Source of the DNA: Pseudobdellovibrionaceae bacterium
GTDB taxonomy: Bacteria > Bdellovibrionota > Bdellovibrionia > Bdellovibrionales > Bdellovibrionaceae
Reading direction: 5' to 3'
Assembly: GCA_019637875.1 (NCBI GenBank)
Contig: JAHBUW010000012.1
Span: 62,001 to 126,000, forward strand
DNA length: 64,000 nt
The notes under the pieces were generated by a model. It saw only the letters and a program-made list of their open reading frames with translations, was not told the origin of the DNA and did no database searches. This document shows positions 1-64,000 of the stretch, one piece after another (within the stretch, counting starts at the first letter, position 1; each line of letters starts with the position of its first letter). The position numbers and the translations under genes were made by a program.

Positions 1-233
1 CACCAAGGCAGTTTGATCGTGAGGCTCCAATCGTCCTTCCGATTCCCTTGCAGCTTATGCAGCCGAATGTTCGGTGGTTGTCCTTTGATCTTCAAGTCGT
101 TCATATCTGTCGTGCCGTGCATGATAGTCAGTAGGGCTTTGGCGCGAAGCCAAAGCTCCTTGGGGAGTGACTTGGAGGCATCGGTTTCCCCGCTGAAAAA
201 TACTTCAGATCGACGTCGCTTCTTTCTTAACAA
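1..233 (-). CDS. Partial RelE/HigB-like toxin, cut by the window edge
   Basis: The minus-strand frame beginning near 233 and running off the left edge encodes about 77 residues. It contains DMNDLKIKGQPPNIRLHKL followed by GNRKDDWSLTIKLPW. This matches the core of HigB/RelE-fold toxins, ribosome-dependent mRNA interferases, in which a DL-x-PP-x-RL segment precedes an R-L-x-x-L-x-G-x-R-x-x-W-S-x-x-I strand. No ATG is available. A TTG at 233 is the only plausible start after an in-frame stop, so the N-terminus may be degraded. In HigBA modules the antitoxin follows the toxin, which would put it outside the window. The gene lies 13 nt behind the SUMF1-like gene on the same strand. Toxin activity is inference. 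Confidence 0.5.
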   Translation of the reverse strand, partial: MLRKKRRRSEVFFSGETDASKSLPKELWLRAKALLTIMHGTTDMNDLKIKGQPPNIRLHKLQGNRKDDWSLTIKLPW

Positions 234-246
234 GCGACTTGTGGGT

Positions 247-912
247 TTAGTCGAAAATGGATCTGGCTATTCGAAATCCCAAATCGTCGATTTGATAACT
301 CTGCATACTGCGGCGCCGATTCGTGGCAAGGCAGCCTCGCTCGGGGTCGTTCCATCCACCACCACGAAAGACGCGATAAGTTCCATAAACTTCTGGATCG
401 TATAAATCTTCGCACCACTCCCAAACATTGCCTAACATGTCGTACAAACCCCATTCGTTAGGTTTTTTCAAACCCACAGCATGAGGGGTTCCCGAAGAGT
501 TTCCCTCGTACCAACCAATTTCGGAGAGTTCTCCATACCTTGGCTTCTTCGAGCCTGCCTTGCATGCGTACTCCCACTCGGCTTCTGTCGGAAGGCGATA
601 TCCATTTGCTGTCTTGTCCAAAATCGACGTCTTTTCGCCGATCTCGTAACAACGTCTGAGTCCCGATTGCTCTGATAGTTTATTGCAAAAATCGATGCAA
701 TCCGTCCAGCTCACGCTCTCGACGGGATTTTCTGAGCCCCGAAATACCGATGGGTTTTCCCCCATAACGCGGAAGTAAACATTTTGCGTCACCTGGTACT
801 TCGAGAGAAAAAATGAGGCGAGGTCCGTCGTCCAGATTTTTCCTTTGCGATCATCTCGCATAGAAAGACTGCCCGTCGGAATTTTTACTAATTGATTCTC
901 AATTCTCAACAT
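247..912 (-). CDS. SUMF1/formylglycine-generating-enzyme-like domain protein
   Basis: The protein has 221 residues. It carries the family landmarks in order: QVTQNVYFRVMGENPS near residue 40, a W-TDCIDFCNKLSE segment, YRLPTEAEWEYACKAG near residue 105, GNVWEWCEDLYD near 165, RVFRGGGWND, and a terminal LGFRIA. The family includes sulfatase-activating oxidases that convert Cys to formylglycine, plus many proteins with other or unknown roles. The C-terminal active-site pair of true FGEs is not convincing: only one Cys is seen, in GCLATNRRR. There is no signal peptide, so it is probably cytoplasmic. No sulfatase gene is nearby, so the substrate is unknown. It precedes the partial toxin on the same strand. 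Confidence 0.85.
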   Translation of the reverse strand: MLRIENQLVKIPTGSLSMRDDRKGKIWTTDLASFFLSKYQVTQNVYFRVMGENPSVFRGSENPVESVSWTDCIDFCNKLSEQSGLRRCYEIGEKTSILDKTANGYRLPTEAEWEYACKAGSKKPRYGELSEIGWYEGNSSGTPHAVGLKKPNEWGLYDMLGNVWEWCEDLYDPEVYGTYRVFRGGGWNDPERGCLATNRRRSMQSYQIDDLGFRIARSIFD

Positions 913-933
913 AAGTATTAGATACTAACTCTA

Positions 934-1257
934 TTGCGTCGGCAGACAAGCGGTTCAAAACTCTTCAAGCCCGGCGCACCAGAAAGCAAAGGCATTCCCA
1001 TCGAAGACTTTATTCCGCCCCGGCCCCCCAAATCTTTTCGTGTCACTCTCGAGCTGAATAAGCGAGCGGCGCGGTTAGACACGATTCTTTTGGCCGCCCT
1101 CAGGGAACAAAAAGAGAATCTTGATCTTCGAAATATCACCCGCTCCCAGATCAAAACCCTGTTCACCACGGGTAAGATTTTGATCAAAGGCCAAAAGGCG
1201 ACCCCGAAATCCGCCATCGCCAAGGGCATCACGTACGTCGATATTTTGGGTTACTAG
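934..1257 (+). CDS. S4-domain RNA-binding protein
   Basis: This basic protein of 107 residues has a C-terminal half that reads like an S4 domain: LNKRAARLDTILLAALRE, then ITRSQIKTLFTTGKILIKG near residues 67-85, then a KGITYVDI strand. S4 modules bind structured RNA in ribosomal protein S4, pseudouridine synthases and heat-shock protein 15. No catalytic domain is attached. No ATG exists in frame, so a TTG at 934 is the best available start and the true N-terminus is uncertain. It diverges from the SUMF1-like gene with only 21 nt between them. A role in ribosome binding or rescue is possible but not shown. Confidence 0.6.
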   Translation: MRRQTSGSKLFKPGAPESKGIPIEDFIPPRPPKSFRVTLELNKRAARLDTILLAALREQKENLDLRNITRSQIKTLFTTGKILIKGQKATPKSAIAKGITYVDILGY

Positions 1258-1418
1258 ACGCTGCATTCGAAATGGCGAGCTGGATCTGATTCAGGTCCCC
1301 CGGGGCTTTTTCAACGACAAGATTGTCTTTATGTCGATTGCTCTCGCCTTCGGTGCTTGCTTGGGCGTGACTCTGCCGGAATAATTGACGTGGGTTTTTA
1401 ACCTTCGAAAGGATTCGT

Positions 1419-1781
1419 ATGGCGCACTACGTGGACGGCTTTCTTATTCCGATCAAAAAATCGAAACTCAAAGCTTACAAAAAGATGGCTCAGATCGGGT
1501 GCAAGACCTGGATGAAGCATGGGGCTTTGAGCTACTACGAATGTGTCGCCGATGAACACATGGCTTACGGCACGGGCTTCAAAAAGCTGTGCAAGCTCAA
1601 GCCGAATGAGACCGTCATTTTCGCCTACATCGTCTACAAGTCGAAAGCGCACCGCAATCAGGTGAACAAGAAGGTCCATAAAGAGTTTAGCGACATGGGC
1701 GGAGAGGCGGCCTTCGAAATGCCTTACGACATGAAGCGCTTCTCTTCCGCCGGCTTCAAGGCCTTGGTGAAATCGAAGTAG
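1419..1781 (+). CDS. DUF1428 (YbaA-like) protein
   Basis: The protein has 120 residues and opens with MAHYVDGFLIPIKKSKLKAY, followed by KHGALSYYECVADE, ETVIFAYIVYKSKAHR and a closing EMPYDMKRFSSAGFKALV. This is the complete DUF1428 pattern, a ferredoxin-like alpha/beta dimer family of unknown function related to Dabb and antibiotic-monooxygenase barrels. A GAAAGGA ribosome binding site sits just upstream of the ATG. It appears to be a single-gene unit: the stretch before it (1258-1418) has no convincing gene, and the stretch after it holds a pseudogene on the other strand. Confidence 0.88.
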   Translation: MAHYVDGFLIPIKKSKLKAYKKMAQIGCKTWMKHGALSYYECVADEHMAYGTGFKKLCKLKPNETVIFAYIVYKSKAHRNQVNKKVHKEFSDMGGEAAFEMPYDMKRFSSAGFKALVKSK

Positions 1782-1786
1782 CGTCT

Positions 1787-1990
1787 TCACCCAAAGCGGG
1801 AGAGCGCCTTGATCATCAGCCGGAATGACGTCTGCGGTTTGTGGATCTGATTGACCGTGCCGGAGAGGAAGAGATTCTTCTCCGGGCAGTGGAACAAAAA
1901 GGCGCCGGAAAGACCCGAGTGTCCCACCAGATCCGGAATGCGCGTGAACGGCGGCGTTCGTTTCGCGGAGTTTCTGCAGGATCCGCAGAT
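1787..1990 (-). pseudogene. Remnant of a serine hydrolase (beta-lactamase family) C-terminus
   Basis: On the minus strand, about 60 codons before a TGA at 1787-1789 encode RIPDLVGHSGLSGAFLFHC, then PEKNLFLSGTVNQIHKP and LMIKALSRFG. This is the C-terminal KTG-equivalent region (HSG) and final strands of class C beta-lactamase/serine hydrolase proteins, which normally exceed 300 residues. The frame is closed by a TAG at 1991-1993, and nothing upstream supplies the SxxK nucleophile motif. The methyltransferase gene starts only about 70 nt further. It is therefore a decayed tail left after deletion of the rest of the gene. Confidence 0.65.
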
Positions 1991-2063
1991 CTATATGAAC
2001 AAAGCGCGAGCCGAAGCCGCGAAAACGTCCTCGCCCTGAGCGTTGACGAACCGGGAGGAACGG

Positions 2064-2744
2064 ATGTCCGACTATTTCAGTAAAGACGCTTCGAAAAGTT
2101 ACGACGAAAGAAATCGCAAGCTGGCGCCGATTGCCGACGGGATGCACTTCCTGATCCGTTTGGCGCTCAAAGAGCTGCCGCCGCGCGCGCGGATTCTGTG
2201 CGTCGGTGTCGGGACGGGCGCCGAGATTTTGTCGCTTGCCGAGGCCTATCCCGATTGGACGTTCGTGGGCGTCGATCCCGCGGAAGGCATGCTCGACGTC
2301 TGCCGCGAACGCCTGGCGAAAGCCGGTCACGCCGCACGCGTGGAGCTGATTCACGGCTACGTTCAGGATGCGCCCGCCGGGGAAAACTTCGACGCCGCGC
2401 TCAGTATCCTCGTCGGTCATTTCGTGAAACGCACCGAGCGCGCCGATTTCTACGGCCAGATGACGAAACGTTTGCGGCCCGGCGGTGTGCTCGTGAACAC
2501 GGAAATCAGCTTCGATCTCGACTCGCCGGAGGTTTCCTCGATGCTCCCGAACTGGATGCGCGTGCAAGAGATGATGGGTGCCACGCCCGAGTCCCTCGCG
2601 CAGGTGCCGCGGCTGCTTCGCGAAGCGCTCACGGTTTTACCGCCCGCCGAGACCGAGAAATTCATCAAAGAATCGGGGATTCCCGTCCCGGTTCGCTTCT
2701 TTCAAGCTTTCATGATCTCGGGCTGGTACGGGCAAAAGTCCTAA
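2064..2744 (+). CDS. Class I SAM-dependent methyltransferase
   Basis: The protein has 226 residues with a Rossmann-type methyltransferase fold. Motif I is ILCVGVGTGAEIL at residues 44-56, the acidic end of strand 2 is VGVDPAEGML with Asp71, and a LRPGGVLVNTEISF strand follows the catalytic region. The family transfers a methyl group from S-adenosylmethionine, but the acceptor cannot be predicted here. I chose the ATG at 2064 because GGAGGAAC lies directly upstream; an in-frame TTG at 2043 is less likely. It appears to be monocistronic and converges with the lipoprotein gene ending at 2753. Confidence 0.85.
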   Translation: MSDYFSKDASKSYDERNRKLAPIADGMHFLIRLALKELPPRARILCVGVGTGAEILSLAEAYPDWTFVGVDPAEGMLDVCRERLAKAGHAARVELIHGYVQDAPAGENFDAALSILVGHFVKRTERADFYGQMTKRLRPGGVLVNTEISFDLDSPEVSSMLPNWMRVQEMMGATPESLAQVPRLLREALTVLPPAETEKFIKESGIPVPVRFFQAFMISGWYGQKS

Positions 2745-2752
2745 AGACCGAC

Positions 2753-3457
2753 TCAAGGTCCGTCGCAGGTCAGCGGCAGATAGGTTCCGCGCATCGCGAT
2801 CCCCACGTAGGGACCGTACTTGATTTCGCCCGCGTCGTCCCAGACGAGGATGCGGGCGTTCGTTTCCTTCGCCGCGCCGATCTTGAAATCGTGACGGAAG
2901 GTCACCTTCGCGTTCGCGGGCGCCGCGAACTTCAGCGGGGCCAGGTCGTGCTTTTCGTCCACCATGGCGAGCGCGACGATTTTCGATTCACCATCGGCGG
3001 CGACGGGCGCGCGCTGGAGCTCGGATTTTGGAACTTCGACCGTGAACTCGGGGCGGTACTTCGAGCCGCCGTCGTTTTCACACCAGAATACGCCCAGAAG
3101 ATGCGCGGGGGCCTTCAACGTCCCCAGTAAACCTTTGGCGTCGTAAAGGGCGATCGTGCCCGCGAGCTTCACCGGATAGTTGCGCGCGGTGTAGGGCGTG
3201 TCGTCCTGATTCGAGGGGGAATTCGTGCCGTCGACCTGCTCGTTCGGGAAAACGATTTTCAGGCGGTAGTGGTTCGCTTGCTGAGCCACCTCGAGGTACA
3301 CGGCGCCCAGCGCACCTGCGGGAAGTTCCCCCGGCGTCGCGGTGGTCGTCGTGGGGGCCGCGGCCGAAGCCGGCGCGAGTTCCGTGGCGGGGGGTGCCGC
3401 TTTTTTCGTGCAGGCAAAAATGCAGGGCAGAAGCAGGAAAACGAAAAGTTTCTTCAT
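2753..3457 (-). CDS. Putative lipoprotein of unknown function
   Basis: The protein has 234 residues. A signal sequence, MKKLFVFLLLPCIFAC, ends in a Cys that is probably lipidated, although IFAC is a loose lipobox. It is followed by an Ala/Thr/Pro-rich linker (about residues 20-45) and then a globular domain without a family I recognise. The domain contains YTARNYPVKLAGTIALYD and a KYGPYVGIAMRGTYLPL tail. It is probably anchored to the outer membrane facing the periplasm. It lies 54 nt downstream of another exported-protein gene on the same strand, and the two may be co-transcribed. Confidence 0.65.
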   Translation of the reverse strand: MKKLFVFLLLPCIFACTKKAAPPATELAPASAAAPTTTTATPGELPAGALGAVYLEVAQQANHYRLKIVFPNEQVDGTNSPSNQDDTPYTARNYPVKLAGTIALYDAKGLLGTLKAPAHLLGVFWCENDGGSKYRPEFTVEVPKSELQRAPVAADGESKIVALAMVDEKHDLAPLKFAAPANAKVTFRHDFKIGAAKETNARILVWDDAGEIKYGPYVGIAMRGTYLPLTCDGP

Positions 3458-3511
3458 CCGGACATTGAAGAGGACTCTCCGTTCGGAGTCAATTTCCGTA
3501 TGGGCGCAACC

Positions 3512-4195
3512 TCAATTCGCGGGAACTTCGACGAGGCCGTTGTAGAACAGAGGTTTCGTGCCGACACGCCACTTGCGTCCCCCGTTCGAGGTGGTGGCTT
3601 TGAAGATCAGCTCTTGGCCGCGTTTCATGTCGCGCTCCAGTGTCTTCTCGGAAGAGGTGAAGCTCGCGTCTTGCGTGAGCCAGGCTTCGCCGATCCCGCG
3701 TGCGTTCACCCAGATATGCGAAAGCGTCGCGCGCGGATGGACCGAGGGGCGCATGAGCGGTTCGCCGATGGCCCAGGTATCGCCGCCGTCGTCCGAAATG
3801 ATGAACTCGTACTGTTCGCCCGGTCCGGCCACGCCCCACTCCAGGATGACCCAAACGCGGCGATTGTATTCATCTTGCAGAACGTTGGTAACGACGTGGT
3901 TGCGAAATCGTTCGCTCAGGTCGAGGAGCGATTTTTCTTTTCCCTTCGTGATTTCGATGACGGGACCGAAACCGTACTGTTCGTCCATCGCGGGATCGTC
4001 GCCGGGTTTCGCCTTGATTTGCAAAACGCGAAACGCGCGATCTTTCCATTCGAACTTGCGATCCGTCGTGGGCGTTTGCGAAACGAGCGCGGCGGTGCCC
4101 GGGGCCGCGAGCACGGGCTTCAACTGCGCTTCCTTGGTTGCGGCTTGGCCGACGATCGAGAACAGCAAAATGAAAATGGCGAAAAGAGTTTTCAT
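3512..4195 (-). CDS. Exported protein, possibly sialidase/BNR-like
   Basis: The protein has 227 residues with a clear N-terminal signal peptide, MKTLFAIFILLFSIVGQAA. The mature part contains YEFIISDDGGDTWAIGEPL and a later TTSNGGRKWRVGTKPLFYN. These S-x-D/N-G-G-x-x-W strands are like the Asp-box (BNR) repeats of beta-propeller proteins. Only two are visible, and the protein is too short for a full propeller, so the similarity may be local. It follows the alpha/beta hydrolase gene after 11 nt and probably shares its transcript. Function unknown. Confidence 0.55.
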   Translation of the reverse strand: MKTLFAIFILLFSIVGQAATKEAQLKPVLAAPGTAALVSQTPTTDRKFEWKDRAFRVLQIKAKPGDDPAMDEQYGFGPVIEITKGKEKSLLDLSERFRNHVVTNVLQDEYNRRVWVILEWGVAGPGEQYEFIISDDGGDTWAIGEPLMRPSVHPRATLSHIWVNARGIGEAWLTQDASFTSSEKTLERDMKRGQELIFKATTSNGGRKWRVGTKPLFYNGLVEVPAN

Positions 4196-4206
4196 ACTCC
4201 GCAGGT

Positions 4207-4986
4207 CTAGCGAACCAGGAACTCCGCGACAAGGTCCAAGATCAGGTCCGGTTTTTCCCGATGCGGAACGTGACCGCAGTCCGTCAAGAGGTGCATTTCC
4301 GTGGACCCGGCGGCGCCGTCACGGAGCGTCTCGGGAAAGCGCGCCGAGCCGTACTCGTCTTGATCCCCATGCAGAATTAAAAGGGGCGAGGTCACGTGGG
4401 CGAGCGTCGATCGCAAACTCCAGTCGCGAAACTCCGGTGAAAGCCAGACGCCGATCCACGCGTCGAGTACCCAAGCGGTTTTCGGCCCGTGGTATTTTTC
4501 AAGTTTCGCGAAGACCTCGGGGCGCGCGAACTTTGTCGCGGCCGCTTCGATGCCCGTGCGGGTGCGGTCTTCCACGAAGGCCTGCGCCGATTCCGAAATC
4601 ACCGCTTGGCAGCGTGATCCGAAATGTGCGGCCGCCGTGACGGCCATCGCGCCGCCGACGCTATGGCCGAAAAGCGCGAACTCCCGCACGCCAAGCGTGT
4701 CGAGAACCCGCGGCAGGTAGATCTCGGCTTCTTCTTCGATGAAACGCGCCGACGGGCGCAAGGGGCGGGCGGAAGACTCGCCGAAGCCCCACCGATCGTA
4801 GGCAATCACTGAGCGATCCAGGCGCGCCGCCAGTCGCTCCGGAAAATCCCGCCACGTCGCGATCGCGCCCAGCGAGTCATGAAGCAAAACGAGCGGCGCT
4901 CGATCCGCCTCGGACTCCCAAAGACGTGCGATCATCTCGCCTTTCTTTTCCGGAAGGGGAATACGGATCGTTCGGCTCGTCATCAT
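4207..4986 (-). CDS. Alpha/beta-hydrolase
   Basis: The protein has 259 residues and a complete alpha/beta-hydrolase triad: nucleophile in GHSVGG (Ser109), acid in HGDQDEYG, and histidine in DCGHVPHREKP near the C-terminus. The oxyanion strand is VLLHDSLG. There is no signal peptide, so it is a cytoplasmic esterase, lipase or C-C hydrolase of unknown substrate. I chose the ATG at 4986 (followed by a second ATG) because GAGGAG lies 7 nt upstream; an in-frame start at 5007 would overlap that site. It is the first gene of a short minus-strand run ending at 3512. Confidence 0.85.
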   Translation of the reverse strand: MMTSRTIRIPLPEKKGEMIARLWESEADRAPLVLLHDSLGAIATWRDFPERLAARLDRSVIAYDRWGFGESSARPLRPSARFIEEEAEIYLPRVLDTLGVREFALFGHSVGGAMAVTAAAHFGSRCQAVISESAQAFVEDRTRTGIEAAATKFARPEVFAKLEKYHGPKTAWVLDAWIGVWLSPEFRDWSLRSTLAHVTSPLLILHGDQDEYGSARFPETLRDGAAGSTEMHLLTDCGHVPHREKPDLILDLVAEFLVR

Positions 4987-5039
4987 CTCGCTCCTCGGGA
5001 CTCTCATCTTGATTCACGGGGCGGGAATGTCTAGTCTGA

Positions 5040-5558
5040 ATGCCGATGAATCCACTGAATCCACGCAACGAAACGCTGCTTTTTCAGTTCGACATGACTT
5101 GGGCGCTCGCGACTTACCACCTGCCGCGGCTCAACGAGCAAAATATGTTCTGGGAGCCCTCGCCCCATGCGTGGACGATCCGCCAAGGCGCGGACGGACT
5201 TTGGCGGCCCGACTTCGCCGAGACGGAGCCGATCCCGCTCCCCACGCCGACGGCGGCGTGGGTGTTATGGCAGATCCGTTGGTGGTGGACGGGGGCGCTT
5301 CAGGCGGCGGAAGGAAAACCCTTGCCGGGCGTTCACGAGGTTGAGCCGTTCGGAACGGCCGCGATGGCCGAAAAAGAAATCGCCGCGCTGGCGCAGACGT
5401 GGCGACACAAACTGCAAACGGCGGATTTGGACGTCAAGGTCCAGCATCTTTGGGCTGAGCCGACGCCGCTTTGGCAAACGGCCGCGTGGCTGAACGCCGA
5501 GCTCATGAAGAACGTTTCCGAAGTCGGAAACCTGATCACGCTTTTCGAAGCGCGTTAG
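5040..5558 (+). CDS. DinB-superfamily protein
   Basis: The protein has 172 residues and looks like a four-helix-bundle DinB/YfiT-type metalloprotein. Helix 1 is FQFDMTWALATYHLPRLNE, then a W-x-I-R-Q-G segment, a helix WVLWQIRWWWTGALQAAEG, and a C-terminal helix ending in ELMKNVSEVGNLITLF. The usual three metal-binding histidines are mostly absent in this reading, so thiol-transferase activity is doubtful. Its ATG is divergent from the hydrolase start at 4986. Its stop codon overlaps, in a 4-nt TTAG, the stop of the small convergent gene that follows. Confidence 0.6.
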   Translation: MPMNPLNPRNETLLFQFDMTWALATYHLPRLNEQNMFWEPSPHAWTIRQGADGLWRPDFAETEPIPLPTPTAAWVLWQIRWWWTGALQAAEGKPLPGVHEVEPFGTAAMAEKEIAALAQTWRHKLQTADLDVKVQHLWAEPTPLWQTAAWLNAELMKNVSEVGNLITLFEAR

Positions 5559-5791
5559 TTGTAGCGTCGCGGGGGTGCGCGACGGTCTTCGCAGCTTGCG
5601 GGCAGCGAACGGACGCTGGCGCGGCAGCGGGCGGCCTCTTCGTCACCGCGGTGTTCGCGAACCTGTTCGCAGAAGTCGCGGCGGGCTTCGATCTTGCGAC
5701 GAAGATCGTCGCAGTCGACGGTCGGATTGTATTTCGCGAAGACGGGAAGAGTGGTCAGAACCAGGAGTGAAGTCCAAAGAAGTGCGCGCAT
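5555..5791 (-). CDS. Small exported protein, Cys-containing
   Basis: The protein has 78 residues. The signal peptide MRALLWTSLLVLTTLPVFA is followed by a mature part of about 59 residues with four cysteines (DCDDL, DFCEQV, ARCRAS, ASCEDRR) and many charged residues. The even number of Cys residues in an exported protein suggests two disulfides. The ATG at 5791 has an AGGGA site upstream; a longer frame to 5836 lacks one. It converges with the DinB-like gene with overlapping stops. No known family recognised. Confidence 0.55.
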   Translation of the reverse strand: MRALLWTSLLVLTTLPVFAKYNPTVDCDDLRRKIEARRDFCEQVREHRGDEEAARCRASVRSLPASCEDRRAPPRRYN

Positions 5792-5945
5792 AAGTCCCTC
5801 CAGGGCCGCTTCTAACCCTTTCTGCGAGCGGCTCACAAGGCTTTTGAAAACTCGAAACGTTGACAGAGGCGAATCTTAATTCGTGGCGAAATACCCCATG
5901 GGATTTTTCCATGCTCTTTCCATTTCAACGCGATAATCTGCGCCG

Positions 5946-6740
5946 ATGACTCCCTTTCTCTTTGTGTTCGCGCTCTTCGGTTTGGATTTGGCTCAGGCTC
6001 AGGATTGGCGCACGGCCGATCGCTCGAGCGCGGGCCTCGCGCCCCGTCCCCAAGACGAGAAGCGCGCCGTCGTGCAAATGTACGCCGCCCGCGTGATCGG
6101 GTGGAAGGGCACTTTCGGCGTTCATTCCTGGATCGCGGTGAAGGAAAAGGACGCGACCTTCTACGAACGGCTGGAGGTGATCGGTTACCGCGCACGCCGG
6201 GGGCTGGAGGTCGTCGTCGTGCACCAGGCCGAACCCGATGGGCGTTGGTTCGGCGCCGAACCCGAGCTGCTGCGCGATTTGCGTGGCGCTTCCGCCGAGC
6301 GCGCCATTCCGAAAATCAAGGCGGCCGCCGCGAGCTATCCTTACCCGAAAGAGTACCGCGTTTGGCCCGGCCCGAACTCCAACAGCTTCGTGTCGCATAT
6401 CCTGCGGCAAGTGCCCGAGATCGGCGTGGAGCTGCCCGCGAACGCGGTGGGGAAAGACTGGATCGGGCGGGGCGCGCCGTTCGGGCTCAGCGAAACGCGG
6501 ACGGGGATTCAATTTTCACTTTTCGGGCTCTTGGGACTGACGCTGGGGCTTGGTGAAGGGATCGAGTTCAATTTCTTGGGCGCGACGTTCGGCATCGACT
6601 TTCTTCGCCCCGCCTTGAAGCTCCCGATGGTGGGACGCGTGGGGATGCAGGACAAACCGATTTTTGCCGACGATGACGAAACCCCGCTCGATCAGTCCGA
6701 GACCCAACCCCTGGTCATCGAGCGTGAGCCGAAACCCTAG
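5946..6740 (+). CDS. DUF3750 family exported protein
   Basis: The protein has 264 residues with an N-terminal signal peptide ending near residue 18 (LDLAQAQ). Residues 40-160 carry the DUF3750 signature: VVQMYAARVIGWKGTFGVHSW, YERLEVIGYR, and the hallmark WPGPNSNSFVSHIL at about 140-153, followed by LPANAVGKDW. The GPNSN motif resembles the Asn-containing active site of permuted papain-like enzymes, but no enzymatic activity is established. Likely location is the periplasm or inner membrane, since a glycine/phenylalanine-rich segment after residue 195 could be membrane-associated. It ends in a shared CTAG with the convergent LysR gene. Confidence 0.8.
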   Translation: MTPFLFVFALFGLDLAQAQDWRTADRSSAGLAPRPQDEKRAVVQMYAARVIGWKGTFGVHSWIAVKEKDATFYERLEVIGYRARRGLEVVVVHQAEPDGRWFGAEPELLRDLRGASAERAIPKIKAAAASYPYPKEYRVWPGPNSNSFVSHILRQVPEIGVELPANAVGKDWIGRGAPFGLSETRTGIQFSLFGLLGLTLGLGEGIEFNFLGATFGIDFLRPALKLPMVGRVGMQDKPIFADDDETPLDQSETQPLVIEREPKP

Positions 6741-7618
6741 CGCGAGTCCAAACGGTCCCACACCTTGCCGAGCCACGAGAGCTGCGCGGGGTCTTTCGTG
6801 ACGACCCGAATCGTCTGCGTGCAGGTGTAGGGACAGCCCGACACTTTCAAGGGCACGAGCTGCGCGCTGGCGATGAAGTAATCGGGAAGGTAGGCGAGCG
6901 CGAGTCCGCGGTCGACCAAGTTCTCCATGAGCTTCAGGCCGCAGACCTTGTACTTGATCTGGCGTGGGAATTTGTCGTCGCGCCAACCGTCGATCGACGA
7001 GGCTTTCGCGATTTTTCCCAGGATCGCCGAGTCGGGCGCGACGAAGGGATGTTTAAGCAATTCCTCGACGGGGACGGCGCGGCTGCCGTACTTTTTCACC
7101 AACGGGTGGCTTTTACCCGCGCAGGTCAAGAACTCAACCCGGCTCAAAGTTTTCGCCACCAGATCTTGCGGCGGTTCCTGTGTGATGAGGGCCAGATGCG
7201 CTTCTCCGGTCCGTACCTGCTCGAGCGCTTGGTTTTCACTGCGGATCAGGAACTGAAGCTTCGCGGACGGGAAAAGCGCGTTGATCTCGCCCGCGATGTC
7301 CAGTCCCGCCGAGGTTTGCAGGATCTCCTCCGACGAGATGTAGACGTTCAAGCTTCCGCGTTCGCGACCGCGTAGCTCAAGGCGGGCGTCCTCTTCGAGC
7401 TGGAGAATGTGCGCGGCTTTACGGCGTAAAAGCTCGCCTTCGGGGGTCAGTCGGATCCCGCGACCGGATTTGAAGAAAAGCGGGGTTTGCAGCTCATCTT
7501 CCAGGCGCGCGATGGCTTTCGAGAGCGATCCGGGGGAAACATGGATTTCCGTAGCGGCACGATTCAGGTTTTCTCGTTGGGCGACCGCCAGAAAATAGCG
7601 CAGTTCGAAGATTTCCAT
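6737..7618 (-). CDS. LysR-family transcriptional regulator
   Basis: The protein has 293 residues. The N-terminal winged helix-turn-helix is canonical: MEIFELRYFLAVAQRENLNR, then SPGSLSKAIARLEDEL and LFFKSGRGIRLTPEGE (residues 1-65). It is followed by a coiled linker helix and a periplasmic-binding-like effector domain from about residue 90. Such proteins usually control a divergent gene and themselves in response to a small molecule. Here the divergent neighbour is the hybrid histidine kinase gene at 7759, and an inverted repeat lies in the shared 140-bp intergenic region. The effector is unknown. Confidence 0.92.
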   Translation of the reverse strand: MEIFELRYFLAVAQRENLNRAATEIHVSPGSLSKAIARLEDELQTPLFFKSGRGIRLTPEGELLRRKAAHILQLEEDARLELRGRERGSLNVYISSEEILQTSAGLDIAGEINALFPSAKLQFLIRSENQALEQVRTGEAHLALITQEPPQDLVAKTLSRVEFLTCAGKSHPLVKKYGSRAVPVEELLKHPFVAPDSAILGKIAKASSIDGWRDDKFPRQIKYKVCGLKLMENLVDRGLALAYLPDYFIASAQLVPLKVSGCPYTCTQTIRVVTKDPAQLSWLGKVWDRLDSR

Positions 7619-7621
7619 GGA

Positions 7622-7648
7622 CGAAACGGTTAGTCCGAAATCGTTTCG
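7622..7648. promoter_or_regulatory. Inverted repeat, possible LysR operator
   Basis: The arms CGAAACG (7622-7628) and CGTTTCG (7642-7648) form a perfect 7-bp inverted repeat with a 13-bp spacer. It starts 4 bp upstream of the LysR start codon, in the divergent region shared with the hybrid kinase. Autoregulatory binding is inferred only from position and symmetry. Confidence 0.35.
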
Positions 7649-7691
7649 GCGTCTACCGCTTTTGTCCCGAATTTCCCCATTGTTTACGGGG

Positions 7692-7720
7692 TTGCTTAAG
7701 GTTCCCTAAATGACTACGCT
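7692..7720 (+). promoter_or_regulatory. Candidate sigma70-type promoter for the hybrid kinase
   Basis: TTGCTT (7692-7697) and TACGCT (7715-7720) are separated by 17 bp, about 40 nt before the kinase ATG. The match to consensus is moderate, so this is a weak prediction. Confidence 0.25.
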
Positions 7721-7758
7721 TTTTCCATATTCCGTTCTGTGATGAGGGGTCCCCGCGA

Positions 7759-10512
7759 ATGCCCGAAGCCACGATTCTCAAGTACGAGCGCGAGCGTATG
7801 CTCTTATCACCCGCCGTGGTGTTCGTGCTGTGCTCTTTGTTCACCGTGCTTGCATGGTTCGTGGCCTCGCTTTTGTCCACGGCGGAAAATAGCGCGCGTT
7901 TTGATCGCTCGGCTTTGTCGCTTCACTACGCTTTTAAAAACCGGATGAACGTGTACACGAATGCCCTCGTCTACACCCGCAACCTTTTCCAATTGAAGCC
8001 GGATTTATCCGCGGATGAGTTTCGCCAGTTCGTTCGCGGAATGAATCTGAAGGCGGAATATCCCGGCATCACGGTGATGGGCTACGTGCGGCGCTATTCC
8101 CGCGCCCAGCTTCTGCAGACCTTGCCGCGGCTACCGGAAAACGCGCGTGCGGTCCTCGATGTCGCGAAGGATGACTACGACGTCGTCGTCTATGCCGAAA
8201 GTTTGGTCGAGCAGGCTGGAAATGCCCTCGGCATGGATTTGTCGACCAGCTTACCACGTTACGAGGCGATGAACCGCGCGGCGACGCTCGGTCTTCCGGT
8301 GGCGACGGACAAAGTGACCCGGATTTCCGTGCCGGAATCCGCGGACGCCGGCGCGATCTTTTTGGTTTTTTCCCCGCACTACCGACAAGGCGTGAAGCTC
8401 GACACTCCCGAAGAGCGCCGCGAGGCCCTGATCGGTTTTGTTTACGCCGGGTTTCGCGCCCCCGTCCTGTTCGGGAATCTGGCGCAGGACGCGAAGATGC
8501 AAGATTCGAAACTCATTTTGCGCGTTTATGACGGCGCCGAGATGAGGCCGGAAGAGCTCGTATACGCCAAAGGGGATTTGCAGGACGCGGGCGAGTTTCG
8601 CACCACGATCAAGCTGCGCGCGGCCGAACACGACTGGGCCATTGATTTCATGGGCACGAAAGACTTCGCGCCCCCGTACTCGCGATATCTGCCGTTGATG
8701 GTCCTTTTTATGGGCATCGTCCTGACTTTCGCGGTCACGCTGTGGGCGCGTAAAGGTCAGCGTTTCGCCGCGAAACTTCAAGAGGACATCGAGATCCGGC
8801 ACCTGACCGAAGCGCAGCTGCAGGAAGAAAAGCGCATCGTCGAGCTGACGTCGACCATCGGCACGACCCTCAAAGCCGAGCAAGATCTCGAGTCGATCGT
8901 GCAGATGGTGACGGACGTCGCGACGGATTTGACGGGCGCGAAATTTGGCGCGTTTTTCTACAATCTGCTGGACGCCAAAGGCGACACGATGACCCTGTAC
9001 GTCCTGTCGGGCGCGAAGATTTCGGACTTCGCGCGGTTCGGAATGCCCCGTAATACGGAGGTGTTCCGAACGTCGTTCGAGGGCCGCGGCATGATGCGCG
9101 TGCATGATATCACGAAAGATCCGCGCTACGGCCGCAACGCCCCTTTACACGGAATGCCCGAGGGGCATCTTCCCGTGCGCAGCTATTTGTCCGCGCCGGT
9201 CATGTCGAAAAACGGGAAGGTGTTGGGAAGCCTGCTGTTCGGTCACCCCGAAGCCGGCGTCTTCACCGCGCGTTCCGAAGCGATTCTGAAATCGCTGGCC
9301 ATTCAGGCGGGAATCGCGATGGACAACGCGAACCTCTATCGCGAGCTGACCCTCGCCCGCGCGCAAGCGGATTCGGCCAATCGCGCGAAGTCACTTTTCT
9401 TGGCGAACGTCAGTCACGAGATCCGCACCCCGCTCGGAATCATGCTGGGCTTCGCGGAATTGACCTCCGAACACAAAACCGATCCCGCGCGCGTGGACGA
9501 GAACATGAAGAAGATCTTGCGCAACGGACGCGAACTTACGCGCATCATCGGCGAGGTTCTGGACCTTTCCAAAATCGAAGCGAACGCGCTTTTGATCGAG
9601 AACTCGGCGATTCCGTTGATGCCGTTTTTGACCGAGATGCGCAACGAGTGGGGGCTCCTGATCCAGGCGAAGAAGCTTGGCTTCGAGTTCGAGATCGAAG
9701 GTGTGCTGCCCGCCGAAATCCGCACGGATTCGACCCGTTTGACGCAGATTCTGACGAATCTTTTGAACAACGCTTTGAAGTTCACCGAAAGCGGCGCCAT
9801 TCGCGTGCGCGTTTCGGTGGCCGAGTCGCAGATTGACTTCGAAATCGAGGATACGGGGCTCGGGATTTCGCCAGAGAACCAGCAGCAGCTCTTCAAAACC
9901 TTTTCGCAGGGGGATTCGTCGATCACCCGTCGCTTTGGCGGCAGCGGGTTGGGCCTTGCGCTGTCGAAGCAGCTCGCGATCGCGTTGGGCGGAGACCTGC
10001 GTTTGGGGCGCAGTCAGCTGGGCCAGGGTAGCCTCTTCATCCTGACCTTGCCGATCCGGCAAGAGGCGGGAGTTGCGATCGACGTCGTGGGTTCGCGTCC
10101 CGGCGTGACCGCGACGGACTTGACTGGGATCAAGGTTTTGCTGGTGGAAGATTCCATCGATAACCAGCAGCTCATCAGCACCTTCTTGGAAAAAGCGAAT
10201 GCGACCGTGGTCACCGCCGACAACGGCGAAGAGGGCGTCACGGAAGCTTTGCGGACGCACTACGACGTCGTGCTGATGGACATCCAAATGCCGGTGCTCG
10301 ATGGCTACGGCGCTTACGAAAAACTTCGCGGCGCGGGTTACGATCGCCCGGTGATCGCGTTGACCGCGCACGCGCTCATCGAAGAAAAAGACAAAGCCTT
10401 CAGCATGGGTTTTTACGACTATTTGACGAAGCCCGTGAATCGCAAAGCGCTCATCATCGCCATCGGCCAAGCGGCTTTCTTTGGCGGTCGCGGCGCCGAC
10501 GCCAATCCTTAA
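7759..10512 (+). CDS. Hybrid sensor histidine kinase (CHASE-GAF-HisKA-HATPase-REC)
   Basis: The protein has 917 residues. A membrane segment (about residues 14-36) leads to a periplasmic CHASE-type domain containing YPGITVMGYVRRYSR. A second membrane segment follows at about 312-332 (LMVLFMGIVLTFAVTLWA), then a GAF domain at about 370-530. The dimerization/phosphoacceptor domain has FLANVSHEIRTPLGIMLGF with His553. The ATPase domain has NLLNNALKFTESG, DTGLGIS and GGSGLGLALSK. The C-terminal receiver domain has LMDIQMPVLDGYG with Asp841. It probably senses an extracytoplasmic ligand and relays phosphate onward to an unlinked HPt or regulator. No cognate regulator is adjacent; the divergent LysR gene may control it. 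Confidence 0.93.
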   Translation: MPEATILKYERERMLLSPAVVFVLCSLFTVLAWFVASLLSTAENSARFDRSALSLHYAFKNRMNVYTNALVYTRNLFQLKPDLSADEFRQFVRGMNLKAEYPGITVMGYVRRYSRAQLLQTLPRLPENARAVLDVAKDDYDVVVYAESLVEQAGNALGMDLSTSLPRYEAMNRAATLGLPVATDKVTRISVPESADAGAIFLVFSPHYRQGVKLDTPEERREALIGFVYAGFRAPVLFGNLAQDAKMQDSKLILRVYDGAEMRPEELVYAKGDLQDAGEFRTTIKLRAAEHDWAIDFMGTKDFAPPYSRYLPLMVLFMGIVLTFAVTLWARKGQRFAAKLQEDIEIRHLTEAQLQEEKRIVELTSTIGTTLKAEQDLESIVQMVTDVATDLTGAKFGAFFYNLLDAKGDTMTLYVLSGAKISDFARFGMPRNTEVFRTSFEGRGMMRVHDITKDPRYGRNAPLHGMPEGHLPVRSYLSAPVMSKNGKVLGSLLFGHPEAGVFTARSEAILKSLAIQAGIAMDNANLYRELTLARAQADSANRAKSLFLANVSHEIRTPLGIMLGFAELTSEHKTDPARVDENMKKILRNGRELTRIIGEVLDLSKIEANALLIENSAIPLMPFLTEMRNEWGLLIQAKKLGFEFEIEGVLPAEIRTDSTRLTQILTNLLNNALKFTESGAIRVRVSVAESQIDFEIEDTGLGISPENQQQLFKTFSQGDSSITRRFGGSGLGLALSKQLAIALGGDLRLGRSQLGQGSLFILTLPIRQEAGVAIDVVGSRPGVTATDLTGIKVLLVEDSIDNQQLISTFLEKANATVVTADNGEEGVTEALRTHYDVVLMDIQMPVLDGYGAYEKLRGAGYDRPVIALTAHALIEEKDKAFSMGFYDYLTKPVNRKALIIAIGQAAFFGGRGADANP

Positions 10513-11604
10513 GCCCGGATGAGTCGGGCCACGCGCTGACCGCTCATGAAGGCGCCATGCATGGTGCCGCGGGCGGAGCCGGTCTGGGTGGCCTCGCCGG
10601 CGAAGAAAATCGTCTCCGCGAGCGGTTTCCCGAAGGCCTTCGCGCCTTGCTGGCCTCCCACGCCGACGTAGCTGTACGCGCCCCGCGCGAACTCGTCACG
10701 GCTCCAGTCATGGTGGTGAACCGAGACGATCCTTTCGCGAAGTTCGACTTTCGAGAGCCCACTCCACGCGGTGAGTGTCGTGACCGCGGCGTCGACGAGT
10801 TCCGTTTCGCTCCAGGCGCTCATGGCCTCGGCGCGGGGGCCACCTTGCCAAGCCACCAGCAGCGGCGTGCGCCGCGGATGTTGGGTCCACCAGGTCGGAA
10901 AGTTGAACTCCGGACCCAAATGGACGAAGGAGACGGGGAGGTCCGCGCCCAGGTTTTCCCAGAATCTTTCCCGCATACGAAAGACGAGCTTTTGCACGTG
11001 GCCCACCTCGAGATGTCGCCAACGGCGACTCAGCTCCGAGGGGGCCGGGGACCAGACGAGGTCCGTGCCGTTTTTCAAAACGCCTAAGGGCAGGGTGCAG
11101 ACCAGTTTTTTTGCGTGAAAGGTGCGCGTCCCTCCAGCGGCGTCCGTGACCTCCACGGTGACCCGACCGGGGCGCCACTCGATGCGGCGGGCCCGCGTAT
11201 TGAGTCGGAGTTTTCCCTTCGCGATCAACTCCCGCGCCATCGCGTCGAGAAGCGGCCCATACCCGCACCGGGGACGAAAGTTCGCGACGCCTTCCAAGTC
11301 GGGGTCGTCGGTTTCCTCCGTGTCCATGAGTCCCCGTACGCTCAAACGTTCCAGGTTCGCCGCATGAAATCCTTCGACGAAACTTTGAAAAAGCGCGCGT
11401 TGATCCACCGTGAATGAATTCGGGACCTTCTTCCGCGCCGAGCGAAGAGGTCGCGGTCGGATGCGTCCGCGCGCGACCGCCGACGCGATCCCTCGCCTCC
11501 AGCACGAGCACGCTTAAATCCGAGGTCTGGAGTTCGCGCGCGCAGGCCAGGCCCGCGGCTCCCGCGCCCAAGATCAAGACATCAAGAGTGGAATTTTGAA
11601 CCAT
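10509..11604 (-). pseudogene. Flavin amine oxidase gene broken by internal deletion and frameshift
   Basis: The N-terminal part (start near 11604) encodes DVLILGAGAAGLACARELQ, VLEARDRVGGRARTH and EEGPEFIHGG, the FAD-binding half of a monoamine-oxidase-type flavoprotein. At about 11418 the homology jumps to another frame, starting DQRALFQSFVEGFHAANLE. It continues to the C-terminal FAD motif FFAGEATQTGSARGTMHGA and stops at 10509. In intact family members about 80-100 residues separate the FIHG motif from the FVEGF helix; here they are missing. A deletion that also shifted frame has probably inactivated the gene. The stop overlaps the convergent kinase stop in TTAA. A sequencing error alone would not remove so many codons. 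Confidence 0.75.
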
Positions 11605-11633
11605 GACTCACCTCGGATGAGTCCTTTGCAAAC

Positions 11634-12713
11634 TCAATTCCGGTCGAGAAAGGCGATGGTCTTCGCGGTTAAATCGTCCGCGATGGCCGGAACTTCGTTG
11701 TGAAGCTCGTGATAGCCCTCGGAGTAGCGGATCAGCTCGAAGTGGCGCGCGTTTTTCTTCAAGAGCGTTTGGCTTTTCACGGCGTCCACGTAGGTGTCGT
11801 GCTCGCCGCCCAGAAAGACCAGGCCCTTGATCGCGGGATCGACCTTCCAACCGGGGGCTTGACGGTAAGCGGTCGAGAGCAGGTTCGTCGCGAACTCTTT
11901 CACCATGAACGGGGAGTTCGGCTTAATGGGGTCGAAATGAGGATCCTTGCCGTCGGGATAGCGATTGGAGGTGAGCGTGCGCAGCGTGATGATCTGATCG
12001 ACCTGCAGGCTCTTCAGCAGGCAACGCGGAATCGAGGGGCCCGCGATTTCGCCCGCGCACGGATTCGGCGCGAGGCCCGGCGCGATCAAGATGACGGCTT
12101 GCGCCCACTTCTCGCTCGCCATGCGGTAGGCGGCGAGGCCTCCGGTCGACCAGCCGATCACGCGGATCGGGGATTTGGAGCAGTCGCGACCGTAAACGGG
12201 GTCGGGCGTTTCGGAGTAACGTTTCCAGACGAACTTCGCCTGCTGGTCGATTTCGAAATCGCGTTCGGTGACGAAGGGATCGCCGCCCGCGACGATGCGG
12301 GTCTTGGCCATGTCGCCGTCCGAGCCGCCCTGACCGAGATAGTCGAACATCAACACGCGGTAGCCGGCGCGGTTGAGCGCACCGAAATAGAAATCGTGAT
12401 TGCGAATCGAGTCGCCCAAGCCCGGCAAGTAAAGAACGCAGCCCTTGAAGGTCGTATCTTTCGCTTCCAGCTGGTAGCCCATGCGCTGCGCGAAGGGGAG
12501 TTTACCGATCTTCTGTTTTTCGAGAAAAAGCGGCGACTGGCTGAGCGCGGTTTCGATCAGCTCGGCGCCTTTCCCCGCGGCCGTCTGGGCGACCGTACGG
12601 GCGGGCTTCGCCGCTCCCGTGGTGGACGTTTTTGCCGGGCTTCCCGGCGCCGTTTTCGGTGGGTGAGCGCAGCCCAAAAAAAGGAAAGAGAGAAGGAGGA
12701 GTCCGCGTGCCAT
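11634..12713 (-). CDS. Lipoprotein alpha/beta-hydrolase
   Basis: The protein has 359 residues. The lipoprotein signal MARGLLLLSFLFLGC puts the lipidated Cys at 15. A Thr/Ala/Pro-rich linker follows, then an alpha/beta-hydrolase domain: CVLYLPGLGDS, VLMFDYLGQGGSDG, nucleophile GWSTGG at Ser189, acid in VFLGGEHDTYVD, and histidine in YHELHNEVP near the end. The last motif resembles monoacylglycerol lipase-type lysophospholipases. It would sit at a membrane surface and cleave lipid or carboxylic esters; the substrate is not shown. The ATG at 12713 gives the clean lipobox; a longer frame to 12776 has a poor N-terminus. Confidence 0.82.
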   Translation of the reverse strand: MARGLLLLSFLFLGCAHPPKTAPGSPAKTSTTGAAKPARTVAQTAAGKGAELIETALSQSPLFLEKQKIGKLPFAQRMGYQLEAKDTTFKGCVLYLPGLGDSIRNHDFYFGALNRAGYRVLMFDYLGQGGSDGDMAKTRIVAGGDPFVTERDFEIDQQAKFVWKRYSETPDPVYGRDCSKSPIRVIGWSTGGLAAYRMASEKWAQAVILIAPGLAPNPCAGEIAGPSIPRCLLKSLQVDQIITLRTLTSNRYPDGKDPHFDPIKPNSPFMVKEFATNLLSTAYRQAPGWKVDPAIKGLVFLGGEHDTYVDAVKSQTLLKKNARHFELIRYSEGYHELHNEVPAIADDLTAKTIAFLDRN

Positions 12714-12829
12714 CAGCTGTGGATTCTTGCGCGAGGACGCCCGCAACGCGAAGTCATTTTTGTGTGGCGGGGCCAAGCATCATGAGTCGGACCGATCACG
12801 AATTCGTGAATTTCCGGCGCGAAGACAGA

Positions 12830-13114
12830 TCAAGACAGATAACGACGGTCGAACCAAAACGAGCCGAAGGGAATGGAACTCGTGATCAGCGCGAGGAGGG
12901 TCTTCTTCGTCCCCCACTTCTCTTCGAAGGCGAGGGTCAGTGCCGTATAAATGAACATCAAAAACAGCACACCGTGAATCGAGCCCATCAGGGTCACCAT
13001 CGAGCGGTCTCCGGTGAGTGCCCGATAAGGCATCGCGCCCAGCAGCAGAAGCAGCAGCGAGCTGCCCTCAGCCCAGGTCAGCCAGCGGAAGTAGCGGTGC
13101 GGGCTGAAACTCAT
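12830..13114 (-). CDS. DUF3817 small membrane protein
   Basis: The protein has 94 residues and three predicted membrane helices: FRWLTWAEGSSLLLLLLGAM, HGVLFLMFIYTALTLAF and LLALITSSIPFGSFWFDRR. The E-G-x-S/H-G-x-L-F pattern is that of DUF3817 integral membrane proteins, whose function is unknown. Its ATG overlaps the stop codon of the membrane-protein gene upstream (TCATGA region), so translation is coupled. It is the third gene of an rsmG-headed run. Confidence 0.75.
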   Translation of the reverse strand: MSFSPHRYFRWLTWAEGSSLLLLLLGAMPYRALTGDRSMVTLMGSIHGVLFLMFIYTALTLAFEEKWGTKKTLLALITSSIPFGSFWFDRRYLS

Positions 13115-13575
13115 GACAGCCCCCGAATCCACGCACGCCCCACGTCCATCCAAGGCCACGGAATCGCGCTCAGGACAATCACGAGCGTGAGCGCGATGGT
13201 CACCGCGAGTTTTTTGAAGCGCGCCGCGCCCTCGAGGCGACGGGCTTTCGCTTTCATCATGTGGAAGACGCCGATCGCGACGAACATCGTGAGGGGGTGA
13301 CGGAGGCTCCAGAAGAACACGAACGGATTTTCCAGACTTCCCACGGGATCTTGGAAAAAGGCTTTCGTCCATGGACTCATGCCCGCCCACAACGTGAGGC
13401 CGAACAGGAACTGGTATCCGAAACTTTGATCAAACGCCCAAAGCAGATGCTGGTCGCCGCCGTTCCAGGGGCGATTCGCGCGCGCCGCGAGCGAATAACG
13501 AACGACCAGATAAAGCCCCGCGAACAGCACCACCCAACGCACCCACGAGTGAATGAAAAGAAGCGGCTCGTACAT
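13111..13575 (-). CDS. Four-helix membrane protein, cytochrome-b-like
   Basis: The protein has 154 residues and about four hydrophobic segments: LLFIHSWVRWVVLFAGLYLVV, FGYQFLFGLTLWAGM, HPLTMFVAIGVFHMMKA and a C-terminal VTIALTLVIVLSAIPWPW. Histidines lie at the membrane edges (HSWVRW, RHPLTM, VFHMM), as in small proteins often labelled cytochrome-b-like, but heme binding is not demonstrated. It overlaps rsmG upstream by one base of an ATGA junction and DUF3817 downstream, so all three are probably co-expressed. Confidence 0.6.
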   Translation of the reverse strand: MYEPLLFIHSWVRWVVLFAGLYLVVRYSLAARANRPWNGGDQHLLWAFDQSFGYQFLFGLTLWAGMSPWTKAFFQDPVGSLENPFVFFWSLRHPLTMFVAIGVFHMMKAKARRLEGAARFKKLAVTIALTLVIVLSAIPWPWMDVGRAWIRGLS

Positions 13576-14201
13576 CACGCGCCTCCGATCAGGACGAGGT
13601 GACGTTCGACATCGAGGACCGGCGATTTCAAAATTTCGATGCGCGTCTTCACGTCTTTCGCGATCTTGCGCGCGTCGCGCAGCTCTTCTTCGATTTTTTC
13701 CAGACGTCCCTTCAGCAGGAAGTAACGTCCGCCCTGAACGGCGTGCGCGCGGCTGAGTTGCAAGATGACGTCGATGGGTTTGAAAGCACGCGCGGTTACG
13801 AGGTCGATCTCGGGCAGGCGTGGGGGAATATCGGCGTTCACTTTCAGGTTGGGGGCGATCGCCGTCGCCCGACGCAAAAACTCCTGCTTCAGTTTGGACT
13901 TTTCGAAAAGCTCGAAACGCACGTCGGGAAATTGAATTGCGTAAAGGACTCCGGGCAGTCCGCCGCCCGAGCCGAAATCGGCGACCGCTTTCACGTCTGT
14001 CGGAAAATGCCGCAGGGGCAGCAGGCAATCGATCACGTGATTGTCGATCAGATCGTCGAAAGTCATCTTGCGGCTGATCAGATTCAGCTCTTCGTTCGCC
14101 GACCACAAAAGATCGAGGTAGCTCTGAAGCTGCGGCAGGGCCGCTTCGCGAAACCCCAATTGCAAAAGAATTGGGCGTCGTTGTTCAAGGGTCGTGGACA
14201 T
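13575..14201 (-). CDS. rsmG: 16S rRNA (guanine527-N7)-methyltransferase RsmG
   Basis: The protein has 208 residues, the usual length. RsmG methylates N7 of G527 in 16S rRNA using S-adenosylmethionine; in other bacteria its loss gives low-level streptomycin resistance. Family motifs are LWSANEELNLISRKMTFDDL near residue 40, HVIDCLLPLRHF, the SAM-binding VADFGSGGGLPGVLYAIQFP near residues 93-112, FELFEKSKLKQEFLR, and VTARAFKPIDVIL. It is usually beside gidA/parA in other genomes but here heads a short operon with two small membrane proteins. Confidence 0.95.
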   Translation of the reverse strand: MSTTLEQRRPILLQLGFREAALPQLQSYLDLLWSANEELNLISRKMTFDDLIDNHVIDCLLPLRHFPTDVKAVADFGSGGGLPGVLYAIQFPDVRFELFEKSKLKQEFLRRATAIAPNLKVNADIPPRLPEIDLVTARAFKPIDVILQLSRAHAVQGGRYFLLKGRLEKIEEELRDARKIAKDVKTRIEILKSPVLDVERHLVLIGGA

Positions 14202-14233
14202 GGGACTTTTCTAAGTCGGCGCGGATCGAAAAT

Positions 14234-15175
14234 CTAGCGATTTCCGAGGTGACGGCGCGACCGCGCGAGACTGCCGAGGCCCCGGTGATCGAGTGTGGAG
14301 TGTCTTTCGGGGTCCATCTCAAAATCGCGGCATTCGGTGTGGGCGAGCACGCCGGGTTTCACGACGACTTCCGCCAGGGTCACGAAAGGGGCCTGCGCTT
14401 CAGGCCAACGCCAATCCAGATTTTCGACCCACTCGCGCGGGGCGTGTTTGCGACCATCGGTCGTCGTCATGGTCGCCGCCTCGAGGACTTGTCCTTCCAG
14501 CCAGAAGCAGGCGGGGACGCTATCTTCCGTGAGGTGCCGACGCAGTTCCCGCGCGCGGGCGCCCGGGGCGTCTCCGGGCGCGAGGGCGGGGTTCCAGGCA
14601 CAAGGCCGCAGACGGTAACGGACGGCCTCCATGGGGCCGAGGCGGTAGGGGTGTTCGCCGTAGTAGCTCAGCTTCTGGTAAGCGGCGGGGGGCGCGGGAA
14701 TCGCGGCGCGCTCGGGTCCCAGGCGGAGGACCTCTTCGATGCCGAAGGTGCGCCCGGTACTCCAGAATCCTTCGATCTCTTTTTGCCGGCGGATCGCGAG
14801 TTCGACGACATCTTTCGCGCCGACCTCTGAATCCGTCGAGAACCGAAAATCCAAACGGGTGTCGGGCGTCGGTGAGTCGGGTCCGGTCATCACGGCGATT
14901 TCGGCCGTGAGCTTCGGACCGAAATCTTGAAAGCGCAGTAAAGCGGGGGCTTTTTGTTTGCGGCTGAAAAATCCTTGGCGCAGGCGGGGCGGCAGCTCTT
15001 CGCTCACGCGAAATTCCACCCGCGCGCAGACGACCTGGGCGGGGTCGGTTTTGGGGCTCAGGCGTTTGAGAGTGGCGCGGGCGAGGTCCTCGCGGGGAAG
15101 GACCCGTTCAAAGACCGGATGCAGGGAGGCCCCCGCCGGAAGCGTGAAGAGCAAAAACAAGAGAAACGCGCGCAT
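14234..15175 (-). CDS. Exported catalase-fold-like protein
   Basis: The protein has 313 residues with signal peptide MRAFLLFLLFTLPAGA. ALLRFQDFGPK, FRFSTDSEVGAKDVVELAIR, YYGEHPYRLGPMEAVRYRLRP and FWLEGQVLEA resemble the strand order of heme-dependent catalase-superfamily barrels. In those, a PYRFG-x-x-x-x-KYSL strand is diagnostic. The protein is short, and I do not find a clear proximal heme tyrosine motif, so catalase activity is unproven. Export to the periplasm would be unusual for a classical catalase. The gene ends 32 nt from the rsmG start and may lie at the head of that transcript. Confidence 0.5.
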   Translation of the reverse strand: MRAFLLFLLFTLPAGASLHPVFERVLPREDLARATLKRLSPKTDPAQVVCARVEFRVSEELPPRLRQGFFSRKQKAPALLRFQDFGPKLTAEIAVMTGPDSPTPDTRLDFRFSTDSEVGAKDVVELAIRRQKEIEGFWSTGRTFGIEEVLRLGPERAAIPAPPAAYQKLSYYGEHPYRLGPMEAVRYRLRPCAWNPALAPGDAPGARARELRRHLTEDSVPACFWLEGQVLEAATMTTTDGRKHAPREWVENLDWRWPEAQAPFVTLAEVVVKPGVLAHTECRDFEMDPERHSTLDHRGLGSLARSRRHLGNR

Positions 15176-15211
15176 GGCATCCCTTAGGATGCGCGGCGCT
15201 TGCGGTCAATC

Positions 15212-15832
15212 CTAACGACCGAAGAGCAGGCTTTGGAAGACGGGAACCATCAGCTGAATGAGCTGCTCGCGGTCGCCGTTCACCAGGCTGGGGTAGCAGG
15301 CGACGTGACGGCCGGTCGAGAGCCCTCCCAGAACCGCCAAGACGAGCTCCACGCGGGTTTCGGCATCGGGCGAGTTCAGGCGCGCGACCATCGGCACCAC
15401 GAGACGCTCGCGGAGCGTTTCGCGGATAATGGGGCCGGCCACTTCACTGGGGGCCGAGCGGTGCAGGATCAGCATCGAACGTTGATCGATTTCCGTTTCA
15501 TTCCCCAGGATCAGACGGGTGAGAACTTCCGGATATTGGGCGAGTTCAATGCCCGCCAAGGAGTCGATGTGAATGTGTGTTTTGATAACTTCGCGAAACA
15601 AACCTTCTTTGGAGCCGAAGTAACGGATGATGAGCGCGGGGTCGATCTTCGCTTCTTGCGCGATCTCGCGCAGGCCCACTTCGTCGTAGGACTTTTGCGC
15701 GAGCGCCGCCTGGGCGGCCCAAAGGATGGCTTTTTTCGACGCTTCGGAGTTGCGCGGCCGGGTGGCTTTCGCGGTGTCGGAAGTCGAATTTTCGGAGCCC
15801 GCGTTTGCGGACGGATCGGAATTTTCGGTCAT
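15212..15832 (-). CDS. TetR-family transcriptional regulator
   Basis: The protein has 206 residues. A Ser/Thr/Asn-rich leader of about 30 residues precedes a TetR helix-turn-helix: KKAILWAAQAALAQKSYDEV, then GLREIAQEAKIDPALIIRYF and GSKEGLFREVI (residues 35-80). The C-terminal ligand-binding helices carry a MLILHRSAPSEVAGPI segment typical of regulators of efflux or lipid genes. I chose the ATG at 15832; an upstream frame extends to 15949 but has an unlikely sequence. The target could be itself or the exported-protein gene at 16069, which is divergent. Confidence 0.88.
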   Translation of the reverse strand: MTENSDPSANAGSENSTSDTAKATRPRNSEASKKAILWAAQAALAQKSYDEVGLREIAQEAKIDPALIIRYFGSKEGLFREVIKTHIHIDSLAGIELAQYPEVLTRLILGNETEIDQRSMLILHRSAPSEVAGPIIRETLRERLVVPMVARLNSPDAETRVELVLAVLGGLSTGRHVACYPSLVNGDREQLIQLMVPVFQSLLFGR

Positions 15833-15991
15833 AAAACTGAACCCCTCAGCGCTTGTGAGACTGGCACGAGGAGACTGTCGATTACAAGAACAGCTTCGAA
15901 AAAAACACCGGGTCTCTCTCGAAGTGGCACCAGTTCTCGGCGTCCACAAGCATTGAGATCATCCTAGCGCTCACTTCGTCCCTCTCGCAAC

Positions 15992-16007
15992 TGGCACCGA
16001 TCTTGGA
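15992..16007 (+). promoter_or_regulatory. Possible sigma54-type promoter
   Basis: TGGCAC (15992-15997), a 5-bp spacer and TTGGA (16003-16007) match the -24/-12 architecture of RpoN promoters except at one position of the -12 element. It lies about 60 nt upstream of the exported-protein ATG at 16069. Two more TGGCAC hexamers occur upstream at about 15862 and 15925 without a -12 match, so chance similarity is possible. Confidence 0.25.
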
Positions 16008-16068
16008 GAAGGGCTCTTCATATTTGGTGGGGTTTACGAAATCTAAGGGGCAATTTGGGAGGTCCTTG

Positions 16069-16479
16069 ATGTCAATCTTTGGAAAAAAGGCCGCAGTGGC
16101 CTTGCTCATCCTCGCTTCGAGCGGGATGGCAACAGCTGATGAAAACGTGGAAATGAGCCTGACCACGACCTGCAACTGCTATCAGGTGGGAAATAGGGCG
16201 GGATATTTGGGTGAGGTTTTCGCGGCCGCCGTGGTCGAAGTTCCTCGCTCGTCGGTGATGGGAAAGACGGAAGAGCAATTGCGCGAAGATCTGACCGCAC
16301 GTCAGTACCTCGCTCTGCAAGACGCCGCGAGAAGCGCGTGCAGCCTGCAAGCGTCGCGTAACCTTTCGCAGCGTCGCATGGGCAGCGGCTCGGGCGCAGG
16401 CGACATGCACTTGTCGCCGATGGAAAGCACACGCGTGCACTGCTCGGCCGACATCCGGATTCGTCTGTCGCGCCGTTAG
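16069..16479 (+). CDS. Small exported protein of unknown function
   Basis: The protein has 136 residues. The signal peptide MSIFGKKAAVALLILASSGM ends at ATADE. The mature domain of about 110 residues has four cysteines (CNCY, SACS, HCSAD) and a pattern VAAAVVEVPRSSVMG-type strand followed by helices; no family recognised. A GGGAGG site precedes the ATG at 16069, which makes longer in-frame starts unlikely. It ends 4 nt before the convergent stop of the S41 protease gene. Confidence 0.6.
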   Translation: MSIFGKKAAVALLILASSGMATADENVEMSLTTTCNCYQVGNRAGYLGEVFAAAVVEVPRSSVMGKTEEQLREDLTARQYLALQDAARSACSLQASRNLSQRRMGSGSGAGDMHLSPMESTRVHCSADIRIRLSRR

Positions 16480-16482
16480 TAG

Positions 16483-18090
16483 TTAGTAATTGCAACCCAG
16501 GGCCGTGAGGGCCCGGGCGAGCTGGGGATCCTCTCCCGACTCGGAAGAAAGACGGGCCTGTACGCAGGCCGTCAGTTTTTGGAGCGCCTGAGGGCGTGGG
16601 GTAACCCACTTCTCGGGCGTTTTCTTTTCCAGGCGCAGCGCTTTGGGAAACAGATCAAATTCACGGGGCACCCACTCGTCGTCGCCAGGGGCGGCGTCGA
16701 CCGCGAGATCCGGAAAGATCCCTTCACCTTGGTTCGTGCGTCCGTTCGGCTGGTAGAAGAGTTGAACGGTGCGCGCTTCGACGGCTTCGCCGGGGGCTTC
16801 TGTGAAGGCGTTGAAGTCTTGGAGCGAGCCTTTGCCGAAGCTACGTTTGCCGACGACCCAGCCGGCGCCAAGATCTTGGACCGCGCCGGCCAGAAGCTCG
16901 GACGCGGAGGCGGAGGCCTCGTTGATCAAGACGACGAGGCCGCCCGTGTAGCGACGTTCGCCGGACGTGCGGTAGACCGTTTCCGCCGAGGTCGCGCCGG
17001 GCGCTTTCGCACGCACCGCCACCTGATCGGGTCCCGTGAAGAGCGACAGGATGCAGATCGCCTGATCGATGAAGCCGCCCGGATTGTCGCGTAGATCCAG
17101 CACGAAGTTCTTCGCGCCGTCCTCTTGCAAGTCATGCAATTGCAGATCGACTTCCGTGCAGAGTGAGAGATTCTGATCGCCGGTCGCGGCGAAGCGCTCG
17201 ATGCGCACGACGCCCGTCGCGCTGGCGGGCAAGAAACGGCTTTCGATGTTTTTCATGCGGAAGGGCCGACGCGTGACTTTGAAGATGAGCGGTTGTCCCG
17301 CGCGTTCGATTTTCAATGTGACGACGGAACCTTCGGGGCCGCGCAGGCGTTTCACGACCTCTTCCGAGGACAGATCGAAGCCGATCTTTTGACCGTCGAT
17401 CTCAAGTAAAAGGTCGCGGTCTTTCAGGCCCGCTTGGGCGCCGCCGCCACTCGCGATCACGCGCTGAAAGCGGTAGGCGCGGTTCGCGGGGTGCAAGGTC
17501 ACGCCGACGCCGATGAGGCCCGGATCGTTCGAACCTTGGAACTCTTCGAAGTCCTGATGGGTCATCAAAAAGGCGTGGGCGTCGCGCGACTTCAGCTGAC
17601 CGTCCAGCGCGGCCAGCACGATTTTGGACTCGGGCGTTCCGGTGGGCACGAGGGCCGCGACGCCGCGGATTTCCGCGCGGTAGTCGAAGGGGGGCGTTTT
17701 GCCGATGAGCGCTTTCACGCCCTCTTCCAGCGCTTGAAGTTTGCGGTCGCGGAGCTGGAGGGCCTCTTGATAGGTCGCGGGTTGAAGGCGCGTGATTTCG
17801 CGCGCGAGTTTCACGGGGCCGTAATCTTTCAGCAGCTCGTAGCGCGCCGACATTTCGGCTTCGCCGATGAGTTCACGACCATCGGGTACGAGTTTCAGGG
17901 CCGAGTTCAGGCCTTCCGCGCAGGTCATGGCGAGCTCGAAGTTGAACTCAAAACACTTCACGGGTTTGAAGTAGGTCTCGATGATGGTGAAGTTCAAACC
18001 GGGGTTGGGATCTTTCGCGGCGAGGTCCGCGAACACGGGATGCTGACAGGACGTGAACAGAAGGAGGACGACTTGAACCCAGAATTTCAT
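16483..18090 (-). CDS. S41-family C-terminal processing peptidase with PDZ domain
   Basis: The protein has 535 residues and an N-terminal signal, MKFWVQVVLLLFTSCQHPVFA, which may end in a lipidated Cys. A helical N-terminal region is followed by a PDZ domain (about residues 200-290; GVGVTLHPANRAYRFQRV, GLKDRDLLLEIDGQKIG). The tail-specific protease core then has LDLRDNPGGFIDQAICI, the serine motif VVLINEASASASELLAGAVQ and the lysine motif GKRSFGKGSLQ. These Ser-Lys proteases trim C-termini of envelope proteins in the periplasm. All catalytic elements are present. A second function in cell-wall remodelling is possible, as for Prc homologues. Confidence 0.92.
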   Translation of the reverse strand: MKFWVQVVLLLFTSCQHPVFADLAAKDPNPGLNFTIIETYFKPVKCFEFNFELAMTCAEGLNSALKLVPDGRELIGEAEMSARYELLKDYGPVKLAREITRLQPATYQEALQLRDRKLQALEEGVKALIGKTPPFDYRAEIRGVAALVPTGTPESKIVLAALDGQLKSRDAHAFLMTHQDFEEFQGSNDPGLIGVGVTLHPANRAYRFQRVIASGGGAQAGLKDRDLLLEIDGQKIGFDLSSEEVVKRLRGPEGSVVTLKIERAGQPLIFKVTRRPFRMKNIESRFLPASATGVVRIERFAATGDQNLSLCTEVDLQLHDLQEDGAKNFVLDLRDNPGGFIDQAICILSLFTGPDQVAVRAKAPGATSAETVYRTSGERRYTGGLVVLINEASASASELLAGAVQDLGAGWVVGKRSFGKGSLQDFNAFTEAPGEAVEARTVQLFYQPNGRTNQGEGIFPDLAVDAAPGDDEWVPREFDLFPKALRLEKKTPEKWVTPRPQALQKLTACVQARLSSESGEDPQLARALTALGCNY

Positions 18091-18181
18091 GGCTCCGGGA
18101 TCTAGCACAAAGGGCTTCGTGACGGGGAGGGGGCCCTCACCGCCATGTGCTTATTTCATGAGCGGAGAGGGGGCGAATCCC

Positions 18182-19165
18182 CTAGGTCCGCTTTAAAGCC
18201 TCGGCGATTTCGAGGGCCGCGTAGGTGAAGATGATCTCGGCGCCCGCCCGGCGGATCGAAATCAGCGACTCCATCATGATACGGGGGGCGTTGATCCAGC
18301 CCTTTTCGCCGCCGGCTTTGATCATCGCGTACTCGCCGCTGACCTGGTAGGCCGCGATGGGTAGATCCGAGGCCTCGCGCAGCTCGCGGATCACGTCCAG
18401 ATAAGCGAGCGCGGGTTTCACCATCAGAATATCCGCGCCTTCGGCCGCATCCAAACGGGCTTCGCGGCGAGCCTCGCGGCGGTTGCGCGCGTCCATCTGG
18501 TAGGTCTTCTTGTCGCCGAAGCTCGGCGCCGACGAGAGCGCGTCGCGGAACGGACCGTAGAACGACGAGGCGTACTTCGCGCAGTAAGACAGGATGCCGA
18601 CGTTCGTGAAACCCTTCTCGTCGAGTGCTGAGCGGATCGCGCCGATGCGGCCGTCCATCATGTCCGAGGGACAGACGAAGTCCGCGCCCGCTTCGGCGAG
18701 CGTGAGGGCCTGCTTCACCAGGACCGCGACGGTTTCGTCGTTCACGATCTGGCCGTCTTTGACGAGGCCGTCGTGTCCGTGGCTGGTGTAAGGGTCGAGC
18801 GCGACGTCGCAGAAGATCACGAGATCGGGGTATTCCTTCTTCAGCACGCGCACCGTTTCGGCGCACAGACCCTTCGGGTTGTAGGCCTGGCTGCCGCCGT
18901 CGTCTTTGAGCTTTTCGTCGATGACGGGGAAAAGGGCGATCCCCGGAATGCCGAGGTCGACCAGCCGGTCGCAGGTTTCAAACAAGGACTCGCGGCCCTC
19001 GCGGAAGATGCCGGGCATGGAGGGGATCGGAATACGCGCCTTCGGATCTTCGACGATGAAGACGGGAAGGACCAGGTTGCGCGCACCGAGGTCGGTCTCG
19101 TGGACCATCCGACGGATATTTTCAGTGCGTCGATTTCTGCGTGGCCGCTCGTTCATTTTCAGCAT
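18182..19165 (-). CDS. hemB: Porphobilinogen synthase (delta-aminolevulinate dehydratase)
   Basis: The protein has 327 residues. It condenses two 5-aminolevulinate molecules to porphobilinogen in the cytoplasm. Schiff-base lysines are visible as SYCAKYASSFYGPF (Lys197) and ILMVKPALAYLDV (Lys250). The substrate segment YQVSGEYAMI follows. The metal region reads FCDVALDPYTSHGHDG, the Asp/His form associated with Mg-dependent enzymes rather than the Cys-rich Zn type. The ATG at 19165 has GGAGGA upstream and lies 44 nt inside hemH, so the two are coupled. It is the last gene of the ten-gene heme operon. Placing an early-pathway enzyme last is notable. Confidence 0.97.
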   Translation of the reverse strand: MLKMNERPRRNRRTENIRRMVHETDLGARNLVLPVFIVEDPKARIPIPSMPGIFREGRESLFETCDRLVDLGIPGIALFPVIDEKLKDDGGSQAYNPKGLCAETVRVLKKEYPDLVIFCDVALDPYTSHGHDGLVKDGQIVNDETVAVLVKQALTLAEAGADFVCPSDMMDGRIGAIRSALDEKGFTNVGILSYCAKYASSFYGPFRDALSSAPSFGDKKTYQMDARNRREARREARLDAAEGADILMVKPALAYLDVIRELREASDLPIAAYQVSGEYAMIKAGGEKGWINAPRIMMESLISIRRAGAEIIFTYAALEIAEALKRT

Positions 19166-20258
19166 GCTGCAAGTCCTCCAGTTCGATCTCGACCTGTTCT
19201 TCGATTCGGTTCAATAAGTAGTTGTGCACTTTTTGGGTCCACTGCGCGTCCGCGTTCAGGCACGGGATGCGGTCGAAGACCTCTCCGCCCAGCGCGAGGA
19301 ATTTTTCGCGCAGGCCCATGTCGAGCTCCTCGAGCGTCTCCAGGCAGTCCACCGCGAAACCGGGCGCGAGCACCATCAGCTTCTTCACGCCTTTTTGCGC
19401 CAGCGCGGTGATCGTGGGATCCGTCGCGGGCGTCAGCCAGGGTTCGCGCGTGAGTTTCGACTGGAAGGTCACGTGCACGGGCACGTTCCGCCACTCGGGG
19501 AAACGGGCTTTCAATTTGCGCTCCAGCGCGCGCGAGGTTTCGTAGCACTGGCCGCGGTAACAGAGTTCATGCTGCAAGATCTTACACTCCGGCGTCTTCA
19601 CGCAATTCTCGCAGCGCGGATGCATTTTCGTCACGTGCCGGACCGGAATCGAATGGTAACTGAAAACGATGGCGTCGGGTTGCTCGAGCTTGCGATGTTC
19701 GGCGACCGAGTCCACGAGCGCGTCGATGTAGAAATCCAGATGGTAGTAATGCTGGACGAGCTTGACGCCCCGAAACGGCGAGCGGCGCAGTTTCTCTTTC
19801 AAGTTTTCGAAGCTCGTCAGCGTCGAGCTTTCCGCGTACTGCGGGTACATGGGCATGACCATGATGCGCTCGACCTTCTGTTTGCGCAGTTCCAAAAGCG
19901 CCTTCATCAGATCGGGTTCGCCGTAACGAAACGCCCAGACGATGGGAAGGTCCATCTGGCGGGTCAACGGCCCCTCTTGAAAATCCATCTTCAGATTTTT
20001 GACGAAGTCTTCGGTCAGGTATTTGAGCGGGCTTCCGCGCGAGGTCCAGATTTTCTTGTAAAGCGCGCCCGATTTCGGGGCGCGAAACGGCGCGATGATT
20101 CCGTACACGAGGAGCGCGCGGAAAAGCCACGGGCGGTCGATGACGAAGGGATCCATCAAGAACTCGATCAAGTAATTGCGGACATCTTTGGTTTCGGTGG
20201 TGCGCGGGGTCCCCAGATTGAGGATCAGTAGGCCCCAGCGGCTGGTTTGCAGGCTCAT
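19122..20258 (-). CDS. hemH: Ferrochelatase with internal cysteine cluster
   Basis: The protein has 378 residues and inserts Fe(II) into the porphyrin at the membrane surface. Landmarks are LLILNLGTPRTTE at the N-terminus, YAESSTLTSFENL, the catalytic histidine in FSYHSIPVRH (His202), and LAPGFAVDCLETLEEL with the second conserved Glu. Between residues 213 and 238 are five cysteines (CENC, PECK, LCYRGQC). An internal Cys-rich segment like this holds a [2Fe-2S] cluster in the class of ferrochelatase described from Myxococcus xanthus; cluster binding here is inference. The start at 20258 overlaps the hemG stop by 4 nt. Confidence 0.96.
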   Translation of the reverse strand: MSLQTSRWGLLILNLGTPRTTETKDVRNYLIEFLMDPFVIDRPWLFRALLVYGIIAPFRAPKSGALYKKIWTSRGSPLKYLTEDFVKNLKMDFQEGPLTRQMDLPIVWAFRYGEPDLMKALLELRKQKVERIMVMPMYPQYAESSTLTSFENLKEKLRRSPFRGVKLVQHYYHLDFYIDALVDSVAEHRKLEQPDAIVFSYHSIPVRHVTKMHPRCENCVKTPECKILQHELCYRGQCYETSRALERKLKARFPEWRNVPVHVTFQSKLTREPWLTPATDPTITALAQKGVKKLMVLAPGFAVDCLETLEELDMGLREKFLALGGEVFDRIPCLNADAQWTQKVHNYLLNRIEEQVEIELEDLQHAENERAATQKSTH

Positions 20259-21514
20259 CGGTTTTTTCCTTCGAACTGGTCGTCGACCCATTCGGTGATT
20301 CGGGTCAGCCCGATCCCCGCGACGTAGTTACCGACCAGACGGATCTTGCCCCAGTCCTTCTGGAACTCCGGCTGCACTTGGGCGAGCGCGAAGTCGTAGC
20401 GGGGAAGGCCCGCGGGCCATCTTTGGATTTCGACGTGCAGGGCGGGCAGGGCGCGGCCCGTATCGCGGGCGCGGGTCTCCTCGATCAGCTCGCGGATTTT
20501 CGCGTCCGGGGCCTGGGCGAGGTTTTCGCCCTTCATGATGTAAGTTTCCGAGCGGTGGGCTTCGCTGCGGCCTTTGAAGATGCGGTCGTTGAAGAGGACG
20601 CCCAAGACTTCGCCGCCGAGCTCGGGATGGTTCAGGTAACCGAAACCGTCACGGTCGCGGGCGTCGCGCGTGAAAAAGGCCGTGGCGGTGACGACCGGAA
20701 CCCGCGGAACCGCCGCGAGCGCCTGAGCCAGCTTGGGCTCCAGGTTTGCCGTCAGGGCGGCCGCCGCAGGCGAGGACAAGGCGATCCAGATTTTACGGAC
20801 GGCGGGATTCTTGTGAAATTCTTCGAGATCGGCGGGCGTCACGCGTTTTTGGATCAGTTGCGTTCCCGGATCTTCGTTGAGCCTTTCCACGAGCGCGCCG
20901 ATCAGCTGCCCCATACCACGCGGGAACGAGACGGTGCCTTTGATCCGGCCTTTGAGTTTTGCGCGGCGTTTGCGTTTCGCGAAGAAACGGCCCAGCACGA
21001 GCTGCGCGGACAGCTCTTCCGCCGGCAGGACGTAAATCCCGCGCGTGGCGGGACGAAGCAGTCGTTCGGTCGCGGCGTGACCGAGCACGCGCTCGCCCCA
21101 GTCGCGGACGCTCTCGTCCGCGCGCGGGGGCATTCGTCCAGAGACGAGACTCCACAAAATCCGCAGCGCCATGAGGACCGACTGCAAAATCGAAAGCGGC
21201 CAGCGTTGAAAGCCACGGGACGAGTGGATGAAACGGGCCTTGGATTCGTCGTTCGCTTTTAAGATCGGGATCTCGAGGTCTTTCGCCAACTCCACCAGAC
21301 TGGGATTCGCCAAAAAACCGTTGGCCGCGGTTTCGGTCGGACCGAAAACCGTTTGCCGCGTCTGGATCATGCCGCCGAACTGACCGGCTTCGTACAAACG
21401 CACCCACACCCCGGCCTGACGTAAACGCCAGGCGAGGTAAAGCCCGCTGAACCCGCCACCGATGATGACGTGGTGGGGTTCTTGGCCGTCGGGATGGCGT
21501 TTCAGTTCAAACAT
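20255..21514 (-). CDS. hemG: HemY-type protoporphyrinogen/coproporphyrinogen oxidase
   Basis: The protein has 419 residues and is an FAD enzyme that removes six electrons from the porphyrinogen ring. The N-terminus has the dinucleotide fold HHVIIGGGFSGLYLAWRLRQ, the acid-ended strand WVRLYEAGQFGGMI, and later RPATRGIYVLPAEELSAQL and FPRGMGQLIGALVERL. The C-terminus has IRLVGNYVAGIGLTRITEWV, the flavin-contact helix. This is the oxygen-dependent HemY (PgoX) family, not the flavodoxin-like HemG of E. coli; the symbol follows common operon use. The ATG at 21514 is 9 nt after the hemN stop. Together with ferrochelatase it implies a protoporphyrin or coproporphyrin route; no HemQ is seen in the window. 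Confidence 0.93.
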   Translation of the reverse strand: MFELKRHPDGQEPHHVIIGGGFSGLYLAWRLRQAGVWVRLYEAGQFGGMIQTRQTVFGPTETAANGFLANPSLVELAKDLEIPILKANDESKARFIHSSRGFQRWPLSILQSVLMALRILWSLVSGRMPPRADESVRDWGERVLGHAATERLLRPATRGIYVLPAEELSAQLVLGRFFAKRKRRAKLKGRIKGTVSFPRGMGQLIGALVERLNEDPGTQLIQKRVTPADLEEFHKNPAVRKIWIALSSPAAAALTANLEPKLAQALAAVPRVPVVTATAFFTRDARDRDGFGYLNHPELGGEVLGVLFNDRIFKGRSEAHRSETYIMKGENLAQAPDAKIRELIEETRARDTGRALPALHVEIQRWPAGLPRYDFALAQVQPEFQKDWGKIRLVGNYVAGIGLTRITEWVDDQFEGKNR

Positions 21515-21522
21515 GTCCGGCC

Positions 21523-22905
21523 TCAGATCGACGAAGAGAAAATACGGGTTTGGGGTTGCGCGCGGCGGAAACGCAGATCGAAACCCAGACACGCGTTTCG
21601 CAGAAACGGGCGGCCCGCGTCGGTGATCTTGAGTTCGTGCGCGTCGAGTTCGACCAAGTGATCGGTCAGCATCGGCGCCAGAAATTCGCGAAGATCTTTT
21701 TCCTGCTCGGGACCGGTCAGGCGCACGTGCCCTTGGGTCATGAGCTGCAGGATCTGCGCGCGGGCCGTGCGGTCCTCTTCGCTCAGGCGGTGGCCGCGGA
21801 AAATGGGAAGTCCCCCTTTGTCGACGAGCTGTTCGTACTTCGGCAGCACCTTCTCGTTTTGCGCGAACGCGGTCGGCGTTTCCGAGATGGAGCTCACGCC
21901 CAGGCCCAGCAGCACGTCGCTCGGCTGATCGCCGTAGCCCATGAAGTTCCGGTGAAGCGTTCCGTTCGTCAACGACTGCGCCAGCGAATCCGTCGGCAGC
22001 GCGAAGTGATCCATACCGATCTCGACGTAGCCCGCGTTTTTCAGCTCCGTGCGGGCGATTTCGTAGAGTTTACGTTTCGCTTCGCCCTTCGGCAGATCTT
22101 CGTCGCGGAAGAGTTTCTGCCCGGGCTTGATCCACGGAACGAGCGCGAACGAGTACAGCGCGATGCGATCGGGGCGAAGCTGCAGGGTCTTTTCGACCAT
22201 GACCCCGATGGTCTGTTCGGTTTGTTTCGGCAGTCCGTAGACCAGATCGAAGTTCAGTGAACGGAAACCGAGTTTACGTCCTTCGTTCACGACGGCTTCG
22301 GCCTGCTCGTAAGTTTGGTAGCGGTGGATGATGCGCTGGACTTCGGCGTCGAAGTCCTGCACGCCCAGGCTCAGCCGATCAAAGCCCAGCCGCCGCAGGA
22401 CCTGCAGCTGCGTGGGGCGCGTGCGGCGCGGATCGACCTCGATCGAACCTTCGAAGTTCGAGGTGCGGGTGAGGCCCTCGAGCATTCGGGTCAGCAGCGA
22501 CTCCATGTTTTCTTCGCTCAAAAAGGTCGGCGAGCCGCCGCCGAGGTGGATGTGCTTGAGCGGGCGCTCGCGAAACTCCGGAACCCGCTCCAGATAAGCC
22601 GCGCGCTCTTTCAAAAGTCGCTCGACGTAGGGGATTTCGGTTTTGTGGTTTTTCGTGATCGTCGTATTGCAACCGCAGAAGGTGCAAAGGGTTTCGCAGT
22701 ATGGGATGTGCAGGTAGAGCGACCACGCGGAATCCTTCGGGGTCAGGGCGTCCTTCAGGGACTTCACCCACTGCTCTTCGGTCGGCGTCTCGGACCAGTA
22801 GGGAACGGTGGGATAGCTCGTGTACCGGGGGGCCGGGACGTCGTACTTGCGAATCAGATCGGCCAGGGCCGGGGCACCCGCGGTGCGCGTGACGTCGCCG
22901 CTCAC
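21523..22905 (-). CDS. hemN: Oxygen-independent coproporphyrinogen III oxidase (radical SAM)
   Basis: The protein has 460 residues. It decarboxylates two propionates of coproporphyrinogen III using S-adenosylmethionine and a [4Fe-4S] cluster. The N-terminus has VPAPRYTSYPTVPYW, and the cluster motif LHIPYCETLCTFCGC has Cys70, Cys74, Cys77 and Cys79, followed by HIHLGGGSPTFLSEENM. The C-terminal HemN domain contains NFMGYGDQPSDVLLGLGVSS. This is the true HemN type rather than HemW. I place the start at a GTG (22905) that overlaps the hemE stop in GTGA; an ATG at 22995 would extend deep into hemE. Use of this enzyme allows heme synthesis without oxygen at this step. Confidence 0.95.
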   Translation of the reverse strand: MSGDVTRTAGAPALADLIRKYDVPAPRYTSYPTVPYWSETPTEEQWVKSLKDALTPKDSAWSLYLHIPYCETLCTFCGCNTTITKNHKTEIPYVERLLKERAAYLERVPEFRERPLKHIHLGGGSPTFLSEENMESLLTRMLEGLTRTSNFEGSIEVDPRRTRPTQLQVLRRLGFDRLSLGVQDFDAEVQRIIHRYQTYEQAEAVVNEGRKLGFRSLNFDLVYGLPKQTEQTIGVMVEKTLQLRPDRIALYSFALVPWIKPGQKLFRDEDLPKGEAKRKLYEIARTELKNAGYVEIGMDHFALPTDSLAQSLTNGTLHRNFMGYGDQPSDVLLGLGVSSISETPTAFAQNEKVLPKYEQLVDKGGLPIFRGHRLSEEDRTARAQILQLMTQGHVRLTGPEQEKDLREFLAPMLTDHLVELDAHELKITDAGRPFLRNACLGFDLRFRRAQPQTRIFSSSI

Positions 22906-23942
22906 GAGAAGACCTCGCGCACGCGCTTCACGAAAGTGCGGACGTTCTCTTCGGGGGTTTGCGGCAGAATCCCGTGACCCAAACCGCAGACCCAACCGCG
23001 GCGCTCTTCAGGCGTTAGACGTTGCAACGGCAGGACCCAGCTCCACAGCATGCGGTCAAAATCCGTCGGCGGCAGGAACAGCCATTCGGGATCGAAGTTC
23101 CCTTGGATGAAGTGCGCACGCGGATGCGCGGACGACGGGTCGTGCAGAATGTCGGTCAGCTCATGGCGGTGATCGAAGCCCAACCCCTTGAAGGACTTGG
23201 TCATCAAACATTTCGCGAGCGCCGACTCGGAGAGTTCTTTGGAGTAGTAACCGATCTTCCCGGGGAACGCGCGCGCCAGGCTTTCCGCCGGCTCCAGCGC
23301 CCAGGTCTGGAAGTAGTCGGGGGCGAGCTCGCCCGCTGCCGTGTCGAGGATCATCACGACCTCGGCGCCGCCTTCCAGTTGCAGGCGGATGTTCTCTTTC
23401 AAGAGCGGCATCAGGTGCTCGTAGAACTGCGGCAGGATTTGGTTCGCCAGGGTTTTGGCGACTTTCATGCCGCCCTTGTGGCTGCCCTGGGTCGCGTAGG
23501 TGAAGAGCGTGAAGGGGCCGCCGATGAAACCGATCAGGCTTTTGTCTTTCGGCAGGACCTTGCGGGTTTCGATCAGCGCTTCTTTCTGGAAGGCGAGCTG
23601 GTCCACGACGGTCAAAGGATCGTTCAGTTTCAAAAGTGATTCGTTCGTCAAAGGCATGCGCAGCTTCGGGCCGCCGGCGTCTTCGAAGTAAAGACCCATG
23701 CCGAGCGCGTCCAGCGGGAACAGGATATCCGAGAACAGGATCGCCAGATCGAAGTCGAAGTCCTGAATGGGACCCAGCGCGGTTTCGGCGGCGAGTTTCG
23801 GCGAACGGCACAGCTCGAGGAACGTGTGATTCTTGCGGAGCGCCTGGTAGTGACGATGGTAACGTCCCGCTTGGCGCATCATCCAGACGGGCGGCGTCGC
23901 TTGCGGGATCAGCTCGATGGCGTTTCGAAATTTGTCGTTCAT
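22902..23942 (-). CDS. hemE: Uroporphyrinogen decarboxylase
   Basis: The protein has 346 residues, the usual length. It decarboxylates the four acetate side chains of uroporphyrinogen III. The cofactor-free active site is visible in PPVWMMRQAGRYHRHYQALR (Arg23, Arg27), the downstream FSDILFPLDALGM aspartate segment, FIGGPFTLFTYATQG, and HFIQGNFDPEWL near the C-terminus. It follows the response-regulator gene with an ATGA overlap and precedes hemN with a GTGA overlap, so it is translated within the same coupled operon. Confidence 0.97.
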   Translation of the reverse strand: MNDKFRNAIELIPQATPPVWMMRQAGRYHRHYQALRKNHTFLELCRSPKLAAETALGPIQDFDFDLAILFSDILFPLDALGMGLYFEDAGGPKLRMPLTNESLLKLNDPLTVVDQLAFQKEALIETRKVLPKDKSLIGFIGGPFTLFTYATQGSHKGGMKVAKTLANQILPQFYEHLMPLLKENIRLQLEGGAEVVMILDTAAGELAPDYFQTWALEPAESLARAFPGKIGYYSKELSESALAKCLMTKSFKGLGFDHRHELTDILHDPSSAHPRAHFIQGNFDPEWLFLPPTDFDRMLWSWVLPLQRLTPEERRGWVCGLGHGILPQTPEENVRTFVKRVREVFS

Positions 23943-24628
23943 GTCGTTTCCTCGTTTAGATTTTTAACCCACTGATAACCCACGCCGCGAACCGAACGGA
24001 CGATCTGGCCTTCGTCGTCGCGGATCGTTTGACGGATCCGCACGATGGCGTTGTCGATCGTGCGCTGGGTGGGGAAGTTGTCGTGCCCCCAGACCTGATC
24101 CAGGATCTCGTCGCGGTGGACGGGCTTGGGCGAATGTTCGATCAGCATTTGCAGGACGCGGAAGTCCTTCGGCGCGAAGAAGGTGATGCCGCCGGATTCG
24201 TCGGTGAAACACATCCGCTCGAGATCCAGCTGGCCCGATGGAAGCTCGATCACCTTGGGCGCGGCTTTGCCGGAGTGGAACTCCATCATGTGGTTGATGC
24301 GCAGAAGCAGCTCGCGGAAGTGAAAGGGCTTCGGGATGAACTCTTCGCTGCCGAGCTCGTAAGCCTCAAGACGGTTTTCGGCGGTATTCTGCGCGGTCAT
24401 GATGATCAAAGGGCGTCCGCGACGTTTCACTTCCATCGCGAGATCAAAACCCGAACCGTCCGGCAGCCCCAGATCCAGAATCGCCAGATCGTATTCGCCC
24501 GCGAGGAGCGGCTTCGCTTCGGCGAGACTGCGCGCCCAGTGGACTTCGAAATTTTCTTTCTTCAGACGTTCGCTGAGGGTTTGGCCCAGCGAAGGATCGT
24601 CTTCGGTCAGCACGATCTTCAGACTCAT
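23939..24628 (-). CDS. OmpR/PhoB-type response regulator inside the heme operon
   Basis: The protein has 229 residues. The receiver domain has acidic pocket LTEDDPS, phosphoacceptor Asp52 in LAILDLGLPDGSG, and the conserved Thr/Lys pair in IIMTAQNTAENR and EEFIPKPFHFREL. The C-terminal winged helix has RVLQMLIEHSPKPVHRDEIL, RTIDNAIVRIRQTI and VRGVGYQWV. It is a DNA-binding transcription factor whose kinase is encoded immediately upstream with a 4-nt overlap. Its place between hemL and hemE suggests that it controls the heme operon itself, an intracellular porphyrin or heme response, or a target that needs to match heme supply. This is inference. Confidence 0.94.
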   Translation of the reverse strand: MSLKIVLTEDDPSLGQTLSERLKKENFEVHWARSLAEAKPLLAGEYDLAILDLGLPDGSGFDLAMEVKRRGRPLIIMTAQNTAENRLEAYELGSEEFIPKPFHFRELLLRINHMMEFHSGKAAPKVIELPSGQLDLERMCFTDESGGITFFAPKDFRVLQMLIEHSPKPVHRDEILDQVWGHDNFPTQRTIDNAIVRIRQTIRDDEGQIVRSVRGVGYQWVKNLNEETT

Positions 24629-25533
24629 CGCGCACCCCCGGCTTTGGCTTTCGGCAGCACGACTTCACCGGGCAGGATCACTTCGACCTGAAAGCCGGGG
24701 CCGTCGTCGACGAAACGGATTTCGCCGTCGATCTGATGCAGCAGCTGCGCCGCGAGCGACAGGCCCAGGCCCGATCCGCCCGTGGGGCCTTGCGGAGTGA
24801 AGAGCTGGCCGAGCTTCGTGCGGTCGCCCGCGAAGCCTTTACCGTCATCCGAGATCTCGAGTTTGACGTGATCGGGGCCGTTCGCGCCCGGCGTGATCCG
24901 AAAGGCGCCCGCGTCCCCGTGCACGACCGCGTTCTGCATCAGGTTCTTGAGCACGGATTCCAGGATGCGGATGTCGGCGCGCAGCTTGGCGTCGCTTTTC
25001 AAAGTGATCTGGAGCGGGAACTGCGGTTGCAAGGTCGAGATCACGCTGGCGAGGCTGAGCTCCTGCACGAAGATGCTTTGGCCCGCGCCGCGCGCGAGGA
25101 AAAGCGAATTCTCCAGTTGAACTTCCAGGCGCCCCAGGTCTTCGAGGAGCTGCACCGCTGGCCGGCCCAGGTCGCTCGATTTGAAGTCGCTCAGGATGTT
25201 TTCGGTTTGCAGCTTCAAGCGCGAAAGCGAGGTCTTCAGCTCGTGACTGAAGGTCGCGAAGAATTTCTGGATCTGGAAGGCCCGGGCGCGCTCTTGCAGG
25301 ATCAGGGCGAAGAGGGCCGCGCCGCCGATGAGCAGCGACAGGATGAGCGTCAGCATCTCCCAGAAGATCATGCGGTGATGGCGCGCGAGTTCATCCACGC
25401 CGAGCGCGCTGCCGCTTTCAACGCGGTCGAAGAACGACAGATTGAAAATCAAAATCCAGACCGCGAGCGCCGTGGTGAAGCCCAGCCAAAGAATCGCTAG
25501 GAAAAGGCGCGCGTCGCGGGTCCTCAGTTTCAC
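24625..25533 (-). CDS. Membrane histidine kinase inside the heme operon
   Basis: The protein has 302 residues. Two membrane helices (about residues 10-31 and 58-80) flank a very short periplasmic loop of about 25 residues. Signal input is therefore more likely within the membrane or cytoplasm than by a large extracytoplasmic sensor. The kinase core follows directly without HAMP or PAS: phosphoacceptor His97 in FFATFSHELKTSLSRLK, N box LKNLMQNAVVHG, G1 DDGKGFAGD, and G2 GGSGLGLSLAAQLL. The GTG start overlaps the hemL stop in GTGA. The signal may be heme, a porphyrin or redox state; nothing in the sequence decides this. Confidence 0.92.
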   Translation of the reverse strand: MKLRTRDARLFLAILWLGFTTALAVWILIFNLSFFDRVESGSALGVDELARHHRMIFWEMLTLILSLLIGGAALFALILQERARAFQIQKFFATFSHELKTSLSRLKLQTENILSDFKSSDLGRPAVQLLEDLGRLEVQLENSLFLARGAGQSIFVQELSLASVISTLQPQFPLQITLKSDAKLRADIRILESVLKNLMQNAVVHGDAGAFRITPGANGPDHVKLEISDDGKGFAGDRTKLGQLFTPQGPTGGSGLGLSLAAQLLHQIDGEIRFVDDGPGFQVEVILPGEVVLPKAKAGGAR

Positions 25534-26810
25534 CGGATCTTCTTTCCGGCGGCTTCGAAGGCGGCCAGGGTTTTGGCTTGGATCTCGGGCGTGTGCGCGA
25601 AGCTCATGAAACCCACTTCAAATCCCGACGGCGCGACGTAGACGCCTTCGGCGATCAGCGCGTGGAAGAGCTTCGCGAAGCTTTCTTTCTGTCCGGGGGG
25701 CAAATCACCCAAAGAGCGGATCGGCTTTTCACGGCGCTCGTGGAACCAGAAGAGCGAACGGAACTCGCTGACTTGAAGGTTCCAGTCCGTGCGGTCAAAC
25801 AGCGCTTGCAAATCATTCGCGAATTTTTTGGAGCTCGCGTGAAGCGCGTCGAGTCCGCCTTGGGCTTCCACGCGTTCGAGTGAAGCGAGGCCTGCGGTCA
25901 TGCCGACGGGGTTCGCGCTGAGCGTGCCCGCTTGGTAGACGGGTCCTGCCGGGGCGACCCAGTCCATGAGCTCGGCGCGTCCGCCGTAGCAGGCGACGTT
26001 GAAGCCGCCGCCGAGGACTTTGCCGTAGGCGCAAAGATCGGGGGTGATGCCGGTGACTTCCGCCATGCCGCCTTTGGCGACCCGGAAGCCCGAGATGACT
26101 TCGTCGAAAACGAGGAGCGCTCCGTGTTTCGTCGCGATCTCGCGCAGGAATTTCAAGAACTCGGTCCGCTGCGGGAGCAGGCCGTAGTTCGCGGGGATCG
26201 GCTCGATCAGGATCGCCGCGATGTCATTGCCGTGGGCTTTGAAGATGCGCTCCACGTCCTCTTCACGGTCGAGCTCGGCGACCAGGGTTTCGCGCGCGGC
26301 TTCGGGGCTCACGCCCGCAGAGTCCGACGAGGCTTCGCCGGCCATGCCCGAGCCCGATTTCACGAGCATGCCGTCCGCGTGACCGTGGTAGCAGCCGTTG
26401 AACTTCAAAACGTATTTGCGTCCGGTCGCGGCCCGCGCCACGCGGATCAGCGACATGACCGCTTCGGTGCCCGAGGCGACGAAACGGAGCTTTTCAATAT
26501 GCGGCACCCAGGTTTTGATTTTTTCCGCGAGCGCGAGCGAGTAGGGCTCGCAGGTGCCGAAGCTCCAGGCGGTGCGGATCATCTCTTCGACTTTGGCCTG
26601 CACGTGGGGATCGCGGTGTCCCAGGATCAAGGGGCCGAAGCTCATGCAGTAGTCGATGTACTTTTGTCCTTCGACGCTTTCCAGGTAAGCGCCCTGACCG
26701 GCTTTGAAAAAGAGGGGCTCGCCACCAACGCTGCGAAACGCGCGGACGGGAGAGTGGACGCCGCCGGGAGCGACTTTTTGCGAGCGGGCGAAGAGTTCTT
26801 TGGAGTTCAT
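25530..26810 (-). CDS. hemL: Glutamate-1-semialdehyde 2,1-aminomutase
   Basis: The protein has 426 residues and is a PLP enzyme that isomerises glutamate-1-semialdehyde to 5-aminolevulinate, the second committed step of the C5 pathway. Family signatures are GGVHSPVRAFRSVGGEPLFF, FVASGTEAVMSLIRVARA, KFNGCYHGHADGMLVKSGSG, and LLVFDEVISGFRVAKGG. The cofactor lysine is in AYGKVLGGGFNVACYGG (Lys264). The ATG at 26810 is 4 nt after the hemCD stop. An in-frame ATG at 26855 would overlap hemCD by 41 nt and is less likely. Confidence 0.97.
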   Translation of the reverse strand: MNSKELFARSQKVAPGGVHSPVRAFRSVGGEPLFFKAGQGAYLESVEGQKYIDYCMSFGPLILGHRDPHVQAKVEEMIRTAWSFGTCEPYSLALAEKIKTWVPHIEKLRFVASGTEAVMSLIRVARAATGRKYVLKFNGCYHGHADGMLVKSGSGMAGEASSDSAGVSPEAARETLVAELDREEDVERIFKAHGNDIAAILIEPIPANYGLLPQRTEFLKFLREIATKHGALLVFDEVISGFRVAKGGMAEVTGITPDLCAYGKVLGGGFNVACYGGRAELMDWVAPAGPVYQAGTLSANPVGMTAGLASLERVEAQGGLDALHASSKKFANDLQALFDRTDWNLQVSEFRSLFWFHERREKPIRSLGDLPPGQKESFAKLFHALIAEGVYVAPSGFEVGFMSFAHTPEIQAKTLAAFEAAGKKIR

Positions 26811-26814
26811 GATG

Positions 26815-28440
26815 TTAACCTTTCGAAGAAGTCTCGACCCACGTTTTCCAATCAAGTTCGTTGAAAAACAAGCGATCCTCGAGGGAACGCCCTAAGTCGT
26901 GCTCGAGAACTTGGCGCGTGGCGCCGGGCCCGCAGGCGTGGTCTTTTTCCTTCAGGGAGGGAACGTGTTTTATCGCTTCTTTATAAAGCGCGGCGGATCG
27001 CCAGAAGAAGGCGACCGCGTTCTTCAAAGTCTCGAGCGTCGCGGCGGTTGGCGCTTTGGGAGTCAGGCGATAGGTCGCGATCAACCGCTCGTCATCCCCG
27101 AGTCCGCCCGCACGATCTTCGTGCGAGACCCGCGCCCAGAGGGGGGGAGTCCTGTCGGAGGAGCGACCCGCATTGACGCGCATCAGATGATCGAGGCCGC
27201 GCGAAAGACCGGACTCGGTGCCCAAACCTTCATCGCAGCCGCGCACCCAGATTCCCTGCGCCGCAAGTTTCTTCCAGCTTTCGAGTCCCGAGGCCCAGAC
27301 CCAGGGATCTTTCGGCCCGCGCGACTTCAAAAGTGCCGCGATTTCGGTCGTGAGTGCGCGCGAGTGCGCCAGACGCACGGGCGCGGATTTTACGAACGCG
27401 AGCGGATCTGCAGCCGCCGAGGGATCGTCCGAGACCCCACGCACGGGGATCGACGCGGTTTCAAAAAGGTCTTCCGTGCGCAGCGAGGCGACCGGGCCCA
27501 CGGGGGCGGGCGCTCGTGTCAGTCCGAAGGCGCCGCGGTGGGAAAAATCCACGCCCGCAGGAGTTTGACCACGTTCGATGGTGAGCCGCAGGGACGAGTC
27601 GGGTGCCCAGCGGGTTTGCAAAAGGCCGATCTTCAGATGGCATCCGCCGCCGTGGTCGGACAGACGTTGTCTTTCCCAGTGCACGGCCTCGAAGGTCGGC
27701 GCGTGATTCAAAGGCGCGAAGATCTGGCGCAGATCCGCGCGATCCGAGCGAATCTCGATGGCGAGCGCGCCCTGCGCGGCGGCGGGGGGATTGAGTTCCA
27801 AGGGCAGGGCGATGATCCAGAAATTTTGCAGCCAGCGCTGAAGTTTTTCGCGTGTGGGGGCGAACTCCGCGTAACGGTCATCCAACAGACGGTCCAGCGC
27901 GGCCTTCGCCAAAATCAGTCCGTCGCCTTCGCCCTCGGTGAGTTTTTCGATCCGGCGGGGAACGTTTCCGCGCACGGATTTGAACTCCACCGAAGCGGGT
28001 TTCACGGGCAGGAAACTTTCGAAGAAACCTTGCAGATTGTGCGCGCGGCGCGGGGACGAGCTCAGGATTTTCCAGTCGCCGCCCTCGGGAAGATCCCGGC
28101 GGAGTAAAACCAGATCGCGCGCGTCCGCGCGGGGCAGGGTCGCGACGATTTCGGCGCCGGGTCGATTTTCCGTGGGCAGATCCTTCCACGAATGGACCAC
28201 GCAGTCGAACTCACCGCGCGCGAGACCCTGGACGAAGTCTTCGGTGAAGACGCCGCGCTCGGGAATTTTCCAAAGCGGATCGGTCAGATTGATGTCGCCG
28301 AGGGATTCACGGAAGTGGTGTCCGACCTCGAGGCCCGGCCATGCGGCGCGGAGGGCGTCAGCCACCATATAAGCTTGGATTTTCGCAAGGTCGCTTTGCC
28401 GGCTGGCAATCAGGACGCGAGGCGTGGGCTCGTTAGCCAC
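26815..28440 (-). CDS. hemCD: Fused hydroxymethylbilane synthase and uroporphyrinogen-III synthase-like protein
   Basis: The protein has 541 residues. Residues 1 to about 300 are a divergent HemC: RVLIASRQSDLAKIQAYMV, catalytic Asp87 in VVHSWKDLPTENRPGA, SSSPRRAHNLQGFF, PPAAAQGALAIEIRSD, and the dipyrromethane-cofactor Cys267 in SDHGGGCHLKIGL. Residues from about 350 to 541 resemble the bilobed HemD fold, with VRLAHSRALTTEIAALL, AVAFFWRSAALYKEAIK and HACGPGATRQVLEHDLGRS. The pair would turn four porphobilinogens into uroporphyrinogen III within one chain. No separate hemC or hemD exists in the window. The HemD half is weakly conserved, and its assignment rests partly on context. The GTG start overlaps the hemA end by 8 nt. 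Confidence 0.85.
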   Translation of the reverse strand: MANEPTPRVLIASRQSDLAKIQAYMVADALRAAWPGLEVGHHFRESLGDINLTDPLWKIPERGVFTEDFVQGLARGEFDCVVHSWKDLPTENRPGAEIVATLPRADARDLVLLRRDLPEGGDWKILSSSPRRAHNLQGFFESFLPVKPASVEFKSVRGNVPRRIEKLTEGEGDGLILAKAALDRLLDDRYAEFAPTREKLQRWLQNFWIIALPLELNPPAAAQGALAIEIRSDRADLRQIFAPLNHAPTFEAVHWERQRLSDHGGGCHLKIGLLQTRWAPDSSLRLTIERGQTPAGVDFSHRGAFGLTRAPAPVGPVASLRTEDLFETASIPVRGVSDDPSAAADPLAFVKSAPVRLAHSRALTTEIAALLKSRGPKDPWVWASGLESWKKLAAQGIWVRGCDEGLGTESGLSRGLDHLMRVNAGRSSDRTPPLWARVSHEDRAGGLGDDERLIATYRLTPKAPTAATLETLKNAVAFFWRSAALYKEAIKHVPSLKEKDHACGPGATRQVLEHDLGRSLEDRLFFNELDWKTWVETSSKG

Positions 28441-29329
28441 ACAGATCCTCCCACCCCATCGGCCGGTGCCACAGCGAATCCCAGGTCTTCTCGGTCAACT
28501 GAATGATCCGCGACTGGGCCCGCTGCAGAATGTCCTGCTGACGGTGGTGGTGGATTTCGCTCAAAGAATCGATGTCCTTCAGATCGAAGTCGATAAAGTT
28601 CAAGCGTGAGGCCTGCACTTCGCGCAGATCCATGATGTAGTCAAAGCGGGAACCTTTGAGCTTTTCCAGAAACATCATCTCGTCGTTCGAGAGCGGCGCG
28701 CAGACGACCAGCGCCCGGCGACCGTCGAAGTCGGGCGGGTTCTGGCTGAGCGCGACTTGCGGGCGATTGAGTTCGGTTTTCATCCGGCGCGCCCAGTAGG
28801 TGACATCCGACGACTTCAACGATCCCGCCACCGAAACGGCGAGCTCACCGTTGCCCAGAATCCAGACCTGATCGAAGGGACGCAAAGTCTTGCGCACGAC
28901 GCCGCCCCAGGTTTGGGTCGTGGAGTCGCGGAAGAACTCGGAGCGGATGCGTTTCACGTCTTCGAACAAAAACTTCGCCCACGGTGCGAAGAAGGACGCC
29001 TTGACGGAATCTTTCTGCGCCACTTCCCAGAAGTTTTTGAATTGCGAGAAAACTTCGGTTTCACCAAAGACCGGCGACTGGAGGCCGCTCAGGACTTCGA
29101 GGAGGAAAATGTAGGCGTCGGGTCCCGCGATCAGCTCATAGCCTTCACGCTCGGCGAGCTCTTCCCCCCCGAAGTGGGCTGGGGCTTCGCCCCAAGGAAG
29201 GATGCTGATCTTTCTCATGCAGGTTTCAAAAACGAGGGCCGCGGGCGAATCCACGACGACGGGCACCGCGCCGACGTTCACGGCGGGGGCTTTCGCTTTC
29301 AAATGATGTTCAATAACGAATGGAACCAC
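28433..29329 (-). CDS. hemA: Glutamyl-tRNA reductase, short divergent form
   Basis: The protein has 298 residues, whereas typical enzymes have about 420. It reduces glutamyl-tRNA to glutamate-1-semialdehyde with NADPH. The nucleophile appears as FETCMRKI (Cys37, in place of STCNR). The conserved block is YIFLLEVLSGLQSPVFGETE with VFSQFKNFWEVAQK, and the NADPH fold is VWILGNGELAVSVAGSLKSS. The C-terminal helical dimerization domain is nearly absent; the protein ends soon after the spinal-helix region. I chose a GTG at 29329, since no ATG or clear ribosome site exists before an in-frame stop upstream. It is the first gene of the heme operon. Confidence 0.82.
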   Translation of the reverse strand: MVPFVIEHHLKAKAPAVNVGAVPVVVDSPAALVFETCMRKISILPWGEAPAHFGGEELAEREGYELIAGPDAYIFLLEVLSGLQSPVFGETEVFSQFKNFWEVAQKDSVKASFFAPWAKFLFEDVKRIRSEFFRDSTTQTWGGVVRKTLRPFDQVWILGNGELAVSVAGSLKSSDVTYWARRMKTELNRPQVALSQNPPDFDGRRALVVCAPLSNDEMMFLEKLKGSRFDYIMDLREVQASRLNFIDFDLKDIDSLSEIHHHRQQDILQRAQSRIIQLTEKTWDSLWHRPMGWEDLCG

Positions 29330-29407
29330 GTGATCAATGTACTTTGCCGAGGGGGTGTGAATGTCACGGATTTGTCACCGGAACGGGGATTTTCCGAGAC
29401 ACTCATT

Positions 29408-29435
29408 GACTCAATGCAGCGTTCGCCTTTGAGTC
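29408..29435. promoter_or_regulatory. Inverted repeat upstream of the heme operon
   Basis: GACTCAA (29408-29414) and TTGAGTC (29429-29435) form a perfect 7-bp inverted repeat with a 14-bp spacer. The centre-to-centre distance is 21 bp, two helical turns. It lies about 80-105 nt upstream of the hemA start and is the clearest symmetric element in the promoter region. A regulator binding as a dimer, possibly the operon-encoded response regulator, is a plausible user. Confidence 0.35.
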
Positions 29436-29601
29436 TCTAAGTTTTAGGCAAAATCGGCCACTTTGACGTTCGATCTTGCGAGTGCTTCTCATTCCGGGAG
29501 CTGAATCGCGATGCCATCGCTCTCCGCCCTTGGTCCGGCTTTTGGATTCTCTACAGGGGTCCGCGGATGAAGGACAAGGTGGAGCACTTCAGGGGGGCCC
29601 G

Positions 29602-29712
29602 ATGTTGAGAGTTTCGACGATTTTGGCGGTGTTGCTGGCGATCGGTTTTCCTTTTCAAGGTTATGCCCAAACGTCTCAAATTCAGACGCCCGTGTGCGAG
29701 CTTCCTCGCTAA
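29602..29712 (+). CDS. Possible 36-residue exported peptide
   Basis: An ATG at 29602 preceded by AGGGGGG opens a 36-codon frame. It encodes MLRVSTILAVLLAIGFPFQG, then YAQTSQIQTPVCELPR. The first 23 residues are a textbook signal peptide with cleavage after YAQ or GYA. The mature peptide would be only about 13 residues with one Cys. Alternatively it could be a leader peptide for the CBS-PAS gene 85 nt downstream, or chance. Confidence 0.35.
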   Translation: MLRVSTILAVLLAIGFPFQGYAQTSQIQTPVCELPR

Positions 29713-29796
29713 ACCACGCCTCGACCAACGTCCTTCCAGCGAATTCTTCACCTTCAAGTTGATGCCAACTTAGAGGCTCTCGCTCATGCTGAGGGT

Positions 29797-30624
29797 ATGA
29801 TTCAAGCCAAAAATATCATGCACCGTTCAACTCCGGTTCTGCCGTTTTCGGCGAGCATTCCGGAGGCCATCGAGTTTCTGAAAGCGCAACCCAAGGGTTT
29901 TGCCATCGTGCAGGCGACGGCAGATCGCTTTCATGGTGTGCTGACCGAAGCGCAGCTCATGCGCATCTTTCTGCGCTACCAAGCGAATCCGGATCGCGAC
30001 ACTTTGATTTTGTACCGCGATCTTTTCGAACCCGCGCAGTTGATCCACGAAGACGAATACTTTCCCGAGATCGTGAAGAAACTCGTTTCGGCGGCGGGGA
30101 ATCGCGTTTTTGTCATCGACAACAAATCGAACGTCGTCGGCTACATCACGGCGAAAGACATTCTGCCCTATTTCTCGCCGAAGGGGGCGGACGGGCAGGC
30201 GGGCGACACCGCCGGTGAAGCGTTGACGTCGAACCTTTATCTTTACGAGAGCTTCTTCACGAAGTCGCCGTTTCTGATGCACTCGGTGAATCGTGAAGGC
30301 GTCATCCAGATGGCGAACGAGGTGCTGCACCGGGTGCTCGGTTTTGAGTTCGGGGAACTGCACGGCCGCACGATCTTCGACATCTATCCGAAAGAGCACC
30401 ACGCCAAAGCCGAAGCCGGATTGAAGGCGATTTTGAATCAAGGCTACCATTCGGCGATTTCGGCCGAGATGCGCGCGAAAGACGGGAAGACGGTCGCCGT
30501 CGAGATGATTTCGCGCGTTTTGACCGATCAGCGCCAAAGCCCCGTGGGCACGATGACGGTCTCGCGCCCCTTGGATATGAATTTGCTGTTGAAAGTGCTG
30601 CCCGAAATGGACGCGGGAATCTAG
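29797..30624 (+). CDS. CBS-pair plus PAS sensor protein
   Basis: The protein has 275 residues. Two CBS motifs span about 1-125: IMHRSTPVLPFSASIPEAIE, then FHGVLTEAQLMRIFLRY, and NRVFVIDNKSNVVGYITAKD. A PAS domain follows at about 145-265, with FLMHSVNREGVIQMANEVL, LHGRTIFDIYPKEHH and MRAKDGKTVAVEMISR. CBS pairs usually bind adenine nucleotides and PAS binds cofactors or ligands. No kinase, cyclase or DNA-binding output is attached, so it must act through protein partners. A GAGGG site precedes the ATG. It ends in a CTAG shared with the convergent nuclease gene. Confidence 0.85.
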   Translation: MIQAKNIMHRSTPVLPFSASIPEAIEFLKAQPKGFAIVQATADRFHGVLTEAQLMRIFLRYQANPDRDTLILYRDLFEPAQLIHEDEYFPEIVKKLVSAAGNRVFVIDNKSNVVGYITAKDILPYFSPKGADGQAGDTAGEALTSNLYLYESFFTKSPFLMHSVNREGVIQMANEVLHRVLGFEFGELHGRTIFDIYPKEHHAKAEAGLKAILNQGYHSAISAEMRAKDGKTVAVEMISRVLTDQRQSPVGTMTVSRPLDMNLLLKVLPEMDAGI

Positions 30625-30632
30625 ATTCCCGC
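30613..30632. repeat. Perfect 20-bp palindrome across two convergent stop codons
   Basis: GCGGGAATCTAGATTCCCGC reads identically on both strands. The central CTAG contains the stop codons of the CBS-PAS gene (+) and the secreted nuclease gene (-), so both proteins end in Ala-Gly-Ile. It could form a 9-bp stem in either transcript, though no U-tract follows. Confidence 0.7.
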
Positions 30633-31589
30633 TCCCGCGTCGACGAACTCAGGGGCGTCCGTCAGAAAGGGCTGCGCGTTCGGGTTCGCCGCGAACTCGC
30701 ACGATTCGGCGCCCGCTTTGATTTCGCTGCGGATACGTTTCAGCTCGGTCTCTTTCATCGCGAACTCTTTTTCGTCACAGCCGGCTTGGCGGACGTGTTC
30801 GCGGATCGCTTCGCCTTCTTCGATCGACATGGTCAGATCCCAAGACGCTTTGATCACGAGCCAGTTTTTCAAGTAACCGCACTGCACGCGGCGGAGCGGG
30901 GGCATGTAGCGATCCGGTCCCGCATCGCCTTTGACCGCATTTTCACGCTCGCCGACGGCCTGCAGGTGGTAGTTGTTCTTCTGGTAATTGAAGTAGCTGC
31001 AGCGTTTGTTCATCGACCACTTCCAAGCGCCATTGTCGTAGGCGTTTTTCAGCGGAACGAAATGATCGATCGCCATTTTTTCGGCCGACTCGATGATCTC
31101 TCCATTATAAGGATCGACCCAGCGGCCGGTCACGACCGAGCAGCCGATGGCGCTGGGGCGGGTCGAGATCTGCTCTTGGGATTCGCGCTGGAGGACGAGA
31201 CCCCGAGAATCCAGGCAGCTGCCGTCGCGGGCGATCCGGCGCCATTTGCCGAACTGCAGGCGGCGATTGTACTTCTCTTTGGGCTTTTCGAGATTGTCGC
31301 GATGTTTGACCCAGTGGAGCAGGTCGACGGTCGTCGCGGTGTCCGCCTTCACGTCGATCGAGAAGTGTCCCGGCGATGATTGCGCGAAGCTATCAACGGC
31401 CAAGATGTCGTATTTGTCTCCGACTTCGATCGCACTCTCGGTCCGAAAGTCGTCTACGCTTTGCGCGCGAGCCGACAGAGCGGCGAGGGCAAGAAGCCCC
31501 ACGCTGAGTCCGATTTTGACCGTTCGGATGACATAAGATCTAGTGACCCGACCTTGGTGCTGCCCCAGTCCCGTTTCGTCTTGAAACAT
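30621..31589 (-). CDS. Secreted HNH-type nuclease-like protein (DUF1524-like)
   Basis: The protein has 322 residues. A signal-anchor or signal peptide (GLSVGLLALAALSARAQ) ends near residue 45. The core has the secreted HNH pattern: RRLQFGKWRRIARDGSCLDSR, RWVDPYNGEII, catalytic-like MAIDHFVPLKNAYDNGAW, and a later YFNYQKNNYHLQAVGERENAVKG. This arrangement (D-H-V/I-P-L with a downstream N-x-x-x-V) is that of DUF1524/GmrSD C-terminal-type HNH domains found in exported nucleases. It may degrade extracellular DNA, for example from prey or competitors; this is inference. The ATG at 31589 has GGGGGAG upstream. Confidence 0.75.
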   Translation of the reverse strand: MFQDETGLGQHQGRVTRSYVIRTVKIGLSVGLLALAALSARAQSVDDFRTESAIEVGDKYDILAVDSFAQSSPGHFSIDVKADTATTVDLLHWVKHRDNLEKPKEKYNRRLQFGKWRRIARDGSCLDSRGLVLQRESQEQISTRPSAIGCSVVTGRWVDPYNGEIIESAEKMAIDHFVPLKNAYDNGAWKWSMNKRCSYFNYQKNNYHLQAVGERENAVKGDAGPDRYMPPLRRVQCGYLKNWLVIKASWDLTMSIEEGEAIREHVRQAGCDEKEFAMKETELKRIRSEIKAGAESCEFAANPNAQPFLTDAPEFVDAGAGI

Positions 31590-31642
31590 GAACTCCCCCC
31601 TCAAATTGTTCCCCTGAGGATATTGAAAACGCTACAAAGGTC

Positions 31643-31684
31643 CGGGGCAAGCCCCGAATCTTCAGAGTTTACACAGGTTTACAC
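31643..31684. promoter_or_regulatory. Hairpin and phased direct repeat in the divergent region
   Basis: The region 31590-31805 separates the nuclease and TetR genes. It contains a perfect hairpin, CGGGGC-AA-GCCCCG (31643-31656), then two GTTTACAC repeats at 31667-31674 and 31677-31684, 10 bp apart. The phasing places both repeats on one face of the helix, as expected for a bound activator or repressor. Confidence 0.35.
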
Positions 31685-31744
31685 GGAGCAACATTATCAT
31701 GCGCTCCAGATCTAATATATTTCAGCCCGCGCATGAATGTCCGG

Positions 31745-31790
31745 AATCAAACGTTTGATTAAAAGGATTTGCTCTTAATCAAATGATTGA
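31745..31790. promoter_or_regulatory. Likely TetR operators upstream of the efflux operon
   Basis: AATCAAACGTTTGATT (31745-31760) is a perfect 16-bp palindrome. A second, imperfect copy, AATCAAATGATTGA, begins at 31777, so the AATCAAA half-sites recur 32 bp apart, three helical turns. The elements end 15 bp before the TetR start codon, the usual place for autoregulatory sites. Confidence 0.65.
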
Positions 31791-31805
31791 ATTATCCTTT
31801 GAGCC

Positions 31806-32501
31806 ATGTCGGATCCCAAAAAGAAGGTCGAAAATCCCCTGTTCACGGCCACGGAGAATTCCGGCGTCGGCGTGGGGGGCGAAGAGAACGAATCGCGGCG
31901 TCGTTTGCTCAGCACGGCGGGACGTTTGTTTGCGGAGAAAGGTTTTGATGGCGTCTCGACTCGCGATATCGCGAACTCGGCGGGCGTGAACATCAGTCTG
32001 ATCAGCTACTACTTCAACGGCAAAGAAGGGCTTTACACCGCGGTTCTGCGCGACGCCTGCGAAGGCGCGGAAATGAAGCGCGACGAGCTTTTCAAGACGT
32101 TCAAGCTGGAAGAGATGACGAAAGACATTTTTGTGAACGTCATGACCACTTTGGTGCGTGAGCTGCTTGAGATGAAAATCAAAAATCCGTTCATGCCGGC
32201 CTTGATTCACCGCGAGTTGATCGCGAACTTCCCCCGGGCGCGGGTGTTTGTCGACGACCTGACGAGCCGGGTCCTTCCGTCGATCTTCTCGATTCTCGAA
32301 ACCGCGCAGAAGAAGGGGATCATCCGTCAGGATTTGCACATCCCGACGTATTTCATGACCATGGTCCACGCGATCGACACCTACTACTTATTCATTCAAA
32401 CCAAAAGCGCGTCCGCCGATATGTGCATGCAGCTTCCGCAAGAGAAGGAAGCTTACATCCGGCAGAACGTTATTATGTTCATCGAGGGAGTCTTGAAATG
32501 A
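31806..32501 (+). CDS. TetR-family regulator of the efflux operon
   Basis: The protein has 231 residues. After a 28-residue disordered leader, the helix-turn-helix reads RRRLLSTAGRLFAEKGFDGV, STRDIANSAGVNISLISYYF and NGKEGLYTAVLR (residues 30-78). The ligand-binding half includes NPFMPALIHRELIANFPRA, typical of CerR/YbiH-type (DUF1956-like) regulators. Its stop overlaps the TolC-like ATG in ATGA, so it is translated with the efflux genes. Palindromic operators lie directly upstream. It probably represses its own operon until an inducer binds. Confidence 0.92.
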   Translation: MSDPKKKVENPLFTATENSGVGVGGEENESRRRLLSTAGRLFAEKGFDGVSTRDIANSAGVNISLISYYFNGKEGLYTAVLRDACEGAEMKRDELFKTFKLEEMTKDIFVNVMTTLVRELLEMKIKNPFMPALIHRELIANFPRARVFVDDLTSRVLPSIFSILETAQKKGIIRQDLHIPTYFMTMVHAIDTYYLFIQTKSASADMCMQLPQEKEAYIRQNVIMFIEGVLK

Positions 32502-34057
32502 AGTCGAAACTGAAGGCCGTTCTGCAACCGGAGTTGTGGTTGATCCCTCTGGCGGCGCTGGTTTGTGTGGACGCGCAAGCGCAAGGTGCGAAGGTTACCC
32601 CGGTGAAGCCAACCGCGATTCGTAAAGACGCGGGCCCGACGATCGACTTGTCCGCCTTCCTCGAACAGGTCGGGCAGCGCAACGGGAACTTCCGCGCGTT
32701 GCAATCCTCGCGTGAGGCGGCGGTCGCCCGTCGCCTGCAAGGTGACCTGGAACTTTCGCCGGTTTTCACCGCGAACGCGCAAGCCGTGGACGATAAACGT
32801 CCGCAAATTTTCGGCCCCGCGTTTTCACTGACCGGAACGAAAAACCAAGAGGTCTCGCTCGGTCTTTCGAAGAAATTCTCGACGGGAACCCAAGCGTCGT
32901 TGACCGGCAGCGTTTCCGAAACCACGACGACCCTCGCGATGGCGGGCGCGCCCGAAAGCAGCACGACCAATGCGATCGGCGGACTGGGGCTTTCGGTTTC
33001 GCAAAGCTTGTGGAAGGACTTCTTCGGGACTTCGACCGACCTGCGCCGCGAGCGTGAGTCGTTAATCGAGAAGGCCGAAACCCAAGGCCTGGATCTGCAA
33101 ACACGCCAAGTGCTGATCGAAGCCGAAGGCGCGTTTTGGGATCACCTCTACTTGAAAGAAGAAATCCGTCAGCGCGAAGACTCCCTCGCGCGCGCCAAAA
33201 GAATCGAGACCTGGGTGCGCAACCGCGCTTCGAACGGGATCGGGGACCGCGCCGACGTTTTGAACGCGCAGGGCCTGGTCGCCGGCCGTGAGCTGCAACT
33301 GCTGAATAGCGAAGACGAACTGCGCGCCTCGGAAGAGAAGATTCGCGACCTGCTCGAAATGGGCGCGGCCGAGCCGCTGCCGAATCTCGCGGGAAATCTT
33401 GAGGGCGCGCGCTCGCCGCAAGCCTTCATCGACGGCGCGATCCGCGCGCGTGGAGAAACGGCCGACAGTGCCGCGCAAGTGGTGCGCTTGGACGCTTACC
33501 TGTCGGTTCTGGAAGCGAGGACCAAAGCGGTCGTCGCGCGCGAGGTCGCCGAAGGCGTGAAACCCGACTTGGTTTTGCAAGGGATGTATAAGACCAATTC
33601 CGTGGAGGACGGCATGAGTGCCGCGTTCAGCGGCGTGACCGATCCCGCGAAACCGACCACCATGGTCGGCGTGAAGTTCACCTACCTTTTGGACGGGGGC
33701 GTGAAAGATGCGGCCCGCAATTCCGCGAAAATGGAATCATTGGCGGCGGAGCAGCGTCAAAGCCGCAAGCTGATGGAAAGTCAGACCTCTTGGGAAGAGC
33801 TGCAGCGCCGTCACGCGGAGCTCACCAAGAAGATCGATGCGGCGGCGAAATCGAGCACGATCCAAACGCAAAAAGCCGACGCCGAACGCGATCGTTTGGC
33901 GAAGGGACGCACGATCACGTCCACGGTGATCCTGGCCGAACAAGACGCGGCCGAATCCCAGCTGTCGCTGGCGAAAATGCGCGCCGAGCAGCGCAAACTG
34001 GAATCGCAAGGAAGACTTTTTATCCAAATTTCCGAACAGCTTTCGGAGGCTAAATAA
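32498..34057 (+). CDS. TolC-family outer-membrane efflux channel
   Basis: The protein has 519 residues with an N-terminal signal sequence (LIPLAALVCVDAQA). The two-fold helical/barrel repeat of TolC proteins is visible: LGLSVSQSLWKDFFG before a long helix, and the second-half strand VGVKFTYLLDGGVKDAARNSAK. Long coiled-coil helices follow, rich in Glu, Gln, Lys and Arg (about 240-330 and 420-510). It would form the trimeric outer-membrane and periplasmic tunnel for the RND pump encoded next. The ATG overlaps the TetR stop (ATGA), and its TAA overlaps the RND ATG by one base. Confidence 0.9.
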   Translation: MKSKLKAVLQPELWLIPLAALVCVDAQAQGAKVTPVKPTAIRKDAGPTIDLSAFLEQVGQRNGNFRALQSSREAAVARRLQGDLELSPVFTANAQAVDDKRPQIFGPAFSLTGTKNQEVSLGLSKKFSTGTQASLTGSVSETTTTLAMAGAPESSTTNAIGGLGLSVSQSLWKDFFGTSTDLRRERESLIEKAETQGLDLQTRQVLIEAEGAFWDHLYLKEEIRQREDSLARAKRIETWVRNRASNGIGDRADVLNAQGLVAGRELQLLNSEDELRASEEKIRDLLEMGAAEPLPNLAGNLEGARSPQAFIDGAIRARGETADSAAQVVRLDAYLSVLEARTKAVVAREVAEGVKPDLVLQGMYKTNSVEDGMSAAFSGVTDPAKPTTMVGVKFTYLLDGGVKDAARNSAKMESLAAEQRQSRKLMESQTSWEELQRRHAELTKKIDAAAKSSTIQTQKADAERDRLAKGRTITSTVILAEQDAAESQLSLAKMRAEQRKLESQGRLFIQISEQLSEAK

Positions 34058-37000
34058 TGAATCTCGCATCACTCTCCATCAAACGACCGATCTTCATCAC
34101 GTGTATCGTGAGTCTGATGCTGATCCTGGGGTTCTTCTCGCTGAAGAAGATGCCCGTCGATCTGTTTCCGGACGTGACGTTCCCGATCGTTTTCGTCCAG
34201 ACCATCTATCCCGGTGCGTCCCCTGTCGACGTTGAAAAACTGATCGTGAAGCCCATCGAAGACGAACTCGGTTCGCTGTCGGGTCTGAAGACTTTGACTT
34301 CGACCGCGGCCGAGTCGGTGGGTTACGTCATCCTTGAGTTTCAGCTCGGGACCGACGTCAAAGACGCCGAACAACAGGTGCGTCAGCGACTGGGGAATAT
34401 CCAGCGGACTCTTCCGGCCGATATGGAAACGCCGATCGTGCGTCGTTTCGATCCCGCGGATCAAGCGATCATCCGTTTGGCCGTCATCAGCGAGATGCCG
34501 CCCGCCGAACTTTTCGATATGGTGGATGAACTCGTCAAACCGCAGTTCGAGACCATCGATGGCGTCGGTCAAGTCGACATCATCGGGGGCCGTAAGCGCG
34601 AGATCCAGGTCCTCGTCGACAAAAAGAAAGTTGAAGACCGTCGTTTGTCGCTGTCGCAGATCGCGGACAAGATCCGCGCGACTTCGAAGGACGTTCCCGT
34701 CGGGAAACTGGACTCGGGCAAGTCCGAGATGTCCTACCGCGCCAGCGGTGAATTCGAGTCCATCGGTTCGATCAATAACGTGAACGTCAGCTTTTTCGGT
34801 TCGGACGTCTCGACGCCGCTGTCGCAAGTCGCGCGGGTCGTCGAGGGCCTGGAAGAAGAGACGGCGTTTTCGACCTTGATGACCCGTGGCGGGAATTTCG
34901 AAAGAAAACCCGCGATCTTTCTGGACGTCTTTAAACAGTCCGGCGGGAACTCGGTGGCCGTCGTCGATCAGGTCTTGTCCCGTCTGGGCAAGGTGAACGA
35001 GACCCTCGCGGCCAAGGGAATTTCCGCGAAAATTGAACGCGTCCGCGACACGGCGGGACCCATCCGGCTGAACATCTTTGACGTCACCGAATCCATCGTG
35101 ATCGGGATCATCCTTTGCGTCGTCGTCGTTTTGTTCTTCCTGGGTTCGTTCCGTTCGACGTTCATCACGGGGATGGCGCTGCCGAACTCGCTGTTGGGCG
35201 GTTTCGTCCTGATGTACGCGATGGGCTTTTCGATCAATATCATGTCGCTGCTCGCGCTGTCGCTGGCGGTCGGTCTATTGATCGATGACGCGATCGTCGT
35301 GCGGGAAAACATCTTCCGTCACTTGGAAATGGGGAAAAGCCCGAAGGATGCGGCCCTCGAAGGGACGTCCGAAGTGGCGCTCGCCGTCGTCGCCACGACC
35401 CTCGTCGTGATCGCGGTCTTCGGGCCGATCGCGTTCTTGGATGGAATCATCGGCCAGTTTTTCCGACAGTTCGGATTGACGGTCTGTTTTACCATGTTGA
35501 TTTCGCTGTTCGATGCGTTCACGGTCGCGCCGATGCTGTCGGCTTACATGGCCGCGCCCGTTCACGGCGAGAAGAAGGGGTTCTGGAACAGCATCTTCAA
35601 GAAATTTGACGCTTTCCAGACGAAGCTGGAAAACGTGTACGTCGTGATCCTGAAGTGGGTCATGCGTTACCGCATGGTCACCCTGGGCGGCGCGGTCGTG
35701 ATCTTCGTCGCGTCCATGTCGCTGGTCGCGTTCATCCCGAAAACCTTCTTGCCCGCAGGGGATAACGGAGAGTTCGCCGTGATGGTGGAGCTGCCGGTGG
35801 GGTCGTCGATGTCGCAAACCAAAGAAACCGTCAAAGCGGTCGAAGACAGACTCAAGGAGCTGTCCGAGATCGAGCTGATGGCGACCGTCGTCGGCTCGAC
35901 GCAAGGGGCTTCGGCGGCGAACAAGGGGACCGTTTTCGTGGCGTTGGTGCCCGCGAAAGAGCGCTCGGCCAATACCTCGCAGGTGAAAGAAAAGGTGCGT
36001 GAGTTCTTCAAGGGAGATACGTCGGGTACGATCTTTTCGGTCGGCGATATCGATATCGGCGGTGGTAACCAAAAGATCTTCAACCTGAATTTGTTCGGCG
36101 AGAACTTGGAAGAGCTGGCGGCTTACGCGGATAAGTTCAAAGCACGTTTCGAGAAAATTCCCGGCGTCGTCGACGTCGATACGAACTTCCGGGCGGGGAA
36201 GCCCGAATTCCACGTCGCGTTTGACCGCGTGAAATCCGAGCAGCTCGGGGTCTCGACCGTGATGGCGGGAGCCGAACTGCGTGCGCGGGTTGAAGGAACG
36301 GTGGCCTCGACTTACCGTAAGGATGGTCGCGAATACGATATCCGCGTTCGTTTGGACGAACAAGATCGTGACTTGCGCAAGAACTTCAATTCGACGCTGG
36401 TTCCGAACGTCAATATGGATAAGATCCCTTTGAACCGGGTCGCCCACGGGGTCGAGAAAGTCGCGTACTCGCAGATCAACCGTTCGAACAAAGCGCGCTA
36501 CATTCAGATCAATGCCGGTCTGGGGCCGGATGGCTCGCTCGGGACGGTCATGGCCGAAGCCGAACGTATCCTGAAAGAGGACCCGGAGCTCAAGATGCCC
36601 GCGGGCATCAGCTACCGCTTCCTGGGGCAGGCCGAGAACTTCCAAGAGCTCATCGCGAACATGCTCATGGCGATGTTCTTAGGGGTCGTTTTCATCTACT
36701 TGGTGCTCGCTTCGCTGTACGAGAGCTTCGTGACGCCGTTTGCGATCTTGCTGGCGCTGCCGCTGGCGATCTGCGGGGCGATGGTCGCTTTGTTCATGTT
36801 CGGCAAGTCGATCGACTTGTTCAGTATGATCGGGATCGTGCTATTGCTCGGGGTCGTGGCCAAGAACTCCATCCTTCTGGTCGATTACACGAACCAGATG
36901 ATGGATCAAGGTGTCGATCGCACGAAAGCGCTGATCGAGGCGGGACGCGTCCGTCTGCGCCCGATCTTGATGACGTCGCTCGCGCTGATCGCGGGAATGA

Positions 37001-37254
37001 TTCCGATCGCTTACGGTCTGAACGAAGCGTCGGCGCAGCGGACTTCGATGGGGATCGCGATCATCGGGGGTCTGATCAGTTCGACGATTTTGACTCTGGT
37101 CGTGGTGCCGGCGGCGTTCGGTTACATCGACGACTTCCGGATCTTCTTCCACCGCAAGATCTTGCGTCGGAAGGACTACAATCCCCACGGTCAGGGGCCG
37201 ACGCCTCCGACCTCCTCCACGAACGGTCATCACGACCTGCCGATGGCGAAGTAA
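34057..37254 (+). CDS. RND efflux transporter (HAE1/AcrB type)
   Basis: The protein has 1065 residues, full length for the family. The N-terminus is LASLSIKRPIFITCIVSLML. The proton-relay pair is in the fourth membrane helix, LSLAVGLLIDDAIVVRENIF (Asp410-Asp411). The porter-domain signature PVDLFPDVTFPIVFVQTIYP and the second-half helix VFIYLVLASLYESFVTPFAI are present. It would be a trimeric inner-membrane proton antiporter expelling hydrophobic compounds. Unlike most RND operons there is no periplasmic adaptor gene here: the channel gene abuts directly. The adaptor must be encoded elsewhere or be dispensable. A strong terminator follows the stop. Confidence 0.95.
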   Translation: MNLASLSIKRPIFITCIVSLMLILGFFSLKKMPVDLFPDVTFPIVFVQTIYPGASPVDVEKLIVKPIEDELGSLSGLKTLTSTAAESVGYVILEFQLGTDVKDAEQQVRQRLGNIQRTLPADMETPIVRRFDPADQAIIRLAVISEMPPAELFDMVDELVKPQFETIDGVGQVDIIGGRKREIQVLVDKKKVEDRRLSLSQIADKIRATSKDVPVGKLDSGKSEMSYRASGEFESIGSINNVNVSFFGSDVSTPLSQVARVVEGLEEETAFSTLMTRGGNFERKPAIFLDVFKQSGGNSVAVVDQVLSRLGKVNETLAAKGISAKIERVRDTAGPIRLNIFDVTESIVIGIILCVVVVLFFLGSFRSTFITGMALPNSLLGGFVLMYAMGFSINIMSLLALSLAVGLLIDDAIVVRENIFRHLEMGKSPKDAALEGTSEVALAVVATTLVVIAVFGPIAFLDGIIGQFFRQFGLTVCFTMLISLFDAFTVAPMLSAYMAAPVHGEKKGFWNSIFKKFDAFQTKLENVYVVILKWVMRYRMVTLGGAVVIFVASMSLVAFIPKTFLPAGDNGEFAVMVELPVGSSMSQTKETVKAVEDRLKELSEIELMATVVGSTQGASAANKGTVFVALVPAKERSANTSQVKEKVREFFKGDTSGTIFSVGDIDIGGGNQKIFNLNLFGENLEELAAYADKFKARFEKIPGVVDVDTNFRAGKPEFHVAFDRVKSEQLGVSTVMAGAELRARVEGTVASTYRKDGREYDIRVRLDEQDRDLRKNFNSTLVPNVNMDKIPLNRVAHGVEKVAYSQINRSNKARYIQINAGLGPDGSLGTVMAEAERILKEDPELKMPAGISYRFLGQAENFQELIANMLMAMFLGVVFIYLVLASLYESFVTPFAILLALPLAICGAMVALFMFGKSIDLFSMIGIVLLLGVVAKNSILLVDYTNQMMDQGVDRTKALIEAGRVRLRPILMTSLALIAGMIPIAYGLNEASAQRTSMGIAIIGGLISSTILTLVVVPAAFGYIDDFRIFFHRKILRRKDYNPHGQGPTPPTSSTNGHHDLPMAK

Positions 37255-37260
37255 AAAGAA

Positions 37261-37287
37261 AAACCCGGCTCCGGCCGGGTTTTTTTA
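37261..37287. terminator. Bidirectional rho-independent terminator
   Basis: AAACCCGGC, loop TCCG, GCCGGGTTT forms a perfect 9-bp stem directly after the RND stop and is followed by a T-tract. On the opposite strand an A/T-rich flank gives a shorter tract. It also overlaps the SelO stop codon at 37285, so it separates the two convergent units. Confidence 0.9.
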
Positions 37288-38688
37288 TGCGTGACCGCGA
37301 TGACCGTACAGACCGCGCATCGCGCGCAGTTCGTTGATGCGGTACTGGTAAAGTCCCCAGTCGTCACGGAAGCGGATCGCATCCCAGATCGCCTCGATCT
37401 CATCGATCAAAAGAGTGACCGGCGCCGTGCGGGTGAAATAAGGGTCTTGCGCGTGGTTCGCGTTCGCGATTTGGTAGTCGTTCCATTGACGCATGAATTC
37501 TTGCGCCCGCGCGGATTGGTAGGCGGGAAGCGAGTCGGGGCTCACGTTGCGGCCGCGATAGAAATCGAAAAAGGTCCGTTCGAACGGTGCGCGGCTTTCG
37601 GCGAGGAAGTCAAAAAGCGCGATCAAGAGCGCCTCGTCATGATCTTCGCCGCGTGATTTGATGTTCAGACGCCGGCAGAGATGCGCGCGGGCCTTCGCGT
37701 GCAGCACGTTTTGGTAGTAAGGCCCGATCTCTTCCAGATTCAATTGCGGTTCGAGCACGCGCAGGCAAAAGCCCAATTGGTGCAAATTCCAAAGCACCGC
37801 GTGGGGCTGCTCGCCGTACGCGTAAAGTCCCGACTGATCAAAGTACGCCGCCGTGAACGTCGGGTCGTAATGGGGTAGAAAGCGGAACGGACCGTAGTCG
37901 AAACTTTCCCCGGTGATGTTCATGTTGTCGGTGTTCAGGACTCCGTGGACGAAGCCCGCCATCATCCACTGCGCGACCAAATCGGCGGTCCGGTGAATGA
38001 CCTGGGTGAAAAGTTCGGTGACTTCGCCTTTTTGCGTGAACGCGTTTTCGAACGGCGGGCGCACCAGATGCTCCCGCGTATAGGCGAACAGTTTGTGAAG
38101 TTGCGCCGTCTGCTGCAGGTAAGTGACGCGTTGGAACGTCCCGAAGCGGATATGGGAATGACTGAAGCGGGTCAGCACCGCCGAACGAGTGGGCGAGGGC
38201 TCGTCGTTTCGTTGCAGCTCTTCGCCCGTTTCGAAAAAGGCGAGCGTGCGACTGGTGCGCACGCCGAGCGATTCCAAGAGTTCGGTGGCGAGGCTTTCGC
38301 GAACGGCGCCCTTCAGTGTCAGTCGTCCATCGCCGCGACGAGAGTAGGGCGTTTGCCCGGAGCCTTTGGTGCCGAGCTCCCACAGGACGTCACCCTCTTT
38401 GAATTGCGCGAAGCTAAATCCGCGACCGTCACCGAGCTCGGGATTGTATTGTTGGAATTGGTGTCCATGATAACGAAGCGCGAGGGGCTGCGGGAGCGAG
38501 CCGGGAACGGGTTGGAACTCTCCTAGGTGTGTCTTCAGTTCGCTCGCGCCCCAGCGCAGCTGATCGCAGAGGCTGGGGTTGTAGTAGCGCAGCTCCAAGC
38601 GGGGAAATTTCGCGGCCTCGACCGGATCGTAAAAGTCGGGGCCGAGGTCCAGAAGAGTTGAGCTAGGAAGCAGTGAAGAGTTCGTCAC
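37285..38688 (-). CDS. selO: SelO-type protein adenylyltransferase
   Basis: The protein has 467 residues. SelO is a pseudokinase-fold enzyme that transfers AMP from ATP to Ser, Thr or Tyr of other proteins and is linked to redox stress. Family motifs are LALRYHGHQFQQYNPELGDG, LWELGTKGSGQTPYSRRGDG, LKGAVRESLATELLESLGV, and the metal/active-site region FVHGVLNTDNMNITGESFDY with DYGPF. The C-terminal Cys redox motif of longer homologues is not seen, and the protein ends in YGHRGHA. It is divergent from the HiPIP gene, with phased repeats in between. Confidence 0.95.
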   Translation of the reverse strand: MTNSSLLPSSTLLDLGPDFYDPVEAAKFPRLELRYYNPSLCDQLRWGASELKTHLGEFQPVPGSLPQPLALRYHGHQFQQYNPELGDGRGFSFAQFKEGDVLWELGTKGSGQTPYSRRGDGRLTLKGAVRESLATELLESLGVRTSRTLAFFETGEELQRNDEPSPTRSAVLTRFSHSHIRFGTFQRVTYLQQTAQLHKLFAYTREHLVRPPFENAFTQKGEVTELFTQVIHRTADLVAQWMMAGFVHGVLNTDNMNITGESFDYGPFRFLPHYDPTFTAAYFDQSGLYAYGEQPHAVLWNLHQLGFCLRVLEPQLNLEEIGPYYQNVLHAKARAHLCRRLNIKSRGEDHDEALLIALFDFLAESRAPFERTFFDFYRGRNVSPDSLPAYQSARAQEFMRQWNDYQIANANHAQDPYFTRTAPVTLLIDEIEAIWDAIRFRDDWGLYQYRINELRAMRGLYGHRGHA

Positions 38689-38731
38689 GCGCGCCTCGCA
38701 AAATAATCGAAATTTGCGGGGAGAGGGAGCA

Positions 38732-38787
38732 TTGCGCGCAGCGCAAGTGAAAAGCAGTTGAGAATGGGGTGAGAATCAATTGAGAAT
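38732..38787. promoter_or_regulatory. Palindrome and three phased TGAGAAT repeats before the HiPIP gene
   Basis: TTGCGC-GCA-GCGCAA (38732-38746) is a perfect inverted repeat. It is followed by three TGAGAAT repeats beginning at 38760, 38770 and 38781, each about one helical turn apart. They lie 49-76 nt before the HiPIP ATG in the region shared with selO and look like tandem activator sites. Confidence 0.45.
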
Positions 38788-38835
38788 AGCTCTGCCGAGC
38801 TTTGGAATCGGCTCTCCACTCGAAAGGAGTCTCTT

Positions 38836-39219
38836 ATGACCACTCGTCGTCAACTGCTGAAAACTCTCCCGGCCATCGTGGGTGTCGGTCTGCTCGGAGG
38901 CGCCAGTCTCGCCTCGGCTCAAGAACGTCGTCGCGCGAAGAAGGCGGACGCCGGAGGCGCCGCGGGCGCACTGCCGCCTGTCGATCCCGCGAAGGATCCC
39001 ATGGCGAAGTCGGTGAACTACGTCGAGAAGCACGCGGATATGAAAAAAGCCGAGCTGAAAACCGAGCGCCAAAGCGTCGCTTGGGACAAGCAGTTCTGCA
39101 ACAACTGCCAGCTTCACACCGTCGTCGCCGGTCAAACGGCACGTGTGGGCTGTACGCTCTTCAGCGGCAAAACCGTCGCCGCCGAGGGCTGGTGCAGCAG
39201 TTGGGCAAAGAAATCGTGA
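38836..39219 (+). CDS. High-potential iron-sulfur protein (HiPIP)
   Basis: The protein has 127 residues. A twin-arginine signal (MTTRRQLLKTLPAIVGVGLL) ends at ASAQE, consistent with export of a folded Fe-S protein by Tat. The mature domain has the HiPIP cysteine pattern FCNNCQLH, GCTLFSGK and EGWCSSW (Cys88, 91, 106, 120), ligating one [4Fe-4S] cluster with a high redox potential. HiPIPs carry electrons in the periplasm between the bc1 complex and oxidases or reaction centres. A lysine-rich linker precedes the domain. It appears monocistronic under its own phased-repeat promoter. Confidence 0.95.
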   Translation: MTTRRQLLKTLPAIVGVGLLGGASLASAQERRRAKKADAGGAAGALPPVDPAKDPMAKSVNYVEKHADMKKAELKTERQSVAWDKQFCNNCQLHTVVAGQTARVGCTLFSGKTVAAEGWCSSWAKKS

Positions 39220-39275
39220 ATTGACACGCACTCCCCCCTTTCCTAACGTGGGAGCGATTTCGGAGGTGGGAGCCA

Positions 39276-40094
39276 GTGCGACCGATTTCATTTCTAGTCC
39301 TGTGCTTGGCGCTGAGTTTGGTCGGCGCCTCCGCGCATGCGCTTCCCGTGCGCATCACGGAAAATTCCGTCGAGATCGCGATCAATCAACAGTACGCGAT
39401 CTATTTACGTCCCCAAGGGATCTCGCTGCGGGGAATTCAACTTCATTGGGTCGAGGACGTTCAAGTCTCGGACAAAGGCCGCATCGAGCGTTCCGACATC
39501 GGTTCGGTGATCAAGGCTGCGGACGCCATCGGCAATCCCATCGAAATTCAGTGCGTCTCGTCCTTCGTTTCGCAGAACGAGCGTCTGGTGTTCGATCCGC
39601 GTTTGGCTTTGAATCCGTCGTGCATCGTGAACACGACGCCGTCGCCCATGAGCGAAGCCGACTTCTCGGTCGCCGAGTGGTATCCCCATGCCGGCGCCGT
39701 GGATCGTTATTCGTTCCACGCTCTTTATGATGCCTTCGATCTGTTCCTGACCCGGCGTGGGTACTATACGCCGTCGTGGAACCGCGACTCTTGGATTTTG
39801 CGGGCCAAGGTGAACTCCTCTTTGAACGTCGACCGGCTTTGGATCTTCGCGAGCGCCCTCATCGATCGCGAGTCCTTGAACATCGAAAAACGCGCCGACT
39901 GTCACGGCGAAGTCTATCGCCAGCCCACGGGCAAACATAACGGCGACATCGAGTTGGCCGACGCGTGGGGCGTTTCGCCCTCGTACACCTGCCGAATTCA
40001 GATTTATCGTTACTCCAAGATTTGTTACGGTCCTCAGCCCGGGGATTGCGAGTACGAATGGGCGCCTTGCGAAGGCGCGGCCTGCACCCCCTAA
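39276..40094 (+). CDS. Exported protein of unknown function
   Basis: The protein has 272 residues. A signal peptide (ISFLVLCLALSLVGASAHA) precedes a beta-rich domain. The mature protein includes ITENSVEIAINQQYAIYLRP, LLGRRV-free strands such as YYTPSWNRDSWILRAKVNSS, and a Cys-rich C-terminus (CHGEVY, YTCRIQIYRYSKICYG, DCEYEWAPCEGAAC). I do not recognise a family. I chose a GTG at 39276 because GGAGGTGGGAG lies just upstream. It ends just before a bidirectional terminator. Confidence 0.6.
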   Translation: MRPISFLVLCLALSLVGASAHALPVRITENSVEIAINQQYAIYLRPQGISLRGIQLHWVEDVQVSDKGRIERSDIGSVIKAADAIGNPIEIQCVSSFVSQNERLVFDPRLALNPSCIVNTTPSPMSEADFSVAEWYPHAGAVDRYSFHALYDAFDLFLTRRGYYTPSWNRDSWILRAKVNSSLNVDRLWIFASALIDRESLNIEKRADCHGEVYRQPTGKHNGDIELADAWGVSPSYTCRIQIYRYSKICYGPQPGDCEYEWAPCEGAACTP

Positions 40095-40097
40095 AAT

Positions 40098-40127
40098 AAA
40101 AAAGGCACCCCGCAGGGTGCCTTTTTT
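40098..40127. terminator. Bidirectional rho-independent terminator
   Basis: AAAAAAGGCACCC, loop CGCA, GGGTGCCTTTTTT forms a 13-bp symmetric hairpin with poly-A and poly-T arms. It terminates both the exported-protein gene (+, ends 40094) and the acyl-CoA ligase gene (-, ends 40154). Confidence 0.93.
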
Positions 40128-40153
40128 ATTCGTTCTCTTTGTCGACGGCAGTC

Positions 40154-41827
40154 TTACGCGGAGTCGCGCAGCGCGCGGCGCAGGATTTTACCGACGTTCG
40201 TTTTCGGAAGTTCGCTGCGGAACTCGACCTGCTTCGGAACCTTGTAGTTCGTCAGGCTTTGCTTCGCGTGTTTGATCACGTCTTCGGCCTTGAGGTTCGG
40301 ATCTTTGCGCACGACGAAGGCTTTGACCGCTTCGCCGGTGTCCTCGTTGGGGACGCCGACCACGGCGACTTCAAGGACGCCCGGGTGGCTGGCGATCGCC
40401 TCTTCCACCTCGTTCGGATAGACGTTGAAGCCCGAGACGAGGATCATGTCCTTCTTGCGATCGACGATTTTGAAGTAACCGTTCTCCATCATGACGGCCA
40501 TGTCGCCCGTGCGCAGCCATCCGTCGTTCAAAACTTTCGCGGTTTCGTCCGGACGTTTGTAGTAACCCTGCATGACCTGCGGTCCTTGGATGCAGAGTTC
40601 GCCTTCCTCGCCCACCGCGACTTCTTTGCCGTCGTCGTCGACGACTTTGACCACGGTCGAGGGAAGCGGGATGCCGATGGTGCCGATGATGTCGCCGCCG
40701 TTGATGGGATTGCAGCAGGCGACGGGCGAAGATTCGGTCAATCCGTAACCTTCAAGCAGCGGCGTCTTCGTGAGTTTCCGCCAGCGTTCGACGACCGATT
40801 TCTGCAGCGCCATCGCGCCGCCGACGGAAATCTTGCAGTTCGAGAAATCGATTTTGTCGAAGTCGGGGTGATTCATCAAACCGTTGTACAGCGTGTTCAC
40901 GCCCGTCATCGCCGTGAACTTCGTCGTCCGCAGCGTCTTGATGAAGCCGGGAATGTCGCGCGGATTCGTGATCAGGATGTTGCGCGCTCCGTAGCGCATG
41001 AACGCCAGGCAATTCACCGTGAGCGAGAAGATGTGGTACAGCGGAAGCGCGGTGATGATGTGCTCTTGACCTTTACGCAAAAGCGGCTTCATCCACTGAA
41101 CGATCTGTTCCATGTTCGCGCAGATGTTCCGGTGCGTGAGGACCGCGCCTTTCGAAACGCCCGTCGTGCCGCCGGTGTATTGCAAAAACGCCGTGTCGTC
41201 GAGGGTCAGCTCGGCCGGAGTGTAGGGCTTCGCCGAGCCGATCTCGAGCGCCTGACGGAAACGGTACGCCGTCGGCAAATTGTAGGCGGGCACCATTTTC
41301 TTCACGTACTTCACGACCGCGTTCACGATCATGGATTTCGGGAAAGGGAGCAGGTCCCCGATGTCGGTCACGACGATCGATTCGATCGGCGTTTCTTTCA
41401 GGATTTTTTCGAGATTCGAACCGTAGTTCGAGAGGATCACGATCGCCTTCACGCCGGCGTCTTTGAACTGGTGACGCATTTCCACGGGGGTGTAGAGAGG
41501 GTTCGTATTCACGACGATGAGTCCGGCGCGCAGCGCTCCGAAGAGCGCGACGGGGAATTGCAGAAGGTTCGGCATCTGGATGGCGATGCGGTCGCCCTTC
41601 TTCAGTTTCAGCTCGTTTTGCAGAAACGAAGCGAATTGGCCCGACATCCGGTCCAGGTCGCGAAAGCTCAAAGAGACGTCCATGTTCGTGAAGGCGGGGG
41701 CGTCCCCGTGTTCACGAATGGCCTCGTCGATCACGGTCAAGATGGACTTGAACGGAGTCAGATCGATCTCGCGACTCACACCTTCGGGGTACGAACGCAG
41801 CCAGGGTTTTTGTTGCGATGACGTCAT
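40154..41827 (-). CDS. fadD: Long-chain fatty-acid-CoA ligase
   Basis: The protein has 557 residues and activates fatty acids with ATP and CoA, typically at the inner membrane. ANL-family motifs are AFLQYTGGTTGVSKGAVLTH (P-loop), EGYGLTESSPVACCNP, GDMAVMMENGYFKIVDRKKD and ILVSGFNVYPNEVEE, and PKTNVGKILRRALRD holds the C-terminal acyl-adenylation lysine. The ATG at 41827 has AGGGA upstream; a longer frame to 41899 lacks a site. The divergent neighbour is a lipoprotein gene 269 nt away. Role in beta-oxidation or phospholipid recycling is inferred. Confidence 0.94.
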   Translation of the reverse strand: MTSSQQKPWLRSYPEGVSREIDLTPFKSILTVIDEAIREHGDAPAFTNMDVSLSFRDLDRMSGQFASFLQNELKLKKGDRIAIQMPNLLQFPVALFGALRAGLIVVNTNPLYTPVEMRHQFKDAGVKAIVILSNYGSNLEKILKETPIESIVVTDIGDLLPFPKSMIVNAVVKYVKKMVPAYNLPTAYRFRQALEIGSAKPYTPAELTLDDTAFLQYTGGTTGVSKGAVLTHRNICANMEQIVQWMKPLLRKGQEHIITALPLYHIFSLTVNCLAFMRYGARNILITNPRDIPGFIKTLRTTKFTAMTGVNTLYNGLMNHPDFDKIDFSNCKISVGGAMALQKSVVERWRKLTKTPLLEGYGLTESSPVACCNPINGGDIIGTIGIPLPSTVVKVVDDDGKEVAVGEEGELCIQGPQVMQGYYKRPDETAKVLNDGWLRTGDMAVMMENGYFKIVDRKKDMILVSGFNVYPNEVEEAIASHPGVLEVAVVGVPNEDTGEAVKAFVVRKDPNLKAEDVIKHAKQSLTNYKVPKQVEFRSELPKTNVGKILRRALRDSA

Positions 41828-42096
41828 GCGGTCCCTTTCGCTAAAGAAGTTCTCAGTTGATGACGGTTCATTGTGGTGGGCGCGCGCTTGGCCAATCAAG
41901 CAAAAACTCCAGTTCCTTCATCGACTTGGATGCGAAGTTTGAAGCGCTTCGCGAGCGCCACTTTTCGGCCCGCGGGCGCGAGTTCGTGTTTCAAGCTGAG
42001 GCGTCTTGAAGTGAGACGTGTAAGCATCTGAAATTACAAACTTTAATTGGAGGCTTGTGGGGCGTCTTGGCGGCGAAAATTGCACCACCGAGGGGT
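41828..42096. other. Divergent intergenic region with a 10-bp palindrome
   Basis: This 269-bp stretch between the fadD and lipoprotein starts shows no gene. It contains the palindrome GAAGCGCTTC (41941-41950) within a longer partly symmetric GC-rich block and an A/T-richer segment at 42025-42045 that may hold the promoter for the lipoprotein gene. Confidence 0.4.
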
Positions 42097-43401
42097 ATGA
42101 AACCGAGCCGCGCGTTTTCCACATTTTGGTTCTTGGGATTGGGGCTTCTGCTCGCTCTCAATACCGGCTGCACGCCGAAGACCGAAATCGCGACACCCGT
42201 CGTGCCCGCGAAGAGCGCAAAAAAGGTGGTCGTGAAGACGCTCCGCCAAGCCGAGATGAAACCCGAAGACAAACAACTCAAAGACTGGGCGATCGAACTG
42301 AAAAAATCGCACGAGATCTTCCGCGAAGTTTGGGCGCACCTTTGGGAAGACCGTTTGCAGAATCCGATGTCGGTTTTCTTCGAGGTCGAGCGACTTCTGC
42401 AAACTCACAAAAATCCCGAGACCGGTCACTTTCAAGCGCGTCGGACCGAATGTCCCGCGAAGGCGAGTGAAGTGGAGTTCCTGCGCGACGCCGCGGGCGC
42501 GATTCAAGGCGGCGTATTTTACCGTTTGCCCTGTCGCGGAACCGAGCTGCTTTCGGGACGCACGGAAATCGCACGTGTGCATAAAAACGGTCGCCGTCAG
42601 ATGTGGAGCTTCGTGAACGAAGCGATGCCGCGCGCGGCGGGACAGAGTATGGCGTTTTTGCGTGAAACCACACGCTGTGTGTCCAGTCTGGATGAACGGT
42701 CGCGGATGACGGCGCTCGAGTGTCAAAACCTGGGGCAAAACCGCGATCTCGAAATGCACATCAACTTCTCGCAGTTCAGATATCAAAAGAATGCGGCCAC
42801 ACTCGTCGAGGTCGAAGGGAAGAAGTTCAAACTCTTGACGACGCCGGTCTGTGACAGTCCGAAGTTCTGTACGACGTTGAAGGTTCCCCTTGCGGGAACG
42901 ATTCAGGTTTTTGACGACACCGTGTCGGAGCAAGTGCGCCAGGAGCGCCTGCAGGCGATGCGCAAAAAGGAACGCGACGAAGAGGCGAAAGAGGCCTTGG
43001 AGCAGCATAAGAAAAACATCGCGGAACTTCAGAAAAATCCCCCGAAGATGGCGCCGGCCCCGGGGAGTCCTACTCCGTCGATGCCGTCCGGAGTGATTCC
43101 GGGGCAGACGTTGGGACACGGTCAGCTTCCTCCCGGCGTGGAGCCTCAATTCGGTGGCGACGCCTTTATCGGGAATGATCAAGCCGGACCGCCGAGCTTC
43201 TCGCCTCGACCCGTCGGTGCCGATGGCATCGCGGTGGACCCCGTCATGGAGTTCGAGCACGGCGAAGCGACGCCCGGCGTGGCGACGCCCGGCCCCCAAA
43301 TCCTTTCCGAGGAAGAGTACAATGCTCGTCTCGGTCAACCTGATGGCGGCGCCCCCGTGGAGCTGCCTCGCGAAGCCCATCACCAACCCATCGAGCGCTA
43401 A
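42097..43401 (+). CDS. Lipoprotein with Pro/Gly-rich tail, unknown function
   Basis: The protein has 434 residues. The lipoprotein signal is FWFLGLGLLLALNTGC (lipidated Cys near 24). Residues 40-280 form a globular domain with cysteines in TECPAKASE, RLPCRGTE, TRCVSSLD, LECQNLGQ, PVCDSPKFC. A Lys/Glu-rich coiled coil follows at about 285-325 (QVRQERLQAMRKKERDEEAK). The tail of over 100 residues is rich in Pro, Gly and acidic residues and is probably disordered. The ATG at 42097 has GAGGGG upstream. It is probably anchored to the outer membrane; no family recognised. Confidence 0.65.
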   Translation: MKPSRAFSTFWFLGLGLLLALNTGCTPKTEIATPVVPAKSAKKVVVKTLRQAEMKPEDKQLKDWAIELKKSHEIFREVWAHLWEDRLQNPMSVFFEVERLLQTHKNPETGHFQARRTECPAKASEVEFLRDAAGAIQGGVFYRLPCRGTELLSGRTEIARVHKNGRRQMWSFVNEAMPRAAGQSMAFLRETTRCVSSLDERSRMTALECQNLGQNRDLEMHINFSQFRYQKNAATLVEVEGKKFKLLTTPVCDSPKFCTTLKVPLAGTIQVFDDTVSEQVRQERLQAMRKKERDEEAKEALEQHKKNIAELQKNPPKMAPAPGSPTPSMPSGVIPGQTLGHGQLPPGVEPQFGGDAFIGNDQAGPPSFSPRPVGADGIAVDPVMEFEHGEATPGVATPGPQILSEEEYNARLGQPDGGAPVELPREAHHQPIER

Positions 43402-43402
43402 G

Positions 43403-43443
43403 GCGCGGGTCACGCCGCAGTGAGCTTGCGCGGGTCACGCCGC
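43403..43443. repeat. 16-bp direct repeat between two genes
   Basis: GCGCGGGTCACGCCGC occurs at 43403-43418 and again at 43428-43443, a 25-bp period. It lies immediately after the lipoprotein stop and about 60 nt before the peroxiredoxin start. It may be a duplicated regulatory site or a slippage product. Confidence 0.6.
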
Positions 43444-43500
43444 GACATCCCTATACGTCACGGGGAAGTCGGCTTAATTTTGGGGGTGGAGGCTCACCCC

Positions 43501-44148
43501 ATGGCAAAAAAGAAAAGCGCTTCGAAAAAGACCCGCCCGAAGGCCGCAAAAAAAGCGGTGAAAAAAACCACGAAAAAGAAAAGCGTGCGCAAGGCCGCGA
43601 CGGTGAAGAAAACCGCCAAGAAAAAGGCGGCCCCCGCGAAGGCCGGCAAGGCCATGGCGAAAACATCCGTCGCGAAGCCCGGCTACCGTGGACCCGCGAT
43701 CGGCGCGATGGTTTCGGACTTTGCGCTGCCCGCCACCGGCGGTGAATTCCGTCTCTCCACGCACAAGGGACAAAAGATCGTCCTCTATTTTTATCCGAAA
43801 GACGCGACTCCCGGTTGCACGCTGGAAGGTCACGATTTTTCGAAACTCAAAAATGATTTCGCGGCCGCCGGCGCGGTGGTGATGGGTGTTTCGCGCGACG
43901 ATATGAAGTCGCACGAAAAATTCAAAGCCAAAGAAGGCTACAGCGTCGATCTCATCTCGGACGTGAACGAAGAACTTTGTCAGATCTTCGACGTCATCCA
44001 AGAGAAGAACATGTACGGCAAAAAGGTCTTGGGCGTTGAGCGCAGCACCTTCTTGATCGACGCGGACGGAAAGCTGGCGAAAGAGTGGCGGAAAGTCTCT
44101 GTGCCCGGCCACGCCGCGGAAGTCCTGGAAAGCGTCAAAGCTTTGTGA
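43501..44148 (+). CDS. Peroxiredoxin (Bcp/PrxQ type) with histone-H1-like N-terminal tail
   Basis: The protein has 215 residues. Residues 1-58 consist almost wholly of Lys, Ala, Thr and Ser in repeats such as AKKAVKKTTKKKS and VKKTAKKKAAPAKAGKA, like the tails of bacterial histone-H1-like proteins. Residues 63-215 are a thioredoxin-fold BCP domain: VSDFALPATGGEFRLSTHKG, YFYPKDATPGCTLEGHDFSK with the peroxidatic Cys, and RSTFLIDADGKLAKEWRKV. The resolving Cys five residues after it in E. coli Bcp (GCTTEAC) is replaced (GCTLEGH). The tail could bind DNA, RNA or acidic surfaces and localise peroxide removal. The ATG at 43501 has GGGGTGGAGG upstream. Confidence 0.92.
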   Translation: MAKKKSASKKTRPKAAKKAVKKTTKKKSVRKAATVKKTAKKKAAPAKAGKAMAKTSVAKPGYRGPAIGAMVSDFALPATGGEFRLSTHKGQKIVLYFYPKDATPGCTLEGHDFSKLKNDFAAAGAVVMGVSRDDMKSHEKFKAKEGYSVDLISDVNEELCQIFDVIQEKNMYGKKVLGVERSTFLIDADGKLAKEWRKVSVPGHAAEVLESVKAL

Positions 44149-44155
44149 GTGCCCC

Positions 44156-44794
44156 GTGAGCTGGATCGACATCAGTCCCATCATCAGCGAGCGCCTCGGC
44201 GTTTTCCCCGGAGACACGCGCTTTTCGCGCGAGATTTTGCTCGACTACGCGAAGGGGCACAATCTGCGCTTGTCCGCGGTGAAAACGACGCTGCATCTGG
44301 GAGCGCATGCGGATAGCGTGGGGCACTACCATCGCGATGGCGGGGGCGTGGATCAGCGCGATGTGGGGGCTTACCTCGGAACCTGTCAGGTCGTGCACGT
44401 AAAAACGGGGCAAGGCCGCATTCAGCTCCAAGATGTCGCGGGGCTCGTCGTGAAAGCGCCGCGCGTGCTTTTTCGCACGGACTCGTTCCCGGATCCGGAT
44501 CATTGGAACTCGGATTTTCGCAGCTTCTCTCCGGAGGTGCTGACGTTTTTGGCCGATCACGACGTGAAGCTCGTCGGCATCGATACGCCGAGCGTGGACC
44601 CGGAAGACTCGAAGGCTCTGGAAAGTCACCAGATCCTGCACGCGCGCGGGATGGCGGTCCTGGAAGGACTCGTGCTGACGCAGGTCGGGGAAGGACTTTA
44701 CACGCTGATCGCGCCGCCGCTCTTGATCGAGGGCGCGGACGCGTCCCCCGTGCGGGCGCTTCTGCATCCGCAGGCCGGGCTGATTCCGGAATAA
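44156..44794 (+). CDS. kynB: Cyclase-family metal hydrolase, KynB-like kynurenine formamidase
   Basis: The protein has 212 residues, the KynB length. It contains the cyclase-family metal motif TLHLGAHADSVGHY (H-x-G-x-H-x-D), VVHVKTGQGRI, and LVGIDTPSVDPEDSKALESH, with the SHxxLHxxGM-type segment SHQILHARGMAVLEGL. KynB hydrolyses N-formylkynurenine to kynurenine and formate in tryptophan breakdown. That assignment is supported by the tryptophan 2,3-dioxygenase gene about 2 kb away. It begins with GTG 8 nt after the peroxiredoxin stop. Other cyclase-family hydrolases are possible. Confidence 0.85.
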   Translation: MSWIDISPIISERLGVFPGDTRFSREILLDYAKGHNLRLSAVKTTLHLGAHADSVGHYHRDGGGVDQRDVGAYLGTCQVVHVKTGQGRIQLQDVAGLVVKAPRVLFRTDSFPDPDHWNSDFRSFSPEVLTFLADHDVKLVGIDTPSVDPEDSKALESHQILHARGMAVLEGLVLTQVGEGLYTLIAPPLLIEGADASPVRALLHPQAGLIPE

Positions 44795-44844
44795 CCCGGC
44801 GCGCGGGCGTGGTCCGCGCGGAATTTTCCCGTTACGCTTGATCG

Positions 44845-46689
44845 ATGCGTTCTTTGTTCGCTTTTCTTCTTTTGACGTTCGCGGTCGCGTTGCATCTGCA
44901 CGCGCGGGTCGAGGACGGGGTCCTTCTCGTGATCGACGATCCGCGATTGCTCGCGGCTCTCGAAGAGAAGGGATTTTCGGCGCCCGAAAAGATTGAAGGC
45001 GCGAAAGTCACGCCCGCGCATCTGCAGTCCTGGTCCGCGAAACCCTTTTACGACTCCATCCGCAAACAGCTCGTCACCGATCTCCAAGAGGTGAAGGCGG
45101 GGGACCGCGCCCTTGGCGTCACGATGGCGAACGGGCACCGCCTGTTCAACGGCGAGTGGCTCGCGAGCCCCGACGCGCGTTTCGATCTGGTCGGCGTCGT
45201 GAATCGTCTGGACCGCGCCTCTTTTTATCGGGCCACCGACGAGGGGGCCTGCGGCGAGATTCGTTTCATCTACCGGTTGAGCTACACCCGGCGCATGAAA
45301 AATCTCGAAGGCGTCATGGAGACCGTCTACACGCGGCTGCCGATGACGTTGAACGTGGTGTACTGGGCCCCGGGCCCGGACTGTCAGGGAACCGCGAAGT
45401 TGTGGCTGCGCGCGGGCGAGCCGAAACTCGCCGACGTGGACGCGCTGCTCGCCGGCCCCCTGAAGCCCGCGCTTTTTCCGATTCAAAAACTCAAAAGCGT
45501 CGAGATCAATCTGCAGTCCGTGCGTTGGCCCTCGACGATCCGGCCGGATTTGGGCGGGCACGCCGAGTACATCCTGCGCGTTTTTCACCGCACGGGCGGG
45601 AAGTTCGTGCCTGCGGGACTTGAGAACACCCCGGACATGGCGCGGCCGTCCTTGGGGGCGGATCTGAAAAAACACCTTCGGCAAAACGAGGTTCGTCAGG
45701 CCTTCGACGAAGGGATCGCGGTCTTACCCGAAAAGTTTCTGGCCAAACGCGCGACCTCGGTCGCCTTCTACGGGCAAAGTCGCCAGGCGAACCGGCCCTT
45801 CGAAAAATTCCTGACCGAAAAAGACGTTCGCGATCTGGTCTACGACGGCGCGAAGTTCGTGAAGTCGCCGGCGGGTTACGTGCGGCGACTGAACGAGATG
45901 TCGTGCATGGGCTGCCACCAAGGTCGCTCGATTGCGGGCTTTCATTTCGTCGGCATCGACGCTCCCGGCACGCATCCGGCGAACGCGATCAAGGTTTCGC
46001 ACTCGGCGCATCTGCTGCTCGACCTGCCCCGGCGTGCGGCTTTCGTGAAGGCCGTCGCGGGCGGCACCGGCGCGGATCCCGCGCGTCCTTTCGCCGAGCG
46101 GGTCGAAACCGCGAAGGGCGGTTACGGCGAGCACTGCGGACTCGGGAACGATCCGACGTTCAAGGCGTGGACCTGCGAAAAGGGACTCGAATGCCGACTG
46201 GAGAGCGGTCCCGCGAACGGCTCGCCGGTGGGCGTATGTCTACCGCCGCGCGGACGCGTGGAGTTGGCGCGCTCGGGCGATCCCTGTGATCCGGGCCGGA
46301 TGACCCAGAACTTCAACGCCCATAAGGATCGTCTGACCGACAAAAAAATCGAAAATTGCGGCGAGCACCGCGGCTGCTTCGCGGCCGGCGAAGGTTTCCC
46401 GGGCGGTCTTTGTTTCGGGGATTGCGATAAACTCGAAAGCGGCGAGGCCTGCGGTCTGATCGCGGTTTACGGTTTCAACGAATGCCTGTTTCAGGGAAAG
46501 CTCTTCACCGATTGCCTGAAGAACCACACGGGCCCGATCTCACTTCGCAAATGCGACGAAAATACCCCGTGCCGCGACGATTACATCTGCACCGGCACGG
46601 CCGAGGGCCCGGGCACCTGCATCCCACCCTATTTCCTGTTCCAGCTCCGCCTGGACGGCCACGTCAAACCCGTCTCCCGCGAAAGGTAG
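44845..46689 (+). CDS. Exported c-type heme protein with Cys-rich C-terminus
   Basis: The protein has 614 residues with signal peptide MRSLFAFLLLTFAVALHLHA. A single heme-attachment motif, MSCMGCHQGRS, lies near residue 353. The N-terminal half is conserved-looking but unassigned (FDLVGVVNRLDRASFYR, GACGEIRFIYRLSY). The last 190 residues carry many cysteines in short modules: CGLGNDPT, CEKGLECRLE, GDPCDPG, CGEHRGCF, LCFGDCDK, NECLFQGKLFTDC, CDENTPCRDDYIC. This disulfide-rich, secreted, mono-heme architecture suggests a cell-surface or periplasmic redox or binding role. It lies between kynB and kynA, but a part in kynurenine metabolism is not shown. Confidence 0.7.
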   Translation: MRSLFAFLLLTFAVALHLHARVEDGVLLVIDDPRLLAALEEKGFSAPEKIEGAKVTPAHLQSWSAKPFYDSIRKQLVTDLQEVKAGDRALGVTMANGHRLFNGEWLASPDARFDLVGVVNRLDRASFYRATDEGACGEIRFIYRLSYTRRMKNLEGVMETVYTRLPMTLNVVYWAPGPDCQGTAKLWLRAGEPKLADVDALLAGPLKPALFPIQKLKSVEINLQSVRWPSTIRPDLGGHAEYILRVFHRTGGKFVPAGLENTPDMARPSLGADLKKHLRQNEVRQAFDEGIAVLPEKFLAKRATSVAFYGQSRQANRPFEKFLTEKDVRDLVYDGAKFVKSPAGYVRRLNEMSCMGCHQGRSIAGFHFVGIDAPGTHPANAIKVSHSAHLLLDLPRRAAFVKAVAGGTGADPARPFAERVETAKGGYGEHCGLGNDPTFKAWTCEKGLECRLESGPANGSPVGVCLPPRGRVELARSGDPCDPGRMTQNFNAHKDRLTDKKIENCGEHRGCFAAGEGFPGGLCFGDCDKLESGEACGLIAVYGFNECLFQGKLFTDCLKNHTGPISLRKCDENTPCRDDYICTGTAEGPGTCIPPYFLFQLRLDGHVKPVSRER

Positions 46690-46766
46690 CGCCTACCATC
46701 CGGAAGGTACCTGCTACTTTCCGAAAGGTAGCAGGTACCTTTCAGAAAGTAGATGCTACCTTTTTT
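46685..46766. terminator. Cluster of mutually exclusive hairpins ending in a T-tract
   Basis: A small hairpin, GGTAG-CGC-CTACC (46685-46697), is followed by a large imperfect stem: AAGGTACCTGCTACTTTC (46704-46721) with GAAAGGTAGCAGGTACCTT (46723-46741). The right arm's AAGGTAGCA (46725-46733) can pair instead with TGCTACCTT (46754-46762), which runs into TTTTTT. The region separates the convergent c-heme and tryptophan dioxygenase genes. It acts at least as a terminator; the alternative pairings resemble an attenuator or a mobile REP-like repeat. Confidence 0.6.
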
Positions 46767-46768
46767 CG

Positions 46769-47848
46769 CTAGTAGTGGAACGACATCCGCTTTTGCAGTT
46801 CGGCGGGGAGTGGCGGGATCTGCGAGCGCGGGATCAGGAAGGTGGCCAGGTTGAAGAGGTCGCCGTAGATTTTGTGCTTTTCGGTGGCCGAGCGCAGATA
46901 GTCGTGGCCCGAGGTGCCGCCGGTGCCGATCTTGCGGCCGAGCATCCGGTGCGCCATCAGCGCGTGTTTGTAGCGCCACTCGGTCATCTTTTCGTCGATG
47001 TTCTGCAGAACCCGCAGCAGGCGGAAGGGTTGTTGCAACGCCGGTTCGTCGCGGTAGATCTGGACGAAGAGGGCGCCCTGCAGGCCCTTCAGGCCCATAC
47101 GGAAGTAGCCCTGCTCTTGCAGCTTCGCGTATTCGGCGGGTTCGAAGATCGAGCGGAAGGTTTTCAGAGACGCTTCGATCTGCGCGCGGGTCCGGGCTTT
47201 GGTTTCGTCGTTCAAGTGGGTCGCGCTGTCCACCAGCTGCAGGTCGCCCACGAGCAGCTTTTCGACCGCTTCGCGGTAGGTCTTCCAGAATTCGAAGTCG
47301 CCGTCTTTCAAGAAGGGCGTGCGCGCGAGCCATTTTTCGACGGCGTCGAAAAGGCTGTCGCCTTCGAGCATCTTCAGCATGCGGGTCTGCTCTTCGGGTT
47401 TCAGGGCCGCGTGGAAGGGCGTGCCGTTGAAGACCAGGCGCTGTTCGCTGCGCAAACCCAAGAGCGTTTCAATGGCGCGCCACTGGAAGCTCTGAAAACC
47501 GCTCGCCGGGAAAAGCGCGTCGCGGAAGTCCATGAAATCGAGCGGCGTCATCGTTTCGAGGACATCGATCTGCTGGTTGATGAGCTTCTGGATCTCGAAA
47601 ATGCGTTCAAGGCGCGCGCAGGCGAGACCCATCTGCGATTCGTGGACGTCTTCGCCACGGAAGATTTCGAGCACGGATTCCAGTTCCCACAGAATCTGGC
47701 GGAACCACAGCTCGTAGGTCTGGTGGACGACGATGAAGAGCATTTCGTCGTGCGCTTTCAGGCCGAACTCGGGGCCGCGCGGAACTTGAGAGCCCAAGAG
47801 CGAGTTCAGTTTCAAATAGTCGTAGTAAGTGACCGCGGGGTACTTCAT
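46769..47848 (-). CDS. kynA: Tryptophan 2,3-dioxygenase
   Basis: The protein has 359 residues. It is a heme enzyme that opens the indole ring of L-tryptophan with O2 to give N-formylkynurenine. Motifs are MLFIVVHQTYELWFRQILWE near the N-terminus (distal His and substrate residues), MTPLDFMDFRDALFPASGFQ, and the substrate/heme region KIGTGGTSGHDYLRSA near residue 320. Several hundred residues of all-helical sequence match family length. Its ATG overlaps the stop of the arginase-like gene upstream, so those two are coupled. With kynB nearby, this makes the first two steps of the kynurenine pathway. Confidence 0.97.
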   Translation of the reverse strand: MKYPAVTYYDYLKLNSLLGSQVPRGPEFGLKAHDEMLFIVVHQTYELWFRQILWELESVLEIFRGEDVHESQMGLACARLERIFEIQKLINQQIDVLETMTPLDFMDFRDALFPASGFQSFQWRAIETLLGLRSEQRLVFNGTPFHAALKPEEQTRMLKMLEGDSLFDAVEKWLARTPFLKDGDFEFWKTYREAVEKLLVGDLQLVDSATHLNDETKARTRAQIEASLKTFRSIFEPAEYAKLQEQGYFRMGLKGLQGALFVQIYRDEPALQQPFRLLRVLQNIDEKMTEWRYKHALMAHRMLGRKIGTGGTSGHDYLRSATEKHKIYGDLFNLATFLIPRSQIPPLPAELQKRMSFHY

Positions 47849-48819
47849 GTTTTCGGGCTCCCTTGGCGCTTGAGGACTTCGTGAATCGAAGAGTGAATCA
47901 TCAGGGCCGCCACGCGCGATGTGCGGTTGTCGACATCATGCGGAGGCGAGACCTCGTAAATCCCCAGTCCCTTCACGTCGAAATGAGTGAAAAGCCAGGG
48001 CCACAAAAGCTGCAGATCGCGCACTTCCAGGCCCGAGGCGTTCGGCGCCGAACAGCCGGGCGCTTCGCTCGAGCGCAAGCAGTCGATGTCGAGGCTGAGA
48101 AACAAAGGACGACGCGGAGCGGGCTCAAGAACCCCGGCGAGACTTTCTTTCAAGCCGTGCTGCTGGATCTCTTCCAGGCTGACGACGCTTGCGCCATTTT
48201 GCAGCGCCCACTCCCAGTGAAAGGGGCTGTTGCAATGATTCTGAAGTCCGACCTCGACGAAGTCGAAGGTGTCGGGGAAGGCCTCGATCAAACGCCGAAA
48301 CGGCGTGCCGCTCGTCGGGCCCCGGTCGAGGGGGCGCACGTCGAGGTGCGCGTCGAAATTGATGACGATGGGTTTTTCGCCGCCGTTTTTGGTGAAGGCG
48401 TCCAGAAAGCCCGCGGCGTCGGGATAGCCGTAGTCGTGACCGCCGCCGAGCGTGATCAAAAAACTTCCGCGCTCTTGGTGGTGGGCGGCCGCCGCTTGGC
48501 GCAGCAGTTCCCCGCGATCCCCGAGTCTCATGCCGTCGAAGACCCAGTCGCCTTGATCGCGCACCAAGCAGGTGCGTGGCCAGCTGCGGGCGGGCGTCAT
48601 GCGGTAAAGGCACAGACGGATGGCTTCGGGGGCGAGGGCCGCTCCGGGGCGTCCGCCGTTCAGGCGAATTCCCTCATCGTCGGGATAGCCCCAAAGTGTC
48701 GCGACCTCGGGACCTAGATCCTCAAGCGTGAATTCGCCGAGGCGTGGGTCCTCGGGGTCAGACCGCGAGAAAAAGAGTTTTTCATCACACGGCTGCAAAA
48801 AAGAGTTGGGGTCTGTCAC
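47845..48819 (-). CDS. Arginase-fold (ureohydrolase) protein coupled to kynA
   Basis: The protein has 324 residues. The binuclear metal site of arginase/agmatinase/formimidoylglutamase enzymes is intact: ITLGGGHDYGYPD, INFDAHLDVRP (D-x-H-x-D), and SLDIDCLRSSEAPG (D-x-D). These enzymes cleave guanidino or formimino C-N bonds. The sequence looks nearest the formimidoylglutamase/HutG branch, but no hut genes are nearby. A 4-nt overlap with kynA ties it to tryptophan degradation. A formamide- or formimino-type substrate related to that pathway is an inference. Confidence 0.88.
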   Translation of the reverse strand: MTDPNSFLQPCDEKLFFSRSDPEDPRLGEFTLEDLGPEVATLWGYPDDEGIRLNGGRPGAALAPEAIRLCLYRMTPARSWPRTCLVRDQGDWVFDGMRLGDRGELLRQAAAAHHQERGSFLITLGGGHDYGYPDAAGFLDAFTKNGGEKPIVINFDAHLDVRPLDRGPTSGTPFRRLIEAFPDTFDFVEVGLQNHCNSPFHWEWALQNGASVVSLEEIQQHGLKESLAGVLEPAPRRPLFLSLDIDCLRSSEAPGCSAPNASGLEVRDLQLLWPWLFTHFDVKGLGIYEVSPPHDVDNRTSRVAALMIHSSIHEVLKRQGSPKT

Positions 48820-49442
48820 GGATTCTTTCGCACCAGTTCGAGCGGTTTTTCAAACGCGCCCGTGTCGAGGTTGATGAATTGCAGAACCAGACGCTCGCGC
48901 TCGATCTTCATCGTCGCGATCGAAACCGACTGCGCGCCCGAAACGAAAATCTTCCAGCGGCTGCCGGTGTCGGGCGCGACGCTGTAGTCGAACATCGCCA
49001 CGCGGTCGTAACCGAGCGTGCGGGGATTGAAGATGCTGAGCGTATTGTAGGATTCGAACGTGACCAGGGCCCGGTCCTGCTTGGAGTGCCAAGGGCCGAG
49101 CAAAGAATAGAGGCCCACGAAGTCGACCGTTTGGACCAGGAAAACGGTGCCGAAGAACTCGCCTTGGCCCTGATAGAAATCCTGATCGGCGAGGCGCTCG
49201 AGATTGCGTTTGGCTTCTTCCGTGGAGGGACGCATCTCGAAGAGCGCGGTGGACTCAGGCAGCTGCAGATAGCGTGCGCCTTCCTTCACCTTCACGACGC
49301 CCGTCACCGACGCGGCGTGGGCGAAGGCGCTCAAGCAAAACACCGCGATCCAACTTGTCAGTCTCGTCAGTGCCCAATTCCAGAATGAGGAACCTCGGCG
49401 GGCAGTTACGCTCCGGAGGCTCAAGTCGAGCTTCAACTTCAT
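48816..49442 (-). CDS. Exported protein upstream of the arginase-like gene
   Basis: The protein has 208 residues. A long N-region precedes a hydrophobic segment, LTSWIAVFCLSAFAHA, ending at a likely cleavage site near residue 43. The mature domain has VTGVVKVKEGARYLQLPEST, FGTVFLVQTVDFVGLYSLLG and WKIFVSGAQSVSIATMKIER, mostly beta-strands; no family recognised. The stop overlaps the next ATG by 4 nt, so this gene leads a three-gene run with the arginase-like gene and kynA. The start at 49442 is uncertain; in-frame alternatives reach 49460. Confidence 0.55.
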   Translation of the reverse strand: MKLKLDLSLRSVTARRGSSFWNWALTRLTSWIAVFCLSAFAHAASVTGVVKVKEGARYLQLPESTALFEMRPSTEEAKRNLERLADQDFYQGQGEFFGTVFLVQTVDFVGLYSLLGPWHSKQDRALVTFESYNTLSIFNPRTLGYDRVAMFDYSVAPDTGSRWKIFVSGAQSVSIATMKIERERLVLQFINLDTGAFEKPLELVRKNP

Positions 49443-49576
49443 AAAGCCCACCATGAACACCGTGATTCCGAAAGGGGGTCAATCCTGAACGTATAACTTG
49501 GCGCATTACGTCTGTTCATTTTCCTCGGTGATTTCAAGATTTCTGTTCATAATAGAAGCACCAGGAGGGTTTGGTA

Positions 49577-50155
49577 ATGACCGACTTTGTCCGAGAACTC
49601 GAGAGAGTTTATCCGGCGACAGTCAAATCGCTGCGGCGTGCTGATCAGGAAGATCTCATCCACCAGTTTGAAAATTTCTTGATGGAAGACCTCTCGGGCG
49701 TCTCAGAGCCCGCACGTTGGCTTCCGCTGTTTCTGAAGACCCGGGCCGTTCCGGGTAAAATCTTGCAGGCTTCGGAGTGGGAGTGGGCTCACTTCGTCTG
49801 TCAAATTGTCGACTACGGTCGTCGGCCCCTGGATCCGGGGCAGATCCACATCAATCCGTCGATGCAGTTCATCGAGCTGCACGAGTCCGTCCCCGATTTG
49901 CGGCGGGACTCGGGTCTTTACGGAATTTTTGTGTTCGGGAACCGCGTGCACTCGCGCCAGTTCGCGTTGGGCGAGGCCCTGCTTCTAGAGACCCTTCATG
50001 AAGATCGTAAGTTCAGTCGTTCGCAGCTGATCGAGGCGGCACGGATCGAAGCGCAGTCGTGGCCCCAGCTTCAAGCTGTCGACTGGGATTCTTTGTTGAA
50101 TGAAATGACGGTGGCGGGCGTCCTGACGGAGTCGCCTCCGGCAACCACACCCTAG
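49577..50155 (+). CDS. Hypothetical cytoplasmic protein, 192 residues
   Basis: The start is fixed by AGGAGGG at 49563-49569, 7 nt before the ATG at 49577. No signal peptide or membrane segment is present. The sequence alternates helices (FVRELERVYPATVKSLRR, LIHQFENFLMEDL) with a central beta-containing part, HINPSMQFIELHESVPDLRR. The C-terminal region, SRSQLIEAARIEAQSWPQLQ and LNEMTVAGVLTESPP, resembles a winged-helix or protein-interaction module but matches no family I know. It is followed after 9 nt by the outer-membrane barrel gene and probably shares its promoter. Confidence 0.6.
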   Translation: MTDFVRELERVYPATVKSLRRADQEDLIHQFENFLMEDLSGVSEPARWLPLFLKTRAVPGKILQASEWEWAHFVCQIVDYGRRPLDPGQIHINPSMQFIELHESVPDLRRDSGLYGIFVFGNRVHSRQFALGEALLLETLHEDRKFSRSQLIEAARIEAQSWPQLQAVDWDSLLNEMTVAGVLTESPPATTP

Positions 50156-50164
50156 GAGGGGCGG

Positions 50165-50710
50165 ATGAAACGGATTTTATTGGGCCTTCTGGTGAGCCTG
50201 CTGGCGACACCGGCCTTTGCGGCATCGGCGGGGAGCGGTTTCCACGTCGGGCTCAGCGCACTGAAGTACGACGAGGCTTGGTCGGGCGATGCCTATGCGA
50301 CGGGCGAGCAAAAAGATAACCGTACGCACTTCGATCTCAAGCTGGGCTATTTGTTCTCGAACTCCGTTTATGTCGGTGCTTTGTACTCCAACCTCAGTCG
50401 CAACACGACGACCGATTCACCGTCGCGCACGGCGACCGGTTTGAGCGTCGGTTACCATGCGGCTTCGGGCCTGTATTTTGACGTGAACTACTTCCTGCAA
50501 GCCGAGTACAACGTCGGCGGCAATACGACCTACAAAGAGGGTTCCGGCTTCGGCGCGGACTTCGGTTACAACATCCCGATGTCGTCGTCGTTCTACTTGG
50601 GCTTCCAGTTGTCGTACAAGTCGCTCACGTTCAAAAAGATCAACACGATCTCGAGTTCGAATACGCAAACCGAACTCGCGCCGATGTTCAATCTCGGTTT
50701 CGTGTTCTAA
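50165..50710 (+). CDS. Small outer-membrane beta-barrel protein
   Basis: The protein has 181 residues. Signal peptide MKRILLGLLVSLLATPAFA is followed by alternating amphipathic strands rich in Tyr, Phe and Gly: GSGFHVGLSALKYDE, HFDLKLGYLFSNSVYVGALY, TGLSVGYHAASGLYFDVNYF, ADFGYNIPMSSSFYLGFQLS. The C-terminal strand ends in LGFVF with a terminal Phe, the BAM recognition signature. Length and strand count suggest an eight-stranded OmpA/OmpW-like barrel. AGGAGG precedes the ATG. Function could be structural or a small-molecule pore. Confidence 0.82.
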   Translation: MKRILLGLLVSLLATPAFAASAGSGFHVGLSALKYDEAWSGDAYATGEQKDNRTHFDLKLGYLFSNSVYVGALYSNLSRNTTTDSPSRTATGLSVGYHAASGLYFDVNYFLQAEYNVGGNTTYKEGSGFGADFGYNIPMSSSFYLGFQLSYKSLTFKKINTISSSNTQTELAPMFNLGFVF

Positions 50711-50736
50711 GAAATTCCGTTACAAAATCGGAATCG

Positions 50737-50762
50737 AAAGGCCCGCGTCAGCGGGCCTTTTT
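50737..50762 (+). terminator. Rho-independent terminator after the barrel gene
   Basis: AAAGGCCCGC, loop GTCA, GCGGGCCTTTTT forms a perfect stem with a T-run 27 nt after the barrel stop codon. It isolates the lipoprotein cluster that follows. Confidence 0.9.
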
Positions 50763-50852
50763 CGTTGGCGCGTGCCGCGCGCGGACGGCATCATGAAAGC
50801 ACAAACTTTTTCCGAGACCCGCGGGCGCGGATCTTTCGATCAGGAGGAGCTG

Positions 50853-51308
50853 GTGGGGCGTAACGCCTTGGCCGCATTGACGGCCATTTTGTTTTTGCAG
50901 ACGGGCTGCGCGATCTTGCACCACGTGCAGATCGGGCAAATCGACAGTCGCGACGGGAACGCCGCATGGATTCCCTTCGAGGTCATGGTCTCTGAGACCG
51001 GCGTGAACACCGAAGAGATCGGCCGCTTCGCGAAAGCCGCGAACAACGGTCAGAACAACGCCGTCAGCGACGCCGCCGCGATCGTGAGCCTGTTCCAGAT
51101 CGGGCCGCGGACGGGGAATCTGGTGTACAACCAGACCTACGCCGAAAAAGTGATCTACCTTATTCACGAGAAGTGCCCGTCGGGCCGCGTGACGGGACTG
51201 ATGTCCGTGCGTGAGATGCGTAAGTATCCCGCGATCTCGGGCGAAATCGTGAAAGTGACCGGTTATTGTTTACGGACCCGCAAAGCGGGGAAAGGTTCGG
51301 ACACATGA
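50853..51308 (+). CDS. Tandem lipoprotein 1 (paralogous set)
   Basis: The protein has 151 residues. A GTG at 50853 with AGGAGG 5 nt upstream gives a clean lipoprotein signal: GRNALAALTAILFLQTGC. An upstream ATG at 50772 would bury that signal and is unlikely. The C-terminal half, AEKVIYLIHEKCPSGRVTGL and IVKVTGYCLR, is shared with the next two genes. That pair of cysteines and the G-x-V/I-T-G motif resemble phage-lambda Bor-type lipoproteins. Between signal and motif there is an extra 50-residue segment containing NNGQNNAVSDAAAIVSLFQ. Confidence 0.7.
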   Translation: MGRNALAALTAILFLQTGCAILHHVQIGQIDSRDGNAAWIPFEVMVSETGVNTEEIGRFAKAANNGQNNAVSDAAAIVSLFQIGPRTGNLVYNQTYAEKVIYLIHEKCPSGRVTGLMSVREMRKYPAISGEIVKVTGYCLRTRKAGKGSDT

Positions 51309-51694
51309 AAAAGCTTTTAGGTTTGGGGTTGGCATTGAGTTTGGTATTGAGCCTTGCGGGTTGCGCGTCGATCAACTCGGTTTCGCTGACGCCCGTGCCG
51401 GCAGGACGTCAAAACGTCGTCCGTTCGCAGGTCGAAAAGACGATCATTCTTGGTTTTAACTTCGACAATGACTTCATCAATCCCATCGTACAGGACTTGA
51501 AGCGCCAATGCCCGAACGGAACCGTCACCGGTATCCTGACCAAGGATGAAATCATCAGCTACTTCCTGGTCTACACTCACCGCGTGGTCGCGACCGGTTA
51601 CTGCTCCACCGCGACCACCGCGTCGGCGGGACGTCGGAACGCTGCAAGCGTTCAAGGAAGCAGCAACGCTGCGAGCGTTGAAGGTGCGGAATGA
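51305..51694 (+). CDS. Tandem lipoprotein 2 (paralogous set)
   Basis: The protein has 129 residues with signal MKKLLGLGLALSLVLSLAGC. The conserved core is FDNDFINPIVQDLKRQCPNG, then TVTGILTKDEIISYFLVYTH and VVATGYC. The ATG overlaps the stop of lipoprotein 1 in ATGA. The C-terminus ends in a duplicated low-complexity segment, RNAASVQGS and SNAASVEGA, encoded by a 27-bp tandem repeat. Like its neighbours it is probably anchored to a membrane facing the periplasm. Confidence 0.72.
   Translation: MKKLLGLGLALSLVLSLAGCASINSVSLTPVPAGRQNVVRSQVEKTIILGFNFDNDFINPIVQDLKRQCPNGTVTGILTKDEIISYFLVYTHRVVATGYCSTATTASAGRRNAASVQGSSNAASVEGAE
51636..51689. repeat. Two tandem 27-bp repeats, each with a hairpin
   Basis: Units at 51636-51662 and 51663-51689 differ at a few positions. 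Each contains AACGCTGC(A/G)AGCGTT, a 6-bp stem with a 3-nt loop. They lie in the last codons of lipoprotein 2 and end at the start of lipoprotein 3, so they may also tune coupling between the two. Confidence 0.75.
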
Positions 51695-52008
51695 GACTCG
51701 CGCTGATCGCTCTGTCCGCGCTTGTCTTCGCGGGCTGTGCGCACTCCATTCACCAGGTCCATACGTCGGACTTCGTGCCGATGGCGGAGCTTGAGAGCGG
51801 CAAAGTCGTGCGCGGTTACGCCGAGCAGTTCGTCATCATGGGCTTCGTGCAAGAAACGGATTACGTGAACCAGGCCTACGCCGACATTCAACGTCAGTGT
51901 CCGCGCGGTCAGATCACCGGCATCACGACGCAGCTCTCGACGAGCATGGGCTTTTTCTCGTGGACCAATAAGGCCCTCATGCAGGGACTTTGCACCGGCG
52001 GAAACTAA
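51691..52008 (+). CDS. Tandem lipoprotein 3 (Bor-like)
   Basis: The protein has 105 residues with signal MRLALIALSALVFAGC. The mature part closely follows a Bor-like layout: QFVIMGFVQETDYVNQAYAD, then IQRQCPRGQITGITTQLSTS, FFSWTNKALMQGLC. It shares the QCP-x-G-x-x-T-G-I motif with lipoproteins 1 and 2. Its ATG overlaps the previous stop in ATGA. In enterobacteria Bor is linked to serum resistance; here the role is unknown. The stop shares CTAA with the convergent MFS gene. Confidence 0.75.
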   Translation: MRLALIALSALVFAGCAHSIHQVHTSDFVPMAELESGKVVRGYAEQFVIMGFVQETDYVNQAYADIQRQCPRGQITGITTQLSTSMGFFSWTNKALMQGLCTGGN

Positions 52009-53186
52009 GTCTTCCGGCGAAACGCGTAGATCAGAAGTGCCAGGGCGGGAAGAGTCAATCCCGCCCAGGACGTGAGCTCCCATCCCCCGCGGGCGTAAGC
52101 CCAAGCCCCCAAAGTCGATCCGGCCGCACCGCCGATGAAAATGATCGCGATGTAAAGACCGTTCAGGCGTCCGCGCGTGTGCGCGGGCAGCATGAAGATC
52201 GTGCGCTGTCCAAGGACAAGGTGCGCACTCACGCCGGCGTCGAGTAAAATAGCGGCGGCCAGTAAACCCATCAGCGCAAGTGAACTTCCCCGTTCGACGA
52301 TGAGCCCATCATTGAAGTGATGCCCGATGACGAAGCTGAACGCGCCCGCGCCCAGCGCGATCCAAGTCGCGCGCCGGGTGTGCCCGCGATCCGCCATACG
52401 CCCGGCGAAGGGGGCGGCGACCGCGCCCGAAACGCCGGCCAGCGCGAAGACCGCGATTCCTGTCTGCGACAAGCCGAAGTCCGGGCCCGCGAGGTAAAGC
52501 GGGACCGCCGTCCAGAAAAGGCAGAACGCCCCGAACAGGCAGCCTTGATAGAACGCGCGTTCGCGCAGTGCGGGCGTCGTTTTTAAAAGTGTCCACATCG
52601 AGGCGAGCAGACTCGGATAACGCAGTCCCAACGAAGCCGGGCGCCGCTCGGGGAGAAGCGCGCGCAAAGCGAGGGCCAGGATCGTCATCAACGCCGCGGA
52701 CAACATGAAGATCGCGTGCCAGCCGAAGAAACTTGTCATGAAACTCGAGAGCGGCCGCGAGAGCATGATCCCGATCATGAGTCCGCTCATCATCGAACCC
52801 ACGACCTGCCCGCGGCGCTCCTCGCTCGCGAAGTGTGCCGCGTAGGGGACGAGGATCTGGACCGTCGAGGTGCCCAGGCCCGTCGCGAAGGCCGCCGCGA
52901 AGTAGGGCAGCGCCTGATCCGCGAAGATCAATCCCAGTAGACCGAAGATCGCGATCGAGAGCATGGACAGGATCAACCGACGATTTTCGATGAGGTCGAC
53001 GAGCGGCACCGCGAAAAGAACGCCGAGTCCGTAGCCGATCTGCGTGAGCGTCACGACGAGGCCCGCGGCGGCGGGATCGATGCCGAGGGCTTCGCTGATT
53101 TCGCGGACCAGGGGTTGCGCGTAGTAGAGATTCGCGGCGACCACGCCCACCGCAATTGTCAGAAGAAAAAGCACCGCACGGGACAT
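52005..53186 (-). CDS. MFS transporter
   Basis: The protein has 393 residues and about 12 hydrophobic helices. It begins LFLLTIAVGVVAANLYYAQP and has the loop 2-3 signature region GVLFAVPLVDLIENRRLILS. The second repeat has APFAGRMADRGHTRRATWIA. The opening NLYYAQPLV resembles the YnfM/Bcr-like drug or metabolite exporters. Substrate cannot be predicted. It is a stand-alone gene, convergent with the lipoprotein operon. Confidence 0.9.
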   Translation of the reverse strand: MSRAVLFLLTIAVGVVAANLYYAQPLVREISEALGIDPAAAGLVVTLTQIGYGLGVLFAVPLVDLIENRRLILSMLSIAIFGLLGLIFADQALPYFAAAFATGLGTSTVQILVPYAAHFASEERRGQVVGSMMSGLMIGIMLSRPLSSFMTSFFGWHAIFMLSAALMTILALALRALLPERRPASLGLRYPSLLASMWTLLKTTPALRERAFYQGCLFGAFCLFWTAVPLYLAGPDFGLSQTGIAVFALAGVSGAVAAPFAGRMADRGHTRRATWIALGAGAFSFVIGHHFNDGLIVERGSSLALMGLLAAAILLDAGVSAHLVLGQRTIFMLPAHTRGRLNGLYIAIIFIGGAAGSTLGAWAYARGGWELTSWAGLTLPALALLIYAFRRKT

Positions 53187-53235
53187 GGCGCGACTTTACG
53201 CCCGGGGGACGGGCTCCGCAACTGGAGCTTTTCTT

Positions 53236-54078
53236 CTAATGTTTGTCCAGGAAGTTCGGCACCGGGGACGACTGGTAGTCGGCGCCGCCGCCTTCGGGTT
53301 TCAGATCTTCGAGGGACAGATCGAAGTACTCGATCCGGCCGTTTCGCTCGTAAGCGATGCAGCCTTTTTCGTTGGCGCTGATGTTGAAACCCGCGCCCCA
53401 CCAGTAGTAACCGGGAAGGCCGCCGGTCGTATTGTGTTTGTGCGTGGGGTTTTGCACGAGGGCGAGTTCGCCCTTTGCGCGGTTATCGCCGACGAGGTTG
53501 CGCGAGAAAAAGCGCCACTGCAACCGACGATCGGGCAGTAGCTGTGAGTTGTCGTCGGTCATGCGGAGCTGTTCGGCCGTATGGTAAACGACGAGGAGTT
53601 CGGGATCGTGGAAGAAACGGTTGTAGGTCTTCGACATCTCTTTCACGGGCGAGTTGCGGTATTCGGCCGCGTACTTCGCTTCGGGAATCAGGAAATGCGA
53701 GTGGCCCATGTCGGGGAAGAAAAGCCCGTCGATGTAGTCGTTACGGAAGGCGGTCTCGACGTGGCGGATGACGCTCAAAACGAAGCGGTAGGGAAGCTCG
53801 ACGTGACCGCCGCGGTCCGCGCCGAACGGCAGCATCAGCGAGCCGCGGTTCTCATCCCAGTAGGCGCGATCGGGCAGGCGTTTCGCGCCGGAGTAGATCT
53901 CGCGGAATTTCTCGATCATCTCGGGTAGCGAAAAGTTCCAGTGAAAGTCGTTTGAATGCAGTCGGGGATCGTTCGCGCCCTCGCGTGCGCAGCGAAGCTG
54001 AAGGTCGCGCGGAAGATTCGGAGCGGCGGCGGCGCCGATGGAGAGGGTCAAAAGGCAAAGGGTGATGATCGCGCGCAT
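53236..54078 (-). CDS. Exported protein of unknown function
   Basis: The protein has 280 residues. Signal peptide MRAIITLCLLTLSIGAAAA precedes a domain with HSNDFHWNFSLPEMIEKFRE, LPYRFVLSVIRHVETAFRND, DGLFFPDMGHSHFLIPEAKY and a C-terminal YYWWGAGFNISANEKGC. Conserved-looking His and Asp (DMGHSHFL, YHTAEQL) could bind a metal, but I do not recognise a family. It has its own upstream region of about 130 nt and is not tightly coupled to the neighbours. Confidence 0.6.
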   Translation of the reverse strand: MRAIITLCLLTLSIGAAAAPNLPRDLQLRCAREGANDPRLHSNDFHWNFSLPEMIEKFREIYSGAKRLPDRAYWDENRGSLMLPFGADRGGHVELPYRFVLSVIRHVETAFRNDYIDGLFFPDMGHSHFLIPEAKYAAEYRNSPVKEMSKTYNRFFHDPELLVVYHTAEQLRMTDDNSQLLPDRRLQWRFFSRNLVGDNRAKGELALVQNPTHKHNTTGGLPGYYWWGAGFNISANEKGCIAYERNGRIEYFDLSLEDLKPEGGGADYQSSPVPNFLDKH

Positions 54079-54211
54079 GGGGCCTCCGTTCGTTTTTCCG
54101 AGGGTCGGCTCAGGGTTAGTCGGAGGGGGTGCGGGCGCGCAAGGGACGGGGGCTTCGCTGTAAAATGGACAGTGCGTTTCGTGGGGACGCGCTGATGCGT
54201 CCCATTCGGGA

Positions 54212-55144
54212 TTATTTGGGAAGGATCTCGGTCATGGTTTTCATGATCTCGAGGGGATAGCGGCCCAGGGCATTGATCATGTATTTCTTGGCCGCCTCGG
54301 CGCGGGGGACGCCCTCGAAAGCGACCATGCGGTCCAGGGCATTGGCGGCGGCGACGTAGATCGCCAGCGGCTCCATTTGTGACTCTTTCAGGCCGTTGGG
54401 GAAGCCACCGCCGTCGATATACTCTTCGTGCTGGGCGATGATTTTTACGACCTGCGTGTCCATGTGTTTGAGCGCCTGGAGTTTGCGGGCTCCTTCCGCG
54501 GGATGGCTGCGATAGTACTTCATCTCGTCTTCGGAAAACTGCGCGAGCGGGCGGGCGATCTCGATGGCGGAATGGAAGTGCTCGATGTCGTGAAGAAGCG
54601 ACGCGAGCACCAGAATCTGGATCGCGCGTTTGTCGAACTTGCCGATTTTTTGCGCCGCCGCGGTCGCGAGTGTCGCGACCGTGACACCGTGATGGGCGAT
54701 GGAGCGGTCGATGTTTTCGATCTGCAAGATGATCCCGGCGGCGCGCGCCTCGGCGGCAAGGAACTGGGCGAAACGTTCGGAATCCTCTTTCGCTTTTTGG
54801 TAATGCTCGGGGCTTTCGGGATTTTCGAAAACGGCCTCGGCGGCACTTTCTTTGATGCCTTGGACGATCTCGCAGCGGACCTCGAGCGGCTTGCCGCTGA
54901 GGGGATCGAACGCCATCGAGATGTTGCGTGAAAGGTAAGTGCGGTAGTTCGCCTCTTCGTCGGGAATGATGAACATCTTCTTGAGTTTTTTCTCGCGCAG
55001 ACGTTTCAGGCGCGGCCCTTCGAAGCTGTCCCCTTGCCGCAAATACAGAATGTAGCGGTCGTTGATCTTGATGTACGCGTTGAAATCGATGGGGACATCC
55101 CCACGCAAAGTCGAGACGCGAATGGGGAGGAAATTCATTTCCAA
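54212..55144 (-). CDS. HD-GYP-like phosphohydrolase domain protein (degenerate)
   Basis: The protein has 310 residues. An N-terminal region of about 130 residues with FNAYIKINDRYILYLRQGDS and KKLKKMFIIPDEE is like the DUF3391-type domain found before HD-GYP modules. The catalytic part has LASLLHDIEHF (HD), RSHPAEGARKL, and QHEEYIDGGGFPNGL. In canonical c-di-GMP phosphodiesterases these read HDIGK and HHERxDGxGYP, so Lys is replaced and GYP is GFP. Activity may be reduced or altered. A TTG at 55144 has GGAG at good spacing; an ATG at 55138 is the alternative. Divergent from the next gene. Confidence 0.82.
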   Translation of the reverse strand: MEMNFLPIRVSTLRGDVPIDFNAYIKINDRYILYLRQGDSFEGPRLKRLREKKLKKMFIIPDEEANYRTYLSRNISMAFDPLSGKPLEVRCEIVQGIKESAAEAVFENPESPEHYQKAKEDSERFAQFLAAEARAAGIILQIENIDRSIAHHGVTVATLATAAAQKIGKFDKRAIQILVLASLLHDIEHFHSAIEIARPLAQFSEDEMKYYRSHPAEGARKLQALKHMDTQVVKIIAQHEEYIDGGGFPNGLKESQMEPLAIYVAAANALDRMVAFEGVPRAEAAKKYMINALGRYPLEIMKTMTEILPK

Positions 55145-55174
55145 GGCGCTCTCCGGACTGTTAGGCTTGTTTCC

Positions 55175-55696
55175 ATGTCAGCACAAGATTTGAAATTGAT
55201 GAATGAATTTCGAGGTCGGGCCCAGCCACTGATCGTGCAAATGACCGGAATTCTGGAAGAGGTCGAGGGTCAATTGCCCTCGGCCGCGCGGCTGACGGAG
55301 TTCGCGCGCATCATCGACCTCATTCATCAGACGAGCCGGACCTTGGGGCAGGGGGCGGACAATCTTATGCACCCCATCCACCGCATCGGCGATTACGCCC
55401 TGATCTGCCGGGCGGTCGCGCAACAAACCGCCGAGATCACCGAAAATCAAACGCTCTTCGATACGGCGGTCGCGCTTCTGATGGACGCGACCGAAGTGCT
55501 GAACGAGATGGTCGAAATGAAGGGCGAGGGGAAGGAAGATCCGGTCCGTAAATTCCTGAATCAAAAGCTGGTCGAGCGGCTGCAATGGCTGAACTACCAG
55601 TTTCGCGGGATGATCCCGAAGAGCAAGATCCCCGAGGACAAAAAGCTCAATCAGGGCGACATCGACGATCTGCTGAAGAAGCTGGGCGTGGCTTAG
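55175..55696 (+). CDS. Helical protein with CheZ/FliM-like C-terminal peptide
   Basis: The protein has 173 residues and no signal or membrane segment. It is almost entirely helical: LIVQMTGILEEVEGQLPSAA, LTEFARIIDLIHQTSRTLGQ, LFDTAVALLMDATEVLNEMV. It ends in LNQGDIDDLLKKLGVA. That tail closely resembles the CheY-binding peptides at the C-terminus of CheZ (VDDLLASLGF-like) and N-terminus of FliM (SQxEIDxLL). The body could be a bundle that positions this peptide. I infer binding to a receiver domain. It is divergent from the HD-GYP-like gene by 30 nt, suggesting linked function. Confidence 0.7.
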   Translation: MSAQDLKLMNEFRGRAQPLIVQMTGILEEVEGQLPSAARLTEFARIIDLIHQTSRTLGQGADNLMHPIHRIGDYALICRAVAQQTAEITENQTLFDTAVALLMDATEVLNEMVEMKGEGKEDPVRKFLNQKLVERLQWLNYQFRGMIPKSKIPEDKKLNQGDIDDLLKKLGVA

Positions 55697-55805
55697 GCGG
55701 GGGCGGGCTTACGTGGGCTCGCTGCGGAGTTCGCGTTGGTTTGGAATCGGATTTTGATCCTGCGCCCCACATCCCTTCCGAATCGCAATTCAGGTTTGGC
55801 TCACG

Positions 55806-56048
55806 ATGCCGTCCGCGGACAACACTGGATATCCAGTGCTCATTGGAGAAAGCTTGTTAATCCACAAGAAATTCATACATCGTTTTAGCGGCGCAACGTG
55901 TTCGAAGTTTTCCGAGCGCAAATATAAAAATCTGTTGACCGATTTTCTCGCTCGCGAGGAACGCTTTGAGCGCGAGGAGGCTCCGTGGATCGAAAAATTT
56001 GAATTTGGGTCGGCAAAGATCGCCGCAAGAGCCTGTCCGTGGCAATAG
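55806..56048 (+). CDS. Possible 80-residue protein, AT-richer than surroundings
   Basis: An ATG at 55806 opens 80 codons containing IHKKFIHRFSGATC, YKNLLTDFLAREERFEREEA and WIEKFEFGSAKIAARACPWQ. The sequence looks protein-like, but no ribosome binding site is evident and the region is richer in A/T than its neighbours. Frames on the other strand are also open here. It begins beside a 16-bp palindrome and lies 69 nt before the HNH gene, so it may be acquired DNA or a remnant. Confidence 0.3.
   Translation: MPSADNTGYPVLIGESLLIHKKFIHRFSGATCSKFSERKYKNLLTDFLAREERFEREEAPWIEKFEFGSAKIAARACPWQ
55823..55838. repeat. 16-bp palindrome, first of three TGGATATCCAG copies
   Basis: CACTGGATATCCAGTG is a perfect palindrome. 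Its core recurs inside the HNH gene: CACTGGATATCCAG at 56404-56417 and TGGATATCCAG at 56753-56763. Three 11-bp matches within 950 bp is far above chance for random sequence of this composition. Confidence 0.7.
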
Positions 56049-56117
56049 CGAGAGGTTTGCCTCAGGTTCTCCATCGCGAAAACGTCTCTCCCAAAAAAAC
56101 CGTGTTAAACAAAAGCC

Positions 56118-57005
56118 ATGACGAATCAAGAGCTACACCTCAAAACCAAATCCGTCGCGAAAACTTATCTGCAGATCGAGGCTGACCTGGTGGCGCTCCT
56201 GATCGAGATGGATCGTCGCCGCGCCTTCCGCGATCTTGGGTACGCGAGTCTCTTTCAGTACTGCGTGCTCGAACTCAAACTCTCCGAAGCGGTGACGTCG
56301 GCGTTCATCACCGTCTCCAGAAAAGCCGCGGTCGTTCCCGATCTGATGGAGGCTCTCGAGGCTCAAGTCCTTACGGTATCGAAAGCCGCGAAGATCACGT
56401 CCGCACTGGATATCCAGCACGTCGAAGAAACCAAGCAAGTGATCGAGTTCGCTTCTCAGCATTCGGCCGCGGAAACGGAAAAGTGGCTTCGTGAGAAGAA
56501 GGGGCTCGAGACTCTCCATACGCTGAAAATCGATTCAGCCACCATGGCGAAACTCAAAAAAGCGCGGACTCTCACGAAACGCGATCTCACACTCGAAGAG
56601 ACCCTGAATATGTCCCTGGACGAGTACATCCAAAGGCACGATCCGCTTGAGAAAGCGAAGCGCCGTTTCGAGCGTGAACGCTCGGCGGAAGAGCGTCTCG
56701 CCCGCGACGAGGCCAAGAAAGAAATCCTGAATCACAAAAGCTCAAACGGCGTTGGATATCCAGCGGAGCGGGCTCGGCCGCTGTGCCCGCCGGGAAAGCG
56801 CCGACCGCTTCCGGCGCACGTCAAACATCTCGTGATCCGTCGGGACGAAAATCGTTGCACCCACGAGATCCGGCCGGGGCTCCGCTGCGACCACAGAAAA
56901 TTCTTAGAGATTCATCACCGGCGGCCTCTCTCGGAAGGCGGGCGGAATGTGATGGAAAATCTTGAGCTTCTTTGTTCCGCGCATCACCGGTCGAGACATC
57001 GGTAG
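56118..57005 (+). CDS. HNH endonuclease (DUF222-like N-terminus)
   Basis: The protein has 295 residues. A helical N-terminal part has FRDLGYASLFQYCVLELKLS and LSVSKAAKITSAL-type segments. A basic, Glu/Arg/Lys-rich coiled region follows (about 180-210). The C-terminal HNH nuclease has VIRRDENRCTHEIRPGLRCD, KFLEIHHRRPLSEGGRNVME and LELLCSAHHRSRHR. The H-H / N / H metal motif is intact. Members of this type often occur in several copies per genome, suggesting mobility. No ATP-binding or methylase partner is adjacent. Two internal copies of a palindromic 11-mer lie in its coding sequence. Confidence 0.9.
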   Translation: MTNQELHLKTKSVAKTYLQIEADLVALLIEMDRRRAFRDLGYASLFQYCVLELKLSEAVTSAFITVSRKAAVVPDLMEALEAQVLTVSKAAKITSALDIQHVEETKQVIEFASQHSAAETEKWLREKKGLETLHTLKIDSATMAKLKKARTLTKRDLTLEETLNMSLDEYIQRHDPLEKAKRRFERERSAEERLARDEAKKEILNHKSSNGVGYPAERARPLCPPGKRRPLPAHVKHLVIRRDENRCTHEIRPGLRCDHRKFLEIHHRRPLSEGGRNVMENLELLCSAHHRSRHR

Positions 57006-57079
57006 AGCTGAGTTTTGACGAATCCAGTCGTGGCGGCACGAAGGGCGCGGCTCGGCCGGGGGCTGGTTTTTGGATCTTC

Positions 57080-57682
57080 TTACCGCCGCCGCAAACTCAC
57101 AACGAAGCGCACGAGCTGCACGCTCCACAGCAGCGCGAACAGCGTCCCGAACTTCACGAGGTCGGCCTTTTCGATGGACAGGACGTGCGCCGTGACCAGA
57201 AACGCCGCGAGGTGGACCGCGCGGTGGATGTTCTTCCAGTCCCGGCCGCCCAGACGGCGCACCGAAAAATCGTTCGACGTCGCGGCCAAAAGGCCCAGCA
57301 GCAAAAACGCGAGCGAGCCGAACATCAGGTAGGGCTTCGAGATCATTTGTTCAAAGGCCTTCGCCTCAAACCCCTCGTAGGCCAAATACAAAAAGACGTG
57401 GCCGCACAAAATCACGAAGGTCCATACGCCCAAAAAGCGCCGGGTCAGCACGAGCGCCCGCAGCCCCACCGGCCGCGCACGCACGAACGCGAGCGCCGCC
57501 CCCACCAGCAAATTCAGCAGTAAAAAATAAAGCGCGACCTCGCCCATCAGGTGATTGAGCGTCTTCGCCGGATCCGCGCCCAGTCGGTCCGCGAAGATCA
57601 GGTAGATCCAGTAGACCAAAGGGATCAGCGACAGAACCTTCAACACGCGTGCGAGCGTCTTCGCCGTCAGGGGGGCCGTCAT
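57080..57682 (-). CDS. msrQ: MsrQ, heme-binding membrane subunit of MsrPQ
   Basis: The protein has 200 residues with six hydrophobic helices. MsrQ binds heme b, takes electrons from the quinone pool or flavin, and passes them to MsrP to repair oxidised methionines in periplasmic proteins. Family features are LNHLMGEVALYFLLLNLLVG, ALVLTRRFLGVWTFVILCGH, and DWKNIHRAVHLAAFLVTAHV, with heme-ligand histidines in LCGH and the HRAVHL helix. It follows msrP after 10 nt on the same strand. Confidence 0.95.
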   Translation of the reverse strand: MTAPLTAKTLARVLKVLSLIPLVYWIYLIFADRLGADPAKTLNHLMGEVALYFLLLNLLVGAALAFVRARPVGLRALVLTRRFLGVWTFVILCGHVFLYLAYEGFEAKAFEQMISKPYLMFGSLAFLLLGLLAATSNDFSVRRLGGRDWKNIHRAVHLAAFLVTAHVLSIEKADLVKFGTLFALLWSVQLVRFVVSLRRR

Positions 57683-57692
57683 TCGCGCCCCC

Positions 57693-58661
57693 TTAGTAGT
57701 TCTTCTTCAGGTCGAGGCCCGTGTACAGACTTGCGACCTCTTTGGCGTAACCGTTGAACAGCAAAGTGGGTTGCCGCTTCGGGAAAAAGCTTTTCGAAAG
57801 AACCCGCTCGGTCGCCTGCGACCAGCGCGGGTGATCGACCTCGGGATTCACGTTCGCGTAAAAACCATACTCGCTCGGCGCGAGCTCTTGCCAAAGCGTC
57901 TTCGGTTGGGTGGCGGTGAATTCGATTTTCACGATCGACTTGATGCTTTTGAAGCCGTACTTCCAAGGTACGACCAAGCGCAGGGGCGCGCCATTTTGTT
58001 TCGGCAGGGGTTTACCGTAAAGCCCCGTGGCGAGCAAGGTCAGCGGATGCCGGGCTTCTTCGAGCGTGAGGCCTTCCGTATAGGGCCACGGATAGTGCGG
58101 AAGCTTCGCGATATTGGGACCGATCTTCGCGTCGCCGAAGGTCGTGAACTTCACGAACTTCATGCCGGCCTTGGGCTTCAGCGCCGCGATCAAACGCCCC
58201 AGCTCGAAACCCGTCCACGGCACCACCATGGACCACGCCTCCACGCAGCGAAAACGGTAGACGCGCTCTTCTTCGCCGCCGCCCATTTCGATCAGCTCGC
58301 GCACGGAAAAGGCGCGCGCGTTCTCGGTGCCCGTGATTTCGACTTTCCACGCGGCGGGATCGAGTTTCCAGTTCTTCGTCGCGGGAGTGACGTCTTTGTC
58401 GAGATTGAATTCGTAGAAATTGTTGTACGAGGTCGCGAGTTCTTCGGGCGTGAGCGAAAGGCCCGCGCCGTCGAACTTCGCGTTCTTGCGGGCGGCGCCG
58501 TAAGCCTCGGCGGTCGCAAGCCCCGCGAGTCCCGCAAGTCCCGTTCGGGAAAGGAGAACGTGGCCCAGTCCCCAAAGGCTGCCGTGCCGCATGAATTGGC
58601 GGCGGTTGCGGTAAAAAACTTCGGGAGTCACGACGAGTTTCGGATCTTCTTCGCGCTTCAT
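57693..58661 (-). CDS. msrP: MsrP, molybdopterin methionine sulfoxide reductase
   Basis: The protein has 322 residues. A Tat-type signal (YRNRRQFMRHGSLWG) fits export of a folded molybdopterin enzyme. The Mo-ligating cysteine is in VYRFRCVEAWSMVVPWTGF (Cys139). Further signature segments are SYNNFYEFNLDKDV, LPHYPWPYTEGLTLEEARHP, PLRLVVPWKYGFKSIKSIVK and NPEVDHPRWSQATER. It reduces free or protein-bound methionine sulfoxide in the periplasm, together with MsrQ encoded downstream. A long N-terminal region before the Tat motif is usual in this family. Confidence 0.97.
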   Translation of the reverse strand: MKREEDPKLVVTPEVFYRNRRQFMRHGSLWGLGHVLLSRTGLAGLAGLATAEAYGAARKNAKFDGAGLSLTPEELATSYNNFYEFNLDKDVTPATKNWKLDPAAWKVEITGTENARAFSVRELIEMGGGEEERVYRFRCVEAWSMVVPWTGFELGRLIAALKPKAGMKFVKFTTFGDAKIGPNIAKLPHYPWPYTEGLTLEEARHPLTLLATGLYGKPLPKQNGAPLRLVVPWKYGFKSIKSIVKIEFTATQPKTLWQELAPSEYGFYANVNPEVDHPRWSQATERVLSKSFFPKRQPTLLFNGYAKEVASLYTGLDLKKNY

Positions 58662-58727
58662 CCCCTCAGCCTGAAACCCGAGGCTTCTTCGCGCAAGCTT
58701 GGCCGCGTCAACGTCGTGAACGCGCGG

Positions 58728-59831
58728 TCAAATCAACTGGCTCCGCGTGCGCGCGGCGAGCTCGCCCAAGTCCGGATCATCCAGGAGCGCCTCGACCTCC
58801 GGAAGCAAAGCGAGCAGGCGGCGGTTGCCGATGACGACCAGGGCATTTCTCCTGAGGCCCACGGGTTTCGCGCGCGACAAAGGCGTCGTCTTCAAAAGGC
58901 GGCGCAGGTCCGTATCCGTCATCGTTAAAACCTCGCGCAGCTCCGACGCCATCGCGGCGTCGTCGCCGGGCAGAAGGGGCGCGGCATTCAAGACCGCTTC
59001 CCCGCGCAGAGGCTTCGCGTTCCACGGGCAGACGCTTTGGCAGATGTCGCAGCCGAAAAACCAATCGCCGAAGCGGGAAGAAAGCTCCGGCGGTGCGAGC
59101 GCGCGCGACTCGATCGTCCAGTACGAAATGCATTTCGTCGCGTTGAGCGCGCGCGGCGCTTCGAGCGCGCCCGTGGGGCAGGCGTCCAGGCAGCGGGTGC
59201 AGTTGCCGCAGAAATCCGGCAGCGGCGCGGGCTCCATGCTCACCGGCACGGTCGAAAGGATCGCGCCGATGAAAAAGAACGAGCCTTTTTTGGGATGAAT
59301 CAAACAGGTGTTTTTACCGACCCAGCCCAGGCCCGCTTGGCGGGCGAGATCGCGTTCTAAAACGGGGAGTGAATCCGTGCCCGCGCGAAAACCCGCGCCG
59401 GGGAACAGCTCTTCCAAATGCCGCGCGAGGCTTTTCAGTTCATCGCCGAACTCCTCGTGATAATCGCGGCCCCGCGCGTAGGCGGCCATACGCAAATTCG
59501 CGAAGACGCCATGAGGTTTGACGGGCGGCACGTAGGATTTGGTCACCAAAATCAGACTGCGCACGCCCGGGAGCAGCAGCGCCGGATCCCGCTTCAACGC
59601 CAAGTGGCGGGCGAGGTACTCCATCTCGCCGTGATGCCCTTTTTCAAGCCAGGCCTCGTAAGTCTCGAGCGTCTCTACGCCTTGAAACGGAATCCATTTC
59701 GCGTCCATCCAATCGCGGCACTCTTGGCGCGACGTGAGGAGGCTTTGGAGGCACTGATCGGCGTTTTGCCGCGTGGCTATTTCGGGTGTGACGGCGGTCG
59801 GCGTGCCGGTCTTTGGAGTGCCTGTGGACAA
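58728..59831 (-). CDS. queG: Epoxyqueuosine reductase
   Basis: The protein has 367 residues. It performs the last step of queuosine tRNA modification, reducing epoxyqueuosine with cobalamin and two [4Fe-4S] clusters. The clusters are bound by FCGNCTRCLDACPTGALEAP and FGCDICQSVCPWN. Other motifs are MEYLARHLALKRDPALLLPG, ARGRDYHEEFGDELKSLARH and GLGWVGKNTCLIHPKKGSFF. I chose a TTG start at 59831, because AGGGAG lies 7 nt upstream and gives normal length. A longer open frame runs antisense through the neighbouring polymerase gene and is not credible. A HEAT-like C-terminal tail is present. Confidence 0.94.
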   Translation of the reverse strand: MSTGTPKTGTPTAVTPEIATRQNADQCLQSLLTSRQECRDWMDAKWIPFQGVETLETYEAWLEKGHHGEMEYLARHLALKRDPALLLPGVRSLILVTKSYVPPVKPHGVFANLRMAAYARGRDYHEEFGDELKSLARHLEELFPGAGFRAGTDSLPVLERDLARQAGLGWVGKNTCLIHPKKGSFFFIGAILSTVPVSMEPAPLPDFCGNCTRCLDACPTGALEAPRALNATKCISYWTIESRALAPPELSSRFGDWFFGCDICQSVCPWNAKPLRGEAVLNAAPLLPGDDAAMASELREVLTMTDTDLRRLLKTTPLSRAKPVGLRRNALVVIGNRRLLALLPEVEALLDDPDLGELAARTRSQLI

Positions 59832-59858
59832 ACTGAAAACTCCCTGTTCTGATGGGGC

Positions 59859-61082
59859 ATGCCGACGCCGATGACGCTCCCGTTTTTTGAGCATCCCGAT
59901 GCTGCTGTCGTAAAGAGCATTTATCACAGTCTCGGACGTGAGGGCCATCAGCTTTTGATCGTCGGCGGTGCCGTCCGCGATTGGATTCGGGGCGAGCCGC
60001 CCAAAGACCTCGATTTGGTCACGACGGCGACTCCCGATGAGCTGGAGCGCATTTTCCCGAAGACGGTGCCGGTGGGTAAGGTTTTCGGGGTCATGATCGT
60101 GGTCGAAGGCGAGAAGTCCTTCGAGGTCGCGACGCTCAGAACCGAAGGGCGTTATCTGGACGGCCGTCATCCCGAAAAGGTCGTCTGGGGCACCATCGAT
60201 CAGGATGTGCACCGCCGCGATTTCACGATCAACTCGATTTACTACGATCCGTTTAAGGGCGTGGTTTACGATCTCGTCGGCGGGCTTGCCGATCTGAAGG
60301 ATGGCATCCTGCGCACGGTGGGTGAGCCCCGCCGCCGGTTCGACGAGGATCATCTGCGCGTGCTGCGCGCTTACCGGTTTCGCGCGCAGACCGGATTTAC
60401 TTTCGATCATCAGCTGAAGGGGGCGCTGAAAGAATCGCTCCCGCTGCTCGCGGACGTGACGGGGGAAAGAAAACGCGAAGAGCTGAGTCGGCTTTTCGCG
60501 GCCCCGCACCGCGGGCAGGTCATCGAAGAGATGGTGAACGAAGGCGTCTTCAAAATTTTGCTGCCGCAGGTGGATCTCGACTTCAAGGCCTACCGTGAAT
60601 GGCAGTCCGAGCAGACGGTGCGCATGATCGGGCTTTTCCGCTGGCTCACGGTGCTTTACCGTGAAACGGGAAAATCCGCCGTGCAGACCTTCGGGGAGCT
60701 TTTGAAGCTCAGCCGCGACGAGAAAAAAGCCCTCGACGAGGCCCTGATCTTCTGGCAGCAGCCGGGGATTTTAGAGCAGTTGTCGCTCGCGGAACTCACG
60801 CTGAAGTTGTGGAGTCCGCACTTTCGAACGGGTTTGGAGCAGTATCTGCACGAGTTTGCGCCGACTCCCGAAATCCAAACGAAAGTCGACGAGGCCCGGC
60901 GCCTGAAAAACCGCTGGGGGGCGCGTACGCCGCCGCCCTGGATGTCGGCGAAGGATTTTCCGGAGCTCACGGGGGCGGCCCTCGGCGAACGTTTGAAGAA
61001 CGAATATCATGAACAGATCGTCAGCGAAGCGGCGAACCGCGAGGAGTTTCTGAAGTGGAAGACCAAAGCGCCCGCCAAATAA
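59859..61082 (+). CDS. tRNA nucleotidyltransferase / poly(A) polymerase family
   Basis: The protein has 407 residues. The class II nucleotidyltransferase head contains LLIVGGAVRDWIRG and DLDLVTTATPDELERIFP (catalytic D-x-D), EVATLRTEGRYLDGRHPEKV, RRDFTINSIYYDPF, and RRRFDEDHLRVLRAYRFRAQ, followed by the neck KREELSRLF. It adds CCA to tRNA 3' ends or adenylates RNA; these two activities are not separable here. No HD domain is visible. It diverges from queG with 27 nt between starts and overlaps the RDD gene downstream. Confidence 0.93.
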   Translation: MPTPMTLPFFEHPDAAVVKSIYHSLGREGHQLLIVGGAVRDWIRGEPPKDLDLVTTATPDELERIFPKTVPVGKVFGVMIVVEGEKSFEVATLRTEGRYLDGRHPEKVVWGTIDQDVHRRDFTINSIYYDPFKGVVYDLVGGLADLKDGILRTVGEPRRRFDEDHLRVLRAYRFRAQTGFTFDHQLKGALKESLPLLADVTGERKREELSRLFAAPHRGQVIEEMVNEGVFKILLPQVDLDFKAYREWQSEQTVRMIGLFRWLTVLYRETGKSAVQTFGELLKLSRDEKKALDEALIFWQQPGILEQLSLAELTLKLWSPHFRTGLEQYLHEFAPTPEIQTKVDEARRLKNRWGARTPPPWMSAKDFPELTGAALGERLKNEYHEQIVSEAANREEFLKWKTKAPAK

Positions 61083-61582
61083 GACATCACATCCCCACGC
61101 TCACGCGGCGGTTTTACGCGTTCTATATCGACGAGGGATTGCGGATCACTTTTTTCCTGCCGTTCTTTTTCATGAATCTCGGCGAGCTCGGGCTTTTCGG
61201 CGATCCCGTGAAGAGCGTCGCGAGCCTCGCGCTCGGGATCGTGACCTACCTCGCCTTCCGCATGGCGTGCCTGTATTTCTTGGGCGCAAGCCTCGGGAAA
61301 CTGGCGTGCGGCCTGCGGGTCGTGGACCGTGAAACGGGCGGGGAGCTTCAGCCGATTCAGGTCATGCTTCGGGTGATTGCGGACGAACTCGCGATCTTTT
61401 TCGCCTTCGCGCCCCGGGCGCTGGCCCTTTTTCGCTGGGACCGGACCCATCTTTCGGATTGGATTGCCGAGACCCGGGTGGTCAGCCTGAAAGAGCAAGC
61501 CTACATTCCCGAGCTGCGCCCGGTGGCGGGATCGATCCTCGTGCTTTTGGGGCTCTTTTGGGGCGCGGCCGCCTGGCTTTAG
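61055..61582 (+). CDS. RDD-family membrane protein
   Basis: The protein has 175 residues with about four hydrophobic segments. The RDD signature appears as LTRRFYAFYIDEGLRITFFL near the start, in which the usual R-x-x-A-x-x-I-D is conserved, followed by LGASLGKLACGLRVVDRETG and RTHLSDWIAETRVV. The function of the family is unknown; some members transport Na+ or K+. A GTG at 61055 lies within the polymerase gene (28 nt overlap), so the genes are coupled. Confidence 0.85.
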   Translation: MEDQSARQIRHHIPTLTRRFYAFYIDEGLRITFFLPFFFMNLGELGLFGDPVKSVASLALGIVTYLAFRMACLYFLGASLGKLACGLRVVDRETGGELQPIQVMLRVIADELAIFFAFAPRALALFRWDRTHLSDWIAETRVVSLKEQAYIPELRPVAGSILVLLGLFWGAAAWL

Positions 61583-61678
61583 CCCCTCGTTGTAAGCTCT
61601 CCCTGTCCGAATCCTTACAGTCGAGGGTGACGATCTTTGGCGCTACATTGGGCCCCACAAGAAGACTGGGGTGGTCGA

Positions 61679-62041
61679 ATGGGGATTCGTCTCGCGGTAT
61701 TGGGGTGTCTTTGTCTCTGGGGTGCGGTCGGGTCCGCGGACTCGATTTTTTCGGGGGCGCCGAGTGGCGCGAACCGGCCCGGGCCGGTCATGATCTTGAG
61801 CCCCGGCATCAATGATCTCATTCTGGAAGACGCCTGCGCGCGGGCGACGCACGATCGCCTGAAAGCGGACGCCAAGAAGTCCCGGGCGGATATGATCGTC
61901 GTCGAGGATCTGCGCGCGGTGGAAAGCGGGAAGTCCTATGAGGTGAAACTCGAAGGCCGCTCGTCTTTCGTCGCTCGGACGAAGATCACGGGGCGAAGCT
62001 GCGCGGTGGCGCAATTCCCTAGCCGGTCCAAAATCTTTTAA
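61679..62041 (+). CDS. Small exported protein of unknown function
   Basis: The protein has 120 residues. Signal peptide MGIRLAVLGCLCLWGAVGSA is followed by a short domain with MILSPGINDLILEDACARAT, ADMIVVEDLRAVESG and a final KITGRSCAVAQFP. Two Cys residues in the mature part could form one disulfide. GGTGG lies before the ATG at 61679, which gives a clean signal; a longer frame from 61637 does not. It is followed by a terminator. No family recognised. Confidence 0.6.
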   Translation: MGIRLAVLGCLCLWGAVGSADSIFSGAPSGANRPGPVMILSPGINDLILEDACARATHDRLKADAKKSRADMIVVEDLRAVESGKSYEVKLEGRSSFVARTKITGRSCAVAQFPSRSKIF

Positions 62042-62115
62042 TCGATTTTCTAACCGCAACATAATCCCTGCAGTTTGAAAGAACCTGGACTATTTCCAGG
62101 CCTTGATCCTAAGGC

Positions 62116-62150
62116 GGCGACCGATTCGGTCGCCGTTTTGCGTTTTCTCC
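62116..62150 (+). terminator. Rho-independent terminator
   Basis: GGCGACC, loop GATTC, GGTCGCC forms a strong stem followed by GTTTTGCGTTTT. It is 75 nt downstream of the small exported-protein stop and separates it from the LuxR-type regulator. Confidence 0.75.
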
Positions 62151-62457
62151 CCTCGAAAAGTCGGTCCAGTTTCAAAAAAATGTGGCCCGAAGGTCTTGCG
62201 TGGGTCTTGTTTTATTGTCAGACTTTGAGACAGGAACGCTTTGCAGAATTCGTCGAGCACGACGAGTGAAAAGTCGGGCAGGTCGGGGAACCGAAACGGG
62301 ACCTTCAGACAAGAAGCCAGACCTGTGAACGGGCAGCGGGGAAGAAAGTTAAACCTACTCACCCAAGTCAAGAGGACGACGGGGGTAGGAAAAAGACGAA
62401 CGACGCTAACCAGGGTGAAACCGATTGGTGTCTAAACAAAAAAGGGGAGGAGCAAGG
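62151..62457 (+). promoter_or_regulatory. Long leader of the LuxR-type regulator, no gene seen
   Basis: This 307-bp stretch precedes the LuxR-type gene. It contains an A/T-richer block near 62205-62230 (TTGTTTTATTGTCAGAC) that could hold the promoter, and then a purine-rich run of about 200 nt with no credible coding frame. The strong site GGGGAGGAGC is at its end. If the promoter is near 62215, the mRNA leader would exceed 200 nt and could carry regulation, but I see no known riboswitch. Confidence 0.3.
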
Positions 62458-62856
62458 ATGCTCAGAGATATCCTGATTCAAAAAGGTCTGTCGAACCGCG
62501 AAGCCGAAGTTGCAGAACTCGTTTCGAAAGGTCTTTCCAACAAGGAAGTTGCGAACCAATTGTTTGTCACAGAAAAAACTGTGAAGTTTCACCTGACCAA
62601 CATCTACAAGAAGATGAACGTCAAATCGCGCGCGCAGTTGATCGTGTGGTGTTTGCCTCACTTGGGTTTCGTCGAGTCGAACGAAACAACCAAAGAGAAC
62701 ACTCTCAATATGGCGTCGGGCGCTCAAGTTGCTCAAACCATCCCCGCGGGCGTTGCGACCGTCGGTGGCATCCAGACAATCATTCCCGGTCGTTCGAATG
62801 ACCTCGGCGGTGGAAACCGCGGTGGTAATACCGACGCCGGCGCAATGGGTCTCTAA
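62458..62856 (+). CDS. Orphan LuxR-type (GerE) DNA-binding protein
   Basis: The protein has 132 residues. The first 68 residues are a complete LuxR/GerE helix-turn-helix: LSNREAEVAELVSKGLSNKE, then VANQLFVTEKTVKFHLTNIY and KKMNVKSRAQLIVWCLPHLG. There is no receiver or ligand domain in front of it. A C-terminal tail of about 65 residues is rich in Gly, Ala, Thr and Asn (LGGGNRGGNTDAGAMGL) and looks disordered. It is therefore a stand-alone regulator, perhaps controlled by its level or by partner binding to the tail. The ATG at 62458 follows GGGGAGGAGC. The thioesterase gene follows after 24 nt. Confidence 0.9.
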   Translation: MLRDILIQKGLSNREAEVAELVSKGLSNKEVANQLFVTEKTVKFHLTNIYKKMNVKSRAQLIVWCLPHLGFVESNETTKENTLNMASGAQVAQTIPAGVATVGGIQTIIPGRSNDLGGGNRGGNTDAGAMGL

Positions 62857-62880
62857 GCCCAGCTCCACGAGGTCATCACC

Positions 62881-63363
62881 ATGGCAGGTAAACCGGTCTC
62901 GGATTCCGAAGTGGTGATGACCGAACTCGTTCTTCCCTCACATACCAACTCCCTCGACAGTATTTTCGGGGGAGTTGTCATGTCCTGGATCGACATCTGC
63001 GGGGCCATCGCGGCCCAGCGGCATGCCTCCAGCGAAGTCGTCACCGCGTCCATCGACGATCTTCACTTCATCGCGCCCGTCTACAAAGGCTGGGTCGTCA
63101 ATCTGAAAGCCTCGGTCAATTTCGTTTCGAAAACCTCCATGGAGGTCGGTGTGCGCGTCGACGCGGAAAATCCGCGGACGGGCGACACCTTCCACACCGC
63201 GAGCGCCTACCTGACGTTCGTGGCCATCGGTCCCGACGGGAAGCCCCATCCGGTCCCGCCGCTCCTGCTGGAGTCCGACGAACAAAAGCGTCGCCATCAG
63301 GCCGCGCAGACGCGTCGGTCGCTGCGTGTGCAACGCCGGAAAATCTCGGAGACGAAAGCGTGA
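62881..63363 (+). CDS. Hotdog-fold acyl-CoA thioesterase
   Basis: The protein has 160 residues and belongs to the YciA/BACH-type family. The hotdog signature is MTELVLPSHTNSLDSIFGGV, then VMSWIDICGAIAAQRHAS, DDLHFIAPVYKGWVVNLKAS, and MEVGVRVDAENPRTGDTFHT. It would hydrolyse acyl-CoA esters in the cytoplasm. A basic C-terminal helix (KRRHQAAQTRRSLRVQRRK) is an extension. Its TGA overlaps the GTG start of the lipoprotein gene that follows. Confidence 0.92.
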   Translation: MAGKPVSDSEVVMTELVLPSHTNSLDSIFGGVVMSWIDICGAIAAQRHASSEVVTASIDDLHFIAPVYKGWVVNLKASVNFVSKTSMEVGVRVDAENPRTGDTFHTASAYLTFVAIGPDGKPHPVPPLLLESDEQKRRHQAAQTRRSLRVQRRKISETKA

Positions 63364-63764
63364 TCGCCGCTCGCGCGCTCGGTGTGGGACTGCTGCTGTT
63401 CTTCGCCGCCTGCAGTTCGCGCACGCCCCGTGAGTCGGCCCCCAAAGAATCGACGGTTCCCGTGACGGAAGAACCCGCGCTCCCGCCCGATCCCGTGCGT
63501 GACGAAGCCGCGCGCGAACTCGAAGCGACTTGCGTAAAACTTGCGCGCCTCAAAGCGCCCGCCGCGATCTGCGGCTGTGTTTCGCGCAATCACCGTCAGC
63601 GTCTCTCCGCGCAGGACCTGCGTTTACTCATCAAGAAATACCAATCCGGTCGCAAAGGCCTGGCCCCGCGCACGCCGAGCGAAGAGCAGCTCTTCCTCTA
63701 CGACACAGGCGTCGCCGCCGAATGCGCGAAGAACGCCGCTTACATCGTGCCCGAGGAGCCGTAA
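63360..63764 (+). CDS. Small putative lipoprotein
   Basis: The protein has 134 residues. A GTG start overlapping the thioesterase stop (GTGA) gives the lipoprotein signal ARALGVGLLLFFAAC with Cys18 or so. A Pro/Glu-rich linker of about 25 residues follows, then a helical domain with LEATCVKLARLKAPAAICGC, SAQDLRLLIKKYQSG and AAECAKNAAYI. Four cysteines suggest disulfides. The last codons and stop lie in the first unit of a 26-bp tandem repeat. Function unknown. Confidence 0.7.
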   Translation: MIAARALGVGLLLFFAACSSRTPRESAPKESTVPVTEEPALPPDPVRDEAARELEATCVKLARLKAPAAICGCVSRNHRQRLSAQDLRLLIKKYQSGRKGLAPRTPSEEQLFLYDTGVAAECAKNAAYIVPEEP

Positions 63765-63827
63765 GGCGACTTCCGCATTCAGAGCCGTAAGGCGACCTCC
63801 GTATTCGGAGCCGTAAGGCTTTCACCG
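63756..63827. repeat. Three tandem 26-bp repeats across the lipoprotein stop
   Basis: Units start at 63756, 63782 and 63808 and open with GAGCCGTAAGG; the first two are near-identical over 26 bp, the third diverges after 12 bp. The first unit supplies the lipoprotein's final Glu-Pro and TAA. Each copy repeats the same codons and stop, so read-through or slippage would not extend the protein far. Confidence 0.8.
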
Positions 63828-63853
63828 TGTCCTTCCCAACTTTGTCTCATCCC

Positions 63854-63894
63854 GAGACGCTCGGGTCAGACTTGTCAGCCGTGACGAGCGTCTC
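63854..63894. promoter_or_regulatory. 10-bp inverted repeat before the last gene
   Basis: GAGACGCTCG (63854-63863) and CGAGCGTCTC (63885-63894) are perfectly complementary with a 21-nt loop, about 60-100 nt upstream of the ATG at 63956. It could be an operator or a leader hairpin; there is no T-tract after it, so a terminator is less likely. Confidence 0.5.
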
Positions 63895-63955
63895 CGCCAT
63901 TTAAACTGGTTTCCAGAGGCCGGTCGTGTGGATCGGTCCCGCAAAAGGGGAAACC

Positions 63956-64000
63956 ATGCTGACGCCGAAAAGCCTGAAATCGATCCTGTTCCTGATGTTG
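63956..64000 (+). CDS. Start of a probable exported protein, cut by the window edge
   Basis: An ATG at 63956, preceded by AAAAGGGGAAA, opens a frame that reads MLTPKSLKSILFLML to the window end. A basic N-region followed by hydrophobic residues suggests a signal peptide or membrane anchor. Nothing more can be said from 15 codons. Confidence 0.5.
   Translation, partial: MLTPKSLKSILFLML

Follow-up and report, generated by a model that had tools for sequence, protein, structure and literature searches.

The tailed peroxiredoxin gene and its neighbors

The window, by which we mean the whole 64,000-nucleotide stretch analyzed, carries on its plus strand a bcp/prxQ-type peroxiredoxin gene (43501..44148) with an open frame of 215 amino acids plus stop. 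Residues 1–62 (43501..43686) form a Lys/Ala-rich tail, predicted to be disordered, and residues 67–215 (43699..44145) a PrxQ/BCP catalytic domain recognized by PF00578, by its match to PDB entry 5enu and in a structure model. An earlier note on this DNA had described a Lys/Ala-rich N-terminus ahead of a Bcp domain, and this layout is real, with the tail set at 62 residues.

Upstream on the same strand is a lipoprotein-like gene (42055..43401) without a family match; a recurrent family of neighbors occurs upstream of bcp in relatives, and the window gene was not placed in it. Downstream, a kynB-like arylformamidase (44156..44794, plus strand) begins 7 nt past the bcp stop. It scores 184 bits against TIGR03035, under the curated cut-off of 223 bits, and by this score appears to be a divergent member of that family. 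The arylformamidase frame also opens at or just past the bcp stop in six relatives (L005, L012, L016, L017, L026, and L030), and in several other relatives a tryptophan dioxygenase lies downstream on the opposite strand. As a side observation, bcp with an adjoining arylformamidase (43501–44794 in the window) and a tryptophan dioxygenase nearby (46769–47848) is a grouping shared by at least two families of the order; the loci listed for it are the six above together with L003, L014, L015, L024, and L027. Bcp and kynurenine metabolism may be connected.

The tail is very probably translated. A strong Shine-Dalgarno (SD) motif, GGAGG (43488..43492, plus strand), stands 8 nt 5' of its ATG. A mature protein without the tail, arising by translation from the in-frame ATG at residue 52 or by proteolysis of the tail, is very improbable: the ATG at residue 52 has no SD motif, and many relatives have no start codon at the junction of tail and domain. 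Among tailed relatives, SD-like motifs precede 49 of the 53 chosen tail starts; because these starts were picked from SD-preceded codons, the less biased figure is the count inside the tails, where only 3 of 130 start-like codons have an SD motif. The earlier note had named use of a start past the tail as something that would overturn its reading, and on this SD evidence such a start is unlikely and was rejected. Within the tail, dN/dS could be computed for five close pairs, with values of 0.09, 0.17, 0.29, 0.57, and 0.68; three further pairs were saturated at synonymous sites.

A PrxQ/BCP domain with two cysteines

Residues 67–193 match PF00578 (AhpC-TSA; 3.4e-31), and residues 67–215 match 5enu, the nearest solved fold, at 4.8e-52 and 56% identity. 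In an AlphaFold2 model based on 35 homologues, the catalytic core has a pLDDT of about 85–98, for the most part 91–98; Foldseek matches the model to 5enu at 1.2e-24, and the core superposes with a TM of 0.95 on the target. Residues 63–215 have a pI of 6.5. Scores for two curated equivalogs fall below their cut-offs (NF053650, 135.5 of 260 bits; NF006960, 101.2 of 140), which places the protein, as judged by these models, as a PrxQ/BCP homologue outside both.

The peroxidatic cysteine is C106 (codon 43816..43818, plus strand), located in the motif FYPKDATPGC and invariant in all 170 homologues (90 relatives and 80 loci from an outside search). P99, T103, P104, and G105 are invariant as well, and the protein combines the AhpC-TSA fold with the PxxxTxxC active site. 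The sole other cysteine, C160 (codon 43978..43980, plus strand), is nearly invariant, being kept in 87 of 90 relatives and 79 of 80 outside-search homologues. The E. coli-type (alpha-2) resolving position of 2-Cys PrxQ, five residues after C106, is occupied by His111, and the Xanthomonas-type alpha-3 position by Lys142; some relatives have a cysteine near the latter (143, 145, or 146), which the window protein lacks. The absence of the usual nearby resolving cysteine, also pointed out in the earlier note, is borne out, yet it is ordinary: the alpha-2 cysteine is present in just one of 90 relatives and four of 80 outside-search homologues, so its absence (89/90 and 76/80) is the norm for this BCP subgroup.

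Known 1-Cys-type BCP/PrxQ proteins, namely 5enu from B. ambifaria, the B. cenocepacia BCP (itself of the 1-Cys type), and Xanthomonas PrxQ, have the same fold and active site and likewise no alpha-2 resolving cysteine, although Xanthomonas PrxQ has its alpha-3 Cys84 where the window protein has Lys142. The 5enu chain is 161 residues long and is matched from its residue 13, so unlike the window protein it has no long tail. For the B. cenocepacia enzyme, work cited in PMC6590489 gives thioredoxin as a reductant, with glutathione working better. The gene would yield a soluble 1-Cys-type PrxQ/BCP thiol peroxidase. Reduction of H2O2 or organic peroxides would fall to C106, and thioredoxin or a low-molecular thiol would then regenerate it.

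Here an ordinary enzyme comes in a new architectural form. We found no description of a tailed peroxiredoxin in the open PMC subset and no curated family for it in the Pfam and NCBIfam libraries; within these sources, the earlier statement that no standard family has this arrangement holds.

Composition and distribution of the tail

Residues 1–62 contain 23 Lys, 2 Arg, 15 Ala, and no Asp or Glu, giving a pI of 11.6. In the AlphaFold2 model the tail has a pLDDT of 53–61, residues 1–60 have no secondary structure, and neither a helix nor a hydrophobic stretch is predicted. The tail is thus long, Lys/Ala-rich, acid-free, and disordered, as are those of AlgP, PhaF, and H1-like proteins, and these first ~62 residues would be translated into a disordered polycation similar in kind to histone H1, AlgP, and PhaF. 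Pooled tails of relatives (3386 residues) consist of 34% Lys, 15% Ala, 21% Ser+Thr, and 2% acidic residues, with almost no aromatics. The tails measure about 25–156 aa, and composition is kept while sequence is not, a pattern expected of a disordered segment under selection for charge. Exchanges between Lys and Glu and between Lys and Arg number 6 and 15, respectively, which is a modest bias.

To describe distribution, best matches were taken from 100 genomes in the family and order to which this bacterium belongs, 89 of which had a definable start, and a protein counted as tailed when its tail was 25 aa or longer and contained 20% Lys or more. Tailed orthologues make up 53 of the 89, and two more look tailed by eye: L025, with slightly under 20% Lys, and L058, for which the script chose too early a start. 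In a phylum-wide draw, alignments extend into the tail in other families as well, and the three loci read directly (L223, L226, and L227) confirmed this. The 53 orthologues and these three from other families mean that the tail is not a one-off. A tail as a general feature of close homologues elsewhere is not supported; nearly all loci from outside Bdellovibrionota among the 80 of the outside search are tail-less. The long tails in that set belong to the Bdellovibrionota records L095 and L101; L096 has a tail of 22 aa, and L111, from Nevskiaceae, has a 22-aa AKAKAK stretch.

In one genus, probably Bdellovibrio, none of the 19 genomes has the tail, and 5–12 residues stand in its place; these genomes are mostly near-complete (3.0–4.1 Mb). 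Other scattered relatives are also tail-less, so the tail is dispensable in evolution. On the tree, tail presence requires at least 14 state changes by parsimony, four of them forced by well-supported branches, and the topology would fit a single ancient gain followed by repeated loss as well as it would fit multiple gains.

Such turnover, together with the variable length and unconserved sequence, is what one would see if the tail were a weakly constrained low-complexity extension, lengthened and shortened by codon-repeat slippage and having no specific partner, perhaps with an effect on solubility or expression. The pair L013/L022, with a tail pN of about 0.4 against 0.03 for the core, fits this picture too. 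We consider it improbable, as the tails stay cationic and poor in acidic residues over many genera, no computable pair gives a tail dN/dS of 1 or more, and Lys-rich N-terminal tails are rare in the genome sample. That sample covered 464 kb of this genome, made up of 400 kb of further stretches and the window. In it, a Lys-rich, acid-free segment that was clearly N-terminal and preceded by an SD motif occurred in no protein except the window Bcp; the other match was a Lys/Ala-rich internal linker of Lon, just ahead of the C-terminal domain PF05362 (L228:5750). Rarity in 464 kb combined with recurrence in many genera indicates that the tail is not due to chance. The sample gives no support to the tail as a proteome-wide trait.

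Similar tails in the genome and possible targets

HMMER-based searches for tails were probably blunted by composition bias, so no census was drawn from them. A whole-genome search for proteins starting with MAKKK returned the Bcp gene, a Ku protein, a DUF5655 protein, a short-tailed lumazine synthase (L250), and a 27-aa peptide, the remaining matches having no tails. The bacterial Ku (PF02735, 1.9e-41; L256, C21:34846) has the N-terminal tail MAKKKTTKKAAKKTRSRKTTKSGK. Also encoded in the same genome are a SWIB-domain protein (PF02201; L287, C16:71152) whose Lys/Ala N-terminal tail starts MAKAKKKATKKAATKKAAPKK, with a similarly tailed SWIB protein in genome G079 (L274), and a HIT hydrolase (L092/L174, C11:131335) that opens with the Lys/Ala tail MAKKRAAKKTVKK. 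The HIT tail is found across the family (L174–L203), and in the genus with tail-less Bcp, 16 of the 18 HIT loci read have kept it.

Separately, we observed a mini-gene of 19–33 aa, of MAKKKATKKK type and essentially MAKKKATKKKATKKKATKKK, with an AGGAGG SD motif upstream (L249/L304, at C2:324901 of the same genome; L270, L278, and L293–L322). A T-run often follows within about 60 nt and looked terminator-like in the three cases read. The mini-gene is common throughout the order: its pattern occurs in 34 of 60 genomes with no control matches, and 27 of 30 fetched loci encode the mini-peptide, for which no description was found. Its product is possibly a tiny H1-like protein.

A tethering role for the tail of the peroxidase, whether to the nucleoid or to polyphosphate or membrane, was put forward in the earlier note; it is plausible and has indirect support, in that the tail occurs across much of the phylum, is constrained in composition and acid-free, and has counterparts of similar style on Ku and SWIB proteins of the same genome. 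The most likely arrangement is an electrostatic hold, independent of sequence, by which the tail keeps the enzyme on the nucleoid; its partner there would be DNA, or possibly RNA or polyphosphate bound to DNA. We give about even odds (roughly 0.5) to this reading of the protein as a nucleoid- or polyanion-tethered peroxidase, in which binding is inferred from sequence. The company of Ku and SWIB favors nucleic acid, and a SWIB protein of Waddlia binds along the whole chromosome (PMC6426960). The tails on the HIT hydrolase and lumazine synthase, which have no obvious DNA role, do not favor DNA and count against a DNA tether, and other targets are possible.

The main rival is that the tail directs the enzyme to polyphosphate granules or another polyanion (ribosome/RNA or anionic membrane) instead of DNA, which we judge unlikely. 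AlgP and the phasin PhaF resemble the window protein in fusing a polycationic Lys/Ala/Pro tail to a functional domain, although theirs are C-terminal KPAA repeats on non-enzymes, while here an N-terminal, Pro-poorer tail is joined to an enzyme. They bind DNA and position polyphosphate or PHA granules; AlgP associates with polyphosphate granules, whose spacing requires its KPAA domain (PMC9239181). The genome encodes PPK1 (PF02503, 1.3e-58), making polyphosphate a possible target, and the HIT tail persists where Bcp has none. Set against this, Ku and SWIB, expected DNA or chromatin proteins, have the same style of N-terminal tail in the same genome, and the prediction gives the Bcp tail neither a helix nor a hydrophobic stretch.

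A nucleoid or polyanion tether is favored because there is precedent for a BCP-like peroxidase located with DNA. Yeast Dot5/nTPx (2a4v; fold match 5.6e-13) is a nuclear thiol peroxidase of this kind, and it also carries a basic N-terminal extension. It differs in belonging to a eukaryotic nucleus, in its atypical 2-Cys chemistry, and in sequence (26% identity), and we do not claim homology of the tails. Together with Tsa1, Dot5 synergistically counters gross chromosomal rearrangements (PMC2688748). In Thermococcus, the 1-Cys peroxiredoxin TkPrx is reported to bind and protect DNA (PMC4416765); it is of Prx6 type, its DNA binding is set by oligomeric or oxidation state, and no Lys tail was seen in its description there.

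More tentatively, the Lys/Ala N-terminal tail may be an interchangeable nucleoid address label in Bdellovibrionota, placed on peroxidase, nucleotide hydrolase, Ku, and SWIB proteins and also existing alone as the 19–33-aa mini-protein; we regard this as possible, if doubtful. If true, it would imply a chromatin layer of H1-like type that includes an antioxidant tethered to DNA. The phylum is already known for true histones (PMC10627809), and the tailed Bcp would add to its unusual chromatin picture.

If the tail binds DNA, a peroxiredoxin would be physically placed on bacterial chromatin, and the value of local peroxide scavenging for DNA would become testable; one phylum offers a natural contrast, with one genus tail-less and most of its relatives tailed. 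Tethering would raise peroxide-scavenging capacity beside DNA, with a benefit that is uncertain because H2O2 diffuses freely. An uninformative search for an Fe-dependent repressor found none. The genome also encodes two Dps-like proteins, so that DNA protection would not rest on the tailed Bcp alone.
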